DNA of 64,000 nucleotides from Terriglobia bacterium. GTDB taxonomy: Bacteria > Acidobacteriota > Terriglobia > Terriglobales > Acidobacteriaceae. The stretch spans positions 67,891 to 131,890 of the forward strand of contig JAIQFD010000007.1 of assembly GCA_020073495.1 (NCBI GenBank), read 5' to 3'. Position 1 is the stretch's first letter, and each line of letters starts with the position of its first letter. Of this stretch, positions 1-64,000 are shown piece by piece. The notes under the pieces were generated by a model. It had not been told where the DNA came from. It was given only the letters and a program-made list of their open reading frames with translations, and did not search any database. A program made the translations under genes and the position numbers.

Positions 1-1
1 G

Positions 2-808
2 GCTGTTGTTCTCAACCGAGGTGGCAGCGCTGCCAAGGTCGCCATCACAATATTCGCTCTGCTCTACGTGATGGGTTCCGGCGCTTTGCTCTTGGACCAG
101 CGTAGCCGGCTGGGTGAGATGGAGCAGAAGCAGGCAGAGACACAACAGAAGATAGATCAGCGCATTGTCGACCTGGAGTCCAAGATGAAATCCTCGGCCG
201 ACATGTTGAGCTCGGAGATGGATGCGACCCAGAAGCAGCTATCCGAGAAGGCCGTGGCGCTGCAGAAATCGCAGCGGGTTGCGGTGAAGAAGATGAACCA
301 TACCCAAGAGCAGATCAGCGCTGTCGCCTCAGAAGTCTCCGGCGTCAAGTCCGATGTCGATGTCACCAAGTCCGATGTTGCCGCCACCAAGACTGACCTG
401 GAAGCCACCAAGACCAAGTTGGACAAGACCATCGGTGATCTTGGGGTCCAGAGCGGACTCATTGCCCACACCCGCGATGAACTCGATGTACTGAAACACA
501 AGGGCGACCGCAACTACTTTGAGTTCACGCTGCTCAGAGGCAAATCGCCGACGCATGTTTCCAACGTCGGCTTGCAGCTGAAGAAGGCCGATCCGAAGCG
601 AAGCCGCTTCACGCTCAACGTTCTGGCGGACGACCGGAGCATCGAGAAGAAAGATCGCAATGTCGCAGAGCCGCTCCAGTTTTATAGCGGGAAGGACCAC
701 CTGCTGTACGAGATCGTCGTGTTCACAGTGACGAAGGGCGAGGTAACCGGCTACCTCTCGACGCCCAAAGAAACGACACTGGCCGAAGCACAGTCCCGCT
801 CGCGGTGA
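2..808 (+). CDS. Coiled-coil membrane protein, N-terminus cut by window edge
   Basis: The frame is open back to base 2 with no stop, so the gene starts outside the window; a GTG/ATG pair at 68-73 is probably not the real start because it would delete half of the membrane segment. Counting from base 2, residues 13-31 (VAITIFALLYVMGSGALLL) form one transmembrane helix, and residues about 35-150 are a Gln/Lys/Asp-rich coiled coil with SDV/TKSDV-like repeats. A globular tail of about 110 residues (FEFTLLRGK...) follows. I do not recognise a catalytic motif. It is probably a membrane-anchored structural or hypothetical protein; similar proteins occur in Acidobacteriota, but the function is unknown. 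Confidence 0.75.
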   Translation, partial: AVVLNRGGSAAKVAITIFALLYVMGSGALLLDQRSRLGEMEQKQAETQQKIDQRIVDLESKMKSSADMLSSEMDATQKQLSEKAVALQKSQRVAVKKMNHTQEQISAVASEVSGVKSDVDVTKSDVAATKTDLEATKTKLDKTIGDLGVQSGLIAHTRDELDVLKHKGDRNYFEFTLLRGKSPTHVSNVGLQLKKADPKRSRFTLNVLADDRSIEKKDRNVAEPLQFYSGKDHLLYEIVVFTVTKGEVTGYLSTPKETTLAEAQSRSR

Positions 809-1119
809 TTTCAGCCGATCACTTCGCGGATTGGGGGGCAGCTCGCCGCCCCCCCGCCGCATGAGTGGCATTTGCCAGGCACGTTTGTGAGTGACTGGAA
901 ACGCAGGTCCAATGGGCGGGAAGGGTTTCTTTTCGGCAGGGTTCTGGCACCTCGTTTATCAACTAGAGTGTTTCGGGGCGGTCCAACGCACGGTCAATTA
1001 GGCTTGCCAATGCGGTTAAAAATCCCCAGGCACGATTTCGGCACACTGTTTGATGTCCAAGGGTCATAGGCCGTCGACCGACGGCTCCCTGCCGTTATTT
1101 TGGGCGATGGGGGTGGGGC
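809..1119. other. Gene-free stretch
   Basis: I see no convincing gene here. A GC-rich hairpin lies at 833-854; the short open frames have no family resemblance and no good ribosome site. The stretch separates two convergent genes. Confidence 0.5.
833..854 (+). terminator. GC hairpin after the coiled-coil gene
   Basis: GGGGGGC (833-839) can pair with GCCCCCC (848-854) across an 8-base loop, 25 bases after the stop codon. There is no T tract, so intrinsic termination is uncertain. Confidence 0.3.
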
Positions 1120-1665
1120 CTATATCAACTCGCTCCCCTCGAACCCCACGGCCGACGAATGAACCATGTCCGTTTTGCATTTTGGACAAGCGCCCCGAAG
1201 TGCAGGGCCTTTGTAGCCACAAGTGCATTCAATGTAAAACTCGCGCCGGATAATCCAGTGGACTACGTTTTTTCTTTCTTCCACACAGATGTCCCTGGAA
1301 CGTCGGGGACTCCTCTTCCCTCTTGCCCCTAAGGAATCGGCCAAGAATCCAATCTGGGCATTGCGGGTCTTGGGAAAGTGCGGCTCCCGCCGGACCTGAA
1401 GGATTAGTTTCGCCAGAGAAGGCACGAAGTGCACCCTTTGGATCTCGGAAACCTCCCTGAAGGCCGCCGTAACCTCCTCCGGTGTATTCGCCTGAAGTAA
1501 GGGTTCTCCCACGACCTTCCAGTGTTTTCCAAGCAGCATTCGATAGTGGTCGGCGTTATTTCGAACGCGGGAGCGGTGAATGCCCGGGCGTCCGGGGGGC
1601 CTCTTCGGCGAGAGGCTGTCAACCTCTTTTTTCGGTCCCGAAGTTACTTTTTTCCGATTTGCCAT
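1120..1665 (-). CDS. Hypothetical zinc-ribbon protein
   Basis: A 181-residue protein. The N-terminus is very basic (KKVTSGPKKEVDSL), the middle is helical, and the C-terminal part carries a likely zinc ribbon with CTCGYKG followed by CPKC. It is transcribed away from the recombinase module, with a perfect palindrome between the two starts. The cargo-like position beside an integrase suggests a mobile-element accessory gene. No catalytic motif is visible; nucleic-acid binding is only an inference from the zinc ribbon. The ATG has no clear Shine-Dalgarno sequence. Confidence 0.55.
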   Translation of the reverse strand: MANRKKVTSGPKKEVDSLSPKRPPGRPGIHRSRVRNNADHYRMLLGKHWKVVGEPLLQANTPEEVTAAFREVSEIQRVHFVPSLAKLILQVRREPHFPKTRNAQIGFLADSLGARGKRSPRRSRDICVEERKNVVHWIIRREFYIECTCGYKGPALRGACPKCKTDMVHSSAVGFEGSELI

Positions 1666-1719
1666 TTTTGCGTCAAGTTATCGCTTTCTGAGGACTCAAT
1701 TTTACGTGAAGTACTGCAT

Positions 1720-1735
1720 TAATTGCGCGCAATTA
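1720..1735. promoter_or_regulatory. 16-bp perfect palindrome between divergent genes
   Basis: TAATTGCGCGCAATTA is its own reverse complement, and flanking GCA/TGC extends the symmetry if one T is skipped. It lies 55 bp upstream of the zinc-ribbon gene and 95 bp upstream of the recombinase gene, a typical place for an operator read by a dimeric regulator. No binding protein can be assigned. Confidence 0.45.
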
Positions 1736-1829
1736 TGCGGAAAGGCAATGTCCCCATTTCTTTGTTCATGGGCCGCCCAGACGGGAGGTTTCGCGAACTC
1801 GGGGTTACTATCAGACGTCGGATGCACCG

Positions 1830-2489
1830 ATGTCTTTTCACGGTAAGAGCGAAGACTACTCGGCTCCTTATGCCAAGACCGTGGCCTTATATGCCCGTGT
1901 CAGCACCTTGGACCAGAACTGTGCTCCGCAGTTGGATGACCTGCGACGCTTTGCGACCCAGCGTTTTGGAAAGATGCATGAGTACGTCGATGTGGGCGTA
2001 AGCGGTGCCCAGCGTCGTCGCCCCCAACTCGACACTCTTATGCAGGATGCGCGCAAACGGCGCTTCGATGTGGTTCTGGTTTGGAAGTTCGATCGCTTCG
2101 CGCGGTCGGTGAAACACCTCGTGGACAGCCTCGACGACTTCCGAGCCCTGGGCATCGATTTCATCAGCTACACCGAAGGGGTCGATACCACCACCCCAAG
2201 TGGTCAACTCCTGTTTCATATCATGGGGGCAGTGGCGCAGTTTGAGAGGGACCTGATTGCAGAACGTGTACGCGCGGGCATAGCCCACGCCCGCGCCATC
2301 GGGAAGCGAATCGGAAGACCACGTGCCAGCATTGATGCTGAAAAGGTGATTGCGCTTCGCAGTGAGGGCAAGTCGCTCCGCAAGATTGCAAATGAGCTTG
2401 GCGTGCCCGTTTCGCGTGTGCGGCGGGCACTGGCTCCGAGCGAATCCACCCAACAGAAGCAGGCCCAGCTCGATGAGGTTTCGGGATGA
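1830..2489 (+). CDS. Serine recombinase (resolvase/invertase family)
   Basis: A 219-residue protein of the usual small serine-recombinase length. Residues 16-155 match the resolvase catalytic domain: ALYARVSTLDQN contains the nucleophile Ser25, followed by VWKFDRFARS and the conserved FERDLIAERVRAG helix. The C-terminus (GRPRASIDAEKVIALRSEGKSLRKIA...) is the Hin/resolvase helix-turn-helix. The family cuts and rejoins DNA by a phosphoserine link to resolve or invert segments. Its stop overlaps the start of the AlpA-like gene (ATGA at 2486-2489), so it is co-translated with that gene and the integrase. Confidence 0.9.
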   Translation: MSFHGKSEDYSAPYAKTVALYARVSTLDQNCAPQLDDLRRFATQRFGKMHEYVDVGVSGAQRRRPQLDTLMQDARKRRFDVVLVWKFDRFARSVKHLVDSLDDFRALGIDFISYTEGVDTTTPSGQLLFHIMGAVAQFERDLIAERVRAGIAHARAIGKRIGRPRASIDAEKVIALRSEGKSLRKIANELGVPVSRVRRALAPSESTQQKQAQLDEVSG

Positions 2490-2707
2490 AGACACCTCAA
2501 CTGCTGACGACCAAACAGGCGGCTGAGATCCTGGCCGTTCCGGAGGGCACTCTTCGGTATTGGCGCAAGTCGGATGTTGGTCCTCGTTGGATCAAACTGG
2601 AGGGTACAGTGCGGTATGATCTTGCCGATGTACTTCAATACATCGAGAGAGGTCGTCGGACACCTTCCGTGCGGGCACACATGGAGGAAAACGATGTCTC
2701 TCTATAA
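2486..2707 (+). CDS. AlpA/excisionase-like helix-turn-helix protein
   Basis: A 73-residue protein. LLTTKQAAEILAVPEGTLRYWR is the winged-helix 'helix_turn_helix_17'/MerR-like fold used by excisionases and AlpA regulators, ending in a short basic tail. It overlaps the recombinase stop by 4 bp and the integrase start by 14 bp, which places it as the directionality factor (Xis) or regulator of the module. Excisionase versus regulator cannot be decided from sequence. Confidence 0.8.
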   Translation: MKTPQLLTTKQAAEILAVPEGTLRYWRKSDVGPRWIKLEGTVRYDLADVLQYIERGRRTPSVRAHMEENDVSL

Positions 2708-3722
2708 ACGAGGCCGAACCTGGCATTACGACTTTTCCATGGCGGGCGAAAGATACCGTGGGTCAACCAAAGAAACGGCTCTCTCCCGCGCACGGATAGT
2801 CGAAGCATTGCTGATGGCAGAAGCGAAGGAGCGTGGCAAGTCGTCAGTGCCTCGTCGTGCTCCTATCCTTTCTGAATTTGCAAATCGGTTTTTGACATGG
2901 GTTGATGGCAGCGACCTGGAACCGGGCTCGAAGCGTTACTACCGCTATGGGTGGGAAATGATCCAAGAGACTCAGGTTGCGGGAATGCATCTGGATAAAA
3001 TCACCACAGATGAGACGAGCGAACTTCGTCTCGGTCACTCACCAGCAAATGCCAACAACGCGTTACGTACGTTACGGCGGATGCTTGGCAAAGCAGCAGA
3101 GTGGGGACTAATCCGAACTGCGCCCCGCATCACACTAATGAAGGAACACGGTCGGTCAACTCTGATTGACCGTGCAACGGAGACCAAGCTCCTGGCTGTC
3201 GCAGAACAACCCCTCAAGGACGTGCTGTTTATCCTTCTCGACACGGGAATGCGGCCCGCTGAGGTTTTCAGAATGCGGTGGGAACACGTGAGTTGGAACG
3301 AACGGATGATCTTTATTCCGTTCGGGAAAACAAGAAACTCCCGTCGTTTCGTTCCGATGAGCCAGCGTGTCTTGGATGCTTTGCTCTGCCGCGTCGCCGG
3401 CAAAACTGAGGGTTGGGTGCTCCCTTCATCACAATCGAAAACTGGACACATTGTGACGGTGGAAAAGCAGTTCCTAACCGCACGAAAGAAAGCGGGAATC
3501 AATCCCTCGGTGGTCCTTTACTCTGCTCGGCATAGCTTCGCCACACAAACCTTGGCTGCAACGGGCAATCTGGCGGCAGTTATGAAAGCATTCGGACACT
3601 CCGATGCTCGGACGACCATGATCTACCAACATCCAGGCATCGAGGAGATTCGCAGGGCAGTGGACCAAAAGAACTTGGCTGGAATGTCACAATTTGCGTC
3701 ACAGTCAAAAACTGTGCAGTGA
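2694..3722 (+). CDS. Tyrosine recombinase / phage-type integrase
   Basis: I chose ATG 2694 (MSLYKRGRTWHYDF), which gives 342 residues and an N-terminal arm-binding start typical of integrases; a longer frame upstream reads through the AlpA-like gene. The core-binding domain spans about residues 55-150 and the catalytic domain about 155-330. Catalytic residues seen are Arg187 (TGMRPAEVFR), Arg279 (YSARHSFATQ), His302 (FGHSD) and Tyr311 (MIYQHP). The position usually held by the first His is Tyr276. The gene ends 20 bp from the 3' end of tRNA-Glu, the classic position of an integrase next to its attachment site. Confidence 0.92.
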   Translation: MSLYKRGRTWHYDFSMAGERYRGSTKETALSRARIVEALLMAEAKERGKSSVPRRAPILSEFANRFLTWVDGSDLEPGSKRYYRYGWEMIQETQVAGMHLDKITTDETSELRLGHSPANANNALRTLRRMLGKAAEWGLIRTAPRITLMKEHGRSTLIDRATETKLLAVAEQPLKDVLFILLDTGMRPAEVFRMRWEHVSWNERMIFIPFGKTRNSRRFVPMSQRVLDALLCRVAGKTEGWVLPSSQSKTGHIVTVEKQFLTARKKAGINPSVVLYSARHSFATQTLAATGNLAAVMKAFGHSDARTTMIYQHPGIEEIRRAVDQKNLAGMSQFASQSKTVQ

Positions 3723-3741
3723 CTAAGTTGTTGATTTGATT

Positions 3742-3816
3742 TGGTAGCGCTACCGGGAATCGAACCCGGGTTTGAAGATTGAGAATCTTCCGTCCTAACC
3801 CCTAGACGATAGCGCC
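3742..3816 (-). tRNA. tRNA-Glu (anticodon CTC)
   Basis: Read on the minus strand, the 75-base gene starts GGCGCTATCGTCTAGGGG and ends with an encoded CCA. The anticodon stem GAAGA/TCTTC encloses the loop TTCTCAA, giving anticodon CTC. The T loop GTTCGATTC and the acceptor stem (GGCGCTA with TAGCGCT, one G-T pair) are intact. The 3' end faces the integrase, so this gene probably holds the attachment site and was rebuilt by the incoming element. Confidence 0.93.
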
Positions 3817-3917
3817 ACCGAGTGAAGACGCCATCGATTATACCAAAGATCATTTTCTGGCCAGCGCTGCCGCCGCGGCGCATCAAACCCCAGTAAAAAC
3901 GCGGTTGTGCGTGCCTC

Positions 3918-3946
3918 TTGACAACCTTTCCCGAGAGGCGCAGAAT
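3918..3946 (+). promoter_or_regulatory. Candidate promoter upstream of imuA
   Basis: TTGACA (3918-3923), a 17-base spacer and CAGAAT (3941-3946) resemble a housekeeping promoter with a weak -10 box. GCCTCT and AGAGGC form an inverted repeat around the -35 box and could be an operator. No classical LexA box was found by eye. Confidence 0.35.
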
Positions 3947-4067
3947 CCCCTTTGTTAGCGAAGAAAAAGCGAAAGTCGGGCTGCGCTAAGACTGCCGCAA
4001 GGTCCGCTTTCCCTGGCCCCGCTCGTTGAACTTTCAGCTCGTCGATCTTCGTGGTCGAGGTGTCTTT

Positions 4068-4904
4068 ATGGACTCCGCTGCCCTGCGCGTTGCGCCTATT
4101 TCCGAACCGGTTGCGTTGCGCCGTGCCGCAGTGCGCGAGGTAGCGGGAGTGGCCGCGGCTTCCGCGATGCAGCCCCGACCGCCCGCGGCCACCATCGCCA
4201 CCGGGATCCCGCAGGTGGATGCGCTCACCCAGGGGCTGCCGCGGGGCGCGCTGACGGAGATTTTCGGGCCGGCATCGTCGGGGCGTACTTCCCTGATGCT
4301 CTCCGTCATGGCCCAGGTGACGGCGCGCGGCGAGGTCTGCGCGCTGATCGACGCAACCGACAACTTCGATCCCAAGTCGGCGCAGGCCGCGGGCGTGGAC
4401 CTGAAGCGCGTGCTGTGGGTGCGGTGCGGGAAGAGACCACGGGGACACGGAGACACGAAGAAGAAGAACGGCTCATCGGGGGATCGGGTCATCGGGTCAT
4501 TTCGGAATGACTCTGGGGTTGAGCACGCCTTGAAAACGGCGGATTCCCTGTTGCAGGCGGGCGGGTTCGGGCTGGTGGTGATCGACCTTGGGGAAGTGCC
4601 GCCCGGGACCGCGCGACGCGTACCGCTGACCTCGTGGTTCCGCTTCCGGCGCGCCGTGGAGCACACCCCTACGGCGCTGGTGGTGATCGAGGAAGAGCCG
4701 TTCGTGAAAAGTGCGGCGGCGCTGGTGCTGAAGCTGTCAGCCATCCGCCGTCAGTCCTCAGGAAGAAGTGATCTGCCCACCCATGCGCGATTGCTGCATG
4801 GAACAAAAATTTCTGTCGGAGTTGTCCGCTCCCCGATGCGCGAGCGAAAGCCGGTCCAGTCGGTCACGGCGGCATTCGAATCACGCGCAAGTTGGATCCG
4901 CTGA
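4068..4904 (+). CDS. imuA: ImuA, RecA-like protein of the mutagenic repair cassette
   Basis: ATG 4068 is chosen because GAGG lies 7 bases upstream. The 278-residue protein is a RecA/SulA-like ImuA, which bridges RecA with ImuB and DnaE2 in damage-induced translesion synthesis. The nucleotide-binding loop GPASSGRTS (residues 67-75) has Arg where a Walker A Lys would sit. Residues about 122-146 (GKRPRGHGDTKKK...) have no family character and come from octamer tandem repeats in the DNA (4433-4500), so this is an in-frame insertion. The gene heads imuA-imuB-dnaE2; imuB starts 12 bp after its stop. Confidence 0.85.
   Translation: MDSAALRVAPISEPVALRRAAVREVAGVAAASAMQPRPPAATIATGIPQVDALTQGLPRGALTEIFGPASSGRTSLMLSVMAQVTARGEVCALIDATDNFDPKSAQAAGVDLKRVLWVRCGKRPRGHGDTKKKNGSSGDRVIGSFRNDSGVEHALKTADSLLQAGGFGLVVIDLGEVPPGTARRVPLTSWFRFRRAVEHTPTALVVIEEEPFVKSAAALVLKLSAIRRQSSGRSDLPTHARLLHGTKISVGVVRSPMRERKPVQSVTAAFESRASWIR
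4433..4500 (+). repeat. Octamer tandem repeats inside imuA
   Basis: Two degenerate 8-bp arrays follow each other: units like GGACACGG/AGACACGA (about 4433-4460), then TCATCGGG/GGATCGGG (4473-4500). Both look like intergenic spacer repeats but are translated in frame within imuA. Confidence 0.7.
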
Positions 4905-4916
4905 TGGCTGACGGCT

Positions 4917-6515
4917 ATGTTCGCGGCACTGTACATCCCGGACTTTCCCGTTGAGGCCATCGTGCGCGCGCAGCCAGAGCTGCGCGGATCTGCGGTCACG
5001 GTGGTCGAGGGCACGCCGCCCATGGAGATGGTGTGCGCACTGAACGATGCGGCTCGCGCGTTGGGCATCGAGATCGGGATGACGAAACTGCAGGCCCAGG
5101 CCCGGGACGAAAAGCTGGAACTGCGCAAGCGTTCGCCGGCGCAGGAAGCAGCCGCGCATGCCGCGCTGCTCGATTGCGCGCAGGCTTTCTCGCCGCGCGT
5201 GGAGGACACGGCGGCCGATACGGTCATCCTCGACCTTGCCGGACTCGCACAGCTCTTCGGATCCCCGGCGAAGATCGCGCATGACCTGGCGCGGCGCGCT
5301 TCGGAGATGGGCCTCGAGACGCACGTCGGTGTGGCCTCGAATCCCGATGCGGCCACGCACGCTGCGCAAGGATTTGCGGGCGTGACCGTCATCCCGCCAG
5401 GAAAAGAAGCGGAGCGCCTGGGTCCCCTGCCGATCGATGTCCTTGCGCCTGCGCCGGAACTGTTCGACACGCTCGACCGCTGGGGCGTACGCAACCTGCG
5501 CGCGCTGGGCGCGCTGCCCGAAGTCGCGGTCACTGAGCGCCTGGGACAGGAAGGGCTTCGGCTGCAACGGCTGGCACGCGGCGCGACCACGCGCGACCTG
5601 GCGCCGTGCGAGCCGCCGTTGCGTTTCGAAGAGATGCTGGAACTGGAGTATCCGGTGGACCTGCTGGAGCCGCTGGCGTTCGCTCTGGGGCGTCTGCTGG
5701 AACAGTTGTGCGCGCGGCTGGGAGCACGGGCCCTGGCCACGAATGAACTCCGGCTAGCGATGGAACTCGCCCCAGGTCCGCCGATGACCCGATTCGAGCG
5801 CACGCTGCGGCTGCCGGTGCCGATGCTCGACAGCAAGGTCTTCCTCAAGCTGCTGCAACTCGATCTGAAGTCGCATCCGCCGGGCGCGCCGGTGGCGAAG
5901 GTGACGCTGGCGGCGGAGCCGGTGCGTCCGCGCTTTGCGCAGGGCGGACTTTTTCTCCCGTTGGCCCCGGAGCCGGAACGGCTGGAACTCACCCTGGCGC
6001 GGATCTCTGGCGTCGTCGGCGAAGGGAATGTCGGGGCGGCGGAGCTGCTGGACACACACCGGCCGGACGCTTTCCGCATGCTCAAATTCATGGTTGCGCC
6101 CTGCAAAGAAGCACCTGACACCCAGCGGCTGAAGCCGCTGGGTGTCAAAAGCGGGGAGACGATGCTCGCACTCCGCGTATTCCGTCCCCCGCTGGCGATC
6201 AGCGTGGATGTTTGCTCGGGGAAGCCGGCGCGCGTGAGGTCGGAGCGGGTGCACGGTGAAGTGGTGTCGGCTTCGGGACCTTGGCGGATCTCGGGCGAGT
6301 GGTGGAAAAACAACGGCGACCACAGAGGCCAAGAGAAAACCCTTGCACCACGGATCCACACGGATGAACACGGATCGGGAAGGAAGAACGGGTGGGCAAG
6401 GGAGGAGTGGGATATCGCCGTTGTGGCCTCGCGCACGGGCAGCGCTGCGGTCGGCCTGTACCGGATCTACTGCGATGAGAACGGGGTCTGGTTCGCGCAC
6501 GGGGAGTACGACTGA
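4917..6515 (+). CDS. imuB: ImuB, inactive Y-family polymerase homologue
   Basis: A 532-residue protein starting MFAALYIPDFPVEAIVRAQ, the usual ImuB/DinP-like start. The UmuC/DinB fold spans about residues 1-340, with a C-terminal region that in known ImuB binds the beta clamp, ImuA and DnaE2. Acidic catalytic residues of active Y-family enzymes are not evident, as expected for this scaffold protein. Two repeat-derived insertions are translated in frame: a perfect hairpin at residues about 400-410 and an 'ACACGGAT' repeat with surrounding spacer-like DNA at about 462-495. The stop overlaps the dnaE2 start by one base (TGATG). Confidence 0.87.
   Translation: MFAALYIPDFPVEAIVRAQPELRGSAVTVVEGTPPMEMVCALNDAARALGIEIGMTKLQAQARDEKLELRKRSPAQEAAAHAALLDCAQAFSPRVEDTAADTVILDLAGLAQLFGSPAKIAHDLARRASEMGLETHVGVASNPDAATHAAQGFAGVTVIPPGKEAERLGPLPIDVLAPAPELFDTLDRWGVRNLRALGALPEVAVTERLGQEGLRLQRLARGATTRDLAPCEPPLRFEEMLELEYPVDLLEPLAFALGRLLEQLCARLGARALATNELRLAMELAPGPPMTRFERTLRLPVPMLDSKVFLKLLQLDLKSHPPGAPVAKVTLAAEPVRPRFAQGGLFLPLAPEPERLELTLARISGVVGEGNVGAAELLDTHRPDAFRMLKFMVAPCKEAPDTQRLKPLGVKSGETMLALRVFRPPLAISVDVCSGKPARVRSERVHGEVVSASGPWRISGEWWKNNGDHRGQEKTLAPRIHTDEHGSGRKNGWAREEWDIAVVASRTGSAAVGLYRIYCDENGVWFAHGEYD
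6116..6147. repeat. Perfect 14-bp hairpin within imuB
   Basis: TGACACCCAGCGGC and GCCGCTGGGTGTCA pair perfectly across a TGAA loop. Terminator-like or REP-like hairpins of this kind normally lie between genes; here it is read through as DTQRLKPLGV. Confidence 0.85.
6347..6376 (+). repeat. 10-bp ACACGGAT-type repeat within imuB
   Basis: Three 10-bp units share CACGGAT (ACCACGGATC, CACACGGATG, AACACGGATC). An ACACGGAT spacer repeat is common between genes in several phyla; here it is translated in frame near the imuB C-terminus. Confidence 0.8.
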
Positions 6516-9500
6516 TGTACGTGGAACTTCACGCCCGATCCGCCTTCAGCTTCCTCGAGGGCTCTTCCCTGCCCGAGGAACTGGCGGCGCGATGCGCCGA
6601 ACTGGGCATGCCGGCGATGGCGGTGCTCGACCGCAACGGTGTGTACGGCGCGCCGAGGTTTCATCTCGCGGCGAAGAGAGCCGGCGTGCAGGCGCATATC
6701 GGATCGGAGATCGGCACGCGTTTGCATGGCTCCAGCATCCCTTTCCTCGTCGTGAGTCGCGAGGGATACCAGAACCTCTGCCGGTTGATCACGCGCATGA
6801 AGATGCGCGTGCCGAAACACGCCAAGCCGGGAGAGTGCGCGGCCTCGCTGGAGGAAGTCGAACCATACGCGAAGGGACTCATTTGCCTGACCGGGGGCGA
6901 CGATGGACCGCTGGGCATGTCGCTGCAGGAAGGCGGGCGCGAGGAAGCGCGGCGCGCTGTCGAGCGCCTGGTGGCGATCTTTGGACGAGAGAACGTGTAT
7001 GTCGAGCTGCAGCGTCACTTCCGGCGTGAGGAAGAATCGCGCAACGAGGCGGCGGTGGAGATCGCGCGCTCGCTCTCGCTGCCCATCCTCGCAGCCAACG
7101 GTGTCGCCTACGCCGTCCCGCAAGAACGAGAGCTGCTCGATGTCTTTACCTGCATCAAGAACCATCGCACGCTGGACACGGCGGGGCGGCTGCTGGAGCG
7201 CAACTCTGAGCGGCACCTGAAGACAGCGCGGCAGATGGCCGAACTGTTTGCCGACCTGCCCGACGCGATCGCCAATACCTGTGCGCTGTCGTCGCGGCTC
7301 AGCTTCACGCTGGCCGACCTTGGCTACGAGTTCCCGAAGTATCCGGTGCCCGAAGGCGAAACCATGATGTCGTTCCTGCGCAAGCGGACGGCGGAGGGCG
7401 CACAGGAGCGCTACGGCCGCGCCGCGCCCGGGCTACGCGCGCGCGCCAGGCGGCAGATCGAACGTGAACTGGCGTTGATCGAGAAGCTCAACCTCGCGGG
7501 ATATTTCCTCATCGTATGGGAGATCGTGCGCTTCTGCCGCGAGCAGCACATCCTGGTGCAGGGGCGGGGCTCGGCGGCGAACTCCGCGGTCTGCTACTCG
7601 CTGGGCATCACCGCCGTGGACCCGGTCGGCATGGATCTGCTGTTCGAGCGATTCCTGTCGGAAGAGCGCGGCGAGTGGCCCGACATCGACCTCGACCTGC
7701 CCTCGGGCGGGCAGCGCGAGCGCGTCATCCAGTACGTGTACCAGCGCTACGGCAAATTGGGTGCGGCGATGACGGCGAACGTCATCACCTACCGCGGGCG
7801 CTCGGCGGCACGCGAGATCGGCAAGTCGCTGGGCTTCGATCGCGAGACCCTCGACCGCCTCTCCCAGCTCGTGGGTGGCTGGGAGTACCGCGATCCCTCG
7901 GACACTCTCGCCCGCCAGTTCACTGACGCCGGCTTCGACCTCTCGCACCCCCGCATCGGAAAGTTCTTCGAGTTGTGCCAGGCGGTGCAGGACCTGCCGC
8001 GCCACCTGGGGCAGCATTCCGGCGGCATGGTGATCTGCCAGGGGCAGCTCGATTCGGTGGTGCCGCTCGAGCCCGCGTCCATGCCCGGCCGCGTGGTGGT
8101 GCAGTGGGACAAGGAAGACTGCGCCGACATGGGGATCATCAAGGTGGACCTGCTGGGGCTGGGAATGATGGCGGTGCTCGAAGACACCATCCAGATCGCG
8201 CGCGAGGCGCAGGGCGAAGAGCTCGACCTGGCGCATCTTCCGCCGGACGATCCCGAGGTATACGCCGCGCTCCAGAAGGCGGACACGGTGGGCATGTTCC
8301 AGATCGAGAGCCGGGCGCAGATGTCGTGCCTGCCGCGGCTGCGGCCGCAGCGCTTCTACGACATCGTGGTGCAGGTGGCGATCATCCGGCCGGGACCGAT
8401 CGTGGGCCAGATGGTGAATCCGTATTTGAACCGAAGGCAGGGACGCGAGCCGGTTGTGTATCCGCACCCGTCGCTGGAGCCGGTGCTGGCGCGCACGCTG
8501 GGCGTGCCGCTTTTCCAGGAACAATTGCTGCGCATGGCCATGATCGCCGCCGGATTCTCGGGCGGCGAAGCGGAGGAGTTGCGCCGTGCCTTCGGCTTCA
8601 AGCGCTCGGAGGCGCGCATGCGCGACATCGAGGTCAAGTTGCGCCTGGGCATGACGCGCAACGGCATCGCCCCGGCCGCGCAGGAGGAGATCATCAAGTC
8701 CATCACCTCGTTCGCGCTTTACGGCTTCCCCGAATCGCACGCCGCCAGCTTCGCGCTGCTGGCTTACGCCAGCGCCTGGCTGAAGACGCACTACCTGGCT
8801 GCGTTCACCGCCGCCCTGCTCAACAATCAGACAATGGGCTTTTATCACGCCTCCACGGTGGTGAAGGACGCGCAGCGGCACGGGCTGAAGTTCAAGGCGA
8901 TCGATGTCTTGAGGTCGGGGTGGATGTGCAGGCTGGAAGAGGTCGTCGGTCGTCAGTCTTCGGTCGTCGGCAAAAAATTCGCTGTGCGCCTTGGCCTGCG
9001 ATATGTGAAGGGATTAAGAGAGGAAGCAGCGCGGGCGATCGTGGAAAGAAGAAAGATGCGGCCATTCACCTCTATCGACGAACTGGCCCGCCGCGTGCCG
9101 GAGCTGCGTAAGGCGGAGTTGCAGATGCTGGCGGAGGTGGGAGCACTGAACTCAGTTTCTAGTTCCTCGTTTCTCGTTTCTAGAACAAACCCGGCGAGTG
9201 AAATCGCTGCTGTCGAGAAACTAGAAACTAGAAACCAGAAACTTCATCGAAGGGACGCTCTCTGGCAGGTCGAGCGCGCGACGCGCCCGGCCGGTCCGCT
9301 GCTGGATGAAGTCCATGAGCAAGATGCGCCCGCTCCCTTAAAGAAGATGACTGCCGAGGAGAGGCTGGTGGCGGATTTCCGCGGCACGGGGCTGACTGTC
9401 GGACCGCATCCCATGGCCTACCGGCGCGCGGAGATGAACGCGCTTGGAGTGCGCCCGGCCGTCGAATTGCCGCGTATCCCCAACGGCCGGCGGGTGCGCA

Positions 9501-9763
9501 CGGCGGGATGCGTCATCGCGCGCCAGCGTCCCGGAACGGCGCACGGATTCGTATTCCTCAGCCTGGAAGATGAGACCGGCATCTCCAACGTGATCATCAC
9601 TCCCGACCTGTTCGAGCAAAACCGCGTGCTGCTGGTCGGCGAGAAGTTCCTGCTGGCAGAGGGCGTGCTGCAAAACCTGGATAACGTGATCTCGGTAAAG
9701 GCCGACCGGGTGCTGCCGCTCAGCGTGACGGCAGCGGAAACCAGCTCGCACGATTTCCACTGA
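6515..9763 (+). CDS. dnaE2: DnaE2, error-prone DNA polymerase III alpha subunit
   Basis: A 1082-residue C-family polymerase of DnaE2 length. The PHP domain starts at residue 1 (YVELHARSAFSFLEGSS), followed by palm and fingers (VQGRGSAANSAVCY, PDIDLDLPSGGQRERV), the helix-hairpin-helix region and a C-terminal OB fold (HGFVFLSLEDETGISN). With ImuA and ImuB it performs translesion synthesis in the damage response. Two insertions made of 7-bp repeats are translated in frame, at residues about 809-819 and 881-910, between the polymerase core and the OB domain where variation is probably tolerated. Confidence 0.93.
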   Translation: MYVELHARSAFSFLEGSSLPEELAARCAELGMPAMAVLDRNGVYGAPRFHLAAKRAGVQAHIGSEIGTRLHGSSIPFLVVSREGYQNLCRLITRMKMRVPKHAKPGECAASLEEVEPYAKGLICLTGGDDGPLGMSLQEGGREEARRAVERLVAIFGRENVYVELQRHFRREEESRNEAAVEIARSLSLPILAANGVAYAVPQERELLDVFTCIKNHRTLDTAGRLLERNSERHLKTARQMAELFADLPDAIANTCALSSRLSFTLADLGYEFPKYPVPEGETMMSFLRKRTAEGAQERYGRAAPGLRARARRQIERELALIEKLNLAGYFLIVWEIVRFCREQHILVQGRGSAANSAVCYSLGITAVDPVGMDLLFERFLSEERGEWPDIDLDLPSGGQRERVIQYVYQRYGKLGAAMTANVITYRGRSAAREIGKSLGFDRETLDRLSQLVGGWEYRDPSDTLARQFTDAGFDLSHPRIGKFFELCQAVQDLPRHLGQHSGGMVICQGQLDSVVPLEPASMPGRVVVQWDKEDCADMGIIKVDLLGLGMMAVLEDTIQIAREAQGEELDLAHLPPDDPEVYAALQKADTVGMFQIESRAQMSCLPRLRPQRFYDIVVQVAIIRPGPIVGQMVNPYLNRRQGREPVVYPHPSLEPVLARTLGVPLFQEQLLRMAMIAAGFSGGEAEELRRAFGFKRSEARMRDIEVKLRLGMTRNGIAPAAQEEIIKSITSFALYGFPESHAASFALLAYASAWLKTHYLAAFTAALLNNQTMGFYHASTVVKDAQRHGLKFKAIDVLRSGWMCRLEEVVGRQSSVVGKKFAVRLGLRYVKGLREEAARAIVERRKMRPFTSIDELARRVPELRKAELQMLAEVGALNSVSSSSFLVSRTNPASEIAAVEKLETRNQKLHRRDALWQVERATRPAGPLLDEVHEQDAPAPLKKMTAEERLVADFRGTGLTVGPHPMAYRRAEMNALGVRPAVELPRIPNGRRVRTAGCVIARQRPGTAHGFVFLSLEDETGISNVIITPDLFEQNRVLLVGEKFLLAEGVLQNLDNVISVKADRVLPLSVTAAETSSHDFH
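8941..8970 (+). repeat. Heptamer array inside dnaE2
   Basis: Four 7-bp units (GGTCGTC twice, AGTCTTC, GGTCGTC) in tandem, in frame with the polymerase (translated VVGRQSSVVG). Confidence 0.85.
9155..9243. repeat. Inverted heptamer arrays (hairpin) inside dnaE2
   Basis: The left arm 9155-9183 holds four 7-bp units of the form NAGAAAC read on the minus strand, and the right arm 9215-9243 holds four on the plus strand. The arms pair across a 31-base loop and the 89-bp structure keeps the polymerase frame open. The same unit type recurs between scpA and scpB at 58001-58031. Confidence 0.88.
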
Positions 9764-9895
9764 GACGCAAAGCAGATGCATCGCATCGTAAAAATCCCAT
9801 GAAAAGTATTGCGGGCCGTGCATCTTCCACAGCATTTCGTTCTACAATCGGAGGTCAATGACCCAAAGCCATCATGTACAGGAGTGAGTAGAACG

Positions 9896-10135
9896 ATGCC
9901 AAAAGCTACCAGCGGGAAAAACGGCGGCAAGGGCAACAGGAAACCCACCACCGAAAGCACGGCCCGGCGGCCGGTCGCGGTGTTTGCCTCCGCGGCCAGG
10001 TCGGACGGAAGTCTGGAAGAGCGGATCCGCCAGCGCGCCTATGAGCTGTACGAGCAGGAAGGGCGGCAGGAAGGCAGAGACCAGGAATACTGGTTCCGCG
10101 CCGAAGCCGAGATCCTGGGACGCCGTAGCGCCTAA
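9896..10135 (+). CDS. DUF2934 protein
   Basis: ATG 9896 gives 79 residues; an AGGAG lies about 12 bases upstream. The C-terminal half (EERIRQRAYELYEQEGRQEG, then DQEYWFRAEAEI) is the DUF2934 motif, a short helical domain of unknown function common in Acidobacteriota and Proteobacteria. The N-terminus is basic and low in complexity (KATSGKNGGKGNRK). It stands alone after dnaE2 and converges on the kinase operon. Confidence 0.75.
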   Translation: MPKATSGKNGGKGNRKPTTESTARRPVAVFASAARSDGSLEERIRQRAYELYEQEGRQEGRDQEYWFRAEAEILGRRSA

Positions 10136-10227
10136 AGGCCCTTGAGCGCCAGCGGCTCCCGCGGCCACGACGCGTCAAGCTGCGGACCGTGGGGGAGAGT
10201 TTGTGCCGTCACCCTACGGCAGAAGGC

Positions 10228-12180
10228 CTAAGCTGCGCTGGCGCTGCCTGCGGCGGGGGCGAAATTCAAAGTGAAATAGAACGTGCTGCCCTTCTGCGGG
10301 GCGCTCTCCGCCCAGACGTGGCCGCCGTGCGCCTCCACGATGCCTTTCACCAGGGCCAATCCCAGCCCGGTCCCCCCGATTTTGCGCGTGACCGAGCCGG
10401 GTGCGCGGCAAAACTTGGAGAAGATCCTGGGGAGCAGCTCGGGGGCGATGCCGAGGCCCTGGTCGGAGACCCAGACCAGCGCCTGGGACGCCTGTTCGCG
10501 GGCGCCAATCCGGACTTCGCCGCCCTCCGGGGAGTACTTCAGCGCGTTGGAAACGAGATTGTTGAGCACCTGGCGCAAGGCATCCGCATCGGCGTCCACC
10601 AGCGGGAGTGAAGGCGGCACGTCGACCGTGATGCGGTGCGCTTTCTCTCCCGAAAACAGCTCTGCGGTCTCGCCTGCCAAATCCTGCAAGGACACCGCCT
10701 CCGGCTGAAATACCTGCTGCCCGGATTCGATGCGCTGGAGGTCGAGGACATCGTTGATGAGATTGCCCAGCCGGTTGCTCTCCCGATAAATGACCTCTAG
10801 AAAATGACGACGCTTCTCCGGTGGGTATTCGCGCTGCAGCATCAACTCCGCGAACCCGCGCAGCGATGACAGCGGCGTGCGTAACTCGTGGCTTACGGTT
10901 GCCACAAAGTCGTTCTTCATGCGCTCGATCTCCTTGCGCTCGCTGATGTCGCTGACCGTGTGAACGATGCGCACGATGTTCCCCTCGCCATCGCGGACCG
11001 GGTCGGTCCGAACGGCGATGAAGCGGTCGAGATGCGGCTCAAAGAACTCGCACAGCTCGGACTGGCTCGAAGCCAAGGTTTTCGCCAGAGGACAGATCTC
11101 CGGCGGGTGGTCCAGACCGTGCACGAGCTGGTAGCACTTCGTGTTCTCGATGTCCGCTCCGGGGAACAGGTCGCGAAAAGCGCGGTTGCAGCGCACGATG
11201 TTGTAAGAAGGATCGTGCAGCGTGATGGCGTCAGACATGCAGTCGAAGGTGCTCTGCCACTCGTCGCGCGAGCGCCGCAGCTCGGCGTTGACCTGCGCCA
11301 GCTCCGCGGTGCGCTCCGCAACGCGTTTCTCCAGCTCGTCGTGCGTGCGGCGCAGCTCGTCCTCCGCTTTCTTCAATTCGGTGATGTCGCGGTTGACACT
11401 CAGGATGGCGGGCTGGCCTTTGTACTCGATGATCCGGGAGCTGGCCAGCATGTGGATGGGTGTGCCGTCGCGGCGCAAGTGCACCGTCTCGAAATTCTGC
11501 CAACTGCCGACGGCCAGCAATTCGGCGATCTGCCGCTCGCCGCGCTCGACGTCGCGGGTGAGCTTCTTGAGACTCATGCCCACGAGCTGGTCGTGCGCGA
11601 GGCCGTACATCTCGCAGGCGTAGGGGTTGGCCTCGAGGATCACTTCGTGCTCGGTCTCGAAGATGAGGATGGCTTCGTTGGCGAGTTCGAAGAGCTCGCG
11701 GTACTTGCGCTCGCGCTCGGCCATGTCTCGGAGCAGCAGCTCGCGTTCCCGTTCAGCGGCGGCGCGATCCAGCTGGAGCTGCCGCTCGTGCAGCGCGCGG
11801 CCGACGACCAATCTCAGCCGCATCAGCTTGTCCTTGAGGACGTAGTCCCAGACGCCCTGTTTCACGCACTCGACTGCGGTCTCATCGCCCAGCGTTCCCG
11901 TCACCAGGATGAAAGGCAGATTCTTGCCCATCTCCTGCATCACCTTGAGCGCATCCACGCCTGTCCAGCCTGGCAGGCGGTAGTCGGCGAGAACGAGGTC
12001 AAAGTCGCGCGACTGGATCTGGGCCAGGAAACCGGCCCGGTCGGCGACGATCTCGTACTCCGCCGCGTAGCCTGCCTTTTCCAGTTCAAGGATGCACAGC
12101 TCGGCGTCGAGCCGTACGTCTTCCAGGCAGAGCACGCGCAGCGGGCGCGTGCACTCGGAGATGGCGGCGGCGTCGGTCAC
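10228..12180 (-). CDS. Hybrid sensor histidine kinase (REC-PAS-PAS-HisKA-HATPase)
   Basis: The start is GTG at 12180, overlapping the previous stop as GTGA, which gives 650 residues. An N-terminal receiver (RVLCLEDV..., phospho-acceptor near Asp66 in VLADYRLPG) is followed by two PAS domains (about 160-280 and 300-410), a HisKA box (FVATVSHELRTPLSSL) and an ATPase domain with N, G1 (DQGLGIAPELL) and G2 (GTGLGLALVKG) boxes. There are no transmembrane segments, so it is cytoplasmic. The kinase probably takes phosphate or a signal through its own receiver. It is last in the operon that begins at 16847. Confidence 0.9.
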   Translation of the reverse strand: MTDAAAISECTRPLRVLCLEDVRLDAELCILELEKAGYAAEYEIVADRAGFLAQIQSRDFDLVLADYRLPGWTGVDALKVMQEMGKNLPFILVTGTLGDETAVECVKQGVWDYVLKDKLMRLRLVVGRALHERQLQLDRAAAERERELLLRDMAERERKYRELFELANEAILIFETEHEVILEANPYACEMYGLAHDQLVGMSLKKLTRDVERGERQIAELLAVGSWQNFETVHLRRDGTPIHMLASSRIIEYKGQPAILSVNRDITELKKAEDELRRTHDELEKRVAERTAELAQVNAELRRSRDEWQSTFDCMSDAITLHDPSYNIVRCNRAFRDLFPGADIENTKCYQLVHGLDHPPEICPLAKTLASSQSELCEFFEPHLDRFIAVRTDPVRDGEGNIVRIVHTVSDISERKEIERMKNDFVATVSHELRTPLSSLRGFAELMLQREYPPEKRRHFLEVIYRESNRLGNLINDVLDLQRIESGQQVFQPEAVSLQDLAGETAELFSGEKAHRITVDVPPSLPLVDADADALRQVLNNLVSNALKYSPEGGEVRIGAREQASQALVWVSDQGLGIAPELLPRIFSKFCRAPGSVTRKIGGTGLGLALVKGIVEAHGGHVWAESAPQKGSTFYFTLNFAPAAGSASAA

Positions 12181-12641
12181 GTCGTACTCGTGGCCACTCG
12201 GACCGACGGGACCTGGTTCACGATCAGCCAGTACAGGCCAAGCTGCTTGACCGTGTCGCGGAAGCTGGTGAAGTCCACCGGCTTTTGGATATAGCTGTTG
12301 GTCCCGAGCTGGTAGCTCTTCCACAGGTCGCTCTCCTCACGCGACGAGGTCATCACCACCACGGGGATCAAGCGGGTCTCCTCATGTTGCTTAAGCTGCC
12401 GCAGGACTTCCAAGCCGTCCACCTTGGGGAGCTTCAGATCGAGCAGCACCAGGCGCGGCAAGGGGCATCCGGCCCGCTGCTGGTAAGCGCCGCGGCAGAA
12501 CATGAAGTCCAGGGCTTCCGCGCCGTCGCGCACCACGTGGATGTTGTTGCACAGCTTCTCCCCGCGTAACGCCAGCAAGGTCAGCTCGACGTCGGCATCA
12601 TTGTCTTCGACCAATAGGATCTCGTTTTCGTTAAGCAGCAT
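12177..12641 (-). CDS. Response regulator, single receiver domain (Rcp1-like)
   Basis: I chose ATG 12641 (MLLNENEILLVEDNDADVEL), which gives 154 residues; upstream sequence in this frame is a shadow of the kinase. The receiver has the acidic pair at Glu12/Asp13, phospho-acceptor Asp68 (LVLLDLKLPKVDG) and a switch Thr/Lys (VVMTSS, QKPVDF). There is no output domain. The family partners phytochrome-like kinases, which matches the upstream gene. It overlaps the upstream kinase by 11 bp and the downstream kinase by 4 bp. Confidence 0.9.
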   Translation of the reverse strand: MLLNENEILLVEDNDADVELTLLALRGEKLCNNIHVVRDGAEALDFMFCRGAYQQRAGCPLPRLVLLDLKLPKVDGLEVLRQLKQHEETRLIPVVVMTSSREESDLWKSYQLGTNSYIQKPVDFTSFRDTVKQLGLYWLIVNQVPSVRVATSTT

Positions 12642-15600
12642 GGATCGCCTCCGATTCCGGGACGCCGGAAACCGCTTCCGGCTGACCCAGCGTGAAATAG
12701 AAAGTGGCGCCTGCATCCGGCGTAGCCTCGGCGCGGATGTCGCCGCCGTGGTTGCGCAGGATGCGCCGCACCGTCGCCAGGCCCACTCCCGTGCCCTCGA
12801 ACTCCTCGGAGCGGTGCAGGCGCTGGAAGACACCGAACAATTTGTCCGCGTAATTGGGGTCGAAGCCCACGCCATTGTCACGCACGAACAGTTCTGAACC
12901 GCACATGCCCACCTCGATGACGGCCGGCGAGCGGTCCCGGCTGAACTTCGCCGCGTTGGACAGCAGATTGAAGAAGACCTGGCGGATGAGGCGGGCGTCA
13001 CAGGCGACGACGGGCAGTGGCGCGATCTGCCACTCGATGGTGCGTGCGCCGGCGTCGGCCTGCAACTCGTCCGCAACCTCGCGCACTATGTCACCGAGAG
13101 CCACGTGCTCTACGTAGAGGGCGCAGCGGCCGATGCGGGAGAGGTTCAGCAGGTCGTCCACCAGGCGTCCCATGTGTTGGGTGGCGTGCCGCACGCGCTC
13201 GAGGTAATGCATTGCTGTGGCGTCCAGACCCTCGCTGTACTGCTCCAGCAGCACCTTGGAGAAGCCATCGATGTGGCGGAGGGGGGCACGCAGGTCGTGC
13301 GACACCGAGTAGGTGAACGATTCCAGCTCCGCATTCGATGCGGCCAATTCCGCGGTGCGCTCGGCCACCCGCCGCTCCAGGGTCTCGTTCAACTGGCGTA
13401 ACTCGATCACTGCCTGGTCGCGTTCTTCGCGGGTACGCAGCGCCAGGATGCCGTGGCTCAGGGTGGTGGCCAGTTCGAGCATCAGCGAGCGTTCTTCGCG
13501 GTCAAAGGCGTTGGGCTCGGGAGCGTAGATGTTGAGCGCCCCAAAGCTCTGTTCCCCATTCCTCAGGGGTACGGCCATCACCGACGCATATCCCTGATGC
13601 ACGGCCGCTTCCCGCCAGGGGGCGAACCGCGGATCGGCGACGATGTCGGGAATGAAGCACGGCCGGCCGGTGCGGATGGCGGTGCCGGTCGGCCCTCGCC
13701 CGCGCTCGTTATCCGCCCAGGTGATACGCGCGTTGCGCACGTAGTCGGCGCCCACGCCGGAGATCGCGACCGGGCGGACCATCCTGTCCTTGTCGTCCTC
13801 GGCGTAGCCCACCCAGGCCAAGGGGAGGCCACCGACCTGCACGATGGTGTCGCACACCTGCTGCAGCAGCGTGCTTTCGTCCATCGCCCGCGCCACTGCC
13901 TCGGTGCAGCGGCTCAGCGCCATCAGCGCGCGGTTCAGACGCTGCAACTCGATCTCGGCCCGCTTGCGCTCGGTGATGTCCACGTTGATCTCCAGGTACC
14001 CGGCGGGAGTTCCCTGGGGGTCTCGCTGCAGCGCCCAACGGCTGGCAACGGTGATCTGTTGCCCGTTTCGCTTGGTATGGCGCAGTTCACCCTCCCACAC
14101 CATCCCCCGGAGAACCGTGGCTTCGATCTGGGGCAACGTCTCGGGCAACTGTGCCTGGAGGAGCGCGCTCGTAGTGATGCCGAGCGCTTCTTCACCCTTC
14201 CACCCATAGAGATCCGCCGCTCCGCGGCTCCAGAAGGTGATCTTGCCCTCCCGATCCCGCACCACGATGGCCGCGGGGACGAGGTGCAGCATCTCGGCCT
14301 GCTTGCGCAATTGTTCTTCGGCCCGCTTGCGCTCGGTGATGTCGCGGGCGGCGGCGAACACGCCCATCAGTATCCCTTGCGGGTCGAAGTAGGTGCTGGC
14401 GTTGTAGGCGACCGGGGTTTCTCGTCCGTCCCGGTGGCGGGCGCTCAACTCGTAGTCGGTGACGCGGCCCTGCCGCAGCACCAGGTGCACTCCCTCTTCG
14501 GCTCGTGCGGGATCGGTGAAGTAGCGTTTGAAAGGCGTGCCAATCAGTTCCGGGCGCGCGCTCCCGGTCAGCGCCTCCATCTGCTGGTTGACGTCGGTGA
14601 TGTTTCCCCCGGGATCAACGGTCGCTAAAGCGTCGACACTGGATTCGATCAGGGAACGGACATAGAGCTGCTTGTCGCGCAACTGGTCGTTGGCGGCGAG
14701 CAATTCTTCGGTCCGCCTCTGCACCCGCGATTCGAGTTCGCGGTTCAACGCTTCGACGTCGCGCTTGCGGTCCTCCCGCTCGGCATCCAGCCGGTCCAGG
14801 GCCTGGGCGCACTGGTGGAGCACTACGAGCGACAGGAACATCAGCGGACCGACCACGAACACCTGGTCTACGTTGGCGCTGTAGAACCCGGCGTTGCTGC
14901 CGGCCACGCTGAGCCAGCCGATCACCCACGGACCCAGGATCACGAATGGCGCCAGCCGGCGCAGCATGACCCCGCCGGCGCGTTCCCCGGCGACGACCGC
15001 CATCCAGCCGGTATCCGGCCGGGCACACATCGCGCCGACGAAGAGTACGGTGAAGGCCACTGCGGTCGGCAAAGCGATGCTCGTGTTCCAGAAGGGCGCG
15101 TACAGGGTATGGGCGCCGAAGGTGTAGCCCAGCAGCGCCAGGATGCCGATCCCGGCCCCGATCAAAGCCAGCCACGCTGCCACCCGGTCTGCCGCTTGCA
15201 GCCGCCAGGCGCGCAGTTCGACGATCGCCGCGAACAGCACGAACTCGATGATTGCGATCACCGACATGCGCCCGGGGAAGGGGGTCTGCGCGGCCTGCAA
15301 ATCGTCGCGGAACAGCCACTGGTCGATGCCGAAGTCGCGGCCCAGGAAGTATTCCAGCAGCGTGGCCAGGGCGATGAGCCCCACGGCGGTCGCCAGCGCC
15401 CGCGTCGTCCACTGCCGTCTGTGCGTGCTTGTCCCGGCGCCGCTCAACCACTGCGCCGTGCCGGCCAGCACCAGCGCCAGAGCGGTGTTTGGTTTCGCCG
15501 TGACCCAACCGGCAAGAATCGCCCGCAGCAAGTCAGAGTGGACCAGCCATCCCAGCAGGACGAGGCCGCCAATGAGCGCAGCCGCGACGCCGCAGAAACG

Positions 15601-15669
15601 GGCGAACAGGCGCATGTAGCGCACCACCTCCGCGCTCGTGCGCGGCTGGTCAATCGCGGAACCGCTCAT
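12631..15669 (-). CDS. Membrane sensor histidine kinase with PAS-PAS-GAF
   Basis: A 1012-residue protein. Residues about 20-290 hold roughly eight hydrophobic helices (a MASE-like sensor), then a coiled linker, two PAS domains (about 335-450 and 460-580), a GAF domain (about 600-760), HisKA of the phytochrome type (YSVSHDLRAPLRHI) and an ATPase domain (NLLSNAAKFS, DNGVGFDPNY, GTGVGLATVRRI). This order fits a bacteriophytochrome-related kinase whose GAF lacks an obvious chromophore Cys. The likely partner is the single-domain regulator that overlaps its end. Confidence 0.92.
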   Translation of the reverse strand: MSGSAIDQPRTSAEVVRYMRLFARFCGVAAALIGGLVLLGWLVHSDLLRAILAGWVTAKPNTALALVLAGTAQWLSGAGTSTHRRQWTTRALATAVGLIALATLLEYFLGRDFGIDQWLFRDDLQAAQTPFPGRMSVIAIIEFVLFAAIVELRAWRLQAADRVAAWLALIGAGIGILALLGYTFGAHTLYAPFWNTSIALPTAVAFTVLFVGAMCARPDTGWMAVVAGERAGGVMLRRLAPFVILGPWVIGWLSVAGSNAGFYSANVDQVFVVGPLMFLSLVVLHQCAQALDRLDAEREDRKRDVEALNRELESRVQRRTEELLAANDQLRDKQLYVRSLIESSVDALATVDPGGNITDVNQQMEALTGSARPELIGTPFKRYFTDPARAEEGVHLVLRQGRVTDYELSARHRDGRETPVAYNASTYFDPQGILMGVFAAARDITERKRAEEQLRKQAEMLHLVPAAIVVRDREGKITFWSRGAADLYGWKGEEALGITTSALLQAQLPETLPQIEATVLRGMVWEGELRHTKRNGQQITVASRWALQRDPQGTPAGYLEINVDITERKRAEIELQRLNRALMALSRCTEAVARAMDESTLLQQVCDTIVQVGGLPLAWVGYAEDDKDRMVRPVAISGVGADYVRNARITWADNERGRGPTGTAIRTGRPCFIPDIVADPRFAPWREAAVHQGYASVMAVPLRNGEQSFGALNIYAPEPNAFDREERSLMLELATTLSHGILALRTREERDQAVIELRQLNETLERRVAERTAELAASNAELESFTYSVSHDLRAPLRHIDGFSKVLLEQYSEGLDATAMHYLERVRHATQHMGRLVDDLLNLSRIGRCALYVEHVALGDIVREVADELQADAGARTIEWQIAPLPVVACDARLIRQVFFNLLSNAAKFSRDRSPAVIEVGMCGSELFVRDNGVGFDPNYADKLFGVFQRLHRSEEFEGTGVGLATVRRILRNHGGDIRAEATPDAGATFYFTLGQPEAVSGVPESEAIHAA

Positions 15670-16459
15670 AGATCACCTCAAGTTGCGCGTGGTGTTGGGA
15701 GAACAGCTCCAGCACTTCGGGGTCGAAGTGCTGGGGCAGGGTGCGGCCGTCGCCCTTCAGGAGGATGTCCACGGTCTGCGCGTGCGCCAGCCCCGGCTTG
15801 TAAGGACGGCGGGTGCGCAGGGCGTCGTACTGGTCCACCAGCATGACGATGCGCGCGCTCTGAGGGATGCGCTCGCCCCGCAGACGGCGCGGGTAGCCAG
15901 TGCCGTCCCAGCGCTCGTGGTGGCACAGGGCGATGCCGCGGGCCAGCTCCAGCAGGGGCGAGGCCGAGCCTTGCAGCAGGCTGGCCCCGATCATCGGATG
16001 CCGGCGCACCACCTCCCACTCCTCGGGGGTGAGCGGCCCGGCCTTCTGCAGGATGGCGTCGGGCACGGCGATCTTGCCCACATCGTGCATGGGGGTGGCG
16101 TCGAAGAGCAGTTGTGCCGCCGCCGCCTTCCACCCCCGCTGCTGGGCCAGGAACTTGGCGAAGTGGCTGAGGCGGACGATGTGCGCGCCCGTCTCGTCGT
16201 CCTTGTAGCGCATGGCCTTGACCAGCCGCAGGACAGTGTCGTGGTAGGCCTTTTCCAGCTCGCGCGCCTTCTGCCGTTCAGCATAGAAGGCGGTGCGAAA
16301 GTCGCGCGCGTAGGCCTGGAGCTGGCGGTTGGCGGCGCGCAACTGCGCGCTCTTGTCGCGCTCCGACAGGAAGAGTCTCTTCAAGTCGCGAGCGTAGAGG
16401 TTCAGTTGCGCCTGCTCCACCTCAAGCCGTCTTGCGATATCGCTTTCCGGCGCCTTCAT
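15650..16459 (-). CDS. HD-GYP domain phosphodiesterase with coiled-coil N-terminus
   Basis: A 269-residue protein. Residues 1-80 form a charged coiled coil. The HD-GYP domain follows, with the metal ligands HDVGK (MHDVGKIAVPD), HHERWDGTGYP and the GYP motif present; the family hydrolyses cyclic-di-GMP or similar dinucleotides. It overlaps the upstream regulator by 38 bp and the downstream kinase by 20 bp, so the regulator and phosphodiesterase probably work together much like a fused RpfG-type protein split in two. Confidence 0.9.
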   Translation of the reverse strand: MKAPESDIARRLEVEQAQLNLYARDLKRLFLSERDKSAQLRAANRQLQAYARDFRTAFYAERQKARELEKAYHDTVLRLVKAMRYKDDETGAHIVRLSHFAKFLAQQRGWKAAAAQLLFDATPMHDVGKIAVPDAILQKAGPLTPEEWEVVRRHPMIGASLLQGSASPLLELARGIALCHHERWDGTGYPRRLRGERIPQSARIVMLVDQYDALRTRRPYKPGLAHAQTVDILLKGDGRTLPQHFDPEVLELFSQHHAQLEVIYERFRD

Positions 16460-16847
16460 CGCGCTCCCCTTGGCAGAACTCGGACAGGCGCAGCACTTCC
16501 TGCACCCGGTCCAGCAGCTCCAGCGGGCTGAACGGCTTGACCAGGAAGGCCTGCACGCCGGCCGCCAGCCCCTGCTTGCGGTCTTGCTCCTGGCCCATGG
16601 CGGTGAGCATCACGATGGCGATGGCGGCGGTGCGGGGATCGGCGCGCAGCTCTTTCGCCACTTCGATCCCGCTTTTGCCCGGCATCATCCAGTCGAGCAC
16701 GATCAGGTCCGGCTGCTCCCGCCGCGCAATCTCCAGTGCGGTATTGCCGTCGGTCGCCTCCAGCAGCGTGACCTCCGGGCTCTCCAGCGTGGTGCGGATC
16801 AGCAGACGCAAACTCTCTTCATCGTCGGCTATGAGAATGGTGTTCAT
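16422..16847 (-). CDS. Response regulator, single receiver domain
   Basis: ATG 16847 (MNTILIADDEESLRLLIR) gives 141 residues. The receiver has Asp8/Asp9, phospho-acceptor Asp52 (LIVLDWMMPGKSG) and Lys in LVKPFSP, followed by a short tail (FCQGERDEGAGKR). It is the first gene of the five-gene signalling operon, and its end overlaps the HD-GYP start by 38 bp, which suggests RpfG-like coupling. Confidence 0.9.
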   Translation of the reverse strand: MNTILIADDEESLRLLIRTTLESPEVTLLEATDGNTALEIARREQPDLIVLDWMMPGKSGIEVAKELRADPRTAAIAIVMLTAMGQEQDRKQGLAAGVQAFLVKPFSPLELLDRVQEVLRLSEFCQGERDEGAGKRYRKTA

Positions 16848-17388
16848 CGTTCGCCTCTCGTTTCCAGAAGCATGCGGGGGCACTTTCGGAAGAGCATTTT
16901 GCGTGCCACGCATGGACGCAGCCGGCGCAGCCAAAAGACACATCCAGGCCTGCAAGTCACTGAGCCGATTGCACGACAAAAACGGCGCCAAGCTGCAAAG
17001 AACGCAGGTGTGCGCCGATATGGGAAGACGAGGCGAGGAGTTGCCGCTTCGGGAATCTGCCTATCTTTGTCATCCCGAGCGAAGCGAGCCTTCGCAAGCG
17101 CAGTCGAGGGACCTGATTTTTCTTGGGTGGAAGCCCCGGCCTTTAGGCCGGGGTTAACCGCGCCCTCCCCCCTGTCATCCCGAGGGCCTTCAGGCCCGAG
17201 GGACCTCGGACCCTGCCGCACCTTCTCGCGCTGTGTACCGGATTCTCCCCGGCCGTCGCTTCCCGTGTGGTGTTTCTGAACGTTCTCGGCGATCTCGGCG
17301 ATCCCGGCGTTCTCGGCGATCTCGGCGATCTCGGCGATCCCGTGACGCCCGTCACTGCGCTCCACACCCAAGGACGCAACAATCAGCC
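16848..17388. other. Repeat-rich intergenic region
   Basis: I find no credible gene. The region contains two copies of a dispersed spacer repeat of the type TCATCCCGAGCGAAGC...GGGACCT (17069-17114 and 17174-17206), a CCCCGGCCTTTAGGCCGGGG hairpin near 17133-17152 and a 9-bp tandem array (17282-17344). It should also hold the promoter of the signalling operon on the minus strand. Confidence 0.6.
17282..17344. repeat. 9-bp tandem repeat, seven units
   Basis: Seven 9-bp units (GTTCTCGGC, GATCTCGGC, GATCCCGGC and variants) lie directly upstream of the PD-(D/E)XK gene, with a hint of a 27-bp higher order. It would encode RRS repeats on plus or AEI repeats on minus but is probably non-coding. Confidence 0.88.
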
Positions 17389-17895
17389 ATGCCCTCCAAG
17401 CCGCGAAAGCTCCGCTTTCCCCGATGGTTCGGCAACAAGGCAAAGGGTGAGCTGGCCGAATCCATCTTTGTCACCAAGGCATTGGCGCTGGGCCTGGAGG
17501 TCAGCAAGCCCATGGGCGAGAACCATGCCTTCGATTTCCACGTGCAGAGCCGGCGTCTGGGGAGCTTCCGCGTGCAGGTGAAGTCGGCTTGGATGGCCGT
17601 GTCCCGAGGTCCCTACATCGTCAACTTGAAGCACCGTTGGCAGAACCGCCGCAGCGCCTACGACGTCGTGGCCATCTACCTCGCCCGCCTCGACTTTTGG
17701 TACGTCATCCCCGCTTCCGCCATTCGCCATCAATACCTGCGCCTGTACCCGCACACCACCAACCGCAGAGCCAAGTACGAGATCTATCGCGAGGGCTGGC
17801 GCACCCTCACCGGCGACGTCCACGATGATACTCGGCGCATCGGTCTAAGTATTAATGCAGAAGCGGATTCGGACGTCGGAACCAGCCTGCCCTGA
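17389..17895 (+). CDS. PD-(D/E)XK nuclease-like protein, copy 1
   Basis: ATG 17389 (MPSKPRKLRFPRWF) gives 168 residues and matches the start of the paralogue at 45240. A PD-(D/E)XK arrangement is visible: Glu in KGELAESIF, Asp in AFDFHV and Q-V-K in FRVQVKSAW. This E...D...QxK pattern resembles the small I-Ssp6803I-type homing-endonuclease family (PF11645), though most members are of unknown function. The real tail should be like DTRRVGLEIHAG; here the end runs into a 27-bp repeat and stops at the first in-frame TGA, and a second, better tail lies beyond the repeat. Confidence 0.75.
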   Translation: MPSKPRKLRFPRWFGNKAKGELAESIFVTKALALGLEVSKPMGENHAFDFHVQSRRLGSFRVQVKSAWMAVSRGPYIVNLKHRWQNRRSAYDVVAIYLARLDFWYVIPASAIRHQYLRLYPHTTNRRAKYEIYREGWRTLTGDVHDDTRRIGLSINAEADSDVGTSLP

Positions 17896-17964
17896 GGTGT
17901 AAGCCGAAGGAGCCTGCCCTGAGGTCTAAGCCGAAGGAGCCTGCCCTGAGGTGTAAGCCGAAGG
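17884..17964 (+). repeat. 27-bp direct repeat, three copies
   Basis: Three near-identical 27-bp units begin at 17884, 17911 and 17938 (core CCTGCCCTGAGGTGTAAGCC), differing at one base. They have no spacers, so they are not a CRISPR. Each unit carries a TGA in the frame of the nuclease-like gene, which therefore ends in the first unit. Confidence 0.92.
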
Positions 17965-18012
17965 GACACCCGCCAGGTGGGGCTGGAGATCCATGCGGGA
18001 AGAAGCAGCTAG
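17965..18012 (+). pseudogene. Orphaned second C-terminal tail of the PD-(D/E)XK gene
   Basis: In the same frame as copy 1, just after the third 27-bp repeat, the codons read DTRQVGLEIHAGRSS then a stop. This matches the end of the paralogue (DTRRVGLEIHAGREG) better than the tail now translated (DTRRIGLSINAEA). The distance between equivalent Asp codons is 138 bp, a multiple of three. Confidence 0.7.
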
Positions 18013-18021
18013 GAGCTCTCC

Positions 18022-18188
18022 CGCCTAGCCCGCGTGAGCGGGCGTTTGAACGTAGCCCCGGGCGAGGTAGGCCCGGCCTTCAGGCCGGGATTCGCGGACC
18101 TTGGTCCGCGAACCCGGGGTGAGCGTCCCAAGAGGTTTCCTGAGCCCCTTCAGGGGCGGCACCTCTTCCGCGAGGGCGCTAGCCCGAG
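18022..18188. repeat. Cluster of intergenic hairpin repeats
   Basis: Adjacent palindromes: AGCCCGCGTGAGCGGGC, CCCGGCCTTCAGGCCGGG, TTCGCGGACCTTGGTCCGCG and CCCCTTCAGGGG. The part 18138-18188 recurs on the minus strand at 45291-45341, beside the second PD-(D/E)XK copy. No gene is evident from 17896 to 18259. Confidence 0.7.
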
Positions 18189-18259
18189 CGATGTTCTGAA
18201 CCCGGAACATAGGGCGAAAACCCGGAACCTACCCTACCTTTCCGTTATAAACTCCGCTT

Positions 18260-21200
18260 TTGGAGCACCTCGACCTCAAGCCGACGCACGCGGCGGTGAA
18301 GAACTACTACGCCGCGCTGGGGCAATTCGACCAGCTCCAAATCGACCACGAAGGGGCGGTCCGTTCGGCCTTTCAGTTCCTGCTCTCGAACTGCGCGCGC
18401 AAGTTTAAGTGGACGCTCGTCCCGGAGTACTCCATCCCGCGCAAGGGACAGTCGCCCATCCGCGTGGACGGCGCGGTGCTCGATACCTTCAAGCTGCGCA
18501 TGGGCGCCTGGGAGGCCAAGGACAGCCACGACGACCTCGAAAAGGAGGTCAAGCACAAGCTGGGGCTCGGCTATCCCCGCGACAACATCATTTTTCAGGC
18601 CCCAGAACGCGCCATCCTCTACCAGAGCGGCATTCGCCAGGGGCTGAACGAGGACATCTCCGACGCCAAGAACCTGGTCGAGCTGCTCAAGACGTTCTTC
18701 GAGTGGGAGCGGCCGCATCACGAGGAATGGGAAGCTGCTGTCAAGGACTTCAAGGCGCAACTGCCGACCATTGCCGAAGCCGCCAAGGAACTGATCGACA
18801 ACGAACGCCGTGTCAACAAGAAGTTCGTAGACAAGTTCGATGCTTTCTACGCCCTGTGCCGGCAGGCCATCAATCCCAATCTGTCGGAGGACGCGGTCGA
18901 GGGGATGCTGATCCAGCACCTGCTCACCGAGCGCATCTTCCGCAAGGTCTTCGACAATCCGGATTTCAGTCGGCGGAACGTTATCGCGCAGGAAATCGAG
19001 AAGGTCATTGACAGCCTCACATCGAAGGCCTTCAACAAAGATGCCTTTCTCGCGGGACTCGACCATTTTTACCGGGCGATCGAGCTGAACGCGGAGAGCG
19101 CCGAGGGCTACTCGGAGAAGCAGCAGTTCCTGAACAGCGTGTACGAGCGGTTCTTCCAGGGCTACTCGCCGAAAGAGGCGGACACGCTCGGCATCGTGTA
19201 CACGCCGCAGTCCATCGTGGAGTTCATGGTGCGCAGCGTGGAGGAGATCCTGAAAAAGGAGTTCGGGAGATCACTGAGCGACAAAGGCGTGCACATCCTC
19301 GACCCGTTCGTGGGCACGGGGAACTTCATCGTGCGGGTGATGAAGGAGATCAAGACATCGGCGCTGCCCTACAAGTACGAGCACGAGCTGCACTGCAATG
19401 AAGTCATGCTGATGCCGTACTACATCGCCAGCATGAACATCGAACACGAGTACCTGGATAGGACGGGGGAGTACAGACCCTTTACCGGAATCTGCCTTGT
19501 GGATACGTTTGAATTAGCGGAATCGGAGCAACGAGCGCTGGCATTTATGAACGAGGAGAATGCTGAGCGCGTGCGCAAACAGAAGCAGGCGCCGATTTTC
19601 GTGATCATCGGTAACCCGCCGTATAACGCTTGGCAGGTCGATCAGAACGACAACAACAAGAACCGCAAGTATCCGGCAGTCGACGAGCGGGTTAGCGAGA
19701 CGTATTCCCAAACATCAACGGCAACGAACAGAAGTGCTCTCGCGGACCCGTACGTGAAGGCGATTCGCTGGGCGTCCGACCGCATTGGAACAGGAGGCAT
19801 AGTTGCGCTGGTGACCAACAGCGGTTTTGTCGAGGGGCTTGCGGCTGATGGCATGCGCCAAGCGCTTGCCGAGGATTTCAGCTCGATCTACGTGTTGGAT
19901 CTCGGCGGAAATGTTCGGAAGAATCCGCGGCTGTCAGGGACGACCCACAACGTGTTCGGAATTCAGGTCGGCGTCAGCATCAACCTGTTTCTGCGAAACC
20001 CCCTCCGACAGCCGGGGACAACAGGGGTGTTCTACAGCGCGGTTCAGGCCGACTGGAGAAAGGAGCAGAAGTATCAATACCTGGAAGCCGCGTGCTCCTA
20101 CTCAAACGTCCCATGGACGAAAACGAATGATAAGCGGAACTGGCTCAAGCAGATGCCCGAGGCGGTTGCGGCGTCAGTCCCCATTACACACAAAGGTGGC
20201 GGTGCGGGAAGTTCGGAAGAGGTTTTTCTCGTAAGCAGTAATGGAAACGACTCAGGCCGGGACGCCTGGGTCTACAACTTCAACTCGAAGGAGGTAGAGA
20301 GAACAGCAAACCTTTTCGCTGAGGCTTACAACGGAGAAGTCGATCGATGGCTCCGGTCTGATCGAACCGTGGCAGTAGACGCATTCGTCGCTTCGGATCA
20401 GACCAAGATCAAATGGACGCGAAATGCAAAGCGCGACCTTCGACGGGGCAAGCACATCGCCTTTAATGAAGCGAACATAGGTACTGCCTTGTACAGGCCA
20501 TTCACGCGGATGTTCTTGTACACGGGGAGGACATACAACAAGGAAGTCGCTCTCATCCCCTCCATCTTCCCATCCAATTCTGCTGAAAACCTCGCGATCT
20601 GTTTCACTGGCCCGGCATCGGAGCGGCCGTTTATGTGCATGGTGACTGGCAGCATCCCAGATCTGCACCTCGTGAGCCCCGGCTGCGGAACGGTTACATG
20701 TCCCTTCTATCTTTATGAAAACGGGAATAGCACGAAACGCCGGGAGAACATCACTGACTGGGCGCTGGGGCAGTTCCGCAGCCACTACGGCGACAAGAAA
20801 ATCACCAAGTGGGACATTTTCCACTACGTCTATTCGGTGTTGCATCACCCGACATACCGCGAGAGGTATGCGGCGAACCTGAAGCGGGAGCTACCGAGGA
20901 TACCGTTCGTAAAAGCAGGTCCGTCGGGGCTGAAGCCCACTCGGGATGATACATCGGCATTTTGGGAGTTTGTGAAGGCGGGGCGGAGGCTGGCGGAGAT
21001 CCACGTCGAGTACGAGAAGCAGCCGGAGTATCCGTTGGAGCGGGTCGAGAACCCGGAGGAGAAGCTAAACTGGCGTGTGCAGAAGATGCGCCCGAGCAAA
21101 GAAAAGACGGTCCTCATCTATAACGACTGGCTGACGCTGAAGGGCATCCCGCCGGAGTGCTACGAGTACCGCCTGGGCAACCGCTCGGCGCTGGAGTGGG

Positions 21201-21388
21201 TGGTGGACCAGTATCAGGTCTCGACCGACAAGCGCAGCGGCATCCGCAACGATCCCAACCGCGAGGACGACCCCGAGTACATCGTGCGCCTGATCGGGCA
21301 GGTCATCACCGTCAGCCTCGAAACCGTCCGCATCGTCAAATCCCTCCCCGAGTTCGTCATCGACGAAGCCAAAGCAGCGGGGGCGTAA
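18260..21388 (+). CDS. One-chain restriction-modification enzyme (nuclease plus adenine methyltransferase)
   Basis: The frame opens after a stop at 18248, so TTG 18260 is the only reasonable start; no ribosome site is clear. The 1042-residue protein has an N-terminal PD-(D/E)XK nuclease (Asp70, then EAK at 85-87 in MGAWEAKDSH), a helical linker, and a gamma-type adenine methyltransferase with motif I DPFVGTGNF (about 348) and motif IV GNPPYNAW (about 452). The C-terminal target-recognition region extends past 600. It resembles type ISP (LlaBIII-like) enzymes but I see no helicase motor, so a type IIG-like mode is possible. It probably methylates and cuts DNA as phage defence. Confidence 0.82.
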   Translation: MEHLDLKPTHAAVKNYYAALGQFDQLQIDHEGAVRSAFQFLLSNCARKFKWTLVPEYSIPRKGQSPIRVDGAVLDTFKLRMGAWEAKDSHDDLEKEVKHKLGLGYPRDNIIFQAPERAILYQSGIRQGLNEDISDAKNLVELLKTFFEWERPHHEEWEAAVKDFKAQLPTIAEAAKELIDNERRVNKKFVDKFDAFYALCRQAINPNLSEDAVEGMLIQHLLTERIFRKVFDNPDFSRRNVIAQEIEKVIDSLTSKAFNKDAFLAGLDHFYRAIELNAESAEGYSEKQQFLNSVYERFFQGYSPKEADTLGIVYTPQSIVEFMVRSVEEILKKEFGRSLSDKGVHILDPFVGTGNFIVRVMKEIKTSALPYKYEHELHCNEVMLMPYYIASMNIEHEYLDRTGEYRPFTGICLVDTFELAESEQRALAFMNEENAERVRKQKQAPIFVIIGNPPYNAWQVDQNDNNKNRKYPAVDERVSETYSQTSTATNRSALADPYVKAIRWASDRIGTGGIVALVTNSGFVEGLAADGMRQALAEDFSSIYVLDLGGNVRKNPRLSGTTHNVFGIQVGVSINLFLRNPLRQPGTTGVFYSAVQADWRKEQKYQYLEAACSYSNVPWTKTNDKRNWLKQMPEAVAASVPITHKGGGAGSSEEVFLVSSNGNDSGRDAWVYNFNSKEVERTANLFAEAYNGEVDRWLRSDRTVAVDAFVASDQTKIKWTRNAKRDLRRGKHIAFNEANIGTALYRPFTRMFLYTGRTYNKEVALIPSIFPSNSAENLAICFTGPASERPFMCMVTGSIPDLHLVSPGCGTVTCPFYLYENGNSTKRRENITDWALGQFRSHYGDKKITKWDIFHYVYSVLHHPTYRERYAANLKRELPRIPFVKAGPSGLKPTRDDTSAFWEFVKAGRRLAEIHVEYEKQPEYPLERVENPEEKLNWRVQKMRPSKEKTVLIYNDWLTLKGIPPECYEYRLGNRSALEWVVDQYQVSTDKRSGIRNDPNREDDPEYIVRLIGQVITVSLETVRIVKSLPEFVIDEAKAAGA

Positions 21389-21404
21389 CAGGCGCTTGTT
21401 CGGT

Positions 21405-22034
21405 ATGGACGATCTCCTCAAATTCTTGCGCTCTGTCCTTCGACATTGGGTGTCCCTTGTAACCGGCAGTGTCTTGGTCGCAGGGCTTGGAGTATGGGAA
21501 CACGTCGGGCAAAAGGCGCTTTCAGCGAAGTATTACGTCTCCGTCTGTGTGATTGCAGTTGTGGCTGCCTGCTACCAAGCATGGTTAGACGAGTACAGGC
21601 GCGACAACGGGCTCGAAGCCACAGTGGCCGCCCTAAGACACGAAAAAGAGCGTAGTCAGCCTACCCAAACGGAAATTGCCGAGATCAGAACAGCGCTGGA
21701 AGGCTTAAAGGCAAACGCGCACCACTGGGCAAGTCGCCTAGTCTCCGGGGGAGTCCTTGCTCGCGGCACCAAACCGGACCTCCTACCCCCTAGATGGACA
21801 AGCGCCTTGACCATAGCCGCCCATTTCTCTACGGAATTGCACGGGAAGATGCTAACAATCGAAGACAAAGCGCATCATTGCGAACGTGACATTGAGGACC
21901 TATGTTCCGTTCCCGAGTCTATGCGGGTATCGCGGCAGCATCAGTTCATAGCCGTAGCCCAAGAGTTGTCTGCTCTCGGAGTTCAAGCTGCCGAAGCCGC
22001 CGGCGACCTGCAGCAGCAGCGCCAGCCTAAGTAG
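21405..22034 (+). CDS. Hypothetical two-helix membrane protein
   Basis: ATG 21405 gives 209 residues (MDDLLKFLRSVLRHWVSL). Two hydrophobic helices (SLVTGSVLVAGLGVWEHVG and YYVSVCVIAVVAACYQAWL) are followed by a coiled coil (LEATVAALRHEKERSQPTQ) and a cytoplasmic helical domain. It starts 16 bp after the restriction-modification gene, so it may be co-transcribed with it. No family is recognised; a role in the same defence unit is a guess. Confidence 0.6.
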   Translation: MDDLLKFLRSVLRHWVSLVTGSVLVAGLGVWEHVGQKALSAKYYVSVCVIAVVAACYQAWLDEYRRDNGLEATVAALRHEKERSQPTQTEIAEIRTALEGLKANAHHWASRLVSGGVLARGTKPDLLPPRWTSALTIAAHFSTELHGKMLTIEDKAHHCERDIEDLCSVPESMRVSRQHQFIAVAQELSALGVQAAEAAGDLQQQRQPK

Positions 22035-22289
22035 CTTCTCCATGTGTCCGTGGGTTTTGTGCGTTGATCCGCAGTGAATGAATTTGTGCCGTCCCTGGCC
22101 GGACTCGGCCCCACCCTGGGGCGAAAAGACTCAGGCATGTCCGGTAAGTGACTGAATCTGCGTGCGCGCCGATGGCAGCACACGTGCCCTACTCAAACCA
22201 GATGTGGGACGGCTGAGCTGTGCCTTGCCGGTTCGGCTATTTGCGCGACTCCCCAGCATTTGAAACAATGGCTTGGTACTCGGGGGTTC

Positions 22290-24308
22290 ATGCCAGTATT
22301 CGGTAGTTACTCCCTTCTCCTCGCCCTGGCGCTCAGCGTGTATTCGTTGCTGGCGGGGGCGCTCGTTCTGCTGCGCCCGCGCATGCCCAATGCGGACCGC
22401 CTGGGCGACACCGCCCGGCGCGCCGGCATGGGCGTTTTCATCGCCCTCACCTGCGCCATGCTGGCGCTGGTGGCGGCTTGCTTCCAGAACGATTTTTCCG
22501 TTGCCTACATCTTCCACCACAGTAATAAGGACCTGGCGCCGGCCTACAAATTCAGCGTGCTTTGGTCTGGGCAGGAAGGCTCGCTGCTGTTTTGGGCGTG
22601 GCTGCTCTCCACCTACGGCTTCGTGATGCGCCTGCGCCACAAGGTGGACACACGCCTGGTGGCGCATGCGTCGGTGATCGTGGCCGCGGTGCAGGTCTTC
22701 TTCACCCTGCTGATCACGTTCGCCGCCAACCCGTTCGCCATGATGATCGGCGACATCCCGCCCGACGGCAACGGCCTGAACCCTCTGCTACAGTATCCCG
22801 AGATGGTGATCCATCCCCCGATGCTCTACCTGGGGTACGTGGGCTTCACCATCCCCTTCGCCTTCGCGCTGGGGGCCCTGATCATGAAGTATCCCGGCGA
22901 GAAGTGGATCCACATCACGCGCCGCTGGACCATGGTCACGTGGTTGTTCCTGAGCTGCGGCGTTTCACTCGGGATGCATTGGGCTTACTCGGTGCTGGGC
23001 TGGGGCGGCTACTGGGGATGGGACCCGGTGGAGAACGCTTCCATCCTGCCCTGGTTCGCCGGCACCGCCTTCCTGCACTCGGTGATGATGCAGGAGAAGC
23101 GCGGCATGCTGAAGATGTGGAACATGTGGCTCATCTTCGCCACCTTCATGCTGGCCATCTTCGGCACGTTCCTCACCCGCTCCGGCGTGGTCAGTTCGGT
23201 GCACGCGTTCGCGCAGTCCTCGATCGGTCCGTGGTTTTCCGGTTTCCTGGCCCTGACCTTCGCCGTGTGCATGTTCTTCTTCGTGCGCAACCGGGGACAC
23301 CTCAAGAGCGAGAACAAGCTGGAGTCGCTGGTCTCGCGTGAGTCGAGCTTCCTCTTCAACAACCTGGCGCTGCTTGCCGCCTGTTTTGCCGTTCTCTGGG
23401 GAACTCTCTTCCCGGTGCTGAGCGAATGGGTGCAGGGGACCAAGATCACGGTCGGGCCGCCATTCTTTAACCGGGTGATGATCCCGATCACGCTCTTCCT
23501 GTTGTTGCTGACCGCGGTCGGCCCGCTGCTCGCCTGGCGCAGCACCTCATGGGAGAGCGTGAAGCGCAACTTCACCGTCCCGGCCATCATCGCCGTCGCC
23601 GCTGCGGTCGCGCTTATCCCCCTCGGTTGGAAGCCCTGGCAGGACATCTCGCAGTTCTACTCCATGATGACCATCGCGCTCTCGGTGCTGGTCATGGCGA
23701 CGGTGGCTTCCGAGTTCCTGCGCGGCGCGCGCGTCATCGGCGAGAAGACGAAACAGAACCTCTTCGCCTCGATGGTGCAGCTCACGCGCCGCAACACCCG
23801 CCGCTACGGCGGATACATCGTCCACGTCGGCGTGGTCATCATGATGATCGGCTTCGCCGGCGCCGCTTTCAACACCGACGCCGAGAAGGAACTCGCGACC
23901 GGCGACAGCATGCAGATCGGCGCCTACACCCTGGTCCTCGATTCCTACACCCAGGACGACAACCCGAATTACGGCAGCGAGTCCGCCATCATCAACGTGA
24001 TAAAGGACGGAAAGAAGATCGACACCCTCTATCCCGAGCGCCGTTTCTTCAAGGCCAGCCAGCAGACCGCGACCATCGTCGCCAACCGCTCCACGCTCAA
24101 AGAAGACCTTTATCTGGTCTATACCGGCAAGAGCGAGAAGGACCGGCCCATCATCAAGGCGCACCTGAACCCCCTGGTGATGTGGATCTGGGTGGGCGTG
24201 TGGGGGGTGATCTTCGGGACGGCGATCGCGCTGGTGCCGGTGCAAGCCGCGGTCACGCTAAAGCAACCGGCTCGCTCCCACGCCTCGGCCGTGGAGGTGG
24301 GTGACTGA
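22290..24308 (+). CDS. ccmF: CcmF/CcsA-type heme lyase for cytochrome c
   Basis: ATG 22290 with GGGGG just upstream gives 672 residues; a TTG 30 bases earlier is less likely. About 14-15 membrane helices are visible, with the tryptophan-rich heme-handling motif WGGYWGWDPVEN and conserved His residues. CcmF takes heme from CcmE and attaches it to apocytochrome c on the outer face of the membrane. A soluble loop near residues 540-640 precedes the last helix. Its stop overlaps the next gene (TGATG), so it is coupled to ccmH. No ccmA-E lie in this window. Confidence 0.93.
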   Translation: MPVFGSYSLLLALALSVYSLLAGALVLLRPRMPNADRLGDTARRAGMGVFIALTCAMLALVAACFQNDFSVAYIFHHSNKDLAPAYKFSVLWSGQEGSLLFWAWLLSTYGFVMRLRHKVDTRLVAHASVIVAAVQVFFTLLITFAANPFAMMIGDIPPDGNGLNPLLQYPEMVIHPPMLYLGYVGFTIPFAFALGALIMKYPGEKWIHITRRWTMVTWLFLSCGVSLGMHWAYSVLGWGGYWGWDPVENASILPWFAGTAFLHSVMMQEKRGMLKMWNMWLIFATFMLAIFGTFLTRSGVVSSVHAFAQSSIGPWFSGFLALTFAVCMFFFVRNRGHLKSENKLESLVSRESSFLFNNLALLAACFAVLWGTLFPVLSEWVQGTKITVGPPFFNRVMIPITLFLLLLTAVGPLLAWRSTSWESVKRNFTVPAIIAVAAAVALIPLGWKPWQDISQFYSMMTIALSVLVMATVASEFLRGARVIGEKTKQNLFASMVQLTRRNTRRYGGYIVHVGVVIMMIGFAGAAFNTDAEKELATGDSMQIGAYTLVLDSYTQDDNPNYGSESAIINVIKDGKKIDTLYPERRFFKASQQTATIVANRSTLKEDLYLVYTGKSEKDRPIIKAHLNPLVMWIWVGVWGVIFGTAIALVPVQAAVTLKQPARSHASAVEVGD

Positions 24309-24859
24309 TGACACAGGCAAAACAATCCAGAGGTGTCATCCTGAGCGAGCGCGCTCGGGGTTGGCGCGCGAGTCGAAGGACCTCTACCGCGAAGAGAACA
24401 CTCCAGGTCCTGTTGGTCGGACTGGCGGCCATATTCCTTCTGGGCGCGTCCGATTTCGATGCGCGCTTCAGAGACCTCGGCCACAAAATGATGTGCAAGT
24501 GTGGCTGCAACCAGATCCTGCTGGAATGCAATCATGTGGGGTGTACCTACTCCGAACGCATGCGCGACGAGCTGACCACGGCATTGCAGCGCGGCGACTC
24601 CGACGACCTGGTGCTGCAGGCGTTCGTGCAGAAGTACGGGGCCACTGTCCTCGCCGCTCCCACCACCACCGGATTCAACCGCGTGGCCTGGATCATGCCC
24701 TTTGCCGCGCTGGGCGCGGGAATCTTCGCGGTGGTGTACGTGGTGCGAGTCTGGAAGTCGCGCCAGCCCGCCCTAGCCGCGTCCGCCGCGTCCGGGCCTG
24801 CGCCCTCCGCGGAGTTGGACGAGTATCGCGAGCGGGCGCGCCAGGAGACTGAACTATGA
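24308..24859 (+). CDS. ccmH: CcmH/CycL-type cytochrome c maturation protein
   Basis: A 183-residue protein. After a membrane helix (VLLVGLAAIFLLG) comes the redox motif MCKCGCNQILLECNH, the CcmH variant seen in several non-proteobacterial systems, then a second helix (VAWIMPFAALGAGIFAVVYV). CcmH reduces the heme-binding cysteines of apocytochrome c. The first ~30 residues (RGVILSERARGWRASRRT) are translated from a dispersed spacer repeat, and so are probably a late addition in front of the signal anchor. It overlaps ccmF and the next gene by 1 and 4 bp. Confidence 0.87.
   Translation: MTQAKQSRGVILSERARGWRASRRTSTAKRTLQVLLVGLAAIFLLGASDFDARFRDLGHKMMCKCGCNQILLECNHVGCTYSERMRDELTTALQRGDSDDLVLQAFVQKYGATVLAAPTTTGFNRVAWIMPFAALGAGIFAVVYVVRVWKSRQPALAASAASGPAPSAELDEYRERARQETEL
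24335..24383 (+). repeat. Dispersed spacer repeat inside ccmH start
   Basis: The sequence runs GTCATCCTGAGCGAGCGCG to GTCGAAGGACCT, the same family as at 17069 and 17174, and related to repeats around 46195-46391. Here it encodes residues about 10-25 of CcmH. Confidence 0.75.
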
Positions 24860-25155
24860 TCGGCGTGCTCTGCGCCATGCTTACCGCCATCCTGCTCTTC
24901 TTCATTTTTGGGATCGAGGAACACGTCGAGGCCTCGCCCGAGAAGACGCGGCTGCTCTACCTCCACGAGCGCAAGGAAGTCGTCTACGACAACCTGCGCG
25001 ACCTCAATTTCGAGTTCAAAGCGGGCAAGTTCCCCGAAAGCGACTACCAGAGCATGCGCGCGCAACTGGAAGAGGAAGCGGCGCAGGTGCTGGCTGAGAT
25101 CGACCGGCTGGAACAGCCCCAGGGCGGTAAGGACGGAAAAGGAGTCTCCGCGTGA
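24856..25155 (+). CDS. Short CcmI-like membrane protein
   Basis: A 99-residue protein. One helix (VLCAMLTAILLFFIFGI) is followed by a coiled region (EKTRLLYLHERKEVVYDNL) that resembles the N-terminal part of CcmI, the apocytochrome chaperone; the TPR part is absent. It overlaps ccmH (ATGA) and the next gene (GTGA), which supports a role in cytochrome c maturation, but the name is inferred from position and shape. Confidence 0.7.
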   Translation: MIGVLCAMLTAILLFFIFGIEEHVEASPEKTRLLYLHERKEVVYDNLRDLNFEFKAGKFPESDYQSMRAQLEEEAAQVLAEIDRLEQPQGGKDGKGVSA

Positions 25156-26411
25156 AGTTTCGCATTTCCTGGCTGGCCTGCGTGCTGGCACTGACCATCG
25201 CTGCTCCCGCGGCCACGCTCACCGGCAAGGTCACCAATGGCACCACAAAAAAGCCGCAGGGCGGGGACGATGTCGTTCTGCTGGCGCTCTCGCAGGGCAT
25301 GCAGGAAGCGGCACGCACCAAGGTGTCGGCGAGCGGAGATTTCAAGTTCGACGTCACCGACGACGGCGGTCCCCACCTGGTGCGGGTGAATCACCGGGGC
25401 GTTAACTACTTCGCGATGGTGCCGCCGGGCACCACGACCGCAGACGTGCAGGTGTTTGAAGCGGCGTCCAAGGTCGAAGGCATTGCCGGCACGGTCAACA
25501 TCATGCGCCTCCAAGCGGTGGATGGCACGCTCCAGGTCACCGAACTGTACGCCGTGCGAAACATGTCGGAGCCCCCGCGCACCCAGATGAGCGACCAGGC
25601 ATTCGAGTTCTATTTGCCGGAAGGCGCGCAGGTCGAAGGCTCGCTGGCCCAAGGGCCGGGCGGGCAGCCGGTGAATTCCGCCCCCGTGCCCCAGAGCGAG
25701 AAAAGCCGCTATGCCTTCGTCTTCCCGCTGCGCCCCGGGGAAACGCGATTTCAGGTTTCTTATCACGTTCCCTACGCCGGTCAGGCGACGATCACACCGC
25801 GGCCGCTCGTTTCCTTCGAACACCTGGTCGTGATGCTGCCGTCGTCGATGAAGTTCCAGCCCGCAGCGGGAGCGCATTTCCAGCCTATGCCCTCGGAGAA
25901 CGGCGCTGAGGTGCGAGTCTCGAGCAGCATCAAGCCCGGCGATAAACTTGCGTTCACGGTCTCCGGGACGGGACAGATCCAGGAAACGGAAGAGGCCTCG
26001 GCCGGACGGAGCGGCGGGCCGGCGGCCCAGCGCGGACGTCCGGGCGGAGGACTGGGCGCGCCCGAGGAGACACCTGACCCGCTTCATCAGTATCGCTGGT
26101 TCATTCTCGGCGGATTGGCCGTGGTGCTCGCCGTGGGCGCGTTTTGGGCCACGACGCGTCAGCCGGCCCAGCCGGCGGAAGCTCCTGCACGCGCCGCTGT
26201 CCGAGAGTTGCCACCCTCGTTGGCGCCGGCGCGGCCCAGTCCGAGCAGCAGCAACGGCAATCCTCTTCTCGATGCCCTGAAAGAAGAACTGTTCCAACTC
26301 GAGATGGACCGCCACCATGGACGCATCTCGCAGCAGGAGTACGCCCAGGCGCGAGCCGCCCTGGACGTCACCATCCAGCGCGCCGCAGCACGGCAAGCCG
26401 GCAAGAGCTGA
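25152..26411 (+). CDS. Secreted/membrane protein with carboxypeptidase-regulatory-like domain
   Basis: GTG start, 419 residues. A signal peptide (LACVLALTIAAPAATL) is followed by a beta-sandwich domain (TGKVTNGTTKKPQGGDDVVL), a long extracytoplasmic region rich in beta strands, a Pro/Gly linker, a membrane helix (WFILGGLAVVLAVGAFWAT) and a cytoplasmic helical tail (LKEELFQLEMDRHHGRISQQ) of the kind seen at the end of CcmI-like proteins. It overlaps the previous gene by 4 bp, so it belongs to the ccm operon. The exact role is unknown. Confidence 0.8.
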   Translation: MKFRISWLACVLALTIAAPAATLTGKVTNGTTKKPQGGDDVVLLALSQGMQEAARTKVSASGDFKFDVTDDGGPHLVRVNHRGVNYFAMVPPGTTTADVQVFEAASKVEGIAGTVNIMRLQAVDGTLQVTELYAVRNMSEPPRTQMSDQAFEFYLPEGAQVEGSLAQGPGGQPVNSAPVPQSEKSRYAFVFPLRPGETRFQVSYHVPYAGQATITPRPLVSFEHLVVMLPSSMKFQPAAGAHFQPMPSENGAEVRVSSSIKPGDKLAFTVSGTGQIQETEEASAGRSGGPAAQRGRPGGGLGAPEETPDPLHQYRWFILGGLAVVLAVGAFWATTRQPAQPAEAPARAAVRELPPSLAPARPSPSSSNGNPLLDALKEELFQLEMDRHHGRISQQEYAQARAALDVTIQRAAARQAGKS

Positions 26412-26495
26412 GCGGCGGCTCCGACGGCGGGAATGCCGCGGCTTCCTTCTCGAATCTCCCGCCGTCCGATAGCATCTACATAGACAGGCAAACTT

Positions 26496-27356
26496 ATGGC
26501 AAACGGACTCAAAACCGCCGCCCTGCTGGGCCTACTTACTGGATTGTTTCTGCTCGCCGGCGAATGGCTGGGCGGCCGGAACGGACTGTACTACGGGCTA
26601 GTGTTCGCTGGGGTCATGAATTTTGTCTCGTACTTTTTCTCCGACAAGATCGCGCTGGCGGCGTCCAATGCCCAGCCGGTCACGCGCGAGCAACTGCCGC
26701 GCGTCTATGAAGTGGTGGAGCGGCTGACCCAAAAGGTCGGCCTGCCGATGCCCAGGATCTACGTGATCCCCAACGAGTCGCCCAACGCCTTCGCTACCGG
26801 GCGCAATCCGGCGCACGCCGCAGTGGCGGTCACCGAGGGCATCCTTACCCTGCTCAGTGACGAGGAGCTGGAAGGCGTGCTGGCACATGAACTCGGACAC
26901 GTGCGCAATCGAGACATTCTCACCAGCTCGATCGCCGCGACCCTGGCGGGCGCCATCACTCTGCTGGCCCGAATGGCATACTGGGGCGCGTTGTTCGGAG
27001 GAATGGGAGGTCGTGAGGAACGCGACCGCGGTGGCGGCCTGGGCGCGTTGTTCATGCTCATTCTCGCGCCCATCGCAGCCATGCTCATCCAGCTCGCCGT
27101 GTCGCGCTCCCGCGAGTACGAGGCTGACCACACCGGCGCGGAGTTCACCGGAAATCCGTACGCCCTGGCCAGCGCGCTACAGAAGCTGGATGCATGCTCA
27201 AAACGCATCCCGATGGCCGCATCGCCCTCGACGGCGCATCTGTACATCGTCCAACCACTGCTGGGGATGGATTTTGCCAGCCTGTTCTCGACCCATCCGC
27301 CTATCGCCAAGCGCATCGAGCGCCTCACCGGGCGGCCGGCGGAGCTCCAGTACTAA
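26496..27356 (+). CDS. htpX: HtpX-type M48 zinc metalloprotease
   Basis: A 286-residue protein of the usual HtpX length. Two N-terminal helices, the zinc motif HELGH (LAHELGHVRNRDIL), two central hydrophobic helices and the third ligand region SREYEADHTGAEF are all present. HtpX cuts misfolded inner-membrane proteins on the cytoplasmic side. It starts 84 bp after the ccm operon and may be read from its own promoter. Confidence 0.93.
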   Translation: MANGLKTAALLGLLTGLFLLAGEWLGGRNGLYYGLVFAGVMNFVSYFFSDKIALAASNAQPVTREQLPRVYEVVERLTQKVGLPMPRIYVIPNESPNAFATGRNPAHAAVAVTEGILTLLSDEELEGVLAHELGHVRNRDILTSSIAATLAGAITLLARMAYWGALFGGMGGREERDRGGGLGALFMLILAPIAAMLIQLAVSRSREYEADHTGAEFTGNPYALASALQKLDACSKRIPMAASPSTAHLYIVQPLLGMDFASLFSTHPPIAKRIERLTGRPAELQY

Positions 27357-27368
27357 CGGCAGGAGGTC

Positions 27369-27391
27369 GGGAGTCAGTAGTCAGGAGTCGG
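27369..27391 (+). repeat. Heptamer array between htpX and moxR
   Basis: Three 7-bp units (GGGAGTC, AGTAGTC, AGGAGTC) follow AGGAGGTC, 13 bp after the htpX stop. Confidence 0.75.
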
Positions 27392-27415
27392 CAAGGACGA
27401 TAAAATCCTGAGCAG

Positions 27416-28375
27416 ATGCATCCGTCCACTACGCCAGCAAAAGCCACGCAAGCTTCTCAACTCGAGGCAGAACTGCGCAAGATCATCCGCGGGCAGCAGG
27501 AGATCCTGCGGCTGGCGCTGGTCGCGGTCTTCGCCCGAGGGCACCTGCTGATCGAAGGCGTCCCCGGCGTGGGCAAGACCACGCTGGCGCACGCCTTGGC
27601 CCGCGCCCTGGACTGCACATTCCAGCGCATCCAGTTCACCAGCGACATGTTGCCCAGCGACGTGGTGGGCATCTCCATCTATTCCGCCATCGAGCAGAAA
27701 TTCGAATTCAAGCCTGGCCCGGTGTTCGCCAACGTGCTGCTGGCCGACGAGATCAATCGCACCACGCCCAAGACGCAGTCGGCGCTGCTGGAGGCCATGA
27801 ACGAAGGCCAAGTCAGCGTGGACGGCCACTCGCATGCACTCCCTCACCCCTTCCTGGTGGTGGCAACGCAGAACCCTGTGGAGCACCACGGGACGTATCC
27901 GCTGCCGGAGTCGCAACTCGACCGCTTCCTGATGCGCGTGCGCATGGGCTATCCAGAGCCGGACAGCGAGCGCGAGATCCTGCGCTCGGAGGTGGGCGCG
28001 GCACAGCTCGACACAGTGCGTCCGGCGATGAATGCGACCGACGTCACGGCTGTGCAGGAGGAGGTCAAGAACGTCCGCGTCGACGACGCGCTGGCCGACT
28101 ATGCATTGCAGATCGTCCGCCGTACGCGCGAGTCGGAGTCGCTCACTCTGGGCGTCTCGCCGCGGGGCTCGCTCATGCTCTACCGCGCCGCCCAGGCCAT
28201 GGCCTACCTCGACGGCCGCAACTTCTGCATCCCGGAAGACTTCAAGACGCTTGCTGTCCCGGTCTTCGCCCACCGCGTGGTGGTCAACGCGCGTTACTCC
28301 TCGACGCTCAAGAAATCCGAACAGTCGGAGCAGATCCTGCGCGAGATCGTGGAGGGCGTGCCCGTCCCCGTCTGA
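27416..28375 (+). CDS. MoxR-family AAA ATPase
   Basis: A 319-residue protein with Walker A GVPGVGKTT, Walker B LLADEINR, a sensor region (VVATQNPVEHHGTYPLPE) and the C-terminal lid. MoxR ATPases act as chaperones that activate or assemble partner complexes, often with VWA and DUF58 proteins. Here the usual DUF58 gene is missing; the next gene is a DUF4149 membrane protein. A secreted VWFA-domain protein exists at 38314 but is not linked. Confidence 0.92.
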   Translation: MHPSTTPAKATQASQLEAELRKIIRGQQEILRLALVAVFARGHLLIEGVPGVGKTTLAHALARALDCTFQRIQFTSDMLPSDVVGISIYSAIEQKFEFKPGPVFANVLLADEINRTTPKTQSALLEAMNEGQVSVDGHSHALPHPFLVVATQNPVEHHGTYPLPESQLDRFLMRVRMGYPEPDSEREILRSEVGAAQLDTVRPAMNATDVTAVQEEVKNVRVDDALADYALQIVRRTRESESLTLGVSPRGSLMLYRAAQAMAYLDGRNFCIPEDFKTLAVPVFAHRVVVNARYSSTLKKSEQSEQILREIVEGVPVPV

Positions 28376-28397
28376 TTTCCGCAGGTAAGATAGCTTC

Positions 28398-28874
28398 ATG
28401 GCGATCGTACGATTTCTGATGCTGCTCTCGCTGGTGGCTTGGCTGGGCGGCATCATCTTCTTTTCCTTCGTGGTCGCGCCCACGGTGTTCAGCGTGCTTC
28501 CCACGCGACACCTGGCGGGATCGGTGGTCACGCGCTCCCTGGCCGCGTTGCACTGGATGGGGCTGGTATCGGGCGTCGTGTTCGCGATCACCTCGATGAT
28601 CTGGACCCGCGCCACGCACGGTGCGGCGCAGCCCTTCGCCGCCCGCCACATCGTCGTTTACGCCATGCTGGCGCTGACGCTGGCATCGCAGTTCGGGGTC
28701 TCGCCCAGGATGCAGGCGCTGCGCGCCGGCATGGGGCAGATCGACGACGTCGCGCAGGACGATCCACGCAGGGTCGAATTCAACCAGCTGCACGCGTGGT
28801 CCACGCGCTTGGAAGGCGGTGTCTTCTTTTTGGGGCTGGCCCTGCTGTTTCTGACCGCCCGTCGGCTGTCGTGA
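28398..28874 (+). CDS. DUF4149 membrane protein
   Basis: A 158-residue protein with four membrane helices (FLMLLSLVAWLGGIIFFSF, then MGLVSGVVFAITSM, HIVVYAMLALTLAS and GGVFFLGLALLFLT). The GG-x-x-FF start and conserved P-T-V-F match DUF4149/TMEM205-like proteins of unknown role. It starts 22 bp after moxR, probably in the same transcript. Confidence 0.85.
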   Translation: MAIVRFLMLLSLVAWLGGIIFFSFVVAPTVFSVLPTRHLAGSVVTRSLAALHWMGLVSGVVFAITSMIWTRATHGAAQPFAARHIVVYAMLALTLASQFGVSPRMQALRAGMGQIDDVAQDDPRRVEFNQLHAWSTRLEGGVFFLGLALLFLTARRLS

Positions 28875-28941
28875 GTTTGAATTCTGGCCGCCCTGGAGAC
28901 AGAAGCGACGATCAGCCGCACCCCCCCCGGCCCGCTCAGCA

Positions 28942-28988
28942 GGCGAACGAAAAGCGCAAACTTGTGCTAAGGGCTGTTATCGCCAGTT
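28942..28988 (-). repeat. 47-bp dispersed repeat, copy A
   Basis: On the minus strand this contains GATAACAGCCCTTAGCACAA followed by GTTTGCGCTTTTCG. It matches four other copies in the window (31827, 32412/34531, 42673, 43280) and lies just after DUF4149, facing copy B across two genes. Confidence 0.85.
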
Positions 28989-29109
28989 AGTTTGCCTTAT
29001 TGGGAGCGGTGCCCCTAACCTCGTCATTTGCCCAAGTCGTGCCAAGTGACCACGCTCACTGACAGGCGTCCTTTGGGCCGGGTAGGGTTACGGGCGGTTC
29101 GGTACTGAA

Positions 29110-29976
29110 ATGGAGCAACCCTCCCAGACTGCCGCCCCCCCACGCATCAGCGGCCCCTGGTTGTGGGCGTTCCGGATCATGTACGGCGCGCTGTTGCTGT
29201 GGGCGCTGGGGGCTGTTGGGTTGGAGGTTCTTCAGTCAGGTGGTCCCGGGCGAAACTCACTGCTGCTCTTCTTCTGCCTTGCCGGCCCATTCGCTTTCAT
29301 CCTTTGGATGGCCCGTAGCAATCCGCCGCACAGAAGCTCCCTGGTCGTTGCCATCGTCGTGAGTTTTCTTGCCCTAGCGGCAGACTTGTTTGGGACGGTG
29401 GCGTTAGGCAGTTTCCCTAGATATCCGGAACTCTACCTGCCGGTACTCGGGGTGCTGGCGTATATGCTGGTGCCCGTCCGTATCCTGTACGGGATGTCGG
29501 CCGAGCCGAGGCCCCGACGCCTAGTGGTTATCCCGAGCATCGCAGTCGTCGTGGCCGTGGCGCTTGCCTTCGTACTGTCCGCCAGGAGGCCTCGCGGCCA
29601 CTCCATGAACGACTCCTCCGCGGTCGGATCAGTGCGCAGCATCAACACTGCCCAAGTGACCTACCAGTCCACGTACCCGAGCGTCGGCTTCACCTGTGAT
29701 CTGAAGGCGCTGGGGCCGCCGGCGTCGGGGCCACCGAGCGCCCAGGCGGCCGACCTCCTTGATTCCGTCCTGACCAGCGGCACGAAGAGTGGATTCACCT
29801 TCCGGCTCACCCAATGTTCCGGAACGCCGGCCACCACCTATCGCTCGGTCGCAGTACCCATCAGGGTCGGCGAGACTGGGATTCGCGCCTTCTGCAGCGA
29901 CGAATCAGGCGACATCCGGTTCAGCGAGGATGGCAGCGGCGACCACTGCCTTCAGTCCGGCACGCCCTTGGAGTAG
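29110..29976 (+). CDS. Membrane protein with pilin-like C-terminal domain
   Basis: A 288-residue protein. Residues about 15-165 hold five membrane helices (FRIMYGALLLWALGAVGLEV and others). The C-terminal part begins VGSVRSINTAQVTYQSTYP and continues as a small beta domain with paired cysteines (FTCDL, TQCSG, FCSDE, HCLQS). The SINTAQVTYQ motif is typical of acidobacterial type IV pilin-like proteins, normally placed right after the N-terminal pilin helix. Here it follows a polytopic domain, so this looks like a fusion. Role unknown. Confidence 0.75.
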   Translation: MEQPSQTAAPPRISGPWLWAFRIMYGALLLWALGAVGLEVLQSGGPGRNSLLLFFCLAGPFAFILWMARSNPPHRSSLVVAIVVSFLALAADLFGTVALGSFPRYPELYLPVLGVLAYMLVPVRILYGMSAEPRPRRLVVIPSIAVVVAVALAFVLSARRPRGHSMNDSSAVGSVRSINTAQVTYQSTYPSVGFTCDLKALGPPASGPPSAQAADLLDSVLTSGTKSGFTFRLTQCSGTPATTYRSVAVPIRVGETGIRAFCSDESGDIRFSEDGSGDHCLQSGTPLE

Positions 29977-30004
29977 CCACCCGATGTACCGTTCTGGCAT
30001 TCGT

Positions 30005-31654
30005 TCATAAAGCCATCCCGTCCCGCCTCGAACCCGACATGCGGGCGCGTACGAGTACCACAACGATGATCGTAAGCGCGCCAGCCACCCAGAGATGCCA
30101 GTAATGAAGAAGGATCCTTCTCGTCAGGGACGCAGGGGTGACCTGCACGTCAATGACGCGTACCGACAGCAGACGATTCCTTGCCGCTTCACCCAAGCCG
30201 GGCTTCAAGCGCAAGGACGCCTCCACGGCGAGGGATTGCTTGCCCGGGCTGGTGGGCGTGACGTTCCACGCCCACAGGGTATGCCCATCCCATTCGATAC
30301 GCTGTTCGGCGTCGTTCAGCGCCTTAATGTCGAATCCCGAGCCTTTCAACACAACTGTCAGGAGCGGCCCATCCCCAATCTGCTCGACCTGCTCCGTACC
30401 GCGGCCAGGGAACCTTTTGGCTGCATAGGGCTCCCTCCTCTGGTCTAAACCTACTTGGATGCGTTCGGTTTTACCCACCGCCATCTTCGTGGGCGAGTTG
30501 TCGTAAAGACAATCTTGCAGGAACCGCTCCACCATCTTCTTGCCGGGACCATCAGCTTTGATTTGCTGCGCCTTCGCGAAGGCGGCCATCGCCTCACGGA
30601 TGTTCCGGCTTTGGGCCAGTTCGCTGCCCACTGCCATTGCATTTTGGTACTGCTTGATCTTGTTCACCAGGTCCAGAGCTTCGCCAGCCTTTGAACTTGA
30701 GCCAGGAACCTGACTCAGAGCCACCCTCGCGGCGATGAAATTGTTCGTGCTGTATGCCGTCTTCCCCTCCTGCAGCTTTAGTGATGCGATCGACTCAAAG
30801 TCGCCTCGAATCCTCACCGGCAGGGGCTTCACTGTAAGTAACTGCGCAAGTATCTGCTGGGCGTCGTCGTACCGTTTGCAGCCGGGCTCAATGGCCTTCA
30901 GCGTCTGCTGAGCATCAGCAAACTTGTTCTGGCCGAGGAGCTTCGAGGCTTCGTAGAAGCGAGTGTCGCAGCGCGCGTATTCGTTCGACGCTTCCCTCTT
31001 CATGGCCGAGCACAGCATCTTGGCCTGCGGATAGCTCGGGTCCATGTCGGCGAGCGGGCAGTAGGCGTCCCTCGCCTCGTAGAACCTGCCCGCTGCTGCG
31101 GCCGCATCGCCCTTCTTCTTCAGGTTGTTCTCCTGGACGGCTCGGTCATTCATGGCCGAGCACAACGCCTTGGCCTGCGGATCGTTCGGGTACATGCGGG
31201 CGAGCTGGCAGTATGCGTCCCTCGCCTCGAAGCGCGTGCCTGCGGCGGCGGCATCGCCTTTCTTCTTCAGAAGGACAACCTGGTCGGCTCGGTCATTCAA
31301 GGCCGAGCACATCATCTTGGCCTGCGGATCGTTCGGGTACATGCGGGCGAGCTGGCAGTAAGCATCCCTCGCCTCGAAGAGCCTGCCTGCGGTGGCGGCA
31401 ACATCGCCTTTATTCTTCAGAAGGACAACCTGGCCGGCTCGGTCATTCATGGCCGAGCACATCGTCTTGGCCTGCGGATCGTTCGGGGACATGCGGGCGA
31501 GCTGGCAGTATGCGTCCCTCGCCTCGAAGAGCCTGCCTGCGGCGGCGGCGGCATCGCCCTTCTTCTTCAGGTCGTCCTTCTGGTCGGCCCGGACAGCTAG
31601 CGGCACCAGGGCCAGCAGGACCAGCAGCATCCAGATTCGCCCTTTACTCGGCAT
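30005..31654 (-). CDS. Secreted repeat protein with C-terminal membrane anchor
   Basis: ATG 31654 gives 549 residues with a signal peptide (IWMLLVLLALVPLAVRAD). Residues about 25-225 hold four near-identical repeats of 49-50 residues (core FEARDAYCQLARMYPNDPQA), each TPR-like with conserved Cys pairs. A second helical region and an Ig-like beta domain follow, and the protein ends with a membrane helix (LWVAGALTIIVVVLV) and a basic tail. The near identity of the repeats (147-150 bp at DNA level) points to recent expansion. It converges on the pilin-tailed gene. Probably a periplasmic scaffold. Confidence 0.8.
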   Translation of the reverse strand: MPSKGRIWMLLVLLALVPLAVRADQKDDLKKKGDAAAAAGRLFEARDAYCQLARMSPNDPQAKTMCSAMNDRAGQVVLLKNKGDVAATAGRLFEARDAYCQLARMYPNDPQAKMMCSALNDRADQVVLLKKKGDAAAAGTRFEARDAYCQLARMYPNDPQAKALCSAMNDRAVQENNLKKKGDAAAAAGRFYEARDAYCPLADMDPSYPQAKMLCSAMKREASNEYARCDTRFYEASKLLGQNKFADAQQTLKAIEPGCKRYDDAQQILAQLLTVKPLPVRIRGDFESIASLKLQEGKTAYSTNNFIAARVALSQVPGSSSKAGEALDLVNKIKQYQNAMAVGSELAQSRNIREAMAAFAKAQQIKADGPGKKMVERFLQDCLYDNSPTKMAVGKTERIQVGLDQRREPYAAKRFPGRGTEQVEQIGDGPLLTVVLKGSGFDIKALNDAEQRIEWDGHTLWAWNVTPTSPGKQSLAVEASLRLKPGLGEAARNRLLSVRVIDVQVTPASLTRRILLHYWHLWVAGALTIIVVVLVRARMSGSRRDGMAL

Positions 31655-31957
31655 TGACGATCTTCTCCAAGTCCAGCTTCTCGACGATGCGGTAATGTGA
31701 AAGGGTGGCCTGCATGGGAGGCCTCTCCTCACGGCCCGCCCGGATCCGGTCCCGAAGCTGCGTAAACGGTAGTGTTGGTTGGAGTTTTCGGCAGTGACGG
31801 TGGTCACGCGGCAGAGTATCCGCGCCTAACTGTTGATAAATCGTCTTATCACAAGTGTGCGCTTTTCCTTCGCCACCAGTGCCCTCTTGTGGCCGCCGTG
31901 GGGGCTTTTTCGTGCTGCCGACAGGCTAGGCTGCACGCCTCTATTGGGGACCCAAGG
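31655..31957. other. Intergenic region with dispersed repeat
   Basis: No gene is seen. It holds copy B of the 47-bp repeat (31827-31873) and the upstream region of the repeat protein. Confidence 0.55.
31827..31873 (+). repeat. 47-bp dispersed repeat, copy B
   Basis: It reads AACTGTTGATAAATCG, then a CTTATCACAAGTGTGCGC core and CTTTTCCTTCGCC. It is inverted relative to copy A and in the same direction as copy C. Confidence 0.88.
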
Positions 31958-32299
31958 TTACTTGGTGAAGGCCGCGATGGCGGTGGCTTCGTCGTCCTTG
32001 ACGTCGAAGACGGTGTCCAGCTTGGTCATCCGGAGCAGATCGTGCACTTTCTTGGTCAGGTTGAGCAGCTTTAGCTCGCCGCCCTGGTCACGGACGGTGT
32101 TGAAGGCGCTGACCAACCCGCCGATCCCCGAGCTGTCCATGTAGGTGACCTCGCCGAGGTTGAGCAAGATCTTCTTGTTGCCCTTGCCGACCAGCTCGCG
32201 GATGGTGTCGCGCAGGGCAACGCTGCTCTCGCCGAGGGTGATGCGTCCGCTCAGGTCCACGATGGTGATGGTATCCATCTGCCGTGTGCTCGCCTTCAT
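31958..32299 (-). CDS. STAS-domain anti-sigma factor antagonist
   Basis: ATG 32299 gives 113 residues. The STAS fold is complete, with the phosphorylatable Ser in VTYMDSSGIGGLVSAF, as in SpoIIAA/RsbV. Such proteins, when dephosphorylated, bind an anti-sigma kinase and free the sigma factor. No kinase or phosphatase partner is adjacent, which is common for stand-alone STAS genes. Confidence 0.9.
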   Translation of the reverse strand: MKASTRQMDTITIVDLSGRITLGESSVALRDTIRELVGKGNKKILLNLGEVTYMDSSGIGGLVSAFNTVRDQGGELKLLNLTKKVHDLLRMTKLDTVFDVKDDEATAIAAFTK

Positions 32300-32411
32300 C
32301 GTCACTTGGAATCCCCCTTGGTGTCCGCTTCGCTGCCGGTTCCAGGGTGCGGAACCGCACCTCCGCAAGAAGCTGCGAGTCCAAGGCGCGATTATGGCAC
32401 TTCAGGGCCAT

Positions 32412-32435
32412 AACTTCCGATAAATCGCCTTAGCA
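32412..32435 (+). repeat. 47-bp dispersed repeat, copy C (left half)
   Basis: AACTTCCGATAAATCG followed by CCTTAGCA. The rest of this copy lies at 34531-34553, beyond the inserted IS. The last eight bases are the target duplication. Confidence 0.88.
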
Positions 32436-32456
32436 CACGATTATTTACTTGACGTA
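32436..32456 (+). repeat. IS left terminal inverted repeat with inward promoter
   Basis: It contains TTGACG (32449-32454), a possible -35 box; 17 bases further in lies CATCGT as a weak -10. It would drive the Ntn-hydrolase gene. Confidence 0.85.
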
Positions 32457-32548
32457 CCGACGGCTTCGCGCCATCGTGTGCCTAGCGGGGCTGGCCTATG
32501 ATTAGGCGACCCCCCAAAAAGTGCTGGCGACCCCGCCGGGAGCGCGAT

Positions 32549-33472
32549 ATGACGGTTTGCATAGCGGCATCGTGCGAGAGCGGCAAGCGAGTGGTAGCTG
32601 CGACCGATGGGCGTCTTTCCTTCGCAGGCATAGCTGCCGATGCGATGCTAGGAAAAATGCTCTGGAAGGTCACACCGCAAGACGAATGGCTGTTTCTCTT
32701 TGCTGGCGAACCCTCGAATACCAAAGCGATTTTTGAGGAAATGTACTGGGCGGCGGACGGTGCCTCGCTGACTCGCGAAAACATCCAGAAGATAACGCTT
32801 GAAGGCTATCAGAGACGATGGGCTAAGTTTAGCTCTTTTGCCGCGCTCGCCCCCTATGACATGGATCTGGCCAAGTTTAAGGCAGAAGGCCGCGCACAAT
32901 TAGGGGAGCAAGAATGTACCCGCATCTCGCGGCAGATTGCCGAACGCGCTGTGTATTTTGAAGAGCAGCTTTTGGTGATTGGATGGGGCAAGTCCGAGTA
33001 TGCGGCTATGCTTTACGAGGTAAGCCCAGACGGAGACCGCGATCATGCCCTGGCGGGGATTGCCGCGATAGGCACAGGCGCAGAGGTGGCAGCCTCAACC
33101 CTTCTACTGCTCGGCCAGACGAAAGACAGCACACTTGCCGAAACGCTTTATTGCGTTGCTGCCGCAAAATTCGCCGCCGAGAAGTCGCAGGGAGACGACG
33201 TTGGTAAACAACACACAGCCATGTGCATCACGCGGAAAAGAACGCCAGAGGACAAGGGCAAGAACATCGTTGCGGAACACGTTCCCGAGGACGGGATAGC
33301 AATATTGCGGGAGGTATGGGAACGATACGGGAGACCGCGAATACCAATGAATGAGGGATGGAACGCAATTGCGGGCGTGGTGAAGAAACTTGGATTTGAA
33401 GCTGGCGTGAGTCCGTGGCGAATAAACGAGATTAGGCAGTTAGCCGCTCGAATGTCAGAGCCGGGGCGGTAA
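32549..33472 (+). CDS. Proteasome-like Ntn-hydrolase family protein (IS passenger)
   Basis: ATG 32549 is preceded by GGGAG at a 6-base spacing and gives 307 residues. The start MTVCIAASCESGKRVVAATD resembles proteasome beta/HslV-like Ntn hydrolases, with Thr2 exposed if Met is removed; a later Gly-rich strand (AGIAAIGTGAEVAAST) fits the fold. The C-terminal ~90 residues are not recognised. Its 3' end overlaps the transposase 3' end by 41 bp. The substrate is unknown, and a protease role is inferred from fold only. Confidence 0.72.
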   Translation: MTVCIAASCESGKRVVAATDGRLSFAGIAADAMLGKMLWKVTPQDEWLFLFAGEPSNTKAIFEEMYWAADGASLTRENIQKITLEGYQRRWAKFSSFAALAPYDMDLAKFKAEGRAQLGEQECTRISRQIAERAVYFEEQLLVIGWGKSEYAAMLYEVSPDGDRDHALAGIAAIGTGAEVAASTLLLLGQTKDSTLAETLYCVAAAKFAAEKSQGDDVGKQHTAMCITRKRTPEDKGKNIVAEHVPEDGIAILREVWERYGRPRIPMNEGWNAIAGVVKKLGFEAGVSPWRINEIRQLAARMSEPGR

Positions 33473-34316
33473 CCATGTGGCGCAGCGTATCGAGGAATAG
33501 ATCGTGATTCTTGCGGCGGTTAAACCGGAACGTCATTTCATCCAAGTAGGCGGGGAGATGTTTCGCGCTGACCTTGTGCCACGTTCCCATGATGCCGCGC
33601 TTCAAAAGGGAGAAAGCGTTTTCGACGGTGTTGGTGTACACATCGCCCCGCACGTACACCTTGTCGCGGTGCCGGATGGTTTTGTGTTTAGACCCGTGGA
33701 CTCCTGCTCTAATCATTGCCTTGGGGTATGCGGGCAGTTCATCGGTGACCATCACTTCCACGTCAGCGCTGACGTTCTCTGTGATGTACTTCGCCAGCGT
33801 GCCGCTCTTGGCGTCGGAAGCATGAAAGAATCGCAGATCGCCGCCGCGCTGCCGGATGCCGATAACGATTTCCTTGTTCTTTTTGCTGCCCCAATTGCCG
33901 CGCTCTTTGCCGCCAACATAGGTTTCGTCCATCTCGACCGTGCCATCCAACATGGGGCGCACTTCCTTCATCGCGGCGCGGATGCGGTGGCACAGATACC
34001 AAGCCGTTTTGTAACTCACACCAATCGTGCGCTTCATCTGATTTGCAGAAAATCCCTTGCGCGCCTCGACCAAGAGCAGCACAGCGGTGAACCACGTTTG
34101 CAGCGGCAGGTGGGAATCGTTAAAGATCGTGCCAGCCGTAACCGAAAAGTGATATTCGCACTCCGCGCAATCGAACTGCTTGTTCGCCGTAATCCACGAA
34201 ATCTTTTGGCCGTGGCAGCGCGGACACTCAACCCCGCGCGGCCAGCGCAACTTAACAAGGGCCTCGCGGCATTTTTCGTCAGTATCAAATAAGTGCTGTA
34301 CGTCTAGGAGAGTCAT
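33432..34316 (-). CDS. IS1595-family (ISXO2-like) transposase
   Basis: A 294-residue protein. The N-terminal zinc ribbon (CPRCHGQK ... CAEC) is followed by the helical DNA-binding region and the DDE-type catalytic domain: Asp in MDETYVGGKERGN, Asp in VMVTDELPAYP, and the C-terminal VENAFSLLKRG. It overlaps the Ntn gene at the 3' end, and its ATG shares bases with the ATG of the small divergent ORF (34314-34317). The promoter is probably TTGACG-17-TATCGT reading inward from the right terminal repeat. Confidence 0.95.
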   Translation of the reverse strand: MTLLDVQHLFDTDEKCREALVKLRWPRGVECPRCHGQKISWITANKQFDCAECEYHFSVTAGTIFNDSHLPLQTWFTAVLLLVEARKGFSANQMKRTIGVSYKTAWYLCHRIRAAMKEVRPMLDGTVEMDETYVGGKERGNWGSKKNKEIVIGIRQRGGDLRFFHASDAKSGTLAKYITENVSADVEVMVTDELPAYPKAMIRAGVHGSKHKTIRHRDKVYVRGDVYTNTVENAFSLLKRGIMGTWHKVSAKHLPAYLDEMTFRFNRRKNHDLFLDTLRHMVTAPALTFERLTA

Positions 34317-34458
34317 GACAGAACCTCACAAGAAGAAAATGGGCAGACCACTGGAAGATGTTCCGCTCCGCAAGCTGATGAGCGGCATTCGGCGGGACAT
34401 CCGAAAGCGGCTGACGGCATCTGCCACTGCAGCGCCCCGTAAGCCGAAGCGGAAGTAA
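34315..34458 (+). CDS. Small basic protein (IS passenger)
   Basis: A 47-residue product (MTEPHKKKMGRPLEDVPLRK, ending RKPKRK) with a strong AGGAG 7 bases before the ATG. Fourteen residues are Lys or Arg, and GRP resembles an AT-hook start, so DNA binding is possible. Its ATG overlaps the transposase ATG on the opposite strand, suggesting a link to transposition control. Confidence 0.55.
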   Translation: MTEPHKKKMGRPLEDVPLRKLMSGIRRDIRKRLTASATAAPRKPKRK

Positions 34459-34501
34459 GGGTTATCTTCATTACAAGGAAACGATAGCAGAATGCACTCG
34501 T

Positions 34502-34522
34502 TACGTCAAGTAAATAATCGTG
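34502..34522 (-). repeat. IS right terminal inverted repeat with inward promoter
   Basis: Reverse complement of the left repeat over 21 bp. On the minus strand TTGACG, a 17-base spacer and TATCGT form a plausible transposase promoter. Confidence 0.88.
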
Positions 34523-34530
34523 CCTTAGCA

Positions 34531-34553
34531 CAAGTGTGCGCTTTTCGTTCGCC
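34531..34553 (+). repeat. 47-bp dispersed repeat, copy C (right half)
   Basis: CAAGTGTGCGCTTTTCGTTC then GCC; it completes the copy interrupted at 32435. Confidence 0.88.
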
Positions 34554-34713
34554 CGCTGGCGCCTCGATCGCGGCGATTCGCGATGGAGGTGCGGAACCCA
34601 CCCCGATTGTTCTCTCCCCCTTTCCGCTTTTGACCGCTCGTCGCCTCTCGTGAAAGACTAGTTCGTTTGCCCTGCCATTCTTCTTTCGTCCTGTAGGGCA
34701 CGCCTCATTACTT

Positions 34714-35796
34714 ATGAAGACCGGAATCATTGGCCTGCCGCAAGTCGGAAAGACATCTCTGTTCAGGATGTTGACCAAGGTGCAGGTCGACGCCGCGCAC
34801 CACAATCCGCGGGAAGCGCATATCGGCGTCGCCAAGGTTCCCGACGATCGCCTCGACAAGCTGGCCGCGCTCTACAACCCAAAGAAGTTGATCCACGCCT
34901 CGGTCGAGTACGTCGACGTCGCGGCCATGAGCCAGGAAGCGCTGAAGGACACCGCCTACGCCACCGCGCTGCGCAACGTCGACGCCCTTGCGCACGTGGT
35001 CCGCGCCTTTGACGATCCCTCCATCCCACACGTGGGCCCCATCGATCCGCTGCGCGACGTCAAGAACATCGAGTTCGACCTCATGGTCAGCGACCTGGGG
35101 CAACTCGAGAAGCGCCTGGAGCGCGTCGAAAAGGACCGGAAAAAGATCAAGGACCCGGAGATCGAGAAGGAGCACGAGATCCTTCTCAAGTGCAAGGCGC
35201 AGCTCGAGGCGGAGAAGCCGCTGCGCGAGATGGAGCTGAACCCGGAGGACAAGAAACGTCTGCGCGGATTCATGTTCCTGAGCCAGAAACCCATCCTGTA
35301 CGTGCTCAACGTCAGCGAAACCACCGACCTGGGCAGCGCACTGGAGCTTGCGGTCGAAAAGCACAAGCTGACGGAGGTCGCGTCGCGCCCCAATGCCGGC
35401 GCCACCGCCATCTGCGGGAAGGTCGAGGCCGAACTGGCGGAGATGGAGGACTCCGAAGCCGCCGAATTCCTGGGTTCCTACGACCTCAAGGAGAGTGGCC
35501 TCACGCGCCTCATCCGCAAGACGTATGAGTTGCTCGGCCTGATCTCGTTCTTCACCGTCGGCGAGGACGAGTGCCGTGCCTGGACGGTTGATCGCGGTGT
35601 GCGCGCCGTGAATGCCGCCGGCGCCATCCACTCCGACCTGGAGAAACACTTCATCCGCGCCGAGGTCATCCACTGGGACGCGCTGCTCGAGGCCGGGTCG
35701 GAGGCCAACGCCCGCTCCCGGGGCACGCTGCGCCTGGAAGGCAAGGACTACGTCGTCAAGGACGGCGATGTAATGCATGTACGACATAGTGGATAA
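34714..35796 (+). CDS. ychF: YchF, OBG-family redox-regulated ATPase
   Basis: A 360-residue protein of normal length. P-loop GLPQVGKTS, NVSE in place of the GTPase NKxD motif (the reason YchF prefers ATP), a coiled insert (about 110-175) and a C-terminal TGS domain (EVIHWDALLEAGSEANARSR to the end). YchF binds the ribosome and proteasome-like complexes and tunes the stress response. The last codons touch the heptamer array that starts right after the stop. Confidence 0.95.
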   Translation: MKTGIIGLPQVGKTSLFRMLTKVQVDAAHHNPREAHIGVAKVPDDRLDKLAALYNPKKLIHASVEYVDVAAMSQEALKDTAYATALRNVDALAHVVRAFDDPSIPHVGPIDPLRDVKNIEFDLMVSDLGQLEKRLERVEKDRKKIKDPEIEKEHEILLKCKAQLEAEKPLREMELNPEDKKRLRGFMFLSQKPILYVLNVSETTDLGSALELAVEKHKLTEVASRPNAGATAICGKVEAELAEMEDSEAAEFLGSYDLKESGLTRLIRKTYELLGLISFFTVGEDECRAWTVDRGVRAVNAAGAIHSDLEKHFIRAEVIHWDALLEAGSEANARSRGTLRLEGKDYVVKDGDVMHVRHSG

Positions 35797-35797
35797 G

Positions 35798-35842
35798 CGC
35801 ATAGCTCATAGCGCATTGTTCATAGCGCGTAGGACATAGGGC
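35798..35842 (-). repeat. Heptamer array, left arm around the S23 gene
   Basis: Six 7-bp units (CGCATAG, CTCATAG, CGCATTG, TTCATAG, CGCGTAG, GACATAG) begin one base after the ychF stop. On the minus strand they read CTATGNN, matching the array at 36278, so the two form an inverted pair with the S23 gene between them. Confidence 0.9.
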
Positions 35843-35885
35843 AAGGCGAAGATCTTCATGATGCGTGTGGGGAGAGGGAGCGAGC

Positions 35886-36245
35886 ATGTCCGGGTCATAC
35901 ACCGAGTTGATCGCGTGGCAAAAAGGGATGGATATGGTGGAGGCGGTCTACCGCGCCACTTGTTCCTTCCCCACTCATGAACTGTACTCATTGACTCAGC
36001 AGCTACACCGGGCGGCGATTTCCGTCCCCAGCAACATCGCGGAAGGGCACGCAAGGTTCTCGCCGAAAGATTTTCGGCATTTCCTGCGGCAATCTCGTGG
36101 ATCTGTCGCGGAACTGGAAACTCAACTTATGCTGGCGCAGCGCTTGGGCTATATCACCGACGAGGGGCTTCGTCCGCTCATGGCACAAGTGAGTGAGGTG
36201 GGCCGAGTATTGACGGGACTCATCAATTCCATCGATGTGGAGTAG
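35886..36245 (+). CDS. Four-helix-bundle S23 / 23S rRNA intervening-sequence protein
   Basis: ATG 35886 with GAGGGAG upstream gives 119 residues. The family signature is clear: LIAWQKGMDMVEAVYRAT, then LTQQLHRAAISVPSNIAEG, then FLRQSRGSVAELETQLMLA. S23 proteins are encoded in intervening sequences inside some 23S rRNA genes and are also related to Avd of diversity-generating retroelements; their molecular role is unclear but basic faces suggest nucleic-acid binding. This copy is not in rRNA but is flanked by inverted 7-bp arrays. Confidence 0.93.
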   Translation: MSGSYTELIAWQKGMDMVEAVYRATCSFPTHELYSLTQQLHRAAISVPSNIAEGHARFSPKDFRHFLRQSRGSVAELETQLMLAQRLGYITDEGLRPLMAQVSEVGRVLTGLINSIDVE

Positions 36246-36277
36246 CTGTCACGCGCTCCACCCATGGGCAACGCTGT

Positions 36278-36312
36278 GCGCTATGTACTATGTGCTATGT
36301 ACTATGTACTCT
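36278..36312 (+). repeat. Heptamer array, right arm around the S23 gene
   Basis: Five 7-bp units (GCGCTAT, GTACTAT, GTGCTAT, GTACTAT, GTACTCT) end 10 bp before the ZIP transporter start, replacing its expected ribosome site region. Confidence 0.9.
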
Positions 36313-36322
36313 GCTCTTCTAA

Positions 36323-37063
36323 ATGCCAACGAATCCCATCCTTTTGAGCGTGCTGCTGGGCCTTACCGCGGCGGCGGCCGACGTCTTCGGCGGCGCCATC
36401 ATCGTGCAGAAGGTCTGGGAGCGCCGCTACCTGAAGTACTTCGTCGCCCTGGGCGCCGGTTTCATGCTGGCCACCGCTATGACCGAAATGGTGCCGGAAA
36501 GCCTGCGCCTCGCCGGGTCGCGGGCGCCTCTGTTCATCCTCATCGGGTATCTGATCGTCCATTTCTTCGAGCATACCGTCACGCCCCACTTCCATTTCGG
36601 AGAAGAGACGCACCCCGATGAGTTCGTTCACGCGCACAAGAGCTACTCCGTGCTGGTCGGGCTGACCATCCACACGTTTTTCGACGGGATCGCCATCGCC
36701 TCGGGCTTCCTGGTCTCGAGCTGGCTGGGATGGGTGATCTTCCTGGCTGTGTTCTTGCACAAGATCCCGGAGGGCTTCACGGTGGCCTCGGTGATGCTGG
36801 CCAGCGGCCGCAGCCGGGGCGTCGCATGGGGTTCCTCGGCGCTACTGGGAGCCGCGACCCTTGCCGGCGTGCTGACCATGTCGTGGCTGGCGGAATTCCT
36901 GAGCGCGGGGCTGGCGCTCTCCGCGGGGGTGACCATCTACGTTGCGGCCTCGGACCTTATGCCCGAAGTGAACAAGGAGCCCGGAGTCAAAATGGCGCTG
37001 GTGGTTTTTCTCGGCGTCGGCCTTCTCTTTGCGCTCGATCGGCTGATCCACGCCGCCCACTAA
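36323..37063 (+). CDS. ZIP-family metal transporter
   Basis: A 246-residue protein with eight hydrophobic helices. The metal-binding motifs HTFFDGIAIASG (helix 4) and HKIPEGFTVASV (helix 5) are intact, with a His-rich loop (HTVTPHFHFGEETHPDEFVH). ZIP proteins import zinc, iron or manganese. No Shine-Dalgarno is visible between the heptamer array and the ATG, so translation may rely on the upstream transcript. Confidence 0.93.
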   Translation: MPTNPILLSVLLGLTAAAADVFGGAIIVQKVWERRYLKYFVALGAGFMLATAMTEMVPESLRLAGSRAPLFILIGYLIVHFFEHTVTPHFHFGEETHPDEFVHAHKSYSVLVGLTIHTFFDGIAIASGFLVSSWLGWVIFLAVFLHKIPEGFTVASVMLASGRSRGVAWGSSALLGAATLAGVLTMSWLAEFLSAGLALSAGVTIYVAASDLMPEVNKEPGVKMALVVFLGVGLLFALDRLIHAAH

Positions 37064-37114
37064 AAGAAAAACGTCGCGGGGCGCTGCGCGGCGTCTCGGG
37101 ACCGTGTGTCGGGG

Positions 37115-38314
37115 CTATTCCACCTCGTGCTTGGCGTTGTAGCCGTCGCGCGCGATGACCTCGTACTTCACGTCCTTGCCTTTCTGATTGCGCACTCTCA
37201 GCGGCTGTCCATTCTCGTCCATCAGTTCGACCTTTACCTTGCGCCAGGTGCCGTCCTGCTTGGTGTTGGTGGGCTTGTAGGCCAGGTTGTACTGGTTGCG
37301 GACGGACTGCCCGATCTCATTGAAGATCTCAGGCATCTCGGCCTCGAACCGCGGATAGTAACCGCGGCCACCGGTCATCTTGGCGAACGTATTCATGGCG
37401 TTTTCGGCCTGGAGGAAATTCATGCTGGCGATGGTGGGACCCATGCTGCTGGTTGTAGCCGCGGAGTCGCGGATGGCTTCGCGCAACAGCCTGCCGGTGC
37501 TAACGGTGAAAATGGTGATGTTGTGCGAATCCTTGACCTTCTTCAGGATCTGGTCGTAGTGGATCTTGCTGAAGGTGTCCAAACCGGTGCCGATCAGGAT
37601 GACGTACTTGCGGCCTTCCACGCCCTCCAGGCGATCCAGCGTGTCATAGAGCGCGTCCCAGGTGTTGATCTCCCTAAACCCGGGCATCCAAAGCTGGCGC
37701 AGAGCTCCGTAGACGGCTTGCTTGTCCTGGGTGAAGTCGGTGAGCATGCGGGGCCTCATGTCGAAGGCGATCACCGCGATCCAGTCGTTCGGCTTCAGCG
37801 TATTGGCGAAGCTGTAGGAAGCATTCAGCGCGTCGTAGTTGAACTTGTACCCGGTGGAGGCGAACTCGACCAGCAGCACAGCCGTGATCGGCGCATCCTG
37901 TGCTTGCGTCATGTTCGTGACCCGCTGCGGGACACCGTCTTCGAGGACCCGGAAATTCTCCTTCTTCAGACCGGGGATGAACTGGCCGTCTTTGGTCGTG
38001 ACCAGCACGGGAACGGTGACCAGGGGAACATCCACGCGCAGCGAGTACTCCGGCATGCCCGGCGGGTTCTTCACTTCCGGCTTCTTCTCCGGCGGCGGCT
38101 CTTCTTTCTTCTTGGGCAGCGCCAGGGGCCCGACGTCTCCCTGCGGCCCACCCGCCTCCGGCGCCTGTTGCTGCTGCTGCCCCTGCTGCTGCGGTGGTTG
38201 CTGCTGCGCCAGCAAAGGCACGACCGGCGCCAGCGCGATTGCCATCACCAGGACGACGGCGAACGCCTGAGCCGGAGCTGAGAGCTTCTTACGCACTTGA
38301 ATGAAGGGAGACAT
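37115..38314 (-). CDS. Secreted VWFA-domain protein, acidobacterial type
   Basis: ATG 38314 gives 399 residues with a signal peptide (AFAVVLVMAIALAPVVPLLA) and a Gln-rich stretch. The conserved block VPLVTVPVLVTTKDGQFIPG, then NFRVLEDG, is typical of the acidobacterial VWFA-related family (TIGR03436), followed by the VWA fold (AVLLVEFASTG, VAFDMRPRM). The classic DxSxS metal site is degenerate. Probably an extracytoplasmic binding protein. It is divergent from the S55 peptidase gene. Confidence 0.9.
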   Translation of the reverse strand: MSPFIQVRKKLSAPAQAFAVVLVMAIALAPVVPLLAQQQPPQQQGQQQQQAPEAGGPQGDVGPLALPKKKEEPPPEKKPEVKNPPGMPEYSLRVDVPLVTVPVLVTTKDGQFIPGLKKENFRVLEDGVPQRVTNMTQAQDAPITAVLLVEFASTGYKFNYDALNASYSFANTLKPNDWIAVIAFDMRPRMLTDFTQDKQAVYGALRQLWMPGFREINTWDALYDTLDRLEGVEGRKYVILIGTGLDTFSKIHYDQILKKVKDSHNITIFTVSTGRLLREAIRDSAATTSSMGPTIASMNFLQAENAMNTFAKMTGGRGYYPRFEAEMPEIFNEIGQSVRNQYNLAYKPTNTKQDGTWRKVKVELMDENGQPLRVRNQKGKDVKYEVIARDGYNAKHEVE

Positions 38315-38358
38315 CTGCTTCTTCCGCCGAGAATCTGTATTAGTATAGATGCACGTTT

Positions 38359-38400
38359 CCGCTATTTCGGTACAACCTCTCCCCGTACAAGCAATAGCGG
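38359..38400. promoter_or_regulatory. Inverted repeat upstream of the S55 gene
   Basis: CCGCTATT (38359-38366) and AATAGCGG (38393-38400) are perfect inverted copies, with GTAC/GTAC nested inside. It ends 10 bases before the ATG at 38411, so it could be a 5' leader hairpin hiding the ribosome site, or an operator shared with the divergent VWFA gene. Confidence 0.5.
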
Positions 38401-38410
38401 ACGGGGTAAT

Positions 38411-40207
38411 ATGAAAAGAGCTGTCGTTGTCCGCACCCTCCTGTTCGCGGCGCTTTGCTGCGCGGTTCCCGGCTGGTCTGCCGAGAACCCCGCTTCCGCG
38501 CTCGATGTCCCGACCTTGCCCGTGAACCAGATCCACGCTGGCATGCACGGCGTCGCCTATACCGTCTTTGAAGGCGCCAAGGTCGAGGCGATGGATGTCG
38601 AGATCCTCGGCGTCCTCAAGGATGCCAACGGACCCCAGAGCGACGTCATTCTAGTCCGCCTGCAGGGCAAGAAACCCGAGTACACGGGGGTGGTTGCGGG
38701 CATGAGCGGCAGCCCGGTGTATGTGGACGGCAAACTGGTGGGCGCCCTTGCGTTCCGCATCGGCCAGTTCGCCAAAGACCCGATCGCGGGCGTGACCCCC
38801 ATCGCCGACATGCTCGAGATCAACGCTCTCGACCGCACCCCGGCGGAATCGCGTGTCGATCCGGGCCAGCCGCGGCGCGAGGTGTCGCGCACTTCGGGCC
38901 TGGGCGATGCGGCCGGCATCCAACAGTTCTCGCAGTACCTCCAGCCCATCGAGACCCCCCTGGTCTTCAGCGGGTTCAGCGAAGAGGCGGTGCGCCTGTT
39001 CGCCCCCCAGTTCAAAGAGGCGGGCATCATTCCCGTTATGGGAATCGGCGCGGCCTCCGACCAGTCACAGCCCGAGCCCCTGGTTCCCGGCTCCGCCGTC
39101 AGCGCCGTTCTGATCCGCGGCGACATGAATGTGGCCGGCACGTGCACCGTCACCTACGTGGACGCGCAACGCTTGCTCGCCTGCGGCCATCCTCTGCTCC
39201 AGTTCGGCAGGATCGAGATGCCGATGACCAAGGCGTACGTGGTGACCACCCTGGCTTCGCCCGCTAATGCCTTCAAGATCGTGAACACCACGGAGCCGGT
39301 GGGGGCGTTCGTGCAGGACCGCCACAGCGGCATCCTAGGCGAGTTTGGCGTCTTACCGCAGATGATCCCCGTCGCCCTCACGGTGCACGGCGGCACGCGG
39401 GCCAAGGAATTCCATTTCGAGGTGCTGAACAACGCCAAGATGACCCCGGTCGCGATCATGACCACGGTCTTCAATTCGCTCCAGAGTCTGAACGAGTACG
39501 GCGAGGACGCCACCTACCGCATGAGCGGGAAGATCCGCGTGAACGGCTACCCGGACGTCGGGCTGCAGAACATGTTCGCGCCCATAGATCCGGCGCAACC
39601 GACGGCGTTTGCCGCCGCCATCACGCTCGGCGACCGCTTCAGCCGGATCTTCGACAACCCCTACGCGACACCCTCCATCGGCGGCGTCACCCTCGATTTC
39701 GAGGTGCTGAAGGAGCGCCGCTGGGCACGCCTGGAGAGCGTCCGCACCGACGTGACCGAGGCCCGCCCCGGGGACGCAATCAGCATCGAGGTCTCCTTGC
39801 GGCCGTACCGCGGCGAGCGCATCGTCAAGCAGATCCCGGTCAAGGTCCCGGCCTCAACCCCTAAGGGCACGCTCCGCATCCTGGTCAGCGACGGCGACAC
39901 GCTCGACCGCAGCCACCGCATGGGGCCCGGTCCAGGGCGCAAACTTGACCTCGGCTCCACCATCGCGCTCCTCAACAAGGAGCACACCAACGACCGGCTC
40001 TATGTGTCGTTGCTGGAGGCCAATCCGCAGGCCATGGTGGAAGACAAGGTCATGCCCACCTTGCCGCTCTCGGTCATGAACGTGATGGACGGCATGCGCG
40101 GGACGCAGGACATGGTGGTGATCGGCGAATCGGCGGTGAACGAATACTCGACGCCCATGGATTACGTGGTGACCGGCGCCCAGATGATCATGGTCACGAT
40201 CAAGTGA
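38411..40207 (+). CDS. SpoIVB-type S55 serine peptidase family protein
   Basis: ATG 38411 gives 598 residues with a signal peptide (LLFAALCCAVPGWSAEN). The S55 domain covers about residues 40-270; VAGMSGSPVYVDGKLVGAL holds the catalytic Ser and GH in LLACGHPLLQFG is the matching His region. The C-terminal part is beta-rich, without known domain. S55 peptidases in Bacillus cut a sporulation anti-protease; in non-sporulating Acidobacteriota the target is unknown. Confidence 0.88.
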   Translation: MKRAVVVRTLLFAALCCAVPGWSAENPASALDVPTLPVNQIHAGMHGVAYTVFEGAKVEAMDVEILGVLKDANGPQSDVILVRLQGKKPEYTGVVAGMSGSPVYVDGKLVGALAFRIGQFAKDPIAGVTPIADMLEINALDRTPAESRVDPGQPRREVSRTSGLGDAAGIQQFSQYLQPIETPLVFSGFSEEAVRLFAPQFKEAGIIPVMGIGAASDQSQPEPLVPGSAVSAVLIRGDMNVAGTCTVTYVDAQRLLACGHPLLQFGRIEMPMTKAYVVTTLASPANAFKIVNTTEPVGAFVQDRHSGILGEFGVLPQMIPVALTVHGGTRAKEFHFEVLNNAKMTPVAIMTTVFNSLQSLNEYGEDATYRMSGKIRVNGYPDVGLQNMFAPIDPAQPTAFAAAITLGDRFSRIFDNPYATPSIGGVTLDFEVLKERRWARLESVRTDVTEARPGDAISIEVSLRPYRGERIVKQIPVKVPASTPKGTLRILVSDGDTLDRSHRMGPGPGRKLDLGSTIALLNKEHTNDRLYVSLLEANPQAMVEDKVMPTLPLSVMNVMDGMRGTQDMVVIGESAVNEYSTPMDYVVTGAQMIMVTIK

Positions 40208-40309
40208 CGCCATTTCGCGGGGCGTCTGGGCCCCGGGCGTCATCCTGAAGGATCTCGCGCGTGGCCGAAGTCTTGCGCCCGCCCGCACTATAATGATTCC
40301 GGCTTGGAT

Positions 40310-40334
40310 CCCACGGCTTCGGCCGTGGGTTTTT
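40310..40334 (+). terminator. Rho-independent terminator after the S55 gene
   Basis: CCCACGGC/GCCGTGGG stem with TTCG loop followed by TTTTT. A TATAAT at 40289-40294 sits just upstream, so the hairpin might also act in a short leader of the next gene. Confidence 0.88.
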
Positions 40335-40413
40335 GCCGTAAGCAACCGAGTTCCTCGACCGCATCGCGTCTGGCTCTAACCATCGCGCGAGCGACACCAT
40401 CAAGGCAAGCAAG

Positions 40414-42651
40414 GTGAAAAAAGTAAGCTTCGTCGTTCTCTTCCTCTTTTTCTCGGCCATCCTGGCTCTCGCCCAGGGCACGCGCACCTGGAAACAGAAC
40501 TCGTTCGACGACTTCGAGAAGGGCACAGCCAAGGGGGTCGCCATCCGCAGTGATGGCATGCTGGAACTCGCCCCGGCCTTCAGGCCTGTCTACACGACAC
40601 CTTCGGTCTACCTCTGGGCGCTGGCCGGGGACGGCACAGGCACGGTGTACGCGGCGGCAGGATCCCCGGCGCGGGTGTACCGCATCACGCCGGAAGGCAA
40701 GGCAGCGGTGATCTTCGAGCCCCAGGAGCTCCAGGTCCAGGCCCTGGTCGTAGACCGCGGCGGACTGCTCTATGCCGCCACCTCGCCGGACGGCAAGGTG
40801 TACAAGATCGAGCACACTGGCGCGTCAAAGGCCACGCCCTCCAGAACGGAGAACCAGACCCCGGCCACGGTCGATCCCTCGTATACCTCCAGCGTCCTCT
40901 TCGATCCCAAGACGAAGTACATCTGGGACCTCGCCCTCGACGGGCAGGGCCAGCTCTACATCGCCACCGGCGACCGTGGCGAGATCTATCGCGTGAGCCG
41001 CGCCGGGCAGGGCTCACTGTTCTTCAAGAGCGACGAGGCGCACATCCGCGTGCTTGCGTTCGACGCCAACGCGAATCTGATCGCGGGATCGGACGGCAGC
41101 GGCCTGATCTACCGCATCTCGCCGGCGGGCGAGGCGTTTGTGCTGTACAGCGCGCCCAAGAAGGAGATCACCGCTCTGGCCGTCGATGCCGCGGGCAACA
41201 TCTTCGCTGCGGGTGTGGGCGAGAAGCGCGGCGTGGCGCCGCTTCTGCCGGCGCCTGGCCCGATGCCGCAGCCGCAACCGCAGCCCCAACCCCAGGGCGA
41301 AAAACCCGTGCAGCCGGTGGCGCCCAGCGCGATTGCCGCCGCCGTGCCCCCGTCCGCTGGCTCGGAGATCTACCGCATCGCGCCCGACGGCGCCCCGCGC
41401 CGCGTCTGGTTCTCGCGCGAAGACATCGTCTATGCGCTCGGCTTCGATGAGCGGGGCCGGCTCCTGGCCGGGACCGGCAACAAGGGGCGCATCTACCTGG
41501 TCAAGAGCGAGGGCGAATTCACCGACCTGCTGAAGGCGAGCGCCACTCAGGTCACCGCCTTCGCCAAGGGTCCGGGAGGCAGCCTCTATGCTTCCACCTC
41601 GAACCTGGGCAAAGTGTTCTCCGTCGGCGTGGCGCCGGAGACCGAGGGCTCCTACGAGAGCGACGTCTTCGATGCCCGCATCTTCTCCCGCTGGGGACGG
41701 GTGGAGGTCCGCGGCCACGGCCGATACGAACTCGCCCTGCGCAGCGGCAACGTGGACAATCCCGACCGCAACTGGAGCCCCTGGAAGCGCGTGGATCTGG
41801 GGACCGGCGAGGCCGATGTGCCGCCAGCCCGCTTCGTCCAGTGGAAGGCGGTGCTCCGTCCGAGCGAGCCACCCACCACGGTGGACAGCGTGCTGGTGAA
41901 CTACCGTCCCAACAACGTCGCACCGGTGATCGACGACGTGATGGTGCAGGTGGGCTGGCGCTACCAGCCTATGCCCAAGGCGCCCGAGAGCCCGCAGCCC
42001 GGGCCGCGCTTTGTCGCCTCTCCGCCTGCGGTGCGCGACCGGGACGCCATTTCCGTCCGCTGGGCCGCCCACGACGACAACGACGACGAGCTCGTTTACT
42101 CGCTCTACTACCGCGGCGACGGCGAAACTCGATGGAAGCTCCTGAAGGACAAGATCACCGACAACTACTACACCCTCGACGCAGGCCTGCTGCCCGACGG
42201 CGGGTACACCGTGAAAGTGATCGCTTCCGACGCGCCTTCGCGCCCGCCCGCGGAGGTTCTCACCGATCAGAGGGAGAGCGCGCTCTTCGAGGTGGACAAC
42301 ACGCCGCCCCGGGTCGAAGAACTGCATGCCTACCTGGAGAACGGCCAGGTGCGCGTCACCTTCCGCGCCAGCGACACGTTCTCGCCCATCAGCCGCGCCG
42401 AGTGCTCCATCGACGCGGACGACTGGCAGTTCATAGAGCCGGTTGGCCAGATCTCCGATTCCAAGCAGGAGAAGTATGACGTCAAGCTGCCTTTGCCGGC
42501 GGATGAGGGACCGGCGGCAGCTCAGTCCGGCAAGAAGGGGAAAAAAGACGACCCGGCGTGGATCGCGGAGCACGTGGTGGTGGTGCGCGTGTATGACCGC
42601 TTCGATAACATGGGGGCGGCGAAGACCATCGTCACGGCGGCGCGCAAGTAG
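40414..42651 (+). CDS. Secreted beta-propeller (WD40/SMP-30-like) protein
   Basis: GTG 40414, 745 residues, signal peptide (VVLFLFFSAILALAQG). Residues about 50-410 contain repeating blades (LWALAGDGTGTVYAAAGSPA, LLYAATSPDGKVYKIEH, LYIATGDRGEIYRVSRAGQ), followed by a Pro/Gln linker inside the propeller and then two Ig-like domains (about 500-640). The C-terminus is charged (GKKGKKDDPAW). It is probably an extracellular or periplasmic binding protein; no catalytic residues are evident. Confidence 0.85.
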   Translation: MKKVSFVVLFLFFSAILALAQGTRTWKQNSFDDFEKGTAKGVAIRSDGMLELAPAFRPVYTTPSVYLWALAGDGTGTVYAAAGSPARVYRITPEGKAAVIFEPQELQVQALVVDRGGLLYAATSPDGKVYKIEHTGASKATPSRTENQTPATVDPSYTSSVLFDPKTKYIWDLALDGQGQLYIATGDRGEIYRVSRAGQGSLFFKSDEAHIRVLAFDANANLIAGSDGSGLIYRISPAGEAFVLYSAPKKEITALAVDAAGNIFAAGVGEKRGVAPLLPAPGPMPQPQPQPQPQGEKPVQPVAPSAIAAAVPPSAGSEIYRIAPDGAPRRVWFSREDIVYALGFDERGRLLAGTGNKGRIYLVKSEGEFTDLLKASATQVTAFAKGPGGSLYASTSNLGKVFSVGVAPETEGSYESDVFDARIFSRWGRVEVRGHGRYELALRSGNVDNPDRNWSPWKRVDLGTGEADVPPARFVQWKAVLRPSEPPTTVDSVLVNYRPNNVAPVIDDVMVQVGWRYQPMPKAPESPQPGPRFVASPPAVRDRDAISVRWAAHDDNDDELVYSLYYRGDGETRWKLLKDKITDNYYTLDAGLLPDGGYTVKVIASDAPSRPPAEVLTDQRESALFEVDNTPPRVEELHAYLENGQVRVTFRASDTFSPISRAECSIDADDWQFIEPVGQISDSKQEKYDVKLPLPADEGPAAAQSGKKGKKDDPAWIAEHVVVVRVYDRFDNMGAAKTIVTAARK

Positions 42652-42672
42652 CCTGCGAGGCCGCGTCAACGC

Positions 42673-42719
42673 AGCGAAGAAACGGCGCATGCTTGTGCTA
42701 AGGCGATTTAGCAACAGTG
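42673..42719 (-). repeat. 47-bp dispersed repeat, copy D
   Basis: On the minus strand: ACTGTTGCTAAATCG, then CCTTAGCACAAGCATGCGCC. It lies 31 bp before the HEAT-like gene and is inverted relative to copy E at its end. Confidence 0.83.
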
Positions 42720-42750
42720 AACGTGCATAACCTGCTTATAATTTCGCCGA

Positions 42751-43281
42751 ATGTCTCGAAACAATATCCTTGCTCTCCTCGATGGAGGAGATCGCCGATC
42801 GATCGGTCGCTCCGACGAAGTGGCGGCAATCGTCTGTAGGAATCGAGCACTATTTCCGGACTTGCTACGCGGCTGTTGGTCTGAGAATCCCTTAGTGCGA
42901 ATGCGGGCGGCAGACGCGACTGAAAAGGTAACGCGGCACAACCCTGACCTGCTTCGGCCCTACAAGAAAGAGTTGCTGGGTTTGATGGCTGAAGCCCACG
43001 CACCAGAATTGCGTTGGCACTTGGCGGCCATCGTTCCAAGGCTTCCGCTGAATGCAACGGAACGGCAACTTGCGGCCTCTTTGCTGCACAATTACTTGCA
43101 GGACGGTAGCTCAATCGTCAAGACCTGCGCTCTCCAGGGACTCGCCGACTTGACGGCGGACGACCCAAGTATTCGACCCGCAGTGATAGAACTTCTACGG
43201 CAGACTGCTGGGAACGGCACCCCTGCTATGAGGGCTCGCAGCCGCAAGTTGCTGCGTCAGATAGAAGCACGTTTGAGGTAA
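42751..43281 (+). CDS. HEAT-repeat-like protein bracketed by inverted repeats
   Basis: A 176-residue all-helical protein with HEAT-like pairs (NPLVRMRAADATEKVT, LRWHLAAIVPRL, SSIVKTCALQGLADL). There is no signal peptide or catalytic motif. Copies D and E of the 47-bp repeat flank it in opposite directions, and its TAA stop is formed by the first bases of copy E, so gene and repeats may move as one unit. Function unknown; HEAT folds bind proteins or nucleic acids. Confidence 0.75.
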   Translation: MSRNNILALLDGGDRRSIGRSDEVAAIVCRNRALFPDLLRGCWSENPLVRMRAADATEKVTRHNPDLLRPYKKELLGLMAEAHAPELRWHLAAIVPRLPLNATERQLAASLLHNYLQDGSSIVKTCALQGLADLTADDPSIRPAVIELLRQTAGNGTPAMRARSRKLLRQIEARLR

Positions 43282-43310
43282 CTGTCGATAACAGCCCTTA
43301 TCACAAGTTA
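43280..43310 (+). repeat. 47-bp dispersed repeat, copy E (partial)
   Basis: AACTGTCGATAACAGC then CCTTATCACAAGTT; similarity fades after about 31 bp. It starts within the stop codon of the HEAT-like gene. Confidence 0.8.
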
Positions 43311-43447
43311 GGGGCCTGATCCGTCCCTCAGCTTCACGCATCCTTCAATCGCCCCTGAAGGGGCTGTGTTCTTTCTAGACTCCCTTCCCCGGGCAAAGCC
43401 CGGGGCTACTCTCAAGCGCCCGCGAGTCGGGCTGCGTGAATCCGACG

Positions 43448-43476
43448 CCCACACGAGCAAACCCCGCTCGTGTGGG
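43448..43476. terminator. 11-bp hairpin after the HEAT-like gene
   Basis: CCCACACGAGC and GCTCGTGTGGG pair across a 7-base loop, between convergent genes. No T tract. Confidence 0.5.
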
Positions 43477-43494
43477 GCACCTCCCCGCCGCCCG

Positions 43495-44754
43495 TTATCT
43501 TGTGCTCATTTCCTCGAGGATATTGCGTCCCTTACACCTTGGATCGGGCGTTCGGGATGCTTTGGTCATGAAGTAGGTATCGTTTGCCGTCACCTGGAAA
43601 TAGAACGAGCGGGAGTGGCGGTAGTCAGGAGGAATGTACTCGCCCACCTCGACCTGATAGTGGCCGGCGGGTTTGGAGCACCTGTGCACGGAGGTGTATT
43701 CCAGCAAGGAATCCTCGTTGATCGCGCGTACCAGTTCGTGAAGTCGCCGAAGGTCCGCCTCAACAGCCTTCGACGACCACTGCGCTGCTTGCTCCCACGG
43801 CGAGACAATCCATTCATCCACAAAATCGCGGGGCGATACAGCCACTGGTTGGGTGCGCTTGACCTCATCCCCAATCACAGAAAAGTGCCTAATCCAAACT
43901 CGGTTATGAACACCAGCATCTATGCTGCTGGAATGGAATCGCAAGTCAAACGCGTTCTTATCTACTGTTAGTCGACCGTAGTCCTCGCTGCCCCACCACA
44001 TGTAATCATCGCCGGAGAAGAGAACCTTTGGTTGAAGTGGCTCGCTAGTCGGCTTTAGAACCGAGTACCTTATCGAGGACCAAGTCGAACTGCACCACGG
44101 TGCAATATCGTGCTCCACCAAGAACCACCCACCAGAGTTGTCAGGTGGCGATATTTCGTAGCCGAAAGCCATCGTGCCGCCATCGACCTCTGGATATGGC
44201 TGTTTCTGCCATCTCAGCACCTCTTCCCATGTATCGGCCTTGGGGGCAAAGACGAGCAGCACAGTATCGCCGCCACACTCAATGGAGAAATTCGCCGTGA
44301 TTCCTATCAATCGCGGATTCTGGATGGCCCGCACGTCGAACCAAAGTTCAAATCCGAACTTGCCGAATTCGGCGGGAATCTGCTCCGCCGTGAGTACCTG
44401 ACCCTGCGGTAACTCAAAGGCGTTTGTTAGTGCGGAGAGTTCGTTGCGGACTTTAGTGCCATCAGGCTGCGAAGAGACGCAGCCCATGTATGCATCAATC
44501 AACGCGGCAAGTGCGCTTTTCATCGACACGATTTCCTGCTGTGCCGCAGGGGAAACGCCCGGGCCGTCGCCAATCGGAAGATTGAGCAGCTGTTTGCGGA
44601 CGGACTGCACCCTAGTAGCGGTGCGAACCACCTCAGCCTGGTCACAGGAACTCGGTGGCTGAGCCAAGCAGGCCAGGGGGAACGTAGATATCAGCGCCGC
44701 GATTACGTATTCCACGACGCGTGCCCGCACCATCTGTTGGTAATGTCCTCTCAT
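43495..44754 (-). CDS. Hypothetical secreted protein
   Basis: A 419-residue protein with a signal peptide (VVEYVIAALISTFPLACLAQ) and many Trp/Cys residues; no recognised domain. A second possible ATG lies 21 bp in. It begins 6 bp after the PD-(D/E)XK gene on the same strand, so the two are probably co-transcribed, and the nuclease-like partner may be accidental. Confidence 0.65.
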   Translation of the reverse strand: MRGHYQQMVRARVVEYVIAALISTFPLACLAQPPSSCDQAEVVRTATRVQSVRKQLLNLPIGDGPGVSPAAQQEIVSMKSALAALIDAYMGCVSSQPDGTKVRNELSALTNAFELPQGQVLTAEQIPAEFGKFGFELWFDVRAIQNPRLIGITANFSIECGGDTVLLVFAPKADTWEEVLRWQKQPYPEVDGGTMAFGYEISPPDNSGGWFLVEHDIAPWCSSTWSSIRYSVLKPTSEPLQPKVLFSGDDYMWWGSEDYGRLTVDKNAFDLRFHSSSIDAGVHNRVWIRHFSVIGDEVKRTQPVAVSPRDFVDEWIVSPWEQAAQWSSKAVEADLRRLHELVRAINEDSLLEYTSVHRCSKPAGHYQVEVGEYIPPDYRHSRSFYFQVTANDTYFMTKASRTPDPRCKGRNILEEMSTR

Positions 44755-44760
44755 CGCGCT

Positions 44761-45240
44761 TTAGCCTTCCCTGCCAGCGTGGATCTCGAGGCCGACCCGG
44801 CGCGTGTCGTCACGCACGTCACCAGTGAGCGTCCGCCAGCCCTCCAGATACCTCTCGTACCTGGCGTTGCTCTTCGCGATATGAGGATAGAGCATCAGCC
44901 AGCGCTTTTCGACCGCTGCGGCCGGGATCACGTACCAGGCGTCCAACGGCGCGATATAGACGACCAGTACATCGTATCCGCTGGACTTGTTCAGTGTGCT
45001 CGGAGTCAAGCAGACCAAATAGTGGTGGCGCGCCACCTTCCACGCCGACTTCACCTGAACGCGGAACGTGCCCAGGCGGCTCTGCACGTGGAAGTCGAAC
45101 GCCTGGTTCTCGCCAAGGGGTTTGCTGATCTGCAGCCCGAGCGCCTCGGCTCTGGCCGCAAAAATGGATTCCGCCAATTCGCCCTTCGCCTTGGCAGTCA
45201 TCCCGCGCGGAAATCGGAATCTTCGCGGCTTGGAGAGCAT
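44761..45240 (-). CDS. PD-(D/E)XK nuclease-like protein, copy 2
   Basis: A 159-residue paralogue of the gene at 17389, with the same motifs: Glu in KGELAESIF, Asp in AFDFHV, and QVK in FRVQVKSAW. The C-terminus is complete (DTRRVGLEIHAGREG) and serves as the reference for the broken tail of copy 1. Upstream lies the same hairpin repeat found downstream of copy 1. The family resembles I-Ssp6803I-type endonucleases (PF11645), but activity is not shown. Confidence 0.78.
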   Translation of the reverse strand: MLSKPRRFRFPRGMTAKAKGELAESIFAARAEALGLQISKPLGENQAFDFHVQSRLGTFRVQVKSAWKVARHHYLVCLTPSTLNKSSGYDVLVVYIAPLDAWYVIPAAAVEKRWLMLYPHIAKSNARYERYLEGWRTLTGDVRDDTRRVGLEIHAGREG

Positions 45241-45290
45241 GGGTCATTGTGACCGTTCGTGGCCGTGGGGCGCGGTGACGGGCGTCACGT

Positions 45291-45341
45291 TCGGGCTTAC
45301 GTCCTTCGCGGAAGAGGTGTCGCCCCTGAAGGGGCTCAGGA
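45291..45341 (-). repeat. Hairpin repeat shared with 18138-18188
   Basis: On the minus strand it reads TCCTGAGCCCCTTCAGGGGC followed by a CACCTCTTCCGCGA stretch, nearly the same as at 18138. Both copies lie next to a PD-(D/E)XK paralogue. Confidence 0.8.
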
Positions 45342-45527
45342 CATTCTGTGTGTCTCCTACCCGGCATTCCGCGCTTCGCGCTCCATGCCGGGCTACCATT
45401 CCACCGTCCCCTGGCGCGGGCTGGATTCGTTGCATTGCTGGCAATCGTGTCCGTCTTCGCCAGGAGTGGAGTTCTGGCCGGGGTAGCTGCAGGGCGGGCC
45501 GCGCAGGGGCTGGCTTACAATCGCTCG

Positions 45528-46130
45528 ATGCGCGGCGTCCTGGAGAACATCGGCTGGCTGCTGGGATGCGTCTACTCGACCATCCCTGCCTACTGGTTCC
45601 TGGTACATCCGTTCGCCGATCTCTGGCGCAAGCGCAAAGTCTCGCTGAAGCACGTAGGTTGGGTGTGGCCGCTGCTCTGGGTCGCGGTCGGCGCGATAAC
45701 AGCGCAGTGGCGTCACATGACCCTCTACCGCCAGCCGCTGACCTGGATCCCCGGCGTGGCCCTGATCGCGACCGCGATGTATGTCTATTCCCGTGCCCGC
45801 CACGACTTCTCCGAAGACCAGGTGCTGGGCCGCTCGGAACTCGAACCGGAGAAGCATGAGCAGCGCCTGGTCACCACCGGCATCCGCAGCCGCATCCGCC
45901 ACCCCTATTACCTGGCGCACCTCTGCCACCTGCTGGGATGGACCGTGGGGACCGGCTCAGCGGCCCTGTACGGCATGAGCGCCTTCGCGGTTGTGACCGG
46001 CGCAGTGATGATCCAAATGGAGGAGCGCGAACTGGAGCAGCGCTTCGGTGACGAGTACCACCGCTACCAGGCCAGTAGCTCCGCCATCATTCCCGTCCCC
46101 CGCAGCCGCCGGCCCGCGACTAGCGACTAG
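45528..46130 (+). CDS. Isoprenylcysteine methyltransferase-like membrane protein
   Basis: ATG 45528 gives 200 residues; an upstream frame is longer but has no family match. Four to five helices and the C-terminal signature RHPYYLAHLCHLLGW with EERELEQRFGDEYHRY match the ICMT/PEMT methyltransferase family of membrane methylases that use S-adenosylmethionine. The last residues (ATSD) are encoded by a heptamer array, whose TAG supplies the stop. Confidence 0.85.
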   Translation: MRGVLENIGWLLGCVYSTIPAYWFLVHPFADLWRKRKVSLKHVGWVWPLLWVAVGAITAQWRHMTLYRQPLTWIPGVALIATAMYVYSRARHDFSEDQVLGRSELEPEKHEQRLVTTGIRSRIRHPYYLAHLCHLLGWTVGTGSAALYGMSAFAVVTGAVMIQMEERELEQRFGDEYHRYQASSSAIIPVPRSRRPATSD

Positions 46131-46143
46131 CGACTCGCGACCC
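46116..46143 (+). repeat. Heptamer array at the end of the methyltransferase gene
   Basis: Four 7-bp units (GCGACTA twice, GCGACTC, GCGACCC) cross the stop codon at 46128-46130. Confidence 0.9.
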
Positions 46144-46252
46144 CTATAATTTGAGGCGCTTAGCGGGCGTGACCCTGAGCGGTGCGAAGGGGAGAGCCCG
46201 CTGCCGAAATCCCGACGCTGAGCGCAGCGAAGCGGAGGGACCTTACTAGCCG

Positions 46253-46399
46253 ATGAGCTTCGAACTCTTCGTCGCCTCGCGATACCTGCGCGCCAAGTTG
46301 AGGCGTCCAGCGGGTGTGAGCGACAGGAGTGCGGTGCACGACTGGAGCGGGAGCCCGCTGCCGAAATCCCGAGCGAAGCGAGGGACCTCTAACAAGTGA
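46253..46399 (+). pseudogene. Duplicated lolC start forming a 48-codon leader ORF
   Basis: This ORF begins MSFELFVASRYLRAKLRR, nearly the same as the start of lolC (MKFELFVASRYLRAKRRQ), then runs into spacer repeat sequence and stops at TGA 46397-46399, which overlaps the lolC GTG start (GTGA). The flanking spacer (AGCCCGCTGCCGAAATCCCG at 46195 and 46352) is duplicated too, with a period of about 157 bp. It is either a dead duplicate or a translated leader coupled to lolC. Confidence 0.8.
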
Positions 46400-47676
46400 A
46401 GTTCGAGCTCTTCGTCGCATCCAGGTATCTCCGTGCCAAGCGGCGCCAGGCCGTCATCGGCGTCATCACCGTTATTTCTATCATCGGTGTGGCGGCGGGC
46501 GTGGCCTCGCTCATCATCGCGCTGGCCATCAACAACGGCTTCCGCCAGGACTTGCAGGAGCGCCTGCTGGGCTCGACCGCGCACGTGCAACTCATGCGTA
46601 TGGAAAGCGACGGCATCCGCGATTGGCGCGAGTTGCTGGCGCGTCTGGAAAAACAGCCGCATGTCACCGCGGCCTCGCCCGCCATCTACGAACAGGTGCT
46701 GATCTCGCGCGGCGCGCGCGCCAAGGGTGCGGTCCTGAAGGGCGTCCTCCCCAGCTACGAGAACAAGGTCAGCGAGATCTTGCGCTCGGTGAAGTTCGGG
46801 TCGGCGGACGCGCTGAAGGAGGGTCCGGTAGAGGCCGGCCAGCCGACGGCAGGTATTCCCGACGCCCTCTCTCGCCCCCAGCGGATGCCCCCCATCATCC
46901 TGGGCCAGGACATGGCGGACGATCTCGGCGCCACGGTCGGCTCCGTCGTCCTGGTCACCTCGCCGCAAGGCGAGCTCACCCCATTCGGGATCGTGCCCAA
47001 GTACGTGCGCTTCCGTGTGGCGGGCATCTTCAAGTCGGGCTTTTACGATTACGACACTACCTGGGCCTTCACCCGCCTCTCCGATTCGCAGAAGCTCTTC
47101 GGCCTGGGCGACGTCATTTCGGTGGTCGAGTTCAAGGTGGACGACATCTACCGGGCCGGCGACATCGGCCACGAGATCGAGCAGGCCGCCGGCAAGGGTT
47201 TCATGACCTCGAACTGGATGGAGCAGAACCGCGCTTTGTTCCGCGCGCTGAAGCTGGAGCGCATCGTGACCTTCATCACCATCGGCCTGATCGTTCTGGT
47301 GGCGGCGCTCAACATCCTCATCTCTCTGATCATGATGGTGATGGAGAAGACGCGCGACATCGCCGTGCTCATGTCCATGGGCGCCAAACACCGCCAGGTG
47401 CGCCGCATCTTCGTCGCCCAGGGCGTGCTCATCGGCGTGATCGGTACCGCTCTGGGGCTGGTGCTCGGCTACGTCCTCTCCTGGGCCGGAGGACACTACC
47501 GGCTGGTGTCGTTGTCTCCCGAGGTGTACTCCATCGATTACGTACCGTTCTCTCCCCGCATCCTCGACGGCGTGATTGTGGCCGCGGTGGCGCTGGCTAT
47601 CTCGTTTGTCGCCACCATCTATCCCTCCTGGTCGGCAGCGCGCATCCTGCCCGCCGAAGCCCTCCGCTACGAGTGA
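46396..47676 (+). CDS. lolC: LolC/E-type lipoprotein-releasing permease
   Basis: GTG 46396, 426 residues. Topology is that of LolC/E: one N-terminal helix (VIGVITVISIIGVAAGVAS), a ~250-residue periplasmic domain and three C-terminal helices (FITIGLIVLVAALNILISL and others) of the FtsX fold. With LolD it extracts lipoproteins from the inner membrane. The ATPase gene follows after 239 bp. The 5' end has been duplicated in front of it. Confidence 0.9.
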   Translation: MKFELFVASRYLRAKRRQAVIGVITVISIIGVAAGVASLIIALAINNGFRQDLQERLLGSTAHVQLMRMESDGIRDWRELLARLEKQPHVTAASPAIYEQVLISRGARAKGAVLKGVLPSYENKVSEILRSVKFGSADALKEGPVEAGQPTAGIPDALSRPQRMPPIILGQDMADDLGATVGSVVLVTSPQGELTPFGIVPKYVRFRVAGIFKSGFYDYDTTWAFTRLSDSQKLFGLGDVISVVEFKVDDIYRAGDIGHEIEQAAGKGFMTSNWMEQNRALFRALKLERIVTFITIGLIVLVAALNILISLIMMVMEKTRDIAVLMSMGAKHRQVRRIFVAQGVLIGVIGTALGLVLGYVLSWAGGHYRLVSLSPEVYSIDYVPFSPRILDGVIVAAVALAISFVATIYPSWSAARILPAEALRYE

Positions 47677-47915
47677 TTTTCCCGCCTACGGAATTTGGAA
47701 TTCGTGAAGTGCAATTTTGTGCACATTTGTGTGCACTCTGGTGGATACTTTGGTAACGCCGGATTTCGTAAGTCACTGGAACATCAGGGTCGAAGGCGTG
47801 TTCCAATGGTGTAGACGCGTGGAACTCTGCGTGCACGTCTAACTTTTACGCCGCGGAGGCTCCGCAGGTGCCGTGGAACGAAGTAGTGTGACCTTGAAGA
47901 AGGCCGCCGCATCAA

Positions 47916-48620
47916 ATGGAAGAGACGGAGATCCTGCGGGTCGAGGGTTTGAAGAAGGTTTTTCGATCGGGGCGATCGGACCTCGTGCTCTTTGACAACT
48001 TGTCCTTCCGGGTGCGGAAGGGAGAGATGCTAGGTATCGTCGGTGAGTCCGGTACCGGGAAAAGCACCTTGCTGCACATCCTCGGAGCGCTTGATAGGGC
48101 TTCCGAAGGTGACGTATACTGCGGCCCAATGAGGCTGCGGTTGCTCTCCGACGATGACGCGGCGGAGTTTCGCAATCGCGAGATCGGGTTCGTCTGGCAG
48201 TTTCATTACTTGTTGCCGGAGTTCACCGCTCTGGAGAACGTCGCCATGCCGCTCATGCTCCGAGGCGTGGCGAAGCGGGAGTCAGGTGAGGAGGCTTCCC
48301 GCTGGTTGCGCGAAGTCGGATTGTCCGATCGCGCGCACCATCGTTCCGGAGAACTTTCCGGCGGCGAACAACAACGCGTCGCATTGGCCAGGGCCCTGGT
48401 GACTCGGCCGAAACTCTTGATGGCGGACGAGCCCACGGGCGATCTGGATGGCCGTACGGCCGAGATGGTGTTTGAACTGATTTCCCGGCTACATCGCGAT
48501 CATCAGCTGACCTCCCTTATTGTGACCCATAACCTTGAGTTCGCCCGCCGCTGTGACCGAGTGTTACGGTTGGGGGGCGGACGTGTCGAGGAGGTCCCGC
48601 CCCAGGCGTTGCCCGCTTAG
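47916..48620 (+). CDS. lolD: LolD-type ABC ATPase
   Basis: A 234-residue ATPase with Walker A GESGTGKST, Q loop FVWQFHYLL, signature LSGGEQQR, Walker B LLMADEPTGDL and H loop IVTHN. It powers LolC. The 239-bp gap from lolC is wide for an operon and holds a TGGAACA/TGTTCCA inverted repeat near 47778-47807. Confidence 0.92.
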   Translation: MEETEILRVEGLKKVFRSGRSDLVLFDNLSFRVRKGEMLGIVGESGTGKSTLLHILGALDRASEGDVYCGPMRLRLLSDDDAAEFRNREIGFVWQFHYLLPEFTALENVAMPLMLRGVAKRESGEEASRWLREVGLSDRAHHRSGELSGGEQQRVALARALVTRPKLLMADEPTGDLDGRTAEMVFELISRLHRDHQLTSLIVTHNLEFARRCDRVLRLGGGRVEEVPPQALPA

Positions 48621-48846
48621 GGCCGCCACGGCGGTCGCGAGAAGGACGGGATTGTCCACTTCGGTGGACTGAAGTGATTGTCCGGTGCCGGACCGCGGGC
48701 TGCTCCCCAGCTACGGCCCGCGTGAAGCAGGCATTCGGACTGTAGGGAGTGCTTCCGGCGCAGCGCAGTTCGGCCGGAGGGACAAAATGAGAGGGCCTGA
48801 CGAGGGGCAATGAAGCTCCCGCCAGGGTTCCTCCCGGAGAGGGAAT

Positions 48847-51294
<2,448 letters not shown>

Positions 51295-51295
51295 G

Positions 51296-51341
51296 CCATC
51301 AGCGTTCAGCCATCAGCCGTCAGGGAAACCTGGCGGCTGAT
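51296..51341 (+). terminator. Heptamer array forming the clpC terminator
   Basis: Four 7-bp units (CCATCAG, CGTTCAG, CCATCAG, CCGTCAG) start 2 bp after the stop. The last two pair with CCTGGCGGCTGAT across a GAAA loop as a 13-bp stem (one G-T), followed by TTTGTTTG. Confidence 0.8.
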
Positions 51342-51372
51342 TTGTTTGCGCCAGGACGGAGAGTCGACAGGC

Positions 51373-51419
51373 GATTCGGTATCGGATTCTGAGTACTGAG
51401 TACCGAATACTGAGCACCC
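51373..51419 (+). repeat. Second heptamer array before glutaredoxin
   Basis: A run of degenerate 7-bp units (GATTCGG, TATCGGA, TTCTGAG, TACTGAG, TACCGAA, TACTGAG). The TACTGAG unit is the same type as at 62657-62769. Confidence 0.83.
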
Positions 51420-51457
51420 TTTTTGCGACTCTCGGCGTTCTTCGGCATCTACTCCCC

Positions 51458-51715
51458 ATGGAGCTGATCGTTTATTCTTCCGCCTGGTGCCACGACTGCC
51501 GGGAAGCGAAAGCCTTCCTGGCCGAGCACAATATCCAGTACAAAGAGATCGACATCGGGACCACCCCCGGTGCGGCGGACGAGGTGGTCCGCCAGACCGG
51601 CAAGCGTGCCATCCCCCAGTTCGTCGTCGACGGGCAGTGGGTCCAGCCCTACCGGCCCGGCGAGGGGTTCTTGTACGAAGAGATGAGAGAACTTCTTGGC
51701 GTGAAGGCCGGCTGA
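51458..51715 (+). CDS. Glutaredoxin-family protein
   Basis: An 85-residue thioredoxin fold with the dithiol motif WCHDC at residues 10-14, cis-Pro in RAIPQFVVDG and the glutathione-binding GxGFL end. It reduces disulfides or mixed disulfides in the cytoplasm. The gene is monocistronic with a strong terminator. Confidence 0.9.
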   Translation: MELIVYSSAWCHDCREAKAFLAEHNIQYKEIDIGTTPGAADEVVRQTGKRAIPQFVVDGQWVQPYRPGEGFLYEEMRELLGVKAG

Positions 51716-51729
51716 AGCTTCCAGGCGCA

Positions 51730-51759
51730 GCAAAGGCGCGGCTCATGCCGCGCCTTTGC
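51730..51759. terminator. Bidirectional terminator
   Basis: A perfect 13-bp stem GCAAAGGCGCGGC/GCCGCGCCTTTGC with loop TCAT, followed by TTCTT, between glutaredoxin and the convergent usp gene. Confidence 0.88.
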
Positions 51760-51776
51760 TTCTTGCGCGCCGGTGA

Positions 51777-52688
51777 TCAGGCGTGGAATTCGTGCCCGAC
51801 CGTGAGCACCGGGCACGGCGCCTCGCAGACCACTTTGTACGCGATTCCCGTGGTCAAATGGGTCGCCAGCGGCATCGGCCGCTTGACGCCCAGGACGACG
51901 ATGTCCGCGTCCAGCTTGCGCGCAGTTTCCACGATCACGTTTGCCGTATCGCCAATCTCCACCACGAACTCCGGGTGGGTCTTCAGGTTGGCGTCGTGCG
52001 GCATCATCTTGCGCAGTTCCGCCTCGTTGTAAGCCAGCAGCTCGGCGCGGCTGAGGGTCGGCATCGCGCCTGGCTCCGGCTCCGGCAACGCCGGCGAAGG
52101 CTCTGGCGAGACGTGGAGCAGCGTCATCTTCGCGTGGTGCTCCTCCGCCAGGGAGAGCGCGTACGGCAGACCGTGCCTGGTCTCTTCGCCAAAGTCGGTC
52201 GCGTACAGGATGTGGCGCAATTCACCCTCTCTGATCTTGTGGGTGACGTGCGGCCCGATGGTCAGCACGGGGCAGGTCGCATGCCGGAAGACGTCCTCGG
52301 CGACCGAGCCCATCAACAGTTTGTCGATCCCTCTGCGGCCGTGCGTGCCCAGCACGATCAGGTCGATCTTGTGCTGCTGCACGAACTCTTTCAGTATCTC
52401 CGCAATGTCTCCCTGCTCGATGAATTCCTTGTGCGGCACGCTTTTCAGCGCGTCGGAGGCGACCAGGGAGCGCATCTTTACGTTTGCCACCTGCGCCGGC
52501 TGAAGGGGATCGGCCGGCAACAGGTCGTAGGGAATCGAGGGAACGACGGTAACGGTGAACAGCGTGGATCCGTAACGATGCGCCAGACCCGCCGCGAACG
52601 GCAGGGCGGCATCGGAACAGGGTGAAAAGTCAGTTGCGAGGAGGATATTCTGGATTACAACGCGGGTTGTGACACCGAGTGTTGCCAT
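51777..52688 (-). CDS. Universal stress protein with two Usp domains
   Basis: A 303-residue tandem UspA protein. Each half has the Usp fold; the first half ends with the ATP-loop motif GSVAEDVFRHATCPVLTIG, the second with ADIVVLGVKRP and a degenerate loop, so the second half may not bind ATP. Such proteins aid survival under stress. The upstream region includes a GTCACG/CGTGAC inverted repeat (near 52858-52875). Confidence 0.92.
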   Translation of the reverse strand: MATLGVTTRVVIQNILLATDFSPCSDAALPFAAGLAHRYGSTLFTVTVVPSIPYDLLPADPLQPAQVANVKMRSLVASDALKSVPHKEFIEQGDIAEILKEFVQQHKIDLIVLGTHGRRGIDKLLMGSVAEDVFRHATCPVLTIGPHVTHKIREGELRHILYATDFGEETRHGLPYALSLAEEHHAKMTLLHVSPEPSPALPEPEPGAMPTLSRAELLAYNEAELRKMMPHDANLKTHPEFVVEIGDTANVIVETARKLDADIVVLGVKRPMPLATHLTTGIAYKVVCEAPCPVLTVGHEFHA

Positions 52689-53023
52689 GTGGCACCTCCT
52701 TGCTGTGACTGCTTGGAAGGCGCGACCCGCTCACGGATCTCTTACTTTGGCTTTCTCTCTTTTTCGTTTGCGGGCCGCAGGTTTGCGTGACGGCACGCAA
52801 TGCATAATGCTCCATGGTCAACGTACGCTTCGCCGCCCCCCAGCGGTAGGACGTAGGTCACGACTCGCCGTGACGCTCTCCGGAAATGAAACTGATGCCC
52901 CGCAGCCCAGGCTGCATTCTCGGCGTCAATGCCGGCTGCCGGGATGCGCTTTCAGGAAGTAGGGTTGGGATCTGGGTGATTGCCTGGCGTCCCCTGATCG
53001 AGGCCGCCGCACAGCAGCGCTGA
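52689..53023. other. Gene-free region upstream of usp
   Basis: No gene is seen. GTCACG and CGTGAC form an inverted repeat near 52858-52875, a candidate operator for usp. It follows the 3' end of the MarR gene. Confidence 0.45.
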
Positions 53024-53491
53024 TCAGCCGGCAGCGGCGTTCTTCCGCGTCTTTTCCTGCCGCCGCGATTCTCGCCGGGCGCCGCTGGTGAGGGTCATCA
53101 AAACGTCCACCAGGGCGGGACCCGCCTCTCGCAGGATGTCCCGGTGGTGCACCGAGAGGTCGCGCAGGATGCGCTCCCCCTTGGCGGTCAGGCGGATGAA
53201 CACCTGGCGCTGGTCGGAGGTGCTGCGCACGCGCCGCACCAGGTTGCGCTGCACCGAGCGGTCCACCAGTTCCACCGCGCTGTGGTGCTGAAGCTGGAGC
53301 CGCTCGGCAAGCGCTCCGATGCTCGGATGCCGCTCGCTGGGCAGGCCCTTGAGCGCCAGCAGGAGCTGGTGTTGCTGCGGCTCGATGCCGGTCGAGCGTG
53401 CGGCTTCTTCGCTGTACCGCAGGAAGCGGCGGATCTGGTAGCGCAGCTCCGCCAGCGCGGTGTAGTCGATGGTCTTCGCTTGGGTTGTCAC
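53024..53491 (-). CDS. MarR-family transcription regulator
   Basis: GTG start, 155 residues. The winged helix (HHSAVELVDRSVQRNLVRRV, with wing STSDQRQVFIRLT) and flanking dimer helices match MarR. It is divergent from purB with a 178-bp gap; the target is unknown and purB need not be regulated by it. Confidence 0.88.
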   Translation of the reverse strand: MTTQAKTIDYTALAELRYQIRRFLRYSEEAARSTGIEPQQHQLLLALKGLPSERHPSIGALAERLQLQHHSAVELVDRSVQRNLVRRVRSTSDQRQVFIRLTAKGERILRDLSVHHRDILREAGPALVDVLMTLTSGARRESRRQEKTRKNAAAG

Positions 53492-53669
53492 TCAGCCGGA
53501 ATATAAACGAATCGCGGCTTCAAAGTACATAGTCGGGTCACGACTTATCGGGATTTCTCGCTCCAGAAAGATGGTCAGTGGTCCGACCACTGGCCCCGGC
53601 CCGCTCCCTGCTACAATCGCACCTTTCCCAGGCAACTCTCCGGCGGGTGTGCCCGCCCAGGAGCCGGCA

Positions 53670-55040
<1,371 letters not shown>

Positions 55041-55048
55041 TCGCGGGC

Positions 55049-55324
55049 TCAGCCCGCGGCGCCTTCGCCGCGTATGATCCGCACCTCCCGCCACTTCAGC
55101 CCGCTGACGTCGATCCCGTACTTGGCCTTCACGTACTCCGCGACGAAGCGCTTCGCCGCGTCCAGCGACTTCTCGAATCGATCGGTCAGTTCCGCCCTCT
55201 TCTCCCGCAGGTCGAAGACGGTGATCCGCCATTTTGTGGACTCATGGAAGGTCAGCGACAGGGCCAGGCTGGGCTGGTCGGTCAGGGCAAGAACACAATC
55301 CCCGGGGAAGTAATTCTGTGCCAT
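55049..55324 (-). CDS. Hypothetical protein
   Basis: ATG 55324 with a GGGGGAG ribosome site gives 91 residues. Two beta strands then a helix (ELTDRFEKSLDAAKRFVAEY) are predicted by eye; no family is recognised. It converges on purB and diverges from the M50 gene. Confidence 0.6.
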   Translation of the reverse strand: MAQNYFPGDCVLALTDQPSLALSLTFHESTKWRITVFDLREKRAELTDRFEKSLDAAKRFVAEYVKAKYGIDVSGLKWREVRIIRGEGAAG

Positions 55325-55463
55325 CGCTCTCCCCCACATGGAGAACACTTCCGGAAAGCAACCGCGGAAGGGAGGTGACATTTTCCGCTCCCAGCCGCCA
55401 GATTTCAAGCCCGGCGCGCCCATCTCCCCGGGGGAGGCCGTGTTACCATCGAGCCACGTCCGG

Positions 55464-56105
55464 ATGAGCCTTGACCCCGTCGCAATCGTTTTCCAGGTGG
55501 TGGTCTTTCTGTTCGCCATCAGCGTGCACGAGTCTGCGCACGCATGGACGGCCAATCATTACGGCGATCCCACGGCCCGGATGCTGGGACGGATCACCCT
55601 CAACCCCATCTATCACATCGACCCGATCGGCACGGTGCTATTGCCGCTGATCGCTCTTATGTACAACATCCCGATGATCGGTTGGGCCAAGCCCACCCCG
55701 GTGAACCCGCTGAATTTCGGCAAGAACCATGTGAAGGCCGACATCATGACCTCGGTCGCGGGCCCGGTCAGCAATCTCATCGTGGCCACGGGGGCGGTCG
55801 CCGTGCTGGCCGTCCTTTTCCGTCTGCGGTTTGTGCTCGGCGCCGCCTCGGAGCCCCTCGAGCACCTTTTCACCGAGGCCTTGTTCATCAATGTGCTGTT
55901 GGCTGTTTTCAACATGATTCCCGTGCCGCCGCTGGACGGCAGCCACGTCATCCGCCATTTCCTGTCCGGATCGGCGCTGGCCCTGTATGACCGCATTGGG
56001 ATGTTTGGTTTGTTGATTTTGTTTGTCGCGGGCGGCAATATCATCGGAACGCTGGTGCATCCGTTCCTGGTGTTCTTTGCCAGGCTGCTTTACGCGATCT
56101 CATGA
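55464..56105 (+). CDS. Site-2-protease-family (M50) membrane peptidase
   Basis: ATG 55464 gives 213 residues. Metal motif HESAH in the first helix (VHESAHAWTANHYGD) and NMIPVPPLDGSHV as the third ligand region, with four to five helices. Such proteases cut membrane proteins, often anti-sigma factors. It overlaps trpS by 4 bp, so they are co-translated. Confidence 0.9.
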   Translation: MSLDPVAIVFQVVVFLFAISVHESAHAWTANHYGDPTARMLGRITLNPIYHIDPIGTVLLPLIALMYNIPMIGWAKPTPVNPLNFGKNHVKADIMTSVAGPVSNLIVATGAVAVLAVLFRLRFVLGAASEPLEHLFTEALFINVLLAVFNMIPVPPLDGSHVIRHFLSGSALALYDRIGMFGLLILFVAGGNIIGTLVHPFLVFFARLLYAIS

Positions 56106-57160
56106 CAGCCACGACCAAGAAACGCGTGCTCAGCGGCATGCGTCCGACAGGCAAGCTGCACCTGGGCAACTACCTCGGGGCGCTCGCCAACTGGGTCAAG
56201 CTCCAGGACCAGTACGAGTGCTTCTTCTTTATCGCGGATTGGCACGCGCTCACCACCGATTACGCCGACCCCTCGCGCGTGAAGGCCAGCTCTATCGAAG
56301 TCGTGCTCGACTATCTGGCCGCAGGCCTTGACCCGGAGCGCTCGACACTCTTCATCCAGTCCCACGTGCCGCAGCACGCCGAACTGCATCTGCTCTTCTC
56401 GCTCATCACGCCGCTGGGCTGGCTGGAGCGCGTGCCGACCTATAAAGAGCAGAAGGAGAACATCAAGGGCAAGGACCTGGGGACCTACGGCTTCCTTGGA
56501 TATCCGGTGCTCCAATCCGCCGACATCCTGATCTACCGGGCGGATTTCGTCCCCGTGGGCGAAGACCAGGTGGCACACGTCGAGATCACCCGCGAGATCG
56601 CACGCCGCTTCAACGGCTTCTACCAATGGAAGGGACACGACGTCTTTCCCGAACCGCAGCCGCTGCTGACGCCCGCCGCCAAAGTTCCGGGCACCGATGG
56701 CCGCAAGATGTCGAAGTCCTACGGCAACACCATCCTGATGAGCGAGCCGGAAAAATCGATCCGGGCGAAGCTCAAGACCATGGTGACCGACCCGGCGCGC
56801 GTGCGCCGCACCGACCCCGGCAATCCCGACCTTTGCCCGGTCGGCGACCTGCACAAGATCTTCAGCTCCAAAGAGACGATGGCCAAGGTGAACGCCGGAT
56901 GCCGCAGCGCGGGCATCGGCTGCATCGAGTGCAAGGGCTGGGCCGCAGACGCCATCGTCCAGCACCTGGAGCCCATCCAGGAACGCCGCCGCAAGTACGA
57001 GAACAACCCCAGGCTGGCCTGGGACGTGCTCGAGGCGGGCTCGCGAAAGGCCGGGCAGCACGCCGAGAACACCATGCAGCAGGTGCGCGCCGCCATGAAT
57101 ATGTCGAGGGAGTACGAAGCGCCCACCAAGGCGGCTTCCGGCGAGGAGAACGGCGAATAA
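56102..57160 (+). CDS. trpS: Tryptophanyl-tRNA synthetase
   Basis: A 352-residue class I synthetase with the HIGH-equivalent TGKLHLGNYLG and KMSKS (DGRKMSKSYGN). It charges tRNA-Trp. The gene is the second of the run 55464-59545 (M50-trpS-scpA-scpB-mutM); the stop overlaps the scpA start (TAATG). Confidence 0.95.
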   Translation: MTATTKKRVLSGMRPTGKLHLGNYLGALANWVKLQDQYECFFFIADWHALTTDYADPSRVKASSIEVVLDYLAAGLDPERSTLFIQSHVPQHAELHLLFSLITPLGWLERVPTYKEQKENIKGKDLGTYGFLGYPVLQSADILIYRADFVPVGEDQVAHVEITREIARRFNGFYQWKGHDVFPEPQPLLTPAAKVPGTDGRKMSKSYGNTILMSEPEKSIRAKLKTMVTDPARVRRTDPGNPDLCPVGDLHKIFSSKETMAKVNAGCRSAGIGCIECKGWAADAIVQHLEPIQERRRKYENNPRLAWDVLEAGSRKAGQHAENTMQQVRAAMNMSREYEAPTKAASGEENGE

Positions 57161-57999
57161 TGCCCGAAGCCACGCCCAATCCGAATCCCGCGCCGTCGGC
57201 GACACCGGCCGGGAAGAAGGATGGAACCGACTTCCCCTTCTCCGTTACCGTGGGCGAGGTCTACGACGGGCCTCTCGACCTCCTGCTCGACCTCATCCGC
57301 AAGCAGGACATCGACATCTACGACATCCCCATCGCACGCATCACGGCGCAGTACCTGGGCTACGTGGAGAAACTCAAAGAGCTCGACGTCAACGTCGCCG
57401 CCGAGTTCATTTTCATGGCCTCGGTGCTCATCCAGATCAAGTCGCGGATGCTCCTGCCGCGCGACCCCGACGCGCCCGCCGACCAGCAGGACGACCCGCG
57501 CATGGACCTGGTCAGCCGCTTGCTCGAGCACGAGAAATTCAAGAACGCGGCCCAGATGTTGATGCAGAAGCAGCAGCTCGAGGAAGCCGTGTGGTCGAAC
57601 CCCGCGTTGAAGGAGTTCAAGGACGCCGAGGGCGCCGAAGCCGAACTCGCCGCCGACGTTGTGGACCTGGTACGCACCTTCCAGGACATCCTGGAGCGCG
57701 CCAAGGAGCGCCCCATCCTCCAGCTGGACGAGGAGGCCATCACCGTCGGCCAGATGATGGATTACATCCGTCGCCGGCTGCTGATGGAAGACCGCCCTGT
57801 GCGCCTGAAGTCGCTGCTGCAGTACACGCGATCGCGCAACGCCCTGGTGTGCGCCTTCCTAGCCCTGCTCGAGATGGTGCGCTTGCAGGCAATCTTGCTC
57901 CGCCAGAACCGCGTCTTCGGCGACATTCTGGTGAAGAAACACACGATGTTCGACGCTATCATGAGCGATGAGTCGGCCGTACGGGACGATTGGCGTTAA
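57160..57999 (+). CDS. scpA: Segregation and condensation protein A
   Basis: A 279-residue kleisin with the N-terminal motif YDGPLDLLLDLIRKQDIDIY and a C-terminal winged-helix region. It joins SMC and ScpB in chromosome condensation. The last 35 bp before scpB are a heptamer array. Confidence 0.94.
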   Translation: MPEATPNPNPAPSATPAGKKDGTDFPFSVTVGEVYDGPLDLLLDLIRKQDIDIYDIPIARITAQYLGYVEKLKELDVNVAAEFIFMASVLIQIKSRMLLPRDPDAPADQQDDPRMDLVSRLLEHEKFKNAAQMLMQKQQLEEAVWSNPALKEFKDAEGAEAELAADVVDLVRTFQDILERAKERPILQLDEEAITVGQMMDYIRRRLLMEDRPVRLKSLLQYTRSRNALVCAFLALLEMVRLQAILLRQNRVFGDILVKKHTMFDAIMSDESAVRDDWR

Positions 58000-58000
58000 C

Positions 58001-58031
58001 GAGAAACTAGAAACGAGAAACCAGAAACTAG
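58001..58031 (+). repeat. Heptamer array between scpA and scpB
   Basis: Units GAGAAAC, TAGAAAC, GAGAAAC, CAGAAAC, then TAG. Same unit as the hairpin inside dnaE2. Its end supplies AGGA just before the scpB ATG. Confidence 0.9.
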
Positions 58032-58034
58032 GAC

Positions 58035-58724
58035 ATGAGCTTGAAGGGCCAAATCGAAGCCATCATTTACGCCGCGGAAGAACCTGTCACTGTGGACCAG
58101 ATCGCTACCGCTCTCAAGGAGCACGTCGCCTCCGAGCCGCCCGCTGCCGGCGAAGAGAAGAAAGATCCGCTCGCCGGCCTGAGGGCGCAGGTCCGCAACC
58201 TGATCGACGAACTGGCCCAGGAATACGCCGCCTCCGACCGCGGCATGGAGATCCGCCAGGTCGCCGGCGGCTACCGCGTCTCCACCAAGCCCGAGTACCA
58301 CGACGTGGTGCGCTCCTTCGCCAAGTCGCTGAAGTCGCCGGTGCGCCTGTCGCTCCAGGCGCTGGAGACGCTGGCTGTCATCGCCTACAAGCAGCCGGTG
58401 ACGGTGCCCGAGATCAGCGAGATCCGCGGCGTGGACGCCAGCGGCGTCATTGGCACCTTGCTCGACCGCAAGCTCATCACCACCGCCGGGCGCAAGGCCG
58501 TGATCGGCCGCCCCATCCTCTACAAGACGACCAAGGACTTCCTCCTCCGCTTCGGTCTCAAGGACATCGGGGAGCTGCCCAGCGTGGAGGAGTTCGAGAA
58601 GCTGGCCGCGGAAACCATCCAGGCTGACCTCTTCCCAACGCCGGAGCCGGTCGCAGACGCCACCGGAGTCTCCGAGGCTCCGGAGCCCGCAGCCGCCGCG
58701 TCCAACGACGACGGAAGCTCTTAG
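58035..58724 (+). CDS. scpB: Segregation and condensation protein B
   Basis: A 229-residue protein made of two winged helices (LKGQIEAIIYAAEEPVTVDQ and LQALETLAVIAYKQPVT). Partner of ScpA/SMC. The tail (SEAPEPAAAASNDDGSS) is low-complexity. Confidence 0.94.
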   Translation: MSLKGQIEAIIYAAEEPVTVDQIATALKEHVASEPPAAGEEKKDPLAGLRAQVRNLIDELAQEYAASDRGMEIRQVAGGYRVSTKPEYHDVVRSFAKSLKSPVRLSLQALETLAVIAYKQPVTVPEISEIRGVDASGVIGTLLDRKLITTAGRKAVIGRPILYKTTKDFLLRFGLKDIGELPSVEEFEKLAAETIQADLFPTPEPVADATGVSEAPEPAAAASNDDGSS

Positions 58725-58741
58725 ACGGGCGGGCTTCACCG

Positions 58742-59545
58742 ATGCCCGAACTCCCCGAAGTCGAAACCATCGCGCGCGGTCTGGCCAAGCGCGTCACCGG
58801 TGATACGGTCGAGTCTGCCTGGATCGGCGAAAAGCCCGAGCCCCTGAAATCGCCCGCCGACGAGATCGTCCGCACCCTCGAGGGTGCAAGCATCGCGCGC
58901 ATCCACCGCCAGGGGAAGCACATCGTCTTCGAACTTCGTCACAAATCTGATCGCGCGCAGTTCATCGTTCACCTGGGCATGACGGGACGCCTGCTGATCG
59001 CCAGCCCCGATCTTCCTGTCGAGAAGCACACTCACGCCATCCTGCGCCTGCGCTCCGGCCGCGAGTTGCGCTTTGTGGATCCCCGTCGCTTCGGCCGGCT
59101 TTCCGTGCACAAGGAAAAACGATTCGAAGGCATGGAGCCGCTTGACCTCGGCTTTGAGCTGTTCCGCGGCCTCTTCCGCAAGCGCAAAACGCCCATCAAG
59201 AGCGCGCTGCTCAACCAGAAGCTGCTGCGCGGCATCGGCAACATCTACGCCGACGAGTCGCTGGCCCGCGCCGGCATCCGCCCTCGCCGGCGCGCCGGCT
59301 CGCTCACACGCGACCAGCTTCACCGCCTGTACGGATCCATCCAGCAAGTGCTGAATGAGGCCATTGCCGCCGGCGGCTCCTCGGTCTCCGACTACGTGGA
59401 CGCCGAGGGGGATGAAGGCTTCTTTCAGCTCCAGCATCGTGTCTACGGCCGCGAAGGGGAGCCCTGCCTGGTCTGCCGTACGCCGATCAAGCGCGTGGTG
59501 GTCGCGGGGCGCAGCACGCATTACTGCCCGAAGTGTCAGAGATAG
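58742..59545 (+). CDS. mutM: Formamidopyrimidine-DNA glycosylase
   Basis: A 267-residue Fpg: catalytic N-terminus MPELPEVETIARGL (Pro2, Glu3), helix-two-turn-helix GIGNIYADESL, and C-terminal zinc finger CLVC...CPKC. It excises 8-oxoguanine. Its TAG stop lies inside the left arm of an inverted heptamer array. Confidence 0.95.
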   Translation: MPELPEVETIARGLAKRVTGDTVESAWIGEKPEPLKSPADEIVRTLEGASIARIHRQGKHIVFELRHKSDRAQFIVHLGMTGRLLIASPDLPVEKHTHAILRLRSGRELRFVDPRRFGRLSVHKEKRFEGMEPLDLGFELFRGLFRKRKTPIKSALLNQKLLRGIGNIYADESLARAGIRPRRRAGSLTRDQLHRLYGSIQQVLNEAIAAGGSSVSDYVDAEGDEGFFQLQHRVYGREGEPCLVCRTPIKRVVVAGRSTHYCPKCQR

Positions 59546-59626
59546 CGGTTAGCAATTTGCGATTAGCGTTTAGCCAACTACGATCCGCCTGCCTGGCTAA
59601 ACGCTAATGGCTAATAGCTAATCGCT
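59544..59626. repeat. Inverted heptamer arrays (33-bp arms) after mutM
   Basis: Arms 59544-59576 and 59594-59626 match at 29 of 33 positions as inverted copies with a 17-base loop. Units are 7 bp (GCGATTA, GCGTTTA; on the right ACGCTAA, TGGCTAA). It may end the trpS-mutM transcript. Confidence 0.93.
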
Positions 59627-59672
59627 CGCCGGGCCACCACAAATTCCCCGGCATAATCTACACTTGCACGCC

Positions 59673-60656
59673 ATGACAGCCTTCGCCATCGGAGTGGACC
59701 TCGGGGGCACGAACCTGCGCATCGCCGCCGTGGACGAAACCGGCCGCCTGATGGAAAAGCTGACGATTGGCACGCAGATCTCGAAGGGCCGCGGCCACGT
59801 CATCGACGAAATGACCGCAGCCATCCGCGCGATCTCCGACAAGTTCAAAAAGGATACGCTCCTGGGCATCGGCATCGGAGTGGCCGGGATCATCGACATG
59901 GAAACCGGCATTCTCCGCGAGGCACCCAACCTCCCCGGCTGGGAGGACTACCCGGTGCGCGACGAGATCGAGAAACGCCTCGGCACACGCGTCATCCTGG
60001 AGAACGACGCCAACGCGGCCGCGTTCGGCGAAAAGTGGCTGGGCGCCGCCCGCGACTACGACGACATGTGCATGCTCACCTTGGGAACGGGCATCGGTGG
60101 GGGAATCGTCCTCGGCGGGCGGGTCTGGCACGGTTTCAGGGGCATGGCGGGGGAACTCGGCCACATCACGATCGACCCCGACGGCCCGGCCTGCGGTTGC
60201 GGCAGCCGCGGTTGTGTGGAGCAGTTTGCTTCCGCCAGCGCCATCGTCCGCATGGCGAAGGAAGCGATCGCCAGCGGACGCGCGCTCGAGCTTGCCCGCG
60301 CCGCCGACCAGGACCCCGAGTTCGGCTCCAAGGTCGTCTACCGGATGGCGGTGCAGGGGGACCGCCCGGCGCAAGAAATCTACCAGAAGGCCGGTTGGGC
60401 GCTGGGCATCGTTCTCGCCGACTTGGTCAACGTTTTCAATCTCCCGATGTACGTGATCGGAGGTGGCGTCTCCAGCGCCTGGGAAGCCTTCGCCCCTGCG
60501 ATGCTCAAGGAAGTCGCTGCCAGGTCGTTCGTCTACCGCGCGACGAACACGGATGCGGATGCGCCTCTGGACCGCAAGAAAACTATCATTACCCGCGCCT
60601 TGCTCGGCGGAGATGCCGGCCTCTATGGCGCCGCGCGCCTGTCCATGTTCCCCTAG
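59673..60656 (+). CDS. ROK-family sugar kinase (glucokinase-like)
   Basis: ATG 59673 gives 327 residues. ATP-binding GVDLGGTNLRIAAVD, catalytic END in ILENDANAAAFGE, zinc motif CGCGSRGCVEQ. It phosphorylates glucose or a related hexose. It converges on hisC. Confidence 0.9.
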   Translation: MTAFAIGVDLGGTNLRIAAVDETGRLMEKLTIGTQISKGRGHVIDEMTAAIRAISDKFKKDTLLGIGIGVAGIIDMETGILREAPNLPGWEDYPVRDEIEKRLGTRVILENDANAAAFGEKWLGAARDYDDMCMLTLGTGIGGGIVLGGRVWHGFRGMAGELGHITIDPDGPACGCGSRGCVEQFASASAIVRMAKEAIASGRALELARAADQDPEFGSKVVYRMAVQGDRPAQEIYQKAGWALGIVLADLVNVFNLPMYVIGGGVSSAWEAFAPAMLKEVAARSFVYRATNTDADAPLDRKKTIITRALLGGDAGLYGAARLSMFP

Positions 60657-60673
60657 TCCAGTAAGGATTGGGA

Positions 60674-60691
60674 TCCGCGTTGAACCGCGGA
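60674..60691. terminator. Short hairpin between ROK kinase and hisC
   Basis: TCCGCG and CGCGGA pair across TTGAAC; weak, no T tract. Confidence 0.3.
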
Positions 60692-60698
60692 CAAGGAA

Positions 60699-61829
60699 TT
60701 ACCGTCCCACCGACGCTCGTTCTGTCGCCTTGGCTAGCGCCAGAATGAAGCGCTCGTTCTGCTCCGGCGTGCCGATGGTCACGCGCAGGGCATTGGGGCA
60801 GCCCCACCCACCGGTCAGCGGGCGAATGATCACGCCGCCGGCCTGCACTTTCTTGGCGACACTGGCCGCATCATCGACCTCGAAGTAAATGAAGTTCGCG
60901 GATGTAGGCACGGCCAGGATCCCCAGGTCGCGGAATTTCTCCAGCAGCCACTTCGCCCCGGCGCGGTTGTTCTCCACCGTGCGCCGGATGTGGGCTTCGT
61001 CTTCCAGCGCCGCCAGGGCGGCCGCCTCGGCCATCCCCGACACCGCGAATGCCATCTGCAGCCGCACGAAATACGTGATCATCCTCTCGCTGGCGAAGCC
61101 GTACCCGACGCGTGCTCCAGCGAGTCCGTGCGCCTTGGAAAACGTGCGCAGCACGACCACACTTCTTCCCTCGCGCACGTAGTCGAGCGAATGGGAGTAC
61201 TCGATGCCGCGCTCCCGCGCAAAGTCCGTTGCGAAATCGCAATACGCCTCGTCCAGCACGGTGACCACGTGGTCTGGCAGGCGGTCAAGGAAGCGGTCGA
61301 TGGCCTTGGCGTCCACCATCGTGCCTGTCGGATTATTGGGGTTGGCGATAAAAACGATCCGCGTGTCGGCGTTCACCCGGGCGGCGATCGCCTCCAGGTC
61401 GAAAGTGTGGTCCTTCATCGGCACCGTGATGAAGTCGGCGCCCGTGGCTCCTGTCGCGATCGGATAGACGATGAACGACCGCTCGCTGGTCACCGCGTTC
61501 AGCCCCGGCCGCAGCAGCGCCCGCGCGATGATGTTCAGGAATGCGGTCGAGCCGTTCGACACCATCACCTGGTTGATGTCGACCTGGTTGAGCTCCGCCA
61601 GTCGCAGCCGGAGTTCCGTGATCTCGTTGTCGGGATAGAAATTGGCTTCGCCGGCGGCCTCGTGCATCGCTTGCAGGGCCTTGGGGGATGGGCCGAACGG
61701 GTTCTCGTTCGACGCCATCTTGATGCATTCGGTGCCGGATTCCAGTTCCGCCTGCTTGATGGGCTTGCCAGGAACGTATCCTGGAAGCTTGCGGATGTAG
61801 TCCGGCACCAAGTCTTCGAATTTGCTCAT
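60699..61829 (-). CDS. hisC: Histidinol-phosphate aminotransferase
   Basis: ATG 61829 gives 376 residues; a GTG 21 bp earlier overlaps rluB. Class I aminotransferase: FIANPNNPTG, PLP Lys in RTFSKAHGLAGARVGYG. It makes histidinol phosphate and may also act on aromatic substrates. It starts 7 bp after rluB ends. Confidence 0.9.
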   Translation of the reverse strand: MSKFEDLVPDYIRKLPGYVPGKPIKQAELESGTECIKMASNENPFGPSPKALQAMHEAAGEANFYPDNEITELRLRLAELNQVDINQVMVSNGSTAFLNIIARALLRPGLNAVTSERSFIVYPIATGATGADFITVPMKDHTFDLEAIAARVNADTRIVFIANPNNPTGTMVDAKAIDRFLDRLPDHVVTVLDEAYCDFATDFARERGIEYSHSLDYVREGRSVVVLRTFSKAHGLAGARVGYGFASERMITYFVRLQMAFAVSGMAEAAALAALEDEAHIRRTVENNRAGAKWLLEKFRDLGILAVPTSANFIYFEVDDAASVAKKVQAGGVIIRPLTGGWGCPNALRVTIGTPEQNERFILALAKATERASVGR

Positions 61830-61836
61830 CGTCACA

Positions 61837-62625
61837 TTACTTTGTATCACGCCGAAGCGTTTTTCCGCGATGTGTGCCCCGGTTACCTTGGGCCGCGTTC
61901 TTTAGCTTCTGGACCTCGGGGGGCGTGAGCTGGCGGTAGGTTCCCGGCTCCACGTCCAGTTCCAGCGGCCCGTAGCGGACGCGCTTGATCTTTTCCACGT
62001 GATGTCCCACAGCCTCGAACATGCGCCGGAGCTGCCGGTTGCGTCCCTCGATGAGCGTGACCTCGTACCAGGGGTTCTCCGCTTCGCGGACGATGCGGAT
62101 CTTCGCCGGCGCCGTCATCACCGGCTTGCCGCCGCGCGGGTCATTCTTGCCTCCGATGCGCACCCCTCGGCGCAGTTTCTCGATGTCGGCCTCGTCCGGC
62201 CGCCCGCTCACTTTCACCAGGTAAGTCTTGGGCACGTGTGACGACGCATGCATCAGCTTGGCCGACAGCGCGCCATCGTTGGTCAGCAGCAGCAGCCCCT
62301 CGCTGCCGTAGTCCAGCCGTCCCACCGGGTACACGCGCGCCCGGACGCCTCGCACCAGGTCCATCACCGTCGGCCTGCGTTCGGGATCCGAGACCGTGGA
62401 CACGAATCCCTTGGGCTTGTTCAGCAGGATGTATACGTGCCGCTCCGGCCCGCGCAGCGGCTTGTTGCCGACCTTGATGTGATCGCGCTCCGGGTCGGCC
62501 TTGGCCCCGAGCTGGGTCACCACCTGCCCGTTCACGCTGACCATCCCTGCCGTGATCAGTTCCTCGGCCTTGCGCCGTGAAGCGATCCCCGCCGCCGCAA
62601 TGATTTTCTGTAAGCGTTCTTCCAT
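61837..62625 (-). CDS. rluB: RluB-type 23S rRNA pseudouridine synthase
   Basis: A 262-residue enzyme: S4 domain (RLQKIIAAAGIASRRKAEEL) and catalytic GRLDYGSEGLLLLTNDG (Asp). It isomerises a uridine of 23S rRNA (position 2605 in E. coli). The tail is Lys/Arg-rich (GNRGTHRGKTLRRDTK). Confidence 0.9.
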   Translation of the reverse strand: MEERLQKIIAAAGIASRRKAEELITAGMVSVNGQVVTQLGAKADPERDHIKVGNKPLRGPERHVYILLNKPKGFVSTVSDPERRPTVMDLVRGVRARVYPVGRLDYGSEGLLLLTNDGALSAKLMHASSHVPKTYLVKVSGRPDEADIEKLRRGVRIGGKNDPRGGKPVMTAPAKIRIVREAENPWYEVTLIEGRNRQLRRMFEAVGHHVEKIKRVRYGPLELDVEPGTYRQLTPPEVQKLKNAAQGNRGTHRGKTLRRDTK

Positions 62626-62656
62626 AGTGTCTAGAATGCCTGCTTATTTGTATCAG

Positions 62657-64000
<1,344 letters not shown>

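Follow-up and report, generated by a model that had tools for sequence, protein, structure and literature searches.

The feature lying between ychF and a ZIP transporter gene in the window, i.e. the whole stretch of 64,000 nucleotides that was analysed, is probably one copy of a mobile element that measures about 0.45-0.52 kb. The element consists of a heptamer array, a single gene for an S23 protein and the same array in inverted orientation. An S23 gene together with its arms is a mobile element, whose mode of movement was not shown and for which no transposition was observed. That the S23 protein binds the hairpin formed by the arms and drives the spread of the element is inferred.

Behind the ychF stop codon (35794-35796) the left arm reads GCGCATA, GCTCATA, GCGCATT, GTTCATA, GCGCGTA and GGACATA. 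The initial annotation had described six units of a CATAG type here; the number held, but the first base of the array is 35797 and not 35798 as noted. The right array, which leads through CGCTATG, TACTATG, TGCTATG and TACTATG to TACTCTG, was found where it had been described, about 10 bp ahead of the ATG of the ZIP gene (36323). The S23 ORF, as stated before, is the only gene detected between the arrays (PF05635, E 8e-37); besides its ATG an alternative GTG start is possible at 35865. Both arrays were called by TRF, the left one being imperfect with 68-76% matches. The arms of this copy have diverged: their unit consensuses agree at 5 of 7 positions and the pair failed the strict inverted-pair detector. 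In the predicted RNA of the element arm pairs with arm (z -2.47; 1 of 100 shuffles was as good). The element is not located in an rRNA gene, and the only Rfam match in the window is one tRNA.

Table 1. Features of the window and S23-bearing plasmid sites that have S23-less counterparts
Feature	Position	Strand	Remarks
ychF, host gene at left flank	34714..35796	+	ORF and profile match
Left arm, 6-7 imperfect 7-bp repeats (TAGCNCA type, reading CATAG)	35797..35843	+	directly 3' of the ychF stop
S23 / four-helix-bundle gene, 119 aa; PF05635, TIGR02436	35886..36245	+	profile match, predicted Avd-like fold
Right arm, CTATGTA-type 7-bp units in inverse orientation to left arm	36272..36313	+	ends ~10 bp before ZIP start
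ZIP-family metal transporter gene, host gene at right flank	36323..37063	+	ORF and profile match
ORF-less inverted 7-bp hairpin TAGTTTC / GAAACTA	9154..9242		in frame in error-prone DNA polymerase gene 6515-9763
ORF-less inverted 7-bp hairpin, GATTAGC / GCTAATC type	59543..59626		strict pair detector
Plasmid site: TraM-gene junction			counterparts have a different spacer or another hairpin
Plasmid site: junction just upstream of TrbI/VirB10 gene			counterpart array-free
Plasmid sites: two successive junctions in one gene cluster			counterparts array-free
Plasmid site: 3' end of a coding gene			counterpart array-free
Plasmid site: integrase-gene junction			counterpart array-free
Plasmid site: between nrdB and nrdA, S23 on opposite strand			counterpart array-free

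The genome of the window (3.70 Mb) contains eight PF05635 genes, and the five top-scoring of these have 7-bp arrays on both flanks, built from five different heptamers. Further S23 loci were taken from 61 related genomes including this one (45 with S23), from a one-genome-per-species set spanning 84,980 species, where the 80 best of 516 confirmed stretches were kept, and from the Dyella family, i.e. the Rhodanobacteraceae of the order Lysobacterales (NCBI). Of 117 genomes of this family 42 had S23, and 29 loci were used. High-scoring S23 proteins are referred to as subfamily A and low-scoring ones (under 75 bits) as subfamily B. Period-7 arrays on both flanks were found at 161 of 232 usable S23 loci from several phyla, namely 72 of 100 for subfamily A in the related genomes, 59 of 78 in other phyla, 22 of 29 in the Dyella family and 8 of 25 for subfamily B. 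In the controls, which were drawn from the window's genome only, such arrays stood on both sides of 73 out of 20000 random intervals and of 2 out of 225 ORFs of at least 300 aa. S23 genes are thus strongly enriched inside inverted 7-bp arrays, as had been inferred initially. The finding that was to refute the link, S23 genes usually lacking arrays or arrays unlinked to S23, did not materialize.

The heptamer differs from locus to locus and is common to both arms of one element. At 121 of the 161 loci the arms are reverse complements in at least 6 of 7 positions and at 6 they are direct copies, while arms paired across different loci reach that match in 4.6% of the cases. Periods other than 7 and its multiples were found at no more than 6 of 100 and 4 of 78 loci in two subfamily A sets. 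The arms mostly comprise 4-5 units, which at 116 loci holds for 97 of the left and 101 of the right arms; the array detector is blind to fewer than four units. In 464 kb of this genome, made up of the window and 20 sampled 20-kb stretches, seven strict inverted pairs were detected at period 7, one at period 9 and none at periods 5, 6, 8, 10 and 11.

For 71 of the 232 loci no arrays were detectable on both sides. The loci are mostly best-scoring matches and not all are independent, as for near-identical Thiobacillus copies. We left out L037, whose coordinates were unresolved, 2 of 80 multi-phylum and 1 of 26 subfamily B loci with too short a flank, lower-scoring PF05635 matches in the related genomes and Dyella-family matches without a locus. 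The downstream flank was 300 bp in the 232-locus count and 250 bp in earlier counts; the period-7 counts agree between both.

The predicted fold of the S23 protein (pLDDT 94.7) matches XCC0516, a protein solved with five chains (2gsc). More distantly, the fold is like that of Avd from a diversity-generating retroelement (DGR) and its RNP, with TM-scores of 0.76-0.80 to 4dwl and to chains of 8ub7/8ube. In sequence the similarity to Avd (NF033474) is weak and below the family cut-off. Among 172 subfamily A proteins, residues Q39, R42, S46, N50, E53 and E76 show 98-100% conservation. The S23 proteins are under purifying selection, with dN/dS of 0.05-0.15 in 12 pairs; the remaining nine comprised one practically identical pair and eight saturated ones. 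Neither Pfam nor NCBIfam detected a transposase or known catalytic domain in S23.

Protein subfamily and arm motif change together. With 7- and 8-bp calls pooled, YAG is present in 212 of 285 arm calls of subfamily A versus 3 of 33 of subfamily B, and RATY in 16 of 285 versus 24 of 33; the arm units of subfamily B are 7 or 8 bp long. YAG occurs in 101 of 144 arms of the related genomes and in 97 of 118 arms of the multi-phylum set, compared to a shuffled mean of 35 in either case. It was rejected as a universal heptamer core: in the Dyella family only 7 of 44 arms contain it, fewer than in the shuffled sets (mean 13). All 44 arms there have the looser YRG (shuffled 32). That protein and motif change together by subfamily suggests, by inference only, that the protein recognises the arms. 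The subfamily B copies of this genome (L006-L008) have longer units, by eye of about 9 and 15 bp, and were scored as misses at period 7; the arrays of L006 and L008 have the ~9-bp unit CGGCGATNN. The window itself has a 9-bp array, TCTCGGCGA, at 17284-17339.

Arrays without a gene are found in the window as well. The hairpin within the polymerase gene (Table 1) corresponds to about 25 extra residues relative to two homologues. About 200 bp upstream of it, in another variable stretch, there is a single 7-bp array (GGTCGTC, 8941-8970). For five further 7-bp arrays of the window (46105-46141, 51294-51323, 51389-51413, 57998-58031 and 27366-27389; GACTAGC, AGCCATC, CTGAGTA, AACGAGA and GTCAGGA types) the strict detector found no inverted partners. 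The seven strict period-7 pairs in the 464 kb are all ORF-less, and five of them are situated outside long open frames. Two of the seven carry the CAGTACT unit of L002, an S23 element with an in-frame stop, which is the only S23 element of this genome whose unit matches the sampled hairpins.

The strongest evidence on the gene-less arrays was obtained with doubled heptamers, searched in 26 Dyella-family genomes, 18 with S23 and 8 without an S23 match. Doubled GCGGTGA gave 83 and 107 matches in the two genomes with such S23 arms and none in the 24 others. Doubled CGGGACT gave 75, 108, 68 and 146 matches in the four genomes with such arms; elsewhere there were 71 in one genome with CGGGACC arms (one base off), 1 in another and 0 in 20. 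For doubled GGGAATC we obtained 8-18 matches in five genomes with GGGAATC or mixed arms and 19-21 in two with GGGATTC arms. This unit is less clean: matches also turned up in two genomes that lack an S23 match (32 and 9) and in one whose S23 arms are GCGGTGA (16). Three more genomes had 1-3 matches, and 13 had none, among them one genome with related arms. Since doubled matches overlap, the separate arrays are fewer: the 100 GCGGTGA matches listed for genome G162 comprise 40 separate arrays; in 11 cases a plus and a minus array lie no more than 100 bp apart, and one array pair encloses the S23 gene. One or two S23 genes per Dyella-family genome thus contrast with many arrays of the matching heptamer. 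The gene-less hairpins look like non-autonomous copies of the S23 element. Their initial assignment to the S23 family is supported, in that two of three units cleanly match resident S23 arms in the Dyella family; against it, GGGAATC is less clean and in the window's genome only the L002 unit matches, in two of seven hairpins.

We read 30 ychF-ZIP junctions of this and related genomes. S23 is present in seven of them (G000, i.e. this genome, G002, G005, G010, G025, G026 and G031), and the junction of G019 has a truncated copy. At least G009, G017, G023, G024 and G036 have short, array-free junctions. The comparison with empty sites that the initial annotation proposed was only partly possible: S23-less orthologous junctions exist, but none was resolved base by base, the relatives being too diverged. 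A genome of the same class (G052) carries a subfamily B element with ATTCGGA arms at this junction. In the S23 tree, copy L004 clusters weakly with two copies from other sites. Two relatives (L140, L164) have other repeats behind ychF, of CACAGAGACACAGAG and CCACGGATTTTCACGGATT type, which may be further gene-less hairpin families.

Filled and S23-less sites were resolved on plasmids. Of 72,556 plasmid records 28, most of them from cyanobacteria, carry S23 genes; of ten loci examined among the 28, nine have complementary arms by eye and L301 does not. Seven plasmid S23 sites have S23-less counterparts, six of which are array-free (Table 1). One element family, with S23 proteins 75-84% identical to that of L299, is found at three unrelated plasmid sites. 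The homology of these three elements ends at the outer array edges, such that array, S23 gene and array are the whole unit. The element family can thus be regarded as mobile, one of the two natures that the initial annotation had offered. Mobility is better supported than the other, RNA processing, on which there are no RNA data. At the insertion point of the six array-free sites TAA or TAG was read by eye from the alignments; because most of these are stop codons, this may reflect mere tolerance. Putative target-site duplications are GTAAT at one site and TTAG at another, are ambiguous elsewhere, and a constant length was not shown. Plasmid record L310 has a decayed copy consisting of the left arm and part of S23. 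Phages as carriers were rejected, since among 50,697 phage records no match was found. On the Anabaena sp. 90 plasmid pANA02 an S23 element (L297) separates cas6 from cas4 in a type I-D CRISPR-Cas operon. The accessible part of a CRISPR paper names a 23S rRNA IVP domain (PMC10910872), and insertions like L297 could be the source of this mention.

A second set of sites is the pdhB-E2 junction of the genus Thiobacillus, where of 30 loci 16 bear S23, 13 are S23-less and 1 was unresolved. Two different heptamers occur among the S23-bearing junctions, which indicates that units turn over in both arms. In an ungapped test 6 of the 13 S23-less junctions had an inverted repeat beating all 100 shuffles; for a seventh, 4 of 100 shuffles were as good and for the others 10 to 93. 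The impression by eye that all 13 contain hairpins was therefore rejected. Several S23-less versions (L196, L199, L200, L205, L207 and L212) have longer-unit hairpins that are CGCGAAGGA-like by eye.

None of the five 7-bp S23 elements of the window's genome has a site in common with the S23 loci of one congener genome as judged by blastn, whereas the longer-unit element L007 does share its site with that genome. The S23 tree partly groups by site, in that 6 of the 7 copies next to ychF fall into a single clade of 11 rows (support 89, quick tree), and L001 of this genome has site and unit, by eye, in common with L020 of another genus. Some S23 copies are thus old residents.

The intervening sequences (IVS) of S23 type in 23S rRNA are similar to the window element in that an S23 ORF lies between complementary ends that form a stem, and in being of about equal size. 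The Coxiella IVS has 428 nt and, in the part of the source that was accessible, a few tandem GACAGAT heptamers directly upstream of the S23 ORF (PMC4990558). Read cyclically as CAGATGA this is a YAG unit, which as far as that partial source goes fits the S23-array family. In contrast to the IVS, the element described here is found outside rRNA in protein-coding surroundings, has arrays on both sides and occupies several sites per genome in a presence/absence manner. An rRNA location of the S23 loci was rejected, as the 23S words tried in a word search were absent from 117 of 117 loci. The rRNA IVS hence appears to be a particular location of a more widespread family. The 23S IVS already shows one face of the S23-array system.

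In the RAYT/REPIN system one trans-acting gene is accompanied by many gene-less inverted hairpin pairs of matching sequence per genome. Likewise, dispersed gene-less hairpins match the resident S23's own flanks, cleanly for two of three units in the Dyella family. Unlike RAYTs, S23 is a four-helix bundle without a Y1 (HUH) transposase and the sole gene of its element, and its arms are heptamer arrays instead of the REP palindromes of REPINs. With the DGR the element shares an Avd-like protein (fold match 4dwl, 8ub7), but no RT match was found in this genome. Unlike a classical IS or MITE, the element has no transposase of its own recognisable by Pfam or NCBIfam.

Intergenic 7-bp arrays like those of the S23 elements have been described as heptameric repeats in Xanthomonas and Nostoc (PMC4692102) and in Beggiatoaceae (PMC4679880). 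In their accessible parts both papers treat the arrays as sequence repeats, and the terms S23 and four helix are absent from their main text. For Xanthomonas, 70 and 75 inverted pairs of GGGAATC arrays are given for two genomes in the accessible part (PMC4692102); this unit is also present in some S23 arms of the Dyella family, which belongs to the same order. Heptanucleotide repeats are furthermore reported, in the portion of the source available, for the P6b hairpin of Nostoc tRNA-Leu introns (PMC3488679). Like the S23 arms these are degenerate heptamers that form a hairpin and fall into two motif classes, but they are located in an intron. Costa et al. are said to have distinguished motif classes of the Nostoc heptamers in 2002, including TDNGATT; this class resembles the arms of S23 subfamily B. 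We found no literature linking S23 genes to intergenic heptamer arrays in open-access sources, most subscription papers being outside this scope.

The Avd-like fold, the conserved residues and the low dN/dS favour S23 as the protein that binds the heptamer hairpin and drives the spread. On this inferred mechanism, S23, an Avd-like bundle whose solved relatives are five-chained, would bind a hairpin of its own heptamers. The bound hairpin may be RNA or single-stranded or cruciform DNA, and each S23 subunit would perhaps read one heptamer. S23 would in this way drive the copying or insertion of its own element and of ORF-less hairpins with the same heptamer; an enzyme for cutting and joining was not identified. 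Insertion would be tolerated mainly where a TAA or TAG stop meets the next gene, and the S23-containing intervening sequences of rRNA would be explained as copies inserted into a 23S gene.

The unit could instead be moved in trans by a host Y1 (RAYT/IS200-type) transposase, with S23 as an accessory or as a passenger profiting from the hairpin arms. S23 and Y1_Tnp counts do correlate over the 61 genomes (Spearman 0.65, p 1e-8), and the dispersed inverted array pairs, which form unit families, are reminiscent of REPINs. The correlation may, however, reflect only a general tolerance of mobile DNA; 6 of 45 S23-bearing genomes, with 12 S23 genes, have no Y1 match, and the genome-wide array unit matches the S23 arms for GCGGTGA and CGGGACT. 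The Y1 transposase as carrier of the arrays was rejected, because none of 20 Y1 genes examined (of many) is flanked by an inverted 7-bp array pair, and we consider the trans-acting Y1 transposase unlikely. In another reading S23 acts like Avd in a non-autonomous retroelement and delivers the hairpin RNA to a reverse transcriptase that is provided in trans; its resemblance in sequence and fold to Avd, also as a subunit of the DGR ribonucleoprotein, would suit this. A reverse transcriptase is rejected as a necessary partner by this genome, which has eight S23 genes and no RVT_1 match. S23 and RT counts are uncorrelated (rho 0.15, p 0.26), and 29 of 45 S23-bearing genomes lack an RT match, which renders a retroelement decidedly improbable.

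There remain two readings without mobility. The heptamer hairpins might be regulatory RNA at gene junctions, with S23 as a regulator binding to its own leader and to hairpins like it. The predicted pairing of the element RNA, the position of most sampled ORF-less hairpins outside long open frames, the inverted repeats that beat all shuffles in six of the S23-less pdhB-E2 junctions and a fold suited to RNA binding agree with this. Filled sites with array-free counterparts, one element family at unrelated sites, a hairpin in frame within a polymerase gene and the antisense insertion between nrdB and nrdA do not, such that we give this reading very little credence. Arrays are common in this genome, and they could be independent slippage products between some of which S23 genes happen to lie. 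Such a coincidence is scarcely conceivable given 161 of 232 S23 loci against 73 of 20000 random intervals, and 121 loci with matched inverted arms against 6 with direct ones.

With the mobile S23 element as the preferred reading, a more far-reaching proposal can be made, which we hold as tentative and somewhat doubtful. S23 may represent a new class of mobilising protein, a pentameric four-helix bundle whose five subunits read about five heptamers, in keeping with arms of mostly 4-5 units, and whose active or binding site is formed by Q39, R42, S46, N50, E53 and E76. Alone or with housekeeping enzymes it would spread its own gene together with dozens of matching gene-less hairpins. Unit and protein would co-evolve, each lineage having its own code, and the rRNA IVS would be a by-product.

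If the mobile element reading is true, three poorly understood phenomena would be joined into one mobile system: the S23 'ribosomal proteins', whose function is not known, the intervening sequences of rRNA, whose origin is unclear, and the intergenic heptamer arrays described from several bacteria. Heptamer hairpins would at the same time gain a directly testable candidate driver. If S23 reads heptamers one per subunit, this would be a new kind of modular nucleic-acid recognition.
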